A stretch of DNA of 22,214 bases. Origin: a virus. The stretch spans positions 1 through 22,214 of the IMG/VR virus record IMGVR_UViG_3300044940_000232; one strand, 5' to 3'. Positions within the stretch are counted from its first letter, which is position 1. Every line of letters begins with the position of its first letter. The position numbers and the translations under genes were made by a program. Positions 1 to 22,214 of the stretch are shown here, in pieces. Below the pieces are notes generated by a model. The model worked only from the letters and a program-made list of their open reading frames with translations, ran no database searches and had not been told where the DNA came from.

Positions 1-163
1 GGGCGCGGGGCCATTCCGCGCCGCAGGCGGGGGCGCGGGGCCATTCCGCGCCGCAGGCGGGGGCGCGGGGCCATTCCGCGCCGCAGGCGGGGGCGCGGGG
101 CCATTCCGCGCCGCAGGCGGGGGCGCGGGGCCATTCCGCACCGCAGGCGGGGGCGCGGGGCCA
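1..163. repeat. 30-bp tandem repeat array (5 full copies plus a 14-bp partial copy)
   Basis: Five head-to-tail 30-bp units begin at 1, 31, 61, 91 and 121. A truncated sixth begins at 151 and matches the unit through the first bases of the next start codon. The first four copies are identical and the fifth differs only at position 140 (G to A). Each unit contains the inverted repeat ggcgcgg/ccgcgcc, a 7-bp stem with a 7-base loop (unit positions 2-8 and 16-22); the change at 140 breaks one pair in copy 5. The array has no stop codon in any forward frame and 30 is a multiple of three, so copy-number change would keep every frame open. The window begins inside the array, so its true length is unknown. 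Confidence 0.97.
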
Positions 164-166
164 TGA
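2..166 (+). CDS. 3' end of an upstream gene with a decapeptide repeat tail (possibly small terminase)
   Basis: Read from base 2, the repeat encodes the ten-residue unit GAGPFRAAGG five times (Ala to Thr in the last copy), then GAGP and a TGA stop at 164-166. That stop overlaps the ATG of the large terminase gene as ATGA, the same junction used by most gene pairs in this window. This favours frame 2 as the coding frame of the array. The gene immediately before a large terminase is commonly the small terminase subunit, which binds DNA at the packaging start site; that identity is inference because only the repeat tail is in the window. The tail would be flexible, Gly/Ala-rich and positively charged (one Arg per unit). 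The alternative is that the array is noncoding and the terminase uses its own initiation signal. Confidence 0.45.
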   Translation, partial: GAGPFRAAGGGAGPFRAAGGGAGPFRAAGGGAGPFRAAGGGAGPFRTAGGGAGP

Positions 167-1641
167 GCCAAGCTGCCACCACCTTTCGCGCGCCTGGGCC
201 GATCAGCGCGGCTTTCCTCGAGAACACGCACGAAATCTCGGTGCTGTGGGGGCCGGTCGGGTCGGGCAAGACGGTGACCGCGCTGATGCGCGGCATCATT
301 GTGTCCTACTTCGCGCACCCCGAGCGCGATGGCATTCGCCGCGTCAAGGGCGCGGTGATCCGCCGCACCTTTCGCGACCTGTGGTCGACCACGATCCCAA
401 GCTGGTGGGCCTGGATTCCGCAAGGCTCCGGCCGCTGGACGGGCGGCAAGGACGAGCCCGCCACGCATGAGCTGGTGCTCACGCACCCGGACGGCGGCCG
501 CATCGAGCTGATCGTCGAGTTCAAGGCCTTCGGCGAACAGCGCTTGGAGGAGGCGTTGCGCGGCTGGGAAGGCTCCTGGGCCTATGTGGACGAATGCGAC
601 CTGCTCGACGAACGCGCGCTGCCCTGGCTCCTCTCACGCTGCGGCCGCTATCGCCTCGCGCAGCAGGTGAACCCCGAGCGCCACCCGCCGTGCCGGTTTG
701 TTTGGGGCACGTGCAACGCCACCGATACCGATCACTGGCTTTACCGCGACATGGTCGAGCAGCCGCGCGAAGGCGTGAAACTGTTCCGCCTGCCAGGCGG
801 CCTTGATCCGAACGCGGAACGCCCGCCCGGCATCACGCGCGAATACTACGAGACCCTGCGCCGCACCATGCAGCCATGGGAGGCGCGGCGCTTTGTTGAC
901 GCGCTGCCTGGCTATTCGCGCGACGCGGATCCAGTCTTCCCCGAGTTCAACGCCGCGCATCACGTCGCGCGCGAGCCGCTGCGGCCGATCCCGTGGCGGC
1001 CGCTGGTGATTGGCATTGACGCTGGCGGCACGCCTGCTGCGACCTTTTGGCAGCGCGACACGGCGGGGCAATGGCGTGGGTTGGCTGAGCTGGTCGCGCC
1101 GCCCAACGGTGTCATGGGGCCAAGGCGCTTCGGCGAGGCGCTGGCGCAACTGCTTGCCGAGGAGTTCCGCGAGGTCGATCCCAAGTCGATCGTCGGCGTG
1201 GCTGATCCCGCTGCGGCCTATGGTGCTGACCGGCTGGCCGGCGACGACGACTGGATTGAGACCGTCGCGCGCGTTGCGCGCATCCGGATCATTCCTGCGC
1301 CGACCAACAAGATTGCGCCGCGGCTCGAAGCCATCCGCCGACCGCTCACGACTTGGATCGACGGCGTCACTCCTGGCCTGATCCTCTCGCCCGCCATGAA
1401 GAGGACGCGCCGCGCGCTGGAAGCCGACTACCGCTTTCGCCGTGTTGCGATGGGGCCCGGCCAGTGGCGGCGCGAAGACGTGCCCGACAAGCACAGCCCG
1501 AACGGCGCGAGCCACATCGCGGACAGCGTGCAATACGCGCTGCTGCACCTTGGCGGCTATGCCGAGGCCAAGGCGCGCGACCCGCGCCCGGCCGCGCGGT
1601 TCACTGCGCCCATCGTCGCCACCACAGGCTTTCGCGTGTGA
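163..1641 (+). CDS. terL: Terminase large subunit (packaging ATPase and nuclease)
   Basis: This 492-residue protein is the DNA-packaging motor and headful or end-cutting nuclease. The N-terminal ATPase shows a Walker A loop GPVGSGKT at residues 30-37, a Walker B strand SWAYVDECD ending near D143/E144, and a coupling-type motif WGTCNATD at 181-188. The C-terminal RNase H-like nuclease shows the expected three acidic positions in LVIGIDAGG (D286), VGVADPAAA (D348) and HIADSVQYAL (D454). Length fits the family. The ATG at 163 overlaps the TGA of the frame-2 repeat ORF and lies in the truncated last repeat copy, so initiation may depend on coupling. The frame stays open upstream to the window edge as an Arg-rich repeat without an ATG, so an N-terminal extension is unlikely. 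Confidence 0.96.
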   Translation: MSQAATTFRAPGPISAAFLENTHEISVLWGPVGSGKTVTALMRGIIVSYFAHPERDGIRRVKGAVIRRTFRDLWSTTIPSWWAWIPQGSGRWTGGKDEPATHELVLTHPDGGRIELIVEFKAFGEQRLEEALRGWEGSWAYVDECDLLDERALPWLLSRCGRYRLAQQVNPERHPPCRFVWGTCNATDTDHWLYRDMVEQPREGVKLFRLPGGLDPNAERPPGITREYYETLRRTMQPWEARRFVDALPGYSRDADPVFPEFNAAHHVAREPLRPIPWRPLVIGIDAGGTPAATFWQRDTAGQWRGLAELVAPPNGVMGPRRFGEALAQLLAEEFREVDPKSIVGVADPAAAYGADRLAGDDDWIETVARVARIRIIPAPTNKIAPRLEAIRRPLTTWIDGVTPGLILSPAMKRTRRALEADYRFRRVAMGPGQWRREDVPDKHSPNGASHIADSVQYALLHLGGYAEAKARDPRPAARFTAPIVATTGFRV

Positions 1642-1654
1642 GGAGAACCCCACC

Positions 1655-2023
1655 ATGCCCGTGACCACCATCACGCTCGACCCCGGCCAGAAGCATCACC
1701 GTCGCGGTGGTGATGGGGAGTTGCAGCCCAAGCCCGCGCCCGTGCCCGCCGAGGCGCTGGCCGAGCCCAAGCCGGGCGAGCCTTTGCCGCCCTCTGCCGA
1801 CCCGGACTTTGTCGAGGGGCCGCCGCCCTTGCGCGCCACGGTGACGATCACGCTGCAGCCGCGGCACCACGAATGGTTGCTGATGGCCGCCGCGCGCGAG
1901 GGCCGCACGCCGGAGAACATGGCCGAGGCGCTGATCCGCCAGGCCTATGCCGCCGATCCGATGCGCGTGCGCTCCACCTTGCCGCAGGGGCCGGGCCAGC
2001 CGGCCGGGACGGCGCGGCGATGA
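1655..2023 (+). CDS. Small protein with ribbon-helix-helix-like C-terminal half
   Basis: This predicted protein has 122 residues. The ATG at 1655 is chosen because AGGAG at 1641-1645 precedes it and it lies just after the terminase stop; a longer in-frame reading would run inside terL. Residues 25-60 are rich in Pro, Ala and Glu and look disordered. Residues 61-100 begin with a short alternating strand (ATVTITLQP) followed by two predicted helices (HHEWLLMAAAREGRTPENM and AEALIRQAYA), which is the layout of Arc/MetJ ribbon-helix-helix DNA-binding domains. DNA binding, for example at a packaging site or a late promoter, is inference. The stop overlaps the next ATG as ATGA. Confidence 0.8.
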   Translation: MPVTTITLDPGQKHHRRGGDGELQPKPAPVPAEALAEPKPGEPLPPSADPDFVEGPPPLRATVTITLQPRHHEWLLMAAAREGRTPENMAEALIRQAYAADPMRVRSTLPQGPGQPAGTARR

Positions 2024-2388
2024 AACCGCCGCCCATTGTTGTGCCGCCCGAGGACGGGCAGGGCGGTGTCGAATATCTCCCGGTGCCCGACCTGACGCCG
2101 GAGGAGGTGGCCACCTTTGATGCGGCGCGGCGCGTGCTCGGGGTCACCGAAGGCGAGCTGGTGGCCATCGGCCGCGCCTGGTGGGACCGGACCGGCCGGC
2201 ACCTGATCCGCGCCCCGGAATGGCGCAACCCCGATGCCGGCATTCAATCCCGCATCACGCGCGGTTTGCCGTTTGAGCAACTGACCCCGATCGAGCAGCA
2301 GCGTGTCGCCATCGCGTGTTGGCTGCACAAGATCGCGCCGGCTTTGCAGGCGGGGCAGCCGCTCGATCCGCTGCACCGGGGGCATTGA
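2020..2388 (+). CDS. Hypothetical protein between terminase and portal
   Basis: This protein has 122 residues and I do not recognise its family. The ATG at 2020 overlaps the TGA of the previous gene (ATGA). The first 30 residues are Pro- and acid-rich. The rest looks helical, with a Trp-containing stretch AIGRAWWDRTGRHL and a C-terminal helix QQRVAIACWLHKIAPALQ. No transmembrane segment, metal-binding cluster or catalytic motif is visible. Its codon bias is the strong GC3 of its neighbours, which supports coding. Its position suggests a head-assembly or packaging accessory. Confidence 0.75.
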   Translation: MKPPPIVVPPEDGQGGVEYLPVPDLTPEEVATFDAARRVLGVTEGELVAIGRAWWDRTGRHLIRAPEWRNPDAGIQSRITRGLPFEQLTPIEQQRVAIACWLHKIAPALQAGQPLDPLHRGH

Positions 2389-2395
2389 GCGCGCC

Positions 2396-2833
2396 ATGTG
2401 GTTCGTGGGGTTTCCGACGCATGACAGCCGGGTTGCGCCGCGCGGGGGCTGGCGCTGGTGGCGCTGGTTCACGCGGCCTGGGTATCGGCATGTCTGCGCG
2501 TGGTGCCCTGCCGGCGATGGCGGCACGCTGTTCCTTGATCCGCTGGCCGGCGGCCTGGTCGTTGAACACTTTCCGCAGCCTGTCGAGTGGGTGACGCGGC
2601 ACTTCGTGGATTCCGCCGTCTGGACGTTGGCCTATGCGCCTGCGCCGGCTGGCGTGCATCGCCGCCCGCCGCTGCGCCCGCTGCTGACCTGCACCGAGGT
2701 CGTCAAGGCCGCGATCGGCCTGCGCGCGTGGTGGGTGATCACCCCGCGCCAGCTCGCGCGCGCTTTGCGCCGCCGCGGTGCCGTGCCTGTTCTGCCGCTC
2801 ACGTCGCGTCCCATGAGCCACACAGGAGGTTGA
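2396..2833 (+). CDS. Phage protein with His...Asp...Cys pattern; possible permuted papain-like (NlpC/P60 type) fold
   Basis: This predicted protein has 145 residues. The ATG at 2396 is the first after the previous stop (gap of 7 bases), and upstream in-frame sequence would overlap the previous gene heavily. Key features are GYRHVCAW with H32, a strand LFLDPLAG with D48, and LLTCTEVVKAAIGL with C99 at the start of a helix, followed by WWVITPRQLARAL. A His-bearing strand preceding a Cys at a helix start is the order seen in circularly permuted papain-like enzymes. I recall similar small proteins near terminase and portal genes of other phages, but cannot confirm a family here. Peptidase or amidase activity is a hypothesis; the fold may be retained without activity. 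The C-terminus is basic. Confidence 0.75.
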   Translation: MWFVGFPTHDSRVAPRGGWRWWRWFTRPGYRHVCAWCPAGDGGTLFLDPLAGGLVVEHFPQPVEWVTRHFVDSAVWTLAYAPAPAGVHRRPPLRPLLTCTEVVKAAIGLRAWWVITPRQLARALRRRGAVPVLPLTSRPMSHTGG

Positions 2834-2837
2834 AGCC

Positions 2838-3062
2838 ATGGCAGCCATCTTTTCGCCGCCGAGGCCACGGGGGCCTGACCCAGGCCTGGTCGCCGCGCAG
2901 CGGCAGCAGCTGGAAGACGAGCGCAAGCGCGCCGCGCAGTTGGAGGCCGAGAAGCAGAGCCGCCTGCGCGCCATGCTTGGCCGCAGCACGGGCCGCGTGA
3001 GCCTGCTCGGCGGCTCCGAAACCGGCGTGCCCGACAGCGCTGGCAGGGAGACCTTGGGATGA
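2838..3062 (+). CDS. Small coiled-coil protein preceding the portal
   Basis: This 74-residue protein has AGGAGG at 2824-2829, eight bases before the ATG at 2838. Residues 16-46 are a highly charged helix (VAAQRQQLEDERKRAAQLEA and onward), probably a coiled coil. The tail contains GRVSLLGG and ends RETLG; a GR-S-L-L...LG ending resembles short proteins that I recall lying directly before T7 gp8-type portal genes. The function of these is not established; a structural or portal-assembly role is inferred from position. The stop overlaps the portal ATG as ATGA. Confidence 0.82.
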   Translation: MAAIFSPPRPRGPDPGLVAAQRQQLEDERKRAAQLEAEKQSRLRAMLGRSTGRVSLLGGSETGVPDSAGRETLG

Positions 3063-4702
3063 GCGCGCGTCTTCCTCCGCTGGCCGAGGCCGAGGCCAAG
3101 GCGCTGCTCAAGCGCTCGAAGGCGGCCTTCGCGCGGCTCGACCGCTACATGGCGACGTTCCGCGACATCGTGGAACTTTGCATGCCGCAGCGGGACGCGG
3201 TGACCGGCAAGGCCGAGGGCCAGGAACGCACGACCGCCATCTACGACTCGACCGCCTGCTACGGCACCTCGCGCTTTGCCAACCGAGTCGTGCAGGCGAT
3301 GTTTCCCGCGCAGGAGCGGTGGGCCGAGCTGCGTCTTTCGGTGCCGGAGCTGGACGACGCTGATGAGGTTGACCGCGAGGCGCTGCAAATCCGCCTGGAA
3401 GCGGTCAACCGGCTCATCTTCCAGGCCATCCGCGAAAGCAACTTCGACCTCGCGATCGTCGAGGCCGCGCATGATCTTGCCGCCGGCACCATGGCGATGC
3501 TCGTCGAACCCGGCCGCGCGGCCGGCGGCTGGGGGGCTGCGAGTTTGCGCTTCCAGGCCGTGCCCATCGGCGCGGTGGCGATTGAGGACGGCCCCTTCGG
3601 CACGGTGGGCGCTGCGTTCCACAAGCAGCGGCTTGCCGCGCGGCTGATCCGCCCCACCTGGCCCGATGCTGAGCTCGACGCCGAGCTTGCCCGCAAGGTG
3701 GAGCAGCGGCCCGACGACGAGGTCGAGCTGCTGCACGCCACAGCCTACGACTACGACCGCCAGGCATGGCGGATTGCCGTGCTGCACAAGACGCATGTCG
3801 TCGTGGACCGCGCGGCGCGCGCCTGCCCGTGGGTCGTCGTGCGCTGGATGCGCACTCCGGGCCAGGTCTACGGCTACGGGCCGCTGACCATGGCGTTGCC
3901 AGACATCCGCACGCTGAACAAGGCCAAGGAACTGACGCTGCAGAACGCGGCGCTTAGTGTGGCCGGGGTGCATACGGCGGTGGATGACGGCGTGCTGAAC
4001 CCGCTGACCATCCGCTTGACCCCGGGCGCGATCATCCCGGTCGCGTCGAATGGCGGGCCGCGTGGGCCGTCGCTCGCGCCGCTGCCCCGCTCGGGCAGTT
4101 TCGACCTGAGCCAAATCGTGATCGAAGAGCTGCGCCGCGACATCCGCGCCGCCCTCTTCGACATCCCGCTGCCCGATCAAATCCGGTCGAACGTGTCGGC
4201 GACCGAGATCGAGCAGCGGATGGCCGAATACAACCGCCAGACCGGCGCTTTCGGGCGGCTTTACATCGACGGCACGCGGCCGCTGATCCACCGCATCGTT
4301 GACATCCTGGACGACGAGGGCGTGCTGCCCGGCGTGTTCGACCTCCTGCGCGACGACAGCATTCGCGCCGTGCCGACCTCGCCGCTCGCGGTGATGATGG
4401 ACATGGCCGAGGTGCAGACCATCGCCCGCTATGTGCAGATGGGCGCGGCCTTCGAGGCCTTCGATCCGGGCTTCATCCGCCGCGGCATCTCGACCGAGCG
4501 GCTGGCAAGCTGGCTCGCCGAGCGTCTTTCGGTGCCCGCCGTGCTGCGCATCACGGAGGCCGAGCGCAGGGCGCAGGCTGAGAAGGCCCAGCAGATGCAG
4601 ATGCTGGAGATGGCGGCGAAGAGCCCGGCCGTGGCGCGTGTCGCCGACAACCTCACCGATCCGCGCACGCTGGCGCGTCAACCCATGGCGGGGTCGGCAT
4701 GA
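3059..4702 (+). CDS. Portal (head-to-tail connecting) protein, T7 gp8 type
   Basis: This 547-residue protein matches the podovirus head-to-tail connecting family in size and character. The N-terminal region has the family-like segment DRYMATFRDIVELCMPQRD followed by IYDSTACYGTSRFANRV. The middle has YGYGPLTMALPDIRTLNKAK, a strongly typical portal segment, and SNVSATEIEQRMAEYNRQTG precedes the long helical C-terminal part. Twelve copies are expected to form the ring at the unique vertex, binding the terminase during packaging and the gp11-type adaptor afterwards. The ATG overlaps the previous stop, and the TGA at 4700-4702 overlaps the next ATG at 4699. The C-terminus ends in a charged Gln/Met-rich helix. 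Confidence 0.95.
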   Translation: MSARLPPLAEAEAKALLKRSKAAFARLDRYMATFRDIVELCMPQRDAVTGKAEGQERTTAIYDSTACYGTSRFANRVVQAMFPAQERWAELRLSVPELDDADEVDREALQIRLEAVNRLIFQAIRESNFDLAIVEAAHDLAAGTMAMLVEPGRAAGGWGAASLRFQAVPIGAVAIEDGPFGTVGAAFHKQRLAARLIRPTWPDAELDAELARKVEQRPDDEVELLHATAYDYDRQAWRIAVLHKTHVVVDRAARACPWVVVRWMRTPGQVYGYGPLTMALPDIRTLNKAKELTLQNAALSVAGVHTAVDDGVLNPLTIRLTPGAIIPVASNGGPRGPSLAPLPRSGSFDLSQIVIEELRRDIRAALFDIPLPDQIRSNVSATEIEQRMAEYNRQTGAFGRLYIDGTRPLIHRIVDILDDEGVLPGVFDLLRDDSIRAVPTSPLAVMMDMAEVQTIARYVQMGAAFEAFDPGFIRRGISTERLASWLAERLSVPAVLRITEAERRAQAEKAQQMQMLEMAAKSPAVARVADNLTDPRTLARQPMAGSA

Positions 4703-4944
4703 CCGCGCTCGGCCCCGACGCCGCGCGCGCCTGGCAGCAGCAGCGCGAGGACTACGAGAGCCTGGTGCGCGCGGTCTTCACCACGCCCGCCGGGCAAGCG
4801 CTGCTCGCGCACTGGAAGACCACGCTGCTGCAAGCGCCCACCTGGCAGCCCGGCGATGACCTCGCCACCGCCGCCTTCGCCGAAGGCCGGAAGGCCTTCG
4901 TGCGCGCCATTGACGCCATCGTCACACCGCAGAGGTTCGCATGA
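4699..4944 (+). CDS. Bbp19-like small phage protein
   Basis: This protein has 81 residues and starts with an ATGA overlap with the portal gene. The pattern YESLVRAVFTTPAGQALLAH, then a gap and AAFAEGRKAFVRAIDAIV, resembles the short Bbp19-like family named from Bordetella phage BPP-1, which has a conserved F...GR.F/V helix with EGR in the second half. Its function is unknown. Its constant place between portal and scaffold suggests a role in head assembly. It is probably all-helical and cytoplasmic. Confidence 0.82.
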   Translation: MTALGPDAARAWQQQREDYESLVRAVFTTPAGQALLAHWKTTLLQAPTWQPGDDLATAAFAEGRKAFVRAIDAIVTPQRFA

Positions 4945-5864
4945 CCCTCGACACCGCCACCGATGCCGAACAGGCAACCGCCCCCGCCGGCCTGCTGGAC
5001 CTGGCCCCCGCGACCGAAACGCCGCCCGCCCCGCCCGCCGGCCATCCGGCCGCCAACGGGAACGCGGCCGCCGAGACGAAACCATCATTCCAGGGGGAGG
5101 CCAAGCCCGCGCCGTCGAAGCCCACCGCGCAGCGGCCCGAGGGCCTGCCAGACCAGTTCTGGGACGCCGAAAAGGGGGAAGTGCGGCTCGCCGAGCTGAT
5201 CAAGAGCCAGGCCGATCTTCGCCGCATCGTCAGCCGCGGCGAACACAAGCCGCCGCCCACGCCGGATGACTACAAGCTGCCGACCGGCGACACGATCCCG
5301 GGCGACCTGATCAAGCCCGACGACCCGTTGTGGAAGGCCACCACCGCCGCCGCGCATGCCCGCGGCTTCAGCCAAGCCGATTTGGAAGCGCTGGCCAAGC
5401 CCTTCCTGGAGACGCTGGCCGAGCTGACCAAGGACGCGCGGCCGCTCAGCCCCGAGCAGGCCAAGGCCGCGCAGGAACAGGCCTTGGCGGCCGAAATGGC
5501 CAAGCTCGGCCCGCAAGGCCAGGCCATGATCCGCGGCGTGGACACCTGGCTCAAAGGCCTCGCCGCCAAGCAGGTGCTGACGGCCGAGGAGCTCACGGCG
5601 CTGCGCAGCGTCGGCACGGCCGATGGCGTGCGCGCGCTCGCCAAGCTGCGCGAACTGGCGGGCGAACGGTCGCTCGGCATCAACGCCGGCGTGGCTCCCG
5701 AGATCGGCAGCGAGGAAGAGGCCCGCGCGCTGCTGCGCCAGGGCTTCGCGGCCGGGGGCGAACAGACCGACGAGGGCCGGGCGCTGCTCGAGAAGGGTCG
5801 CGACATGCTGCGCCGGCTGGAAGCCGCCGGGGTGAAGCTCGGCACCGTGCGGCAGCCGCGATGA
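4941..5864 (+). CDS. Scaffolding (capsid assembly) protein
   Basis: This protein has 307 residues and ATGA overlap with the previous gene. Residues 1-66 are Pro/Ala-rich and look disordered. Residues 69-95 carry LPDQFWDAEKGEVRLAELIK, a motif I recognise from scaffold proteins of many podoviruses and siphoviruses, followed by the PDDYKLP turn at 108-114. The remainder is mostly charged amphipathic helix (for example residues 150-300), as expected for an elongated scaffold that drives procapsid assembly and is then expelled or degraded. It lies immediately before the coat gene. The basic C-terminus (EKGRDMLRRLEAAGVKLG, then VRQPR) could be the coat-binding segment by analogy with P22 scaffold. 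Confidence 0.9.
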   Translation: MTLDTATDAEQATAPAGLLDLAPATETPPAPPAGHPAANGNAAAETKPSFQGEAKPAPSKPTAQRPEGLPDQFWDAEKGEVRLAELIKSQADLRRIVSRGEHKPPPTPDDYKLPTGDTIPGDLIKPDDPLWKATTAAAHARGFSQADLEALAKPFLETLAELTKDARPLSPEQAKAAQEQALAAEMAKLGPQGQAMIRGVDTWLKGLAAKQVLTAEELTALRSVGTADGVRALAKLRELAGERSLGINAGVAPEIGSEEEARALLRQGFAAGGEQTDEGRALLEKGRDMLRRLEAAGVKLGTVRQPR

Positions 5865-6055
5865 CAAAACGTCTTGACGACCGCCGCGAGTTCTGCATAG
5901 ACGAGAAGCGGCCGCGCTGGGTATCCGGCCCGGCCGACCCCGCGGACAGACGCGGCCGTGCCGGCGGAACCGGAAGCGGATCGACCCCGCAGCCTGGGGC
6001 ATATCGGCCGACCAGACGGCCGACCCTCGCGGCCAGGGCCTATCGCACCGCGTGA
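5861..6055 (+). CDS. Doubtful 64-residue ORF between scaffold and capsid genes
   Basis: An ATG at 5861 overlaps the scaffold TGA as ATGA, the usual junction of this genome, and opens a 64-codon reading frame ending at 6055. The product starts MTKRLDDRREFCIDEKRP and continues as Arg/Gly/Pro-rich low-complexity sequence with no recognisable domain. Its GC3 is about 73% by hand count, less biased than seems typical of the flanking genes. The same stretch holds a possible promoter and a hairpin, so it may instead be the 5' leader of the capsid mRNA that happens to be open. I cannot decide between the two. Confidence 0.33.
   Translation: MTKRLDDRREFCIDEKRPRWVSGPADPADRRGRAGGTGSGSTPQPGAYRPTRRPTLAARAYRTA
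5874..5901 (+). promoter_or_regulatory. Possible promoter for the capsid genes
   Basis: TTGACG at 5874-5879 matches five of six bases of the bacterial -35 consensus. It is followed after 16 bases by CATAGA at 5896-5901, a weak -10 (three of six matches). It lies just after the scaffold stop and about 180 bases before the capsid start. Extra transcription of the coat gene is a common need, but this site is weak and could be chance. Confidence 0.28.
6004..6023 (+). other. Hairpin in the capsid gene leader
   Basis: A perfect 7-bp inverted repeat (tcggccg/cggccga) with a 6-base loop (accaga) lies 60 bases upstream of the capsid ATG. There is no following T-tract, so it is not a typical intrinsic terminator. 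It may stabilise a processed capsid mRNA 5' end or be incidental in GC-rich DNA. Confidence 0.4.
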
Positions 6056-6082
6056 ACTCCCCCACGCAAGCGAGAGGACCTG

Positions 6083-6922
6083 ATGTCGCTCCAGTTGTCC
6101 CAGATCGCTCAGATCGAGTTCGACGAGCAGATCAAGGCGGCCTACCAGAACGCCGGCATCCTGCGCCCGCATGTGCGCGTGCGCACGGGCGTCGTCGGCA
6201 ACACCTGCGAGTTCCGCCGCTACGCGCGCGGCATGGCCACCCCGCGCGTCCCCCAGACCGACGTCGTGCCCATGAACACTGCCTACGCCAAGCGCCAGGC
6301 GGTGCTGACGGACTGGAACGCGGCCGAATATACGGACGTGTTCGACCAGGCGACGACCAACGTCGACGAAAAGCCGATCGTCGCGGCGAACATCGCCGCC
6401 GCCATCGGCCGGCGCGAGGATCAGATGATCCTGGATGCGCTGGATGCCGCCAACCCGACTGTCAACATCGACACCAACGTCGGCGGCGCCAACAGCGGCA
6501 TGAACCTCGCCAAGCTGCGGCGCGCCAAGCGGTTCCTGGATGACCGCGCGGTGCCGCAAGGCATGCGCTGCCTGGTGCACTCGGCGGAGGCGCTGGAGCA
6601 GCTCCTCAGCCTGCCGGAGGTCACGTCGTCCGATTACAACACCATTCGCGCGCTCGTGAACGGCGAGCTCAACACCTACATGGGCTTCACGCTCGCCATG
6701 ATGGACGCGCGCGACGAGGGCGGGCTGCCCAAGACCGGCGCGCTGCGCACTTCCTTCGCCTTCGACAAGATGGCCATCGGCCTGGCCATCGGCATCGACT
6801 ACCGCAACGAGGTCTACTACATCCCCGAAAAGACCTCGTGGCTCGCCAACGGCCTGTTCAAGGCCGGCGCGGTGTCGATTGACGACCTCGGCGTCGTCGA
6901 GATCCAGCACACCGAAGCCTGA
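6083..6922 (+). CDS. Major capsid protein
   Basis: This 279-residue protein follows the scaffold gene and resembles the phage capsid family found in short-tailed phages such as BPP-1 relatives. Recognisable segments are an N-terminal helix FDEQIKAAYQNAG, the RVRTGVVGNTCEFRRYARGM stretch, WNAAEYTDVFDQATTNVDEK, and a C-terminal region with FAFDKMAIGLAIGIDYRNEV and WLANGLFKAGAVSIDDLGVV, which resemble coat proteins with an HK97-type fold. The ATG at 6083 is supported by GAGAGGA at 6072-6078. It is preceded by the longest poorly coding stretch in the window and followed by a strong ribosome binding site for the next gene. Confidence 0.93.
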   Translation: MSLQLSQIAQIEFDEQIKAAYQNAGILRPHVRVRTGVVGNTCEFRRYARGMATPRVPQTDVVPMNTAYAKRQAVLTDWNAAEYTDVFDQATTNVDEKPIVAANIAAAIGRREDQMILDALDAANPTVNIDTNVGGANSGMNLAKLRRAKRFLDDRAVPQGMRCLVHSAEALEQLLSLPEVTSSDYNTIRALVNGELNTYMGFTLAMMDARDEGGLPKTGALRTSFAFDKMAIGLAIGIDYRNEVYYIPEKTSWLANGLFKAGAVSIDDLGVVEIQHTEA

Positions 6923-6932
6923 GGAGGGACTG

Positions 6933-7232
6933 ATGCCGTTCATCCGAGCCAACTTCCAGCCGATCGGCGGGTCCCGCCCCGGCATCGGCGGCGCGCCCAT
7001 GGCGTGGAGCTACAAGACCAACGACCCCATGACCACGGTGCGCCAGGTGGGCTACTTCAACGACGTGCGCAGCCTGCTCAACATCGGCGACGAGATCAGG
7101 GTGGTGATCGTCACCAACCTGGGGCAGCCGAACGAAGCGCTCTCCTCGGTGGTGCGCTGCGCCGTGATCACGAAGACCGCCACGTCCGTCGACGTGACCG
7201 ACGGTGTCAGCGAGGCCATCACCAACACCTGA
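6933..7232 (+). CDS. Small virion protein after the capsid gene; candidate decoration (cement) protein
   Basis: This 99-residue protein starts at ATG 6933, five bases after AGGAGG (6922-6927) that overlaps the capsid stop. It has the pattern FQPIGGSRPG...WSYKTNDPMTTV...GYFNDVRSLLNIGDEI, followed by beta-rich sequence ending ATSVDVTDGVSEAI. I have seen this pattern in short proteins next to coat genes of other phages. The mostly beta composition and position suggest capsid cement, as for the jelly-roll cement protein described in BPP-1, but homology to that protein is not shown here. A terminator-like hairpin follows immediately. Confidence 0.85.
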   Translation: MPFIRANFQPIGGSRPGIGGAPMAWSYKTNDPMTTVRQVGYFNDVRSLLNIGDEIRVVIVTNLGQPNEALSSVVRCAVITKTATSVDVTDGVSEAITNT

Positions 7233-7239
7233 CGGTCCT

Positions 7240-7271
7240 GCGGGCGGGGGCGTTGGCTCCCGCCCGCTTCT
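7240..7271 (+). terminator. Terminator-like hairpin after the capsid/decoration genes
   Basis: A 9-bp perfect stem (gcgggcggg at 7240-7248 and cccgcccgc at 7259-7267), extendable by a G-T pair, encloses a 10-base loop and is followed by TTCT. The tail is short in T, so termination would be partial. It starts seven bases after the decoration gene stop. In T7 a partial terminator lies at the equivalent place after the capsid gene. Confidence 0.5.
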
Positions 7272-7303
7272 CGAAGGCGCGGTTGCCGGAGGATCAGCAT
7301 CCC

Positions 7304-7327
7304 ATGACCCAGAGCAACGCGGCATGA
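7304..7327 (+). CDS. Seven-codon minicistron overlapping the next start
   Basis: GGAGGA at 7288-7293 is ideally placed (10 bases) for the ATG at 7304 but is 30 bases from the next gene's ATG at 7324. The 7304 frame reads MTQSNAA and stops at TGA 7325-7327, overlapping ATG 7324 as ATGA. No ATG, GTG or TTG in the frame of the downstream gene lies near the ribosome binding site. The simplest reading is a leader peptide whose termination feeds ribosomes to the downstream start. The pattern is clear in the sequence; translation is inference. Confidence 0.4.
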   Translation: MTQSNAA

Positions 7328-7671
7328 ACGGACCATCGCACCCCCCCCTGTCCACCCTGGCCCAAACGATCCGCGATTGGGCGCCCGTCGCCGTGATCCT
7401 GCTCGGCGCGCTCGCCACATGGTTCGGCCTCCTTGCCAAGGTCGAACGGCTTGAGATGCAGAACGCTGAATGGCGCCAGCAGCATCTGCAGGCGCTGGGC
7501 CACATGAGCGCCGCGCTTGACCGCGAACAGACCCAATTGCGCGCGCTGACGATCGACGTCGCGCGGCTCGGCACGATGATGGAAGGCATCCGCGAGGAGC
7601 TGCGCCGCCAAGGCGCCCGCCAGGAGCGGATCGAGCAAGAACGCGGCCAGGCGCCGCGCGAGGCGCGCTGA
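7324..7671 (+). CDS. Membrane-anchored coiled-coil protein of unknown role
   Basis: This protein has 115 residues. The ATG at 7324 is preferred because the frame upstream contains no ATG and runs through the hairpin. Residues 20-38 (PVAVILLGALATWFGLLA) form one transmembrane segment. The rest, about 75 residues, is a charged amphipathic helix probably forming a coiled coil, ending in Arg/Glu-rich sequence. An eight-C tract lies at codons 6-8. The layout resembles both inner-membrane spanins and single-span holin-like proteins, but dedicated spanins occur at 21298-21682. Its place between head and tail genes does not reveal its role. Its stop shares one base with the next ATG (TGATG). Confidence 0.75.
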   Translation: MNGPSHPPLSTLAQTIRDWAPVAVILLGALATWFGLLAKVERLEMQNAEWRQQHLQALGHMSAALDREQTQLRALTIDVARLGTMMEGIREELRRQGARQERIEQERGQAPREAR

Positions 7672-8297
7672 TGGCCGAGACCGACATCAGCATCTGCGCT
7701 GCCGCCCTCAGCCTGATCGGCGTCGAACCCATCACCTCCTTCGATGAGGGCACGCCAGCGGCGGCCGCCTGCGCGCGCCTCTATCCCGGGCTGCGCAACA
7801 ACCTGCTGTCCATGCACACCTGGAACTTCGCCATCACGGTGGCCGAGCTGGCGCGGCAGGCCAATCCGCCGACCGGCTGGGAAGCCGCCTACACCCTGCC
7901 GGTTGACCTGCTGACACCGCTCGGCTTCTTCGCCGACTCGTCGCTGCGCCAGCCGATCACCCGCTTCGACTGGCAGAATGGCGCGTTCGTCACCGATCCG
8001 ACGGCCGCCTGGTGCCTCTATCTGCGCCGCGTCTCCGAAAGCGCCTGGCGCCCACCCTTTGCGCTGCTCATGCGCTACGCGCTTGCCGCCGAGCTCGCCA
8101 TGCCGCTCACCGAGAAGCCCAGTGTGGCGGAATACTGGCAGGTGCAGGCCTTCGGCACGCCGGCCGACAACCGCCGCGGCGGTCAGTTCCGCGTCGCGGC
8201 TTACGCCGACGCCAAGGAAAGCCCCGCCGTCGTGCTGCCCGCAGGCGCGCTGTTCCTGGCCCGCCACAGCATGAGCCAGCCATGGCGCTCCGCGTAA
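7671..8297 (+). CDS. Tail tubular protein A (T7 gp11-type adaptor)
   Basis: This 208-residue protein is close in size to T7 gp11. Recognisable features are the N-terminal ICAAALSLIGVEPITSF, the central LYPGLRNNLLSMHTWNFAIT and WEAAYTLPVDLLTPL, and an all-helical C-terminal half with LLMRYALAAELAMPLTEKPS. These are standard for the ring-forming adaptor that sits under the portal and connects it to the nozzle. The ATG shares its first base with the previous stop. The end overlaps the next gene by 16 bases. Confidence 0.92.
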   Translation: MAETDISICAAALSLIGVEPITSFDEGTPAAAACARLYPGLRNNLLSMHTWNFAITVAELARQANPPTGWEAAYTLPVDLLTPLGFFADSSLRQPITRFDWQNGAFVTDPTAAWCLYLRRVSESAWRPPFALLMRYALAAELAMPLTEKPSVAEYWQVQAFGTPADNRRGGQFRVAAYADAKESPAVVLPAGALFLARHSMSQPWRSA

Positions 8298-10216
8298 GGA
8301 CACTGCAGACCAGCTTCTCGGCCGGCGAGCTTGACCCGGAGCTGGCCGGCCGCACCGACGTGGAGCGCTACTTCCGCGGCGCAGAGCGCGCGCGCAACGT
8401 CGTCGTGCGCCCAACCGGCGGCCTGCGCCGCCGCCCAGGCCTGCGCCATGTCGCCACGATCGCCGACGGCAACGCCGGCTGCCGACTGGTCGACTTCAAC
8501 TTCAACGCCGAGCAGACCTATCTGCTGGTGTTCACCGCCAACACCATCCGCGTGTTCAAGAACGACGCGCTGGTTCACACCATCACCGGCACGCCCTGGA
8601 CGGCGCAGCAGGTGGCAACGATCACCTGGACGCAGTCGGCCGACACGCTGATCGTATTCCACCCCGACGTGCAGCCGCGGCGGCTCCTGCGCCAAGGGTC
8701 CGATACCAACTGGTCGCTCACCGCGCTGCCGCTCACCAACATCCCGGGCCATGACTACGGCGCGGTGACGCCGACCGGCACCATGACGCCCTCGGCCACC
8801 ACCGGAGATGCCATCACGCTCACCGCCTCGGCAAGCATCTTCACCGCAGGCATGGTCGGCTGGTATCTGCGCACGACCAGCAACGCGCTGGCGCGGATCA
8901 CTGCTTTCACCTCGGCCACACAAGTCACCGCCAAGGTGCTGCGCGACTTCCCCAACACCAACGCCATTCCCGCCGCCGACTGGTCCTTGCGCGAACCGGT
9001 GATCAGCGCGGCGCGTGGCTGGCCGAGCTGCGGCGTGTTCTATGCGGGGCGGCTCTACATGGGCGGGCTGAAGTCGCGCCCCGCCACTGTGCTCGGCTCG
9101 CGCGTCGGGGACTTCTTCAACTTCGATCCTGGCCGCGCGCTCGACGACGACAGCATCGACGTCACGATCGACACCGACCAGGTGAACGCCATCCGCTTCC
9201 TCGCCGCCACACGCCAGCTTCATGCGTTCACCTCGGGCGGCGAGCACGTGCTCGCCGGTGACAGTGACGGCGTGATCACCCCCGCCTCGGCGCGCTGGGT
9301 CGAGCAGACGCGGCGCGGCGCGGTCGCAAACGTGCCGGTGGTGGAGGTCGATGGCGCGCTGCTTTTCGTGCAGCGCGGCGGCAAGGCCGTGCGCCAGCAC
9401 CTGTATGACGAGGTGCAGGGCGCGTATACCAACATCGTGCTCTCGCGGCTTTCCGAGCACCTGATCCGCCAACCCGTCGATATGGCGGTGCGCAAGGGAG
9501 CGTCCCGCGACGCCGCCGATCATGTGCTGGTCGTCAACAACGACGGCACGGTTGCCGTGCTGCTGACCGAGCGCAGTCAGGAGACCGTTGCCTGGACGTT
9601 GTGGGAGACGGACGGCTTGGTGCGCCAGGTCGCCGCGCTCGACGATGGTGCGGTGTATTTCGGTGTTGTCCGACACGGCGCTTACCGCGTCGAACGGTGG
9701 GACGACGACCTGCTGGTGGATGCCGGCGTGCGCGTGACGACCGGGATGCCGTTGACCACCGTCACCGGGCTTGCGCACCTGAACGGCCTGACGGTGGCGA
9801 TCGTCGCCGATGGGGCGGTGCAGCCGCCTGCCACTGTCACGGGCGGCACCGTGACGCTGCCACGCGCGGCCGAGGAAGAGGTGCAGGTCGGGCTGCCCTT
9901 CACCGTGCTGGTGCGCCCCATGCCGCCCGAACCACGGTTGCCCGGCGATCCTATGCTCGGCCGCAAGGCGCGCATCGTGCGCGCCACCATGCGCGTGGAC
10001 AACTCCGGCCCGTTTGAGTGCAACGGCATCGTCGTGGACGCGCGCCGGTTCGGCGCCGCACCCAACACGCCGCTTGACGCCCCACCGCGCCGGCTGACGG
10101 GCGATGCCAGGCTATCCGGCCTGACCGGCTGGCAATTCCGCCCGACCGTCGATATCGCGCAAGCCGACCCGCAGCCTTTCCAGCTGCTGGCGCTCGCCCT
10201 GGACGTGGCCTCCTGA
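8282..10216 (+). CDS. Tail tubular protein B (T7 gp12-type nozzle)
   Basis: This protein has 644 residues from ATG 8282. That start is chosen because the conserved N-terminus of the family follows at once: TSFSAGELDPELAGRTDVER and then ARNVVVRPTGGLRRRPGLRH. The longer open reading frame upstream is a shadow of the adaptor gene. The body is beta-rich with many Thr/Val segments, as in the T7 gp12 nozzle that forms the tail tip through which DNA leaves. The ribosome binding site is weak, so coupling to the adaptor gene through the 16-base overlap is likely. T7 gp12 is longer (794 residues), so peripheral domains are probably reduced here. Confidence 0.94.
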   Translation: MALRVRTLQTSFSAGELDPELAGRTDVERYFRGAERARNVVVRPTGGLRRRPGLRHVATIADGNAGCRLVDFNFNAEQTYLLVFTANTIRVFKNDALVHTITGTPWTAQQVATITWTQSADTLIVFHPDVQPRRLLRQGSDTNWSLTALPLTNIPGHDYGAVTPTGTMTPSATTGDAITLTASASIFTAGMVGWYLRTTSNALARITAFTSATQVTAKVLRDFPNTNAIPAADWSLREPVISAARGWPSCGVFYAGRLYMGGLKSRPATVLGSRVGDFFNFDPGRALDDDSIDVTIDTDQVNAIRFLAATRQLHAFTSGGEHVLAGDSDGVITPASARWVEQTRRGAVANVPVVEVDGALLFVQRGGKAVRQHLYDEVQGAYTNIVLSRLSEHLIRQPVDMAVRKGASRDAADHVLVVNNDGTVAVLLTERSQETVAWTLWETDGLVRQVAALDDGAVYFGVVRHGAYRVERWDDDLLVDAGVRVTTGMPLTTVTGLAHLNGLTVAIVADGAVQPPATVTGGTVTLPRAAEEEVQVGLPFTVLVRPMPPEPRLPGDPMLGRKARIVRATMRVDNSGPFECNGIVVDARRFGAAPNTPLDAPPRRLTGDARLSGLTGWQFRPTVDIAQADPQPFQLLALALDVAS

Positions 10217-10217
10217 C

Positions 10218-10751
10218 ATGGCCGAGCTCGTCACCACCGCCCTAGTCGGCAGCGCCGCCACCGCAACCAGCGCCGCCACCGCCGGGCTGATCGGCGCGGG
10301 CGGGTCGGTCACGCTGGGCGGCGTCCTGTCCAGCGCGCTGGCGCTGGGGTCGGCCGGCCTGTCGCTGGGCGGCGGGCTGGCCCAGTCGCGCGCGTTGCAG
10401 GCGCAGTCGCAATGGCAGGAGTTCCAGGCCGGGCAAGAGGTGCTGCGCGGCGAGCAGGAAGCCAACCGCGTGCGCGAGACCCTGCTGCGCACGCTGGCCA
10501 GCAACAACGCCGGCCGCGCCGCCGCTGGCGTGGAGCTTTCCGGCTCTGCCCTCGATGTCGACGCCGAGGCCGCCGCCGCCGCCGAGCGCGAGCTCGCCAT
10601 CGTCAGCAACAATGCCGCCGCGCGGGCCGGCGCGACGCGCGCGGCCGCCCAGGCCTCGCGCGCCTCCGCCAGCAGCGCAATCATCGGCGGCATCGGCAGC
10701 GCGGCCGGCAGTTTGTTCAACTACGCCAGCCGCGTCAGGCGCATCGGCTGA
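10218..10751 (+). CDS. Internal virion (ejection) protein, T7 gp14-like
   Basis: This protein has 177 residues and starts one base after the nozzle stop. Residues 10-55 are Ala/Gly-rich and hydrophobic (for example LIGAGGSVTLGGVLSSALAL), followed by a Gln-rich helix ALQAQSQWQEFQAGQEVLRG and the SGVELSG-like segment AAGVELSGSALDVDAEAAAA. This arrangement is typical of the smallest podovirus ejection protein, which inserts in the outer membrane during infection as the first section of the DNA channel. A second hydrophobic patch SAIIGGIGSAAGSLFNYA lies at the C-terminus. Its stop overlaps the next start as TGATG. Confidence 0.87.
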   Translation: MAELVTTALVGSAATATSAATAGLIGAGGSVTLGGVLSSALALGSAGLSLGGGLAQSRALQAQSQWQEFQAGQEVLRGEQEANRVRETLLRTLASNNAGRAAAGVELSGSALDVDAEAAAAAERELAIVSNNAAARAGATRAAAQASRASASSAIIGGIGSAAGSLFNYASRVRRIG

Positions 10752-13129
10752 TGGCGCGCAGGCGGGCCATCATCCGTCAAGGCGGCCGCCCGATCGGCGC
10801 GGTGGCCGAGCTGGTGCGCGTGCCAGCCCTTTCCGGCGGCACCGCCGCCGCCGCCGCGGGCCTGGCCGACGAGCTGAACCGCGTGCTCGAAGGCCGCCTG
10901 CGCGCGGCCGAGGAGCGCGCCACCCGCGAGGGGCTGGAAGCCGGCCGCATGGTCGGCGTAGACGACCCCACCGCGCGCATGGACCCGGACACCGTGCGCG
11001 GGGCCGCGTTCAACCGCGGCGCCATCGAGACGGGCGCGCGGCGGCTTGAAACGCAGCTCCGCACGCGGCTGGACGAGCTCGCCCGCGAGCACACCGCCGA
11101 TCCCGGCACGCTGCAAGCGCAGGCCCAGGAGTATATCGCCGGGGTCGCGCAGGCGCTGCCCAACGACCTGCGCCCCCTCTTCCAGACCGCCGCCGAAACG
11201 GCGCTGCGCCCCTATGTGACGCAAGCCACGCGCGAACAGGAGCGCGCCATCGCCGACGAGCGGCTGGCAAGCTTCGAGGAGGTGACGCGCCAGCGCCTCA
11301 ACGACATCACGCGCAACGCGCGCAACGCCGCCGCCGACCCCGCCGCCGCAGCAGCGGTGCGCCAGGACCTCGAGGCCCTGCAGCTCGACCTGGTGGCGCT
11401 CGGCCCTCGCCATGCCTTCACCTTCCGCGGGCGCCGCTACGAGGCCGACCCGACGCGCGCGGGCGCAATCAGCCTGGTCCAGATGGAGCGGCAGCTTGCC
11501 GCCATCGAGCGTGAGACGGCCGAACAGGCCGCGCTCGGCGCCTATGAGCGGGGGCCGCGGACCAACGCCTGGATCGACGGATGGGTGCGGCGCGCGCGTC
11601 AGCTTGGCGTGCCGGGGCTGGATCAGGACGGCATCGACCGCCTGGAACAGCGCATGCGCACCGACGCCACCCGCCGCGAGCGCGCGGCGGAGCGGGAGCG
11701 GCAAGCGCAGCTGCGGCTGCTCGGCCAACAGATCACCGAGGCCAACAGGCTTGCCCTCGCGGGCTACATGCCCGGCAATATCGACGAGCTGCAAACCGCC
11801 GCCGCCGGCACGGAACTCGCCGACGCCGCGCGCGAGGTGCGCAACACGGCCTTCGAGATGCAGCGCTTCCGGATGCTGCCCGCCTCGGAACAGGCCGCCG
11901 CCATCGGCGAGCTTGACCAGCGGTTGCGCACGGGACAGGGCAGCCTCGACGACCTGCAGCGCCGCGACCGGTTGCTGCGCGTCTACACCACGCAGCAGCA
12001 AGCGGCGCAGGCGGATGCGCTGGCGGCCTTCGCGGCCGCGACCGAGACCCCCCTGCCGCCGCTCGACCTCACCAATCCCGAGAGCATGAATGCGCGCGTG
12101 CGGCTGGCCACCGAGGCCGCGGTGCATTTCGGCCTGCGCGGAGCCGCGCCCTTCACCGCCGCCGAGGCCAATCAACTGGTGGCCCGTTTCGCCGAGGCGC
12201 AAACGCCGCAGGACTTGGCCGCGGTGCTGACGCCCTTCCTGGATGCGCCCGCCCCCGTGCGCGCGGCCGCGATCCAGTTGTTCGAGCAGCAGCGCGGCGA
12301 CAACCGCCTGCCCGCGGGCACCATGGCGCTGGTGATGGACGCGATGCGCGATCCCGCGCAACGCCAACGCGCGTATGCCCTACTGAGCGGGCTGCTCGCC
12401 ACCGCGCCGCGAGCCGATCAAGCTGATGCGCCCGTCTTGCGCAGCGAAATCGAAAACAGCATGGACCAAGGGGTCAGCGGCGTGCGGCGCCACGCCATGC
12501 AGGCTTCGGGCGACATGCGGGCGTCCGCCTTGGACCACCGAGACCGCCAGTTGATTGAACGTCTGGCGCGGCAACAGACAGCCGCCGGCGTCGCGCCGCG
12601 CCAGGCCGTGGCCAATGCGCGGAACATGCTCTACGGCCACCTGCAGACAATAGACGAACGCAACTTCGCGCATGTCTACCTGCCGGCCACAGAGGACGCC
12701 AACACCTTCCGGCGCGGCCTGCAGGTGCTGCGCCTGGAAGCGGCCATGGCGGTGCTGCAGGCGCAGGAACCGCCGCGGGAGGGCGCGGAAGCGCGCGGCG
12801 ATGTCGTGGCCATCGAGCGCAGGCGCCAGCTCGACCGCGCCTTCGCCCTTTCCCGCCAGGGCGTATGGATCAACGACGGCAGCGGCTTCGCCCTCGTGGC
12901 GCCCGAGACCGGCGAGCAGATCGGCCTGCGCCAGCGCGTGCAGCGCGTCACGGTGGATGAGGTCCTGCGCGCCGGCCGCCGCGTTCAAGACGCCGACCGC
13001 GAGCTGCAGCGCCGCTTCGACCAAGAGTATGCCGCGCGTCTCCGCGCCCTGGAGCGGCAGAATGCGCGACAGCAGCCGCCGGTCAACGCGCCCAGCCCCG
13101 ACCCCATGCAGCCCATCATCGCGCCATGA
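10751..13129 (+). CDS. Internal virion (ejection) protein, T7 gp15-like
   Basis: This protein has 792 residues, close to the 747 of T7 gp15. The ATG at 10751 shares a base with the previous stop; the longer upstream reading is out-of-frame shadow. It starts with a basic segment (MARRRAIIRQGGRPIGAV) and is then almost entirely alpha-helical, with many Ala, Arg, Gln and Glu residues and no visible enzyme motif. That fits the tubular second component of the ejection channel. Later landmarks are QGVSGVRRHAMQASGDMRAS near residue 580 and VWINDGSGFALVAPETGEQI near residue 705. The C-terminal 30 residues are Pro/Gln-rich. The assignment rests mainly on size, composition and order, not on a diagnostic motif. 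Confidence 0.87.
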   Translation: MARRRAIIRQGGRPIGAVAELVRVPALSGGTAAAAAGLADELNRVLEGRLRAAEERATREGLEAGRMVGVDDPTARMDPDTVRGAAFNRGAIETGARRLETQLRTRLDELAREHTADPGTLQAQAQEYIAGVAQALPNDLRPLFQTAAETALRPYVTQATREQERAIADERLASFEEVTRQRLNDITRNARNAAADPAAAAAVRQDLEALQLDLVALGPRHAFTFRGRRYEADPTRAGAISLVQMERQLAAIERETAEQAALGAYERGPRTNAWIDGWVRRARQLGVPGLDQDGIDRLEQRMRTDATRRERAAERERQAQLRLLGQQITEANRLALAGYMPGNIDELQTAAAGTELADAAREVRNTAFEMQRFRMLPASEQAAAIGELDQRLRTGQGSLDDLQRRDRLLRVYTTQQQAAQADALAAFAAATETPLPPLDLTNPESMNARVRLATEAAVHFGLRGAAPFTAAEANQLVARFAEAQTPQDLAAVLTPFLDAPAPVRAAAIQLFEQQRGDNRLPAGTMALVMDAMRDPAQRQRAYALLSGLLATAPRADQADAPVLRSEIENSMDQGVSGVRRHAMQASGDMRASALDHRDRQLIERLARQQTAAGVAPRQAVANARNMLYGHLQTIDERNFAHVYLPATEDANTFRRGLQVLRLEAAMAVLQAQEPPREGAEARGDVVAIERRRQLDRAFALSRQGVWINDGSGFALVAPETGEQIGLRQRVQRVTVDEVLRAGRRVQDADRELQRRFDQEYAARLRALERQNARQQPPVNAPSPDPMQPIIAP

Positions 13130-15567
13130 CCGAGCTGCTCGACATCGCGCCACAGGGCCGCACCATCGACCTTGCAACCTACGCTTGGCGCGGCGCGGCC
13201 CCGCCCTCAAGCCTTGGCGACTTCCTCGGCGCCATGGTCGCGGAGGGCTGGTGGGGAAGCCTGGCCGGCCAGTTCTTTGCGCAAAGCGACGCCGCCCGCG
13301 CCGATGACGGCGACCTGTATCGGACCGAGCGCGAGTGGCGGCAGAGTCCGGAATACCGCGAGGGCCTGCGCTACGAACCCGGGCTGACCCGCGGCCGCGC
13401 GCGCTTCAACGCCGCCCTCTACGATGAGCGACGCGCGCGCGAGGACCTGATCCAGCGCCGCAACGCAGGCCTGGGCGAAACCGTGCTGGGCTTCGGCGCG
13501 GCCATGCTGGGCGGGGTCGCCACCCCCGAAAACTTCATCCCCTTTGTTGGCCCCGCCTGGCGCGCCGCGCAGATCGCGCGCTTCGGCTCGATCGGCGGCC
13601 GCGCGGTGGCGGGCGCGGCCGATGCCGCCATCGGCACGGCGCTGGTCTCGCCGCTGGTCATCGGCAGCATGCGCCAGTTCGGAGACGATGTCGGACCGGC
13701 CGACGTGCTGCTCGACATCGCCATGGGCGCCGCCATCGGCTCGGTTCTGGGCGCCGGCTCCGGCATGCTGGCCCGCTGGACCGGCCGTGACGCCAGCCTG
13801 TTCGCCAGCCAGCAAACCTACGCCGCCGCCGCGCGGCAGCTCGACGAGGCCGCCGGCGCGCTGGCAGAGGGCCGGCCGGTGCGCGTCGACCCAAGCCTGC
13901 TGCGCGAGATCGAAGCGCTGCGCGGCCAGGTGGCCGAGCTCCATGCCGCGCGGGAACAAGTGCTCGCCGCCGCCGAGGCCGCCCGCCGCGCCGCGGACGC
14001 AAGCGGCCGGCTGGCAGATATCGGCCCTGGCGTCGAGGTGCGCGTCCGCGCTGGCGCTGACAGCGATATCACCTTCGCCGTGCGCTATGAGGTGGTGGAG
14101 GCCGACACGCTGATCACCAGCCACGCGCTTGACGGCCAGATCAACCCAGCCTTCGACCAGACGCTGCAGATCCGCCAGCGGGACCGCAACGCCTCCTTGA
14201 TCGCCACGCGCCAGCGCGCTTCCAACCTCGACCCGGCGCAGCTTCTTGCCTCGCCGCTCGGCTCGACCGGCGCGCCGATCGTCGCGCCCGATGGCACCGT
14301 GGAGTCGGGCAACGGCCGCACCTTGTCCCTGCGCCTGGCTTACGCCGAGAACATGCCCGGCGCGCAGGCCTATCGCGACACGCTGGCCCGCCTTGGCTTC
14401 GACGTGGCTGGCATGCGCGAACCCGTGCTGATCCGCCGCCGCATCGAAGACTTCCCCGACGCCGAGACGCGCCGCCGCGCCGCCGACGACATGAACCGCG
14501 ACGTGGTGGAGCGTAAGACCGCCGCCGAGGACGCCGCCGCCGACGCGCGGCTGCTGACCCCGGCGGTGGTGGCCGAGCTCCGCCCCGGCGCGCTGACCTC
14601 GACGGCCAATGCCGGCTTCGTGCGCGCCTTTGTGGCCGCGCTGCCCGCGCCCGAGCGCGCCGCCATGACCGCGCCCGACGGCACCCTCTCGGCCGACGGG
14701 CTGCGCCGGCTGGAACGCGCCGTGCAGGCCGCCGCTTACGCCGACCGCAGCCTGGTCGCGACGCTGCTGGAAGACCCATCCGATGAGCTGAACCGCCTCG
14801 GCCGCGTGCTCAAGGGCGCCGCGCCGTCGGTGCTTGCCTGGCGCTCGGCGGTGGCAGAGGGGCGCATCATACCGCAGCTGGACGGCACGCAGGACCTTGT
14901 CGCCGCCGCGTTGCTGATCGCCAATGCGCGCCGCCAGGGCCGCCCGCTCGCCGAGCTGCTCAACCTGCCTGCCGACCTGCTGGGCGACGGCCCAACCGCC
15001 GCAACGCGGTTGTGGCTATCGCTCATGCTGGACCGGCGCGTGAACGGCACCGCCGTCATCGCCGACCCCGACAAGATCGCGCTGCGCGTCGAGGCCGCCC
15101 GCCGCCTGGCCGAGGACAGCCCGCAGACGCCCGACATGTTCGGCCAACCGCCGCCCACCATCCGGTCGGTGCTGGCGACGGTGCACATGCGCGAGGGCAT
15201 CGACCTGCCGTATCTGCCCGACGCGATCCGCGACTTCAGCAGCCCGCCGCCGCGGCCGCTTGACGGCCCGCCCGCCGAGCCACCGCCGCCGCCCCGCGCC
15301 GCAGTCACCTCGGTTGCCTCGGTCGCGCAACAGTCGCCGACCGGTCGCGACCAAACCGCGATGGGCGCCGCGGCGCTGACCGCTCGCCACGCCGACCCCG
15401 AGCTGGACCTGATCGCCGCAGCCGTCGACGATCTCGCGCGGGCCGGGAGGCTCACCGACATCGACGTTGAAACGCTGCGCGCCGGCAACCGCGCGGGCGA
15501 CCAGGCCGAAGCCATGGCCGCCGGGCTTGAGGCCGCCGGCGCGTGCATGATCCGGGCGGTGCTGTAA
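13126..15567 (+). CDS. Ejection protein with ddrB/ParB-like domain (polyvalent-protein type)
   Basis: This 813-residue protein has ATGA overlap with the previous gene. Residues 115-215 contain three Gly/Ala-rich hydrophobic stretches (around LGFGAAMLGG, AADAAIGTALVSPLVIG and IAMGAAIGSVLGAGSGM) as expected for an internal virion protein that enters membranes. Residues about 315-440 match the ddrB-like ParB superfamily domain: QINPAFDQTLQIRQRDRNAS, then GAPIVAPDG and the hallmark ESGNGRT at 393-399. A helical extension to about residue 660 (LSADGLRRLERAVQAAAYAD and onward) also fits that family. A Pro-rich linker lies at 705-725 and a helical tail ends AGACMIRAVL. ddrB-ParB domains are known from polyvalent proteins delivered into cells with phage or plasmid DNA. 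That this one is ejected and acts on DNA is inference. No transglycosylase motif is seen. Confidence 0.9.
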   Translation: MTELLDIAPQGRTIDLATYAWRGAAPPSSLGDFLGAMVAEGWWGSLAGQFFAQSDAARADDGDLYRTEREWRQSPEYREGLRYEPGLTRGRARFNAALYDERRAREDLIQRRNAGLGETVLGFGAAMLGGVATPENFIPFVGPAWRAAQIARFGSIGGRAVAGAADAAIGTALVSPLVIGSMRQFGDDVGPADVLLDIAMGAAIGSVLGAGSGMLARWTGRDASLFASQQTYAAAARQLDEAAGALAEGRPVRVDPSLLREIEALRGQVAELHAAREQVLAAAEAARRAADASGRLADIGPGVEVRVRAGADSDITFAVRYEVVEADTLITSHALDGQINPAFDQTLQIRQRDRNASLIATRQRASNLDPAQLLASPLGSTGAPIVAPDGTVESGNGRTLSLRLAYAENMPGAQAYRDTLARLGFDVAGMREPVLIRRRIEDFPDAETRRRAADDMNRDVVERKTAAEDAAADARLLTPAVVAELRPGALTSTANAGFVRAFVAALPAPERAAMTAPDGTLSADGLRRLERAVQAAAYADRSLVATLLEDPSDELNRLGRVLKGAAPSVLAWRSAVAEGRIIPQLDGTQDLVAAALLIANARRQGRPLAELLNLPADLLGDGPTAATRLWLSLMLDRRVNGTAVIADPDKIALRVEAARRLAEDSPQTPDMFGQPPPTIRSVLATVHMREGIDLPYLPDAIRDFSSPPPRPLDGPPAEPPPPPRAAVTSVASVAQQSPTGRDQTAMGAAALTARHADPELDLIAAAVDDLARAGRLTDIDVETLRAGNRAGDQAEAMAAGLEAAGACMIRAVL

Positions 15568-18170
15568 TGAGCGCGCGCGACTGCATCGACGCGATCAAGG
15601 CCGCTGGCCGGGGGCTGCTGACCGACGACCAGGTGCTGGAACTGGTCGAGCGGGTGCAGGCGCGCATCGACCGCGCCCGCGCTGAACGCCAGGCCGCGCG
15701 CGCCGACGTCGCGCTGCGCGAAGGCCTGGCGCAGGACGCTGAGGCCCTGCGCCTTGAGGCGGCGCTGGCGCGCAAACACGCGGCGCTGACCGTGCTTGCG
15801 CGGCAGCGGGTGCTCGACCAGGTGGCGCTGATGCGCCAGCAGGGGCTCGACCCGCGGCGCGCGTTCCTGGCGGTGCTGGAAGGCACCGCGCGCGGGGTGC
15901 CAGGCGCGCGCGCTTCGGTCGCCGCCACACAGATGGGCTACCGCGCCAGTTACCTCGGCCGGATGTTCACCGAGCTTGACGAGCTCGGCCCCGGCGTAAT
16001 CGCGGCGCTGCGCGAGGAGGGCTTCCAGGACCAAGTCGTGCGCGAGATGCGCGCGCTTGGCAAAGGCGCGCAGGTGCAAGGACCGCCCGTGACCGGCAAC
16101 CAGCTCGCGCAGCAGGTGGCGCAGGTGTTCGCGCGCGTGGCCGATTTGAGCCGCCGCGACCTCAACCGCCTGGGCGGCATGGTCGGCGAGCTGGAGGGCT
16201 GGACGCCGCAGGCGCACGACCGCGACCGCATGGCGCGCACCACGCGCGACGCCTGGGTCGAATACATCCTGCCGCGCCTCGACCTCGAGCGTTCCTTTCC
16301 CGACGCGGCCGGCGACGAGCGCGCGGTGCGCGGCATCCTCGCCGAGCTCTACGACACGATCACCACCAACGTCGACCGTGTCGCGCCCGAACGCGACGAG
16401 GCGCTCGCCGCCTCGCGCGTGACACCGACGCCCAATCTGGCGCGCGCGCTCGGCCGGCATCGCACGCTGCATTTCAAGGACGCCGATGCGTGGCTGGAAT
16501 ACCGGCGTGAGTTCGGCACCGGCCACATCTTCGACGCCATGATTGGGCATCTGGAACGCGCCGCGCGCATCGCCGGGCAAATGGAGGTGCTGGGGCCAAA
16601 TCCGGCTTACACGCTGCAAACGGCGCTCGACCGCGTGCGGCTGCAGATTCGCAACGACCCCAGCATTCCACAGCAGCAGAAGCAAGCGCTAGCCGAGCAG
16701 CTCACCTTGCGCGGCGCGGGCGGCATCGCCTCGGCCATGGCCGAGGTGCAGGGGCTCACGTTTGGCGTTGGCGGCAGCCGGACGCTCGCGCACATCATGT
16801 CCGAGGCGCGCGCCTGGCAGGGTGTCGCCAAGCTCGGCGGTGCGTTCATCAGCTCCTTCTTCTCGGACCCCTGGATCCAGGCGGCGCACCAGAAGTTCCT
16901 TGGCCGCGGCTGGGGCGAGGCCATCGCCGGCCAAGTCTCCGAGCTGCTGGCCGGCGTGCGCTCGGCCGACCGGCGGCGCATGGCCTGGCAGCTTGGGGTT
17001 GGCTTCGACACGCTCGCGCAGACCATCACCACCTCCTATTTCGTGCACGACGGCCAGCCCGGCGTCATGCAGCGCCTGCTCAACTGGACCATGCGCTATC
17101 AGGGGCTGTCCTGGTTCACCGACAATCTGCGCGCGGCTGGCGCGCGCATGATGGCCGAGCAGCTCGGCCAGGCCGCCGGCGTGCCGTGGAGCCGGATCGA
17201 CGCGCCGCTGCGCCACGCGCTCGGGCTTCACGGCATCGGCGAGGCCGAGTGGGCCGCAATCAGCCAGGCCAAGGCCCGCCACGACGGCGGCCGCCCCTTC
17301 ATCACCCCCGATGCCGTGCGCGCCCTGCCGGATGAGGCCATCCTGCCGCTTCTGGGCGAGCGGCTCACGCGCGCCGAGGACGCCGCCCGCAAGCGCAATG
17401 GTGATGCGGCGGCGGCGGAGATGCGCGCAAAGCTGATCGACGGCGAGCGGCGGCGGCTGGAAATCGCGCTTCATCGCTACGTGAATGACGAGCTGCGCAG
17501 CTTCGCCGTCATCGAACCCAACGCGCAGGTGCGCCGGCTGACGCTGAACGCCACCCAGCGCGGCACCTATGCCGGCGAGGCGCTGCGGATGATCGCCACG
17601 TTCAAGAGCTACCCGGTCGGCTTCACAACCGGCCCGCTGGCGCGCTACTGGCACGGTGGCCCTGCCCAGCGCTCGGCCGGCATCGGCAATATCGCCATGC
17701 TGATCGGCGGGCTGGCGGTGCTGGGCTACGCCGCCATGACGGCGAAGGACTTCGTGCGCGGCTACGGCCCGCGCGATCCGACCAACCTCAAGACCATCCT
17801 CGCCGCGCTGCTGCAGTCGGGCGGGCTCGGCATCTACGGCGACTTTCTCTTCGCCGAGGCCAACCGCTTCGGCGGCTCGACGCTTGCCACCATCGCCGGC
17901 CCCGTGATTGGCGAGGCCGCAAGCCTGGTCGACCTCGCGCAGCGCGCGCGCTCGGGCGAGGCCAAGGCCGCTGAAGGGCTGAATTGGCTGCTGCGCAACA
18001 CGCCGCTCATCAACCTGTGGTGGGTGCGCCCGGCGCTCGACTACGCGATTCTGAACGAGATGCGCGACGCGGCGAGCCCCGGCTTCATCCGCCGCCAGCA
18101 GCTGCAACGCTACCGAGACTATGGCCAGGAACCGCTGCCCTGGGCCGGGCAGCAACTCGACGTGTTCTGA
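15567..18170 (+). CDS. Large ejection protein with LPD38-like C-terminal region
   Basis: This protein has 867 residues; its ATG overlaps the previous TAA as TAATG. The N-terminus (DCIDAIKAAGRGLLTDDQVL) is followed by long charged helices. A conserved-looking segment at 299-346 reads RTLHFKDADAWLEYRREFGT and then MEVLGPNPAY. From about residue 655 it resembles the large polyvalent-protein-associated domain LPD38, with the landmark TFKSYP (F679-P683), a hydrophobic helix at about 706-728, and LLQSGGLGIYGDFLF near 750. The domain name is from memory and needs a profile search. Position and size correspond to the largest ejection protein of T7-type phages (gp16), but I see no N-terminal lytic transglycosylase domain. 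The role is probably the inner-membrane part of the DNA ejection apparatus. Confidence 0.85.
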   Translation: MSARDCIDAIKAAGRGLLTDDQVLELVERVQARIDRARAERQAARADVALREGLAQDAEALRLEAALARKHAALTVLARQRVLDQVALMRQQGLDPRRAFLAVLEGTARGVPGARASVAATQMGYRASYLGRMFTELDELGPGVIAALREEGFQDQVVREMRALGKGAQVQGPPVTGNQLAQQVAQVFARVADLSRRDLNRLGGMVGELEGWTPQAHDRDRMARTTRDAWVEYILPRLDLERSFPDAAGDERAVRGILAELYDTITTNVDRVAPERDEALAASRVTPTPNLARALGRHRTLHFKDADAWLEYRREFGTGHIFDAMIGHLERAARIAGQMEVLGPNPAYTLQTALDRVRLQIRNDPSIPQQQKQALAEQLTLRGAGGIASAMAEVQGLTFGVGGSRTLAHIMSEARAWQGVAKLGGAFISSFFSDPWIQAAHQKFLGRGWGEAIAGQVSELLAGVRSADRRRMAWQLGVGFDTLAQTITTSYFVHDGQPGVMQRLLNWTMRYQGLSWFTDNLRAAGARMMAEQLGQAAGVPWSRIDAPLRHALGLHGIGEAEWAAISQAKARHDGGRPFITPDAVRALPDEAILPLLGERLTRAEDAARKRNGDAAAAEMRAKLIDGERRRLEIALHRYVNDELRSFAVIEPNAQVRRLTLNATQRGTYAGEALRMIATFKSYPVGFTTGPLARYWHGGPAQRSAGIGNIAMLIGGLAVLGYAAMTAKDFVRGYGPRDPTNLKTILAALLQSGGLGIYGDFLFAEANRFGGSTLATIAGPVIGEAASLVDLAQRARSGEAKAAEGLNWLLRNTPLINLWWVRPALDYAILNEMRDAASPGFIRRQQLQRYRDYGQEPLPWAGQQLDVF

Positions 18171-18181
18171 GGAGGCCGCGC

Positions 18182-19819
18182 ATGACCCTGCCTGCCAACC
18201 CCCGCCGAGACCGTTACGTGGCCAACGCGGGCCAGACGGTCTTCCCCTACACGTTCCGCATCTTCGCCGCCTCGGACCTGGTGGTCGAGCGGCTGCGCGG
18301 CACCACCACCACGACGCTGCAGCTCAACGTCGATTACACGGTGAGCGGCGTTGGCAACAACACGGGCGGCAACGTCACGCTGACGCAAGGCGCGGAACAG
18401 GACGACATCATCGCCATCGTCAGCAATCAGCCCAACCAGCGCAGCACCGACTTCACCGAGAGCGGCGACTTCCGCGCCGCCGCGCTGAACGCCGAGTTCG
18501 ACCGGATCTGGATCGCCATCCAGCAGGTCGCGCAGGACGTGTCGCGGCAGATCACCCGGCCCCTGTCCGACCCGTCCGCCTCCTATGTGCTGCCGCCGGC
18601 ATCGGTGCGCGCCAACAAATATCTGGCTTTCGGGCCCAACGGACAGCTTACGTTCCCTGTTCCGCAGCCGGCAGGCCCCAACGCGGCCGAAGCGTATTGG
18701 TGGGCCGGCACGGCGGGCGGCACGGCCAATGCGTTGACGATCTTCGTCAGCGCCCCCCCCACCGCCTATGCCGAAGGGCAGCGGTTCGCCTTTGTCGTCG
18801 CCGCCAACAACACCGGGGCGGCAACGCTGGCGGTCAACGGCCTGGGCGCGAAGTCCATCCGCCGCCCTGACGGCAGCACTCTGGCGGCGGGCGACCTGGT
18901 GGCCGGCACGCTGGTCGCAGTCACCTATGACGGCACCAATTTCCGGCTCGCGTCGGCGTGGGTGCCGCTGGTCACGACGTTCAACGCCGACCTGACCGTT
19001 TCTAAACCGACCCCGGCGCTGATCCTGAACAAAACGGCCAGCGGACAGGCGGCTCCGGTGTTCGGTCGGACCAACGGGTCCAACCGATGGGCGATCGAGC
19101 TCGGCGACCCCACGGCCGAAGGCGGCGGCAACGCCGGCAGCAATCTCGTCGTTCGGCGCTACAACAATGCCGGCGCGGTGCTCGGCGCACCGGTCATCAT
19201 CAACCGCGCGTCGGGCGCGGTGACGCTGGAAGCGCCGCTGACGCTGCCCGCTTCCAACCCCACCGACGCCAACCACGCCACACGCAAGGCGTATGTGGAT
19301 GCTGGAGACCGGTGGGTTACGCTTGTTGATGCTGCCATCGCAAACAGTGCGGTGATTGATGTCACCGGGTTCAGTTTGGCGGACTATTATCTGGTGGAGG
19401 TTCACCTGCTCAATGTGTTGCCAACAGCAAACTCTTCGTCAAACGTTGTCGCTCAATTGTATCGGAATCAGTCCCTTGTTTCGACTGGCTATAACCGTCT
19501 TCGGTTGAATGCTTATCCAAACGCTGCGGCCGCGGATACTGCAACAAATGCATCCAGTTGCGATCTTACTGCCTCAGGCATTCGGACCGAGCGAATAGTG
19601 TCAAACATTACCATGTCGCAGACGGAATCCAACCAAATGGCAATGTTGCGAACAATGACTTTTTTTCAGGAAAACTTCGCTAACGTGATGCATTGCCAGT
19701 ATTCATATTGTCGCGCCACTGGCGGTTCTGGGTGGGTTGATGGGCTTAGGATCACATCGCCAGTTGATCTTACTGCAAACGTGGGCCGTCTCGTCGTCAT
19801 GGGGCTGAAGAAGTCATGA
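18182..19819 (+). CDS. Tail fibre protein with T7-fibre-like N-terminus
   Basis: This 545-residue protein has AGGAGG at 18170-18175 six bases before ATG 18182. Residues 5-120 match the N-terminal particle-binding domain of T7-type fibres: RDRYVANAGQTVFPYTFRIF, then NVDYTVSGVG and the helix AALNAEFDRIWIAIQQVAQD. The central part is beta-rich, Gly/Ala/Asn-rich shaft sequence. The segment PASNPTDANHATRKAYVDAG at about 355-375 is the short motif that often precedes an exchangeable distal domain. The last 170 residues are Asn/Ser/Thr-rich with several Cys and are encoded by AT-richer DNA, so this receptor-binding tip is probably acquired. An eight-C tract lies at 18753-18760. Confidence 0.92.
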   Translation: MTLPANPRRDRYVANAGQTVFPYTFRIFAASDLVVERLRGTTTTTLQLNVDYTVSGVGNNTGGNVTLTQGAEQDDIIAIVSNQPNQRSTDFTESGDFRAAALNAEFDRIWIAIQQVAQDVSRQITRPLSDPSASYVLPPASVRANKYLAFGPNGQLTFPVPQPAGPNAAEAYWWAGTAGGTANALTIFVSAPPTAYAEGQRFAFVVAANNTGAATLAVNGLGAKSIRRPDGSTLAAGDLVAGTLVAVTYDGTNFRLASAWVPLVTTFNADLTVSKPTPALILNKTASGQAAPVFGRTNGSNRWAIELGDPTAEGGGNAGSNLVVRRYNNAGAVLGAPVIINRASGAVTLEAPLTLPASNPTDANHATRKAYVDAGDRWVTLVDAAIANSAVIDVTGFSLADYYLVEVHLLNVLPTANSSSNVVAQLYRNQSLVSTGYNRLRLNAYPNAAAADTATNASSCDLTASGIRTERIVSNITMSQTESNQMAMLRTMTFFQENFANVMHCQYSYCRATGGSGWVDGLRITSPVDLTANVGRLVVMGLKKS

Positions 19820-20151
19820 TCAAAATCCAGTCCATCAACGCGGCGACTGGCGAGACAGTCGTCCGCGACGCAACCCCCGCCGAGGCCGCCGAGATCGAAG
19901 CGCTGCGCAACGCTCCGCCGCCCGTTCCTCATCGCGTGACGCGCCGCCAAGCGCGCCTTGCGTTGCTCAACGCCGGGCTTCTCGATGCCGTTGAGGCCGC
20001 CATCGCCAATGCGCCTCCTGCCGTCCGGATCACCTACGAGGACGCAACCGAGTGGTGGCGGGATGATCCGCTGATCGCAGAGGTAGCGCGATCGCTTGGC
20101 TTGTCCGAAAGCCAAGTGGATGAGCTATTTGTGAAGGCGTCGCGGCTATGA
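19816..20151 (+). CDS. Small fibre-associated protein, possible fibre assembly chaperone
   Basis: This 111-residue protein has ATGA overlap with the fibre gene. The N-terminal 25 residues are short beta-like sequence (MIKIQSINAATGETVVRDAT). The rest carries VPHRVTRRQARLALLNAGLL, AIANAPPAVRITYEDATEWW and LGLSESQVDELFVKAS. I recognise this three-part helical pattern from small proteins encoded just after phage tail-fibre genes. Their function is not firmly known; a chaperone or fibre-tip attachment role is inferred from position. The C-terminal stop overlaps the next ATG. Confidence 0.85.
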   Translation: MIKIQSINAATGETVVRDATPAEAAEIEALRNAPPPVPHRVTRRQARLALLNAGLLDAVEAAIANAPPAVRITYEDATEWWRDDPLIAEVARSLGLSESQVDELFVKASRL

Positions 20152-20561
20152 ATGACGTTCCAAAGCGTCTTGCCGAAAGCGTATGGCTGATTCTGATTCA
20201 AAGGTTTGCGTCCATCGCGCTTGTGCCGCTGATGCTCGCCGCCGCAGCGTCGTTCATGTCCATGAGGGACAGTGTGCTTGCATTGGAGCGCGAGCTGCGA
20301 GCAATGGATGCGCGGACATCTGCGCTTGAGCGTGCCATGCAAGACGACCGGCGCGAAGCAGCATTGCGCGCAGAACAGCAGGCCGCCGTCAACACCGCCC
20401 GCGCGCTGGTTGACGAACGGCAGGATGGAGCGATTCGCGAAGTTACCGCGCTGATCAATCTTCGTGTGGGCGTTCTGGAAACGCGGCTTGCGGACATTGC
20501 GGCCGATCTGCGCAGACTCTACGACATGCAAACCCGTCAGAACAACAGGAGCGTGCCATGA
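20148..20561 (+). CDS. Membrane protein with coiled coil next to the endolysin; candidate holin
   Basis: This 137-residue protein has ATGA overlap with the preceding gene and ATGA overlap with the endolysin gene. A single transmembrane segment lies at about residues 20-38 (FASIALVPLMLAAAASFMSM) after a short basic amphipathic N-terminus. The remaining 95 residues form a charged, heptad-like helix (for example LALERELRAMDARTSALERA). A one-span membrane protein directly before an endolysin suggests a holin or lysis regulator, but it has no recognised holin family motif. Its topology resembles the protein at 7324-7671, which has a shorter coiled coil. Confidence 0.8.
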   Translation: MNDVPKRLAESVWLILIQRFASIALVPLMLAAAASFMSMRDSVLALERELRAMDARTSALERAMQDDRREAALRAEQQAAVNTARALVDERQDGAIREVTALINLRVGVLETRLADIAADLRRLYDMQTRQNNRSVP

Positions 20562-21298
20562 ACCGCAAGTTCAACGAGTGCATGGCCATCGTGTTCGAGA
20601 AGGAAGGTGGCTTCGCCAACAGGCCGCCTTCGGAGGACCCTGGCGGTGCGACCAACTTCGGCATCACGCTTGACACCCTGCGCGACTGGCGAGGGGACCC
20701 TGACCTGACCGCCGAGGACGTGAGGAAACTCACCCGCGAGGAAGCCCGCGAAATCTACTTTGCGCGCTACTGGTCTGTGATTCGTGGGGATGACCTCCCG
20801 ATGGGGCTGGACCTGGTGGTGTTCGACTGGGCGGTGCATGGCGGTCCTGGAATGGCAGCGCGAACGCTCCAACGGATTCTGGGCGTCCGTGTGGACGGGG
20901 CCATCGGCCAGCAGACGCTTACCGCTGCCCGAAGCGCGGACGTGCCTTCCACCATCCGGGCTTTCCAGGCCGAGCGCGAACGCTACCTGCGGAGCCGCCC
21001 ACATGCCCGTTTCAATCCTGGTTGGTTCAACCGCCTCGCCGCCATCGAGCGCGCCGCGCTGGAACGCGCCGCGCGCCCGTCCATGACCCTGGCTGAGGCG
21101 CGGCATACGGACACCGTGCAGGTCCTGCAACAGGTGTTGCCCGGTGTAACCGCAGCAGCGGGGTCCGTTCCTGCCATTGTCTCATCTTTCAACGGGTTGA
21201 GCACTCCGATCGGGATTGCGCTGATCGTGGCTGGTCTCGTGCTGGTTGGGTTCGCGGCTTACGTCGTAACGGTGTGGCTGCGGACCAGGAGAGTGTGA
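20558..21298 (+). CDS. GH108 endolysin with peptidoglycan-binding domain and hydrophobic C-terminus
   Basis: This 246-residue lysozyme-like muramidase cleaves the peptidoglycan sugar backbone. Residues 5-95 match glycoside hydrolase family 108, with the catalytic EGG motif (E16 in EKEGGF) and DPGGATNFGIT at 27-37. Residues about 96-175 match the accompanying peptidoglycan-binding domain (type 3), with GVRVDGAIGQQTL. Unusually, residues 217-240 (PIGIALIVAGLVLVGFAAYV and onward) form a clear transmembrane helix ending in WLRTRRV, and residues 187-210 are mildly hydrophobic. This suggests a membrane-tethered enzyme or a fusion to a holin-like segment. The start overlaps the previous stop (ATGA); the stop overlaps the next start (TGATG). 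Confidence 0.93.
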   Translation: MNRKFNECMAIVFEKEGGFANRPPSEDPGGATNFGITLDTLRDWRGDPDLTAEDVRKLTREEAREIYFARYWSVIRGDDLPMGLDLVVFDWAVHGGPGMAARTLQRILGVRVDGAIGQQTLTAARSADVPSTIRAFQAERERYLRSRPHARFNPGWFNRLAAIERAALERAARPSMTLAEARHTDTVQVLQQVLPGVTAAAGSVPAIVSSFNGLSTPIGIALIVAGLVLVGFAAYVVTVWLRTRRV

Positions 21299-21534
21299 TG
21301 GGTGCTGTCGTTGCTTGGCTGGCGAACTCGCGTGTAGGGCGTTACGCAGCGGCGGCCTTTGCGACTATCACTGCGTTGATTCTGTGGCGGCACGGAATCC
21401 GCCGACAGGCAAAGCGAGAGGTTGCAGGCGAGGCCGCGATCCGGGCGCAACAGACACAGGAGAGAGCCGATGCGGCTGCTCGTGATGCTCAGCGGGATGG
21501 TGCTGCTCAGCGCTTGCGGGACGGTCGTTTCTGA
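21298..21534 (+). CDS. Inner-membrane spanin (Rz-like)
   Basis: This 78-residue protein has AGGAGA at 21287-21292 and its ATG shares a base with the endolysin stop. A single N-terminal transmembrane helix (about residues 15-30, RYAAAAFATITALILW) is followed by a charged alpha-helical periplasmic part (RRQAKREVAGEAAIRAQQTQ and onward). Together with the overlapping lipoprotein gene this is the classic two-component spanin arrangement, which fuses inner and outer membranes in the last step of lysis. It is shorter than lambda Rz (153 residues). Confidence 0.8.
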   Translation: MGAVVAWLANSRVGRYAAAAFATITALILWRHGIRRQAKREVAGEAAIRAQQTQERADAAARDAQRDGAAQRLRDGRF

Positions 21535-21682
21535 CCGGCCGTGCCCGCGTGTGACGGAGTTTCCTGCCGAACTGCAACGGCAGGCGGCGGATGAACTGTT
21601 GACCTACCAGGTCCCCGCGCTGGCGCGCATGATGGATGCGATGGCAGCGGACAGGGCGTTCAATCGGGCGGTATGCCCATAG
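21470..21682 (+). CDS. Outer-membrane lipoprotein spanin (Rz1-like)
   Basis: This 70-residue protein starts at ATG 21470 in the +1 frame inside the inner-membrane spanin gene and overlaps it by 65 bases; AGGAGAGA at 21458-21465 precedes it. The N-terminus MRLLVMLSGMVLLSAC is a lipoprotein signal with lipobox LSAC and lipidated C16. The predicted mature part is 55 residues, with two more Cys (C25 and C69). Its partner is the protein encoded at 21298-21534. Presence of an outer-membrane spanin supports a diderm host. Confidence 0.88.
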   Translation: MRLLVMLSGMVLLSACGTVVSDRPCPRVTEFPAELQRQAADELLTYQVPALARMMDAMAADRAFNRAVCP

Positions 21683-21691
21683 GAGGCGATT

Positions 21692-22214
21692 ATGGCCCTC
21701 AGCCATCGCGTTCAAGAGTTCAATGTTTGGACGCCTGGTTACGGCGGAGCGCAAATCGAGATTCTGATTGGCGGCACCACGTCTCTGGCTGCCGTGTTTT
21801 CGGATCCTGCTCTGACGGTTGCCTACAACAATCCTATCACGCTGTTGACTCTGGTTGACAACGGCATTTCATATGGGCGCTTGCCGTCCCCCATTTATGT
21901 TGGAGTGCCGTATCAGATTCGTGTTGTGGGCGGCGAAAATACCGGCATTCAACGGCTTCCGCTTTACACCTTGGCTGGCGTTGATGCGTCCTATGCCACT
22001 GTCCGGTCCATCCGTGGCACCGTTGACCGGCCGCTCCGCGCCTGGGCCGATGATGAGGTGTATGTTGGTGCTTTTGGCACGTTGGGAAATGGGGCGAGTG
22101 CGAACACTGTCATTTTGAACGCAGCGATTGGCGCGGCCGCCGCGCAAGGCGGCGGCGTTGTCCACGTTCCGGCGGGCAACTTTCCGTTTACGACTTTGAC
22201 GCTGCCTGCGGGCG
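21692..22214 (+). CDS. Tailspike with pectate-lyase-type beta-helix, 5' part only
   Basis: The frame opens at ATG 21692, five bases after AGGAGG (21681-21686) that overlaps the spanin stop, and stays open to the window edge (174 codons). Residues 1-115 are a beta-rich head domain (SHRVQEFNVWTPGYGGAQIE, then a segment with YVGVPYQIRVVGGENTG). From about residue 122 the pattern YVGAFGTLGNGASANTVILN, AQGGGVVHVPAGNF and TTLTLPAG is typical of the first rungs of a pectate-lyase-type right-handed parallel beta-helix, as in depolymerase tailspikes. It would cut or bind a surface polysaccharide. The catalytic region lies beyond the window. Codon use is less GC-biased than in the head genes. Confidence 0.88.
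   Translation, partial: MALSHRVQEFNVWTPGYGGAQIEILIGGTTSLAAVFSDPALTVAYNNPITLLTLVDNGISYGRLPSPIYVGVPYQIRVVGGENTGIQRLPLYTLAGVDASYATVRSIRGTVDRPLRAWADDEVYVGAFGTLGNGASANTVILNAAIGAAAAQGGGVVHVPAGNFPFTTLTLPAG

Follow-up and report, generated by a model that had tools for sequence, protein, structure and literature searches.

A rigidly spaced DNA module at the end of a terS-like gene as a candidate packaging-initiation site, with a probably functionless 30-bp array between it and terL

The virus genome fragment studied here, which makes up an entire IMG/VR virus record (22,214 bases) and is referred to as the window, begins with a 30-bp tandem array directly before the large terminase gene. The array alone is of minor interest; what merits attention is a conserved module of about 115 bp that lies about 250 bp upstream of it, beyond the edge of the window. 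This module straddles the stop codon of a terS-like gene and consists of an IHF-consensus site, ATCAANNNNTTA, a direct-repeat pair, which we call R, and a palindrome, which we call H1. Packaging initiation is the function that we infer for the module and the one best supported by our comparisons. We put at roughly 0.6 the probability that the module is a packaging-initiation site of the kind represented by lambda cosB or P22 pac, and that the array is an unselected minisatellite. If the module does initiate packaging, it would provide a sequence rule for where packaging starts in many uncultured phages and prophages. It would also provide a testable small-terminase family without known relatives, and a system of defined geometry in which to study how small terminases recognise DNA, a mechanism that has been called unclear and controversial (PMC9611059).

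The neighbourhood of the array does resemble a packaging region, as the earlier note on this DNA had proposed. terL (163..1641, + strand) encodes a large terminase subunit of 492 aa (PHROG terminase large subunit, E 8.7e-18), and a head-to-tail connecting (portal) protein is encoded at 3059..4702 on the + strand (PF12236, E 5.8e-78). The genes 3' of terL match head-tail connector, T7-type capsid assembly protein, capsid and nozzle families, and we therefore regard the window as a podovirus-type head and packaging operon. The sequence upstream of window base 1 was taken from TerL relatives, in which the gene order is terS-like gene, an inter-terminase region of 270-441 nt, and terL. A first genome scan with a close TerL alignment gave no match. 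The best cultured TerL relative that we found is Burkholderia phage BcepC6B, at 34% identity, which shares the order TerS, short gap, TerL and head-tail genes but whose small terminase does not resemble the terS-like family. Alphaproteobacterial podovirus-type packaging modules are also carried by prophage relatives of Sulfitobacter phage PhiGT1, in which terS is likewise unrecognised and was assigned from its place before terL alone; the main-text passages that we found make no mention of packaging-site repeats, hairpins or an intergenic element (PMC10386132).

The terS-like gene lies directly upstream of terL, the position expected of a small terminase, and it is from position only that we assign it this putative role. 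The family comprises 73 homologues among the TerL-selected loci, and in most of them the terS-like stop codon falls about 190-460 nt before terL. Searches of the protein against Pfam, NCBIfam and PDB sequences returned no significant match, and the sole match of the family is to a PHROG of unknown function, phrog_15261. An AlphaFold model of the protein (mean pLDDT 73) contains a confident helical core at residues 63-121, and a Foldseek search with this model gave no significant fold match to known TerS. We found no cultured phage that carries the family. Taken at the level of sequence and predicted fold, this may be a small-terminase family without recognised relatives. The 73 terS-like genes are further characterized by an AT-hook-like GRPxGSxN motif alongside the confident helical core.

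The IHF-consensus site was matched at 36 of the 73 loci, compared with 1 of 363 control windows. The matched sites lie in one terS frame, where they encode QxLS or QxVS-type peptides, and they do so with codons that are otherwise disfavoured. When the site is defined from the protein, CAA is used at 36/40, CTT at 14/14 and GTT at 25/26 of the occurrences, compared with 20%, 6% and 11%, respectively, elsewhere in the same terS genes. This use of disfavoured codons indicates a constraint on the DNA. The second element, R, is a pair of exact direct repeats of at least 8 nt at the terS stop, present at 47/73 loci and in 27/364 control windows. The spacing of the pair is 14 or 15 bp in 44 of the 47 loci, and because a spacing of 14 bp breaks the reading frame, R is not simply a repeat in the protein. 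The R sequences differ between loci, around AGTCGGACG. The similarity between R sequences correlates with TerS identity once TerL is controlled for (partial r 0.17, p 0.002; p 0.70 for the reverse), a relationship that may reflect linkage, since R sits within or next to the terS-like gene. The third element, H1, has the form CTGAT-N5-ATCAG and occurs at 36/72 loci, where dinucleotide shuffles predict 0.33. Its loop follows the asymmetric consensus YGNAA (CTGAT-YGNAA-ATCAG), and the outer pair of the stem, which was not used in selecting the palindrome, covaries (GC 13, AU 10, CG 3, GU 2, other 7). H1 is absent from about 40% of the loci, and all three elements are absent from 10 of the 73.

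We tried three other identities for the palindrome and rejected each. In the chromosomal prophages L127 and L129, the IHF site, H1 and terL form one uninterrupted stretch, and an attP site would be split there by integration; ARAGORN detected no tRNA in 14 loci; and a search for known RNA families in Rfam gave no match.

The three elements are held at fixed distances from one another. The IHF site is separated from R by 27.0 +/- 1.8 bp and from H1 by 100.6 +/- 2.5 bp (typically 100-103 bp), and phages whose TerL proteins share about 30% identity keep this spacing. Measured from the stop codon, by comparison, the place of each element varies with a standard deviation of 18-22. Fixed spacing combined with a drifting stop-codon position marks the three elements as a rigid DNA module whose place shifts with respect to the gene boundary. 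In L002, a close relative of the window, the IHF-like site is at 4495-4506, the R copies are at 4524-4534 and 4539-4549, and H1 is at 4597-4611; the array follows from about 4869 and terL from 5001. The same geometry bears on the idea that the hairpins work at the mRNA level, as controls on the translation or transcription of terL. Both the asymmetric YGNAA loop and the covarying stem of H1 would suit an RNA element, but the distance from H1 to terL varies widely (sd 204) whereas the DNA spacing between H1 and the IHF site is fixed. The inter-terminase RNA of L002 also folds no better than shuffles (z 0.03), and Rfam contains no match. We therefore consider a role in mRNA quite unlikely.

The module can be recovered by its DNA pattern. 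Using no protein information, we scanned 2.9 million IMG/VR viral contigs for the IHF consensus followed by N86-93 and CTGATN5ATCAG. The pattern occurs at at least 119 loci, with a terS-like gene adjacent in at least 85, terL within 900 bp downstream in at least 83 and an R pair in at least 68, though R was not part of the pattern; these loci are related and some were already in the TerL set, so the counts are not independent events, a limit that leaves the contrast with a decoy unaffected. The decoy, a spacing of N126-133 for which the scan was complete, yielded 45 stretches, and among the 44 analyzed there were no terS-like genes, no terL and no R pairs.

The composition of the module, with iteron-like repeats, an IHF site and a palindrome, is also what a replication origin beside a primase gene might look like. 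In 47 loci there is a primase-helicase gene upstream, and in L148 (13-130) and L165 (4066-4183) the module is found just before primase in place of terL, which shows that its occurrence does not depend on the terS-terL junction. Even so, we regard an origin as improbable. The elements of the module are kept in L107, L052, L112, L068 and L059, where no upstream primase was detected; in L205 (2894-3010, - strand) and L207 (2456-2571, - strand) the module is upstream of a terS-like gene and a gene in the terL place; and the most constant partner of the module, among the matches listed, is the terS-like gene. The ORF in the terL place of L205 has no match to the family's terL profile. An identical module, ATCAAGGGGTTA ... 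CTGATGAAAGATCAG with an R pair, occurs in L164, L177 and L197 upstream of likely scaffold and capsid genes; no terL was recognised in these three loci, which possibly use a different terminase family.

Packaging initiation, our preferred reading, would proceed in three steps. Host IHF would bend the DNA at the IHF-consensus site, the small terminase would bind to the R repeats in tandem, and the initial cut by the large terminase would fall at H1, close to it, or in the neighbouring region of G/C runs. We have moderate confidence that the module acts like a terminase recognition site. We also lean, if only slightly, toward a broader proposal, in which these loci represent an undescribed and widespread class of packaging-initiation site. 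In this class, an IHF site, R 27 bp further on and H1 at 100-103 bp would straddle the end of an unrecognised small-terminase family and accompany it, in some cases ahead of a different terL or next to a primase.

The closest known arrangement is that of lambda cosB, where three TerS-binding R sites and the IHF site I1 lie within about 120 bp and IHF bending brings the R sites together for terminase (PMC4669245). Both cosB and the module are compact stretches of DNA beside terS in which repeated short sites and an IHF site, identified by consensus in our case, are set at defined spacing. The module differs in having one direct-repeat pair, 14-15 bp apart, downstream of the IHF site and at the 3' end of terS, together with a conserved palindrome 100 bp away; the terS-like protein is also unrelated by search. 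Because the module has no known cohesive ends, a different order of elements and no recognisable TerS relative, we do not classify it as cosB. In P22, the pac site lies inside the small-terminase gene and is described as a single 22-bp asymmetric sequence (PMC9611059). The module resembles pac in that its putative recognition sequence overlaps terS, the IHF-like site falling within the terS-like gene and R within it or next to it. It differs from pac in consisting of several candidate elements at fixed spacing.

Two further features occur between H1 and terL. Many loci, for example L026, L033, L110 and L129, have a hairpin formed by G5-7/C5-7 runs, and a CCGACCCC box is present in the inter-terminase region of 15/69 loci and absent from the + strand of control regions. 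Together, the G/C-run hairpin and the box make up a further conserved element in this interval. An unusual number of contigs start in the 160 bp or so before terL, at scattered bases and with no single cut position; the offsets of these contig ends from the terL start are -2 (L006), -2 (L109), -9 (L020), -41 (L117), -57 (L089), -68 (L032), -119 (L098) and -162 (the window). These starts may be assembly breaks at G/C runs or real packaging cuts. We rejected the attempt to read a fixed virion end from them, given that the bases scatter and that assembly breaks in G/C runs explain the starts equally well.

The array itself (GGGCGCGGGGCCATTCCGCGCCGCAGGCGG; 1..164, + strand) is the single array that Tandem Repeats Finder reports in the window, with a period of 30, 5.5 copies and 99% matches, in agreement with the five perfect or near-perfect units described in the earlier note. 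Units 1-4 do not differ from one another, unit 5 carries a single substitution (G to A at base 140), and the unit was not found elsewhere in the window. A half unit of 14 bases extends into the terL ATG at 163, so that the G-box GGGCGCGGGGCC (151..162, + strand) stands directly 5' of the ATG; many relatives have related G-rich boxes at this place. Since the array runs up to base 1 of the record, where the contig start cuts it, the true number of units is at least five. The 7-bp inverted repeat that had been attributed to every unit, GGCGCGG-N7-CCGCGCC, pairs fully in units 1-4 but with one mismatch in unit 5. Since a shuffled unit of equal composition carries a 7-bp inverted repeat about 11% of the time, the repeat says little by itself. 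The RNA fold of the array in the window is slightly better than that of shuffles (z -2.0), as is usual for repeats. An array that touches base 1 and is perfectly periodic over 1-139 could be an assembly artefact at a contig end, a possibility of which the earlier note had warned, but L002 makes this extremely improbable. At 96.5% nucleotide identity to the window over 2.6 kb, L002 holds four units fully inside its contig, with unit variants at both ends and unique sequence on both flanks. The array is therefore real.

Close relatives differ in how much of the array they carry. There are at least five copies in the window and four in L002; a single diverged unit (24/30 identical, 80%) with a half unit is present in L005 and L008; in L007 and L009, inspection by eye shows a G-rich box that precedes the half unit by 30 bp; and L003 and L004 have the half unit only, with no recognisable full unit. 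Relatives with at least five, four, one diverged or no units have TerL proteins that are 89-99% identical, and large arrays at the inter-terminase position are not general among the relatives examined. These two observations weigh against the suggestion that the array is a multiplied terminase-binding or cutting site, as does the presence of a rigid module about 250 bp away. The suggestion draws on the fact that the array adjoins the probable packaging region, on the over-representation of GGGGYGYGGGG-type G-rich boxes in the inter-terminase region and on the occurrence of more than one such box in some relatives. With a copy number that is not conserved among such similar terminases, we consider it unlikely.

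Judged by its distribution, the array is a recent, lineage-specific expansion, confined to the closest lineage of the window, and it probably has no function of its own. It would be a 30-bp minisatellite in the DNA between both terminase genes, probably derived from two pre-existing G-rich boxes 30 bp apart before terL that were multiplied by slippage or unequal recombination. Paired G-rich boxes with this separation are seen before terL in L005, L007, L008 and L009. The inter-terminase region of L002 (L002:4549-4868) is 441 nt long, compared with 270-273 nt in other close relatives, and contains about 78 nt of extra GC-rich sequence besides the array.

Frame 2 of the array (2..166, + strand) encodes GAGPFRAAGG in each unit and ends with TGA at 164-166 in an ATGA overlap with terL, exactly as first described. 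The proposal that this reading is the tail of the small terminase did not hold, as the terS-like gene ends 270-441 nt upstream and the array is not continuous with the terS frame. The more general proposal, of a protein tail on a coupled upstream gene, fared better in one respect: the frame is entered from upstream, since in L002 a frame begins at an ATG that overlaps the stop of the terS-like gene and continues through the array into the terL ATGA. The decapeptide repeats could then form the C-terminal tail of a small protein encoded between terS and terL, with stop/start overlaps at both ends. Consistent with such a protein, frame 2 is open across the inter-terminase region in all seven close relatives, from the ATG at the terS-like stop to the ATGA, and the lengths of this region in the close group (270, 273 and 441) are all multiples of three. 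L005 and L008 differ there by a compensated pair of single-base indels and both end in GAGPSRAAGG, and openness of the frame-2 type is over-represented among open frames (25/38). Frame 2 does not, however, evolve like a protein. Pairwise differences by codon position are even, at 471/443/472, whereas the same count shows the usual third-position excess in the terS-like gene (264/239/774) and in terL (590/280/2553). GC content at codon positions 1, 2 and 3 is likewise flat in frame 2, no family match was found for its product, and inter-terminase regions with a fully open frame are no commoner overall (35/60 loci) than in shuffles (33 expected). We therefore judge frame 2 to be open without being protein-constrained, and the existence of a coding tail to be doubtful. 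The even distribution of differences over codon positions suggests that the GAGPFRAAGG decapeptide is probably an unselected by-product of an array that is itself probably non-coding.

Follow-up and report, generated by a model that had tools for sequence, protein, structure and literature searches.

How podophage ejection proteins exit the head in order, hold together across the envelope, and are released in the cytoplasm is unsettled. The IMG/VR virus record IMGVR_UViG_3300044940_000232, analyzed over its whole length of 22,214 bases (the window), raises this question through a gene predicted to place a ddrB/ParB-like polyvalent domain inside the DNA-ejection machine. What is this domain, and might the protein that carries it be joined to another?

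The genes around this protein, termed P3, run in the order terminase, portal, scaffold-like, capsid, tail tube, nozzle, gp14-like, gp15-like, P3, P4 (phrog_684), tail fiber, and GH108 endolysin. Four of them, P1 to P4, are consecutive internal virion genes, and these genes and all features described below lie on the plus strand. P1 (10218–10751) is a gp14-like small internal virion protein of 177 aa without cysteine that matches the phrog_418 internal virion protein (E 2.7e-8). P2 (about 10748–13129) is a gp15-like internal virion protein by its position and by its relatives in the same slot. Its probable start is residue 113 of the ORF at 10412–13129, and no cysteine follows from that start. 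P3 (13126–15567, 813 aa) is the ddrB-ParB ejection protein, and P4 (15567–18170, 867 aa) is a phrog_684 ejection protein (E 9.6e-150). The ATG of P4 overlaps the TAA stop of P3 (15565–15567) by one base. The original prediction had called P3 the third internal virion protein, and the gp14-like and gp15-like genes before it and the phrog_684 gene after it bear this out.

With its place in the nozzle, gp14-like, gp15-like series ahead of phrog_684, P3 occupies the slot of epsilon15 gp16 and of Alcaligenes phage Piluca gp047, and the gene order of the window is that of epsilon15 gp14–gp17 and of Piluca. Genes at the same place before the phrog_684 gene were found in epsilon15, phiV10, VP5, Tr60_Ab31, YA3, SPN1S, 69E27.1, pelagiphages, Piluca, and TPWB-05. 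In several relatives (L010 3498–3962, L014 4662–5117, and L096 545–1009), the nozzle gene is separated from the gp14-like gene by a GNAT acetyltransferase-like gene, and the window has none between 10216 and 10218.

The ddrB-ParB domain of P3 and its predicted fold

PF18763 (ddrB-ParB) matches residues 315–439 of P3 (14068–14442) at 101.6 bits, where the cut-off is 27.6 (E 4.1e-29, Pfam), far above chance. The ddrB-ParB signature had been placed at 14068–15105 (residues 315–660), and its motifs QIRQRDR (residues 348–354), GAPIVAPDG, and ESGNGRT (residues 393–399, 14302–14322) are all present. The helical extension that was thought to accompany it (14443–14949) is conserved together with the core: relatives align over about 300 residues (alignment A3, 63 sequences), the helices are modeled with pLDDT mostly of 85–97, and PHROG 5143 matches residues 317–686. 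PHROG families without assigned function carry the P3 match out to about residue 686. In the same prediction, membrane-active stretches preceded the domain. Hydropathy does place two hydrophobic peaks (about residues 161–179 and 194–212) in a part of the N-terminal module (residues 161–212, 13606–13761) that is helical and either hydrophobic or amphipathic. Membrane activity itself is weakly supported, this region being modeled as helix at low confidence.

Residues that are invariant in the 63 aligned domains include, in P3 numbering, Q348, R350, R352, G382, P384, E393, S394, G395, N396, R398, Y416, R439, E468, D473, and N495, with N457 nearly so. At 14167–14184, the family motif LQPRDR has become LQIRQRDR in P3, in which both invariant arginines (R350-Q-R352, 14173–14181) are kept and the conserved D is lost. 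The two nearest relatives of P3 read LQIRERDR at this motif. The published description of the family gives it a highly conserved arginine in the pocket and an additional helix that bears a conserved tyrosine (PMC5512222). R398 of GNGR, R350, and R352, all invariant in the 63 sequences, are the candidates for this arginine, and the invariant Y416 lies in model helix 411–422. tblastn against phage records returned P1 DdrB and its kin (about 34–35% identity over about 260 residues), Acinetobacter and Alcaligenes podovirus proteins, and others. Relatives of the domain are found in at least 578 viral-contig stretches and in prophages of Rhizobium, Brucella, Azospirillum, Acinetobacter, Halomonas, and others. 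The P3 domain is a confirmed member of the published ddrB-ParB family, located in a podovirus ejection-protein gene.

The ddrB-ParB domain itself is not new, because a 2017 paper (PMC5512222) had already described the family with hypotheses of DNase and NTPase activity, its phage late-gene setting, its virion link, the packaged P1 prototype (DdrB in the head), and an Acinetobacter prophage lysozyme fusion. With hundreds of viral contigs carrying the domain, its description as an uncharacterized system was overstated. No report of NTPase or DNase activity of any ddrB-type domain was found in the literature examined. P1 DdrB shares the domain with P3. It resides in the head of the virion, where its listed role is "Aids DarB addition to capsid" (PMC9024508), and it is dispensable for plaques (PMC10695390). 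P1, however, is a myovirus whose DdrB has a metallopeptidase-like C-terminus (PMC5512222) and accompanies DarA, DarB, Hdf, and Ulx, whereas the P3 domain lies inside a podovirus ejection protein. None of these four companions was found among the 10 proteins of the 22-kb fragment scanned with Pfam and PHROGs.

No solved relative was found by sequence for P3 or for the ddrB domain alone. An AlphaFold2 model of residues 311–610, built on the 63-sequence alignment, reached a mean pLDDT of 89.7 and places ESGNGRT at a strand-to-helix turn (strand 391–394, helix 396–407). The best Foldseek match of the model was a pNOB8-like ParB N-domain (E 0.011). In a second comparison with VIA-align, the best 13 rows (Z 8.2 to 5.0, 87–140 residues) were ParB, Noc, PadC, or sulfiredoxin only, and the next, unrelated row had a Z of 4.3. 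The domain is therefore ParB/Srx-like by prediction, and the ParB resemblance proposed earlier stands at the level of the modeled fold.

A profile link to CTP-binding ParB did not hold. hhalign against 18 ParB-type sequences from six bacterial genomes gave a probability of 3% and an E of 0.015 with misaligned motifs, and a direct sequence link was rejected on this profile comparison. ParB_N (PF02195) gave no Pfam match in P3. CTP-binding ParB/Noc, PadC, and sulfiredoxin are thus like the P3 domain in predicted fold but differ from it in having no significant sequence-profile match. Given this outcome, the correspondence seen by eye between the QPR, GERR, and ENxQR boxes and LQxR.R, GNGR, and N457 is a lead only.

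The P3 slot and its varied effector domains

P3 combines one recognized effector domain with an ejection module, and relatives in the slot add PBECR, Zeta toxin, ART, SLT, or LPD23. A Pfam scan of 103 P3 proteins from the slot returned ddrB-ParB in 52, Zeta toxin in 12, and PBECR3/PBECR1 in 5, and also SLT, ART-PolyVal, and LPD23. The ddrB-ParB count is high mainly as a consequence of gathering many of the loci through that domain. When P4 was used to gather non-redundant pairs, ddrB was a minority (4/41, 0/8, and 1/11 isolates). Zeta-toxin-type kinase domains are common cargo (L032 6252–9386, L056, and ten ddrB-free P3 proteins in set A8). In one further P3 relative (P0017 of L005), ddrB is separated from the N-terminal module by about 170 additional residues (about 331–510), in which no Pfam family scored above cut-off.

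Because the slot carries ddrB-ParB, Zeta toxin, PBECR, ART, or SLT/lytic transglycosylase domains in related podoviruses, the middle of P3 looks like an exchangeable effector bay. The idea that the domain is injected cargo gains support from this swapping of other polyvalent-type domains into the slot. We infer that P3 is located in the virion, is ejected, and acts as an effector, its ejection into the host being read from the gene slot alone. Among the closest known systems, the Acinetobacter prophage lysozyme plus ddrB-ParB proteins and Piluca gp047 share with P3 the slot, the order of ddrB, the sole C-terminal cysteine, and an adjoining P4. They differ in carrying an SLT domain before ddrB, whereas Pfam finds none in P3. 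Epsilon15 gp16 has the slot in common with P3, but no ddrB domain was found in it.

Paired sole cysteines of P3 and P4

The unexpected part of this analysis lies outside the ddrB finding and is its stronger result. P3 has a single cysteine, C807, 7 residues from its C-terminus (codon 15544–15546), and P4 has a single cysteine, C6, near its N-terminus (codon 15582–15584). These matched sole cysteines, which the original prediction had missed, are conserved whether or not P3 carries ddrB. In a first set, all 39 of 39 ddrB-slot proteins had a cysteine 5–17 residues from the C-terminus, in most the only one. Their P4 neighbors had a cysteine near the N-terminus, usually sole, and the gp15-like P2 proteins were mostly without cysteine. 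Counted over 98 P2 proteins, 87 have none. Epsilon15 gp16 has its sole cysteine 6 residues from the C-terminus, and epsilon15 gp17 has its own at residue 5. As annotated, 11 of 12 ddrB-free isolate phages carried the pair. The exception, APEC gp5, was traced to a late annotated start, and an upstream GTG restores MRKEC.

Over all loci, 230 P3–P4 pairs were collected, corresponding to 108 non-redundant pairs and, at 40% identity, to 28 P3 and 17 P4 clusters. Both cysteines were automatically in place (at most 17 residues from the P3 end and at most 20 from the P4 start) in 227 of the 230 pairs, and in the other 3 after inspection. These 3 comprised a start-codon call (L142), a split P4 frame (L297), and an inserted gene with both cysteines kept (L129). 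The inserted gene of L129 (8506–9184) encodes a 226-aa cysteine-free protein between P3 and P4, so adjacency of the P3 and P4 genes is not required. Phages with the pair include epsilon15, phiV10, VP5, and pelagiphages.

Cysteine is otherwise nearly absent from these proteins. Outside the termini, the non-redundant P3 proteins hold only 12 cysteines (83,003 aa) and the P4 proteins only 2 (90,404 aa). Nozzle ORFs from these loci contain about 8 per 1000 residues, a figure slightly inflated by the use of stop-to-stop ORFs. Across 51 ddrB-free P3 proteins, whose mean identity is 11%, the nearly invariant positions are limited to M1, one proline, and the terminal cysteine, and in 52 ddrB-bearing P3 proteins the terminal cysteine is invariant. 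Cysteine depletion is expected in proteins that pass the portal unfolded. Since ejected proteins are otherwise depleted, the one cysteine kept at each facing terminus calls for a reason.

Single-chain counterparts of P3 and P4 were compared with the split form. L018 encodes a 2131-aa ddrB-RadC-P4 protein with 0 cysteines, whose P4 region was detected by hhalign (97.9%, E 3.7e-12). T7 gp16 is a single 1318-aa chain with an N-terminal transglycosylase domain and no cysteine, whereas P3 and P4 are two chains with one cysteine each. We know of no ddrB domain in T7 gp16. In a five-sequence search, the P3 N-terminal profile matched T7 gp16 at 324–461 (E 2.6e-7) and the P4 profile at 1096–1152 (E 4.4e-7), against E of 0.57 and 0.26 for a reversed gp16 control. 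Against all PDB sequences, the P4 profile ranked gp16 first, with an E of only 0.013. In the collection, T7 gp16 is L343 6596–10552, where the P3 and P4 profile matches fall in order, as if in a one-chain form. At the level of sequence, the single-chain comparison draws on L018 and on these T7 gp16 matches, which are short and low-scoring (15.7 and 17.9 bits). The absence of cysteine from T7 gp16 would be expected anyway, because T7 gp15 and P22 gp7, gp20, and gp16 have no cysteine at all.

Other phage types encode giant, cysteine-free ddrB-ParB proteins that reach 4355 aa (L040, L043, L047, L058, L068, and others). As support for a single-chain form, the giant ddrB proteins (1300–4355 aa, mostly 0 cysteines) were rejected, only L018 having a detectable P4 region, and their lack of cysteine fits no more than the depletion common to ejected proteins. 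Four seeming fusions with P4 were stop-to-stop artifacts.

A putative disulfide between P3 and P4

We infer that a disulfide joins P3 and P4, which would together act as a split gp16; the sequence evidence leaves this bond evenly balanced between right and wrong. A P3–P4 bond is favored because the two genes are translation-coupled, the P3 stop and the P4 start sharing 1 or 4 bases in 75 of 108 pairs, and because the single-chain forms (L018 and T7 gp16) lack cysteine. It is favored also because neither a third protein with a matching conserved cysteine nor a conserved histidine metal site was found in these loci. Against the bond, the virion is assembled in the reducing cytoplasm, so the disulfide would need later oxidation. 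No report of such a disulfide between the P3–P4 pair was found in the literature on internal virion or ejection proteins, which was limited to open-licence sources, so its novelty is unproven. The strings "cystein" and "disulf" are absent from an ejection-protein review (PMC8954989), a T7 core paper (PMC11784390), and a PhiM1 ejectosome paper (PMC11440229), and "cystein" is absent from an epsilon15 paper (PMC12391199).

The terminal cysteines might instead not be bonded to each other, and serve in homodimer links, in lipid or metal attachment, as a redox sensor, or in docking to another virion protein. The rings formed by ejection proteins make like-with-like cysteine contacts plausible, and L129 keeps both cysteines across its intervening gene. 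A possible third partner in some phages is the gp14-like protein, which starts Met-Cys in T7 gp14, epsilon15 gp14, and phiV10 gp17. It is not a general partner, however, because it is cysteine-free in VP5, Tr60_Ab31, YA3, APEC, 69E27.1, and the pelagiphages. A metal site at the terminal cysteines was tested and is unsupported, histidine being absent from the last 25 residues of 100/108 P3 and from the first 30 of 87/108 P4. The position of the two cysteines, at the ends where neighboring, translation-coupled genes face each other, also speaks against separate roles, which we consider a real possibility of about one chance in three. By comparison, it is highly improbable that nucleotide signals at the junction, where the two genes overlap, account for the cysteines. 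The frequent stop/start overlaps would suit such signals, but the codons of both cysteines are mixed TGC/TGT, which indicates selection on the residue and not on the nucleotides. The distance from the P3 cysteine codon to the P4 start also varies widely, and the pair survives the gene inserted in L129.

A different question is whether the ddrB-ParB domain has any task in the new host cell. It could be structural, loading or ordering virion proteins, as the listed capsid role of P1 DdrB (PMC9024508) and its dispensability for plaques (PMC10695390) would allow. A purely structural role explains poorly why the pocket residues (R350, R352, E393–N396, R398, and Y416) are invariant and why the slot otherwise carries catalytic families such as Zeta toxin and PBECR. 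We regard this role as unlikely, at about one chance in four.

The best overall explanation, which we hold with no more confidence than doubt, is that of an ejected P3 with an effector bay, a ddrB cargo, and a disulfide to P4. P3 would be one of four proteins that an epsilon15-like or T7-like podovirus stores in its head and ejects ahead of the DNA. Its N-terminal module would belong to the ejection machinery, its middle would form the effector bay, and its C-terminal helix would end in the single cysteine. The cargo here would be a DdrB-type ParB-fold domain, most likely nucleotide-binding or nuclease-like, with the entering genome or host defense as its putative target. Most likely, the cysteine at the P3 C-terminus would be disulfide-bonded to that at the P4 N-terminus, giving one covalent unit equivalent to T7 gp16. 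This bond would arise away from the reducing cytoplasm, either in virions after release or, as ejection proceeds, in the periplasm. The host cytoplasm would then cut it and free the effector part. The wider proposal, that epsilon15-like and related podoviruses have a gp16-type protein split in two chains with an end-to-end disulfide staple and that redox times effector release, falls somewhat short of an even chance.

If true, a covalent link that is cut by redox would give a concrete mechanism for ordered exit, cohesion across the envelope, and release, one that can be tested by gel in epsilon15 as well as in this phage. In the effector-bay view, ddrB-ParB, Zeta-toxin, PBECR, and ART domains would share one delivery carrier. 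This view would also offer a search route for injected anti-host or anti-defense domains, in the region between the N-terminal module and the C-terminal cysteine helix.
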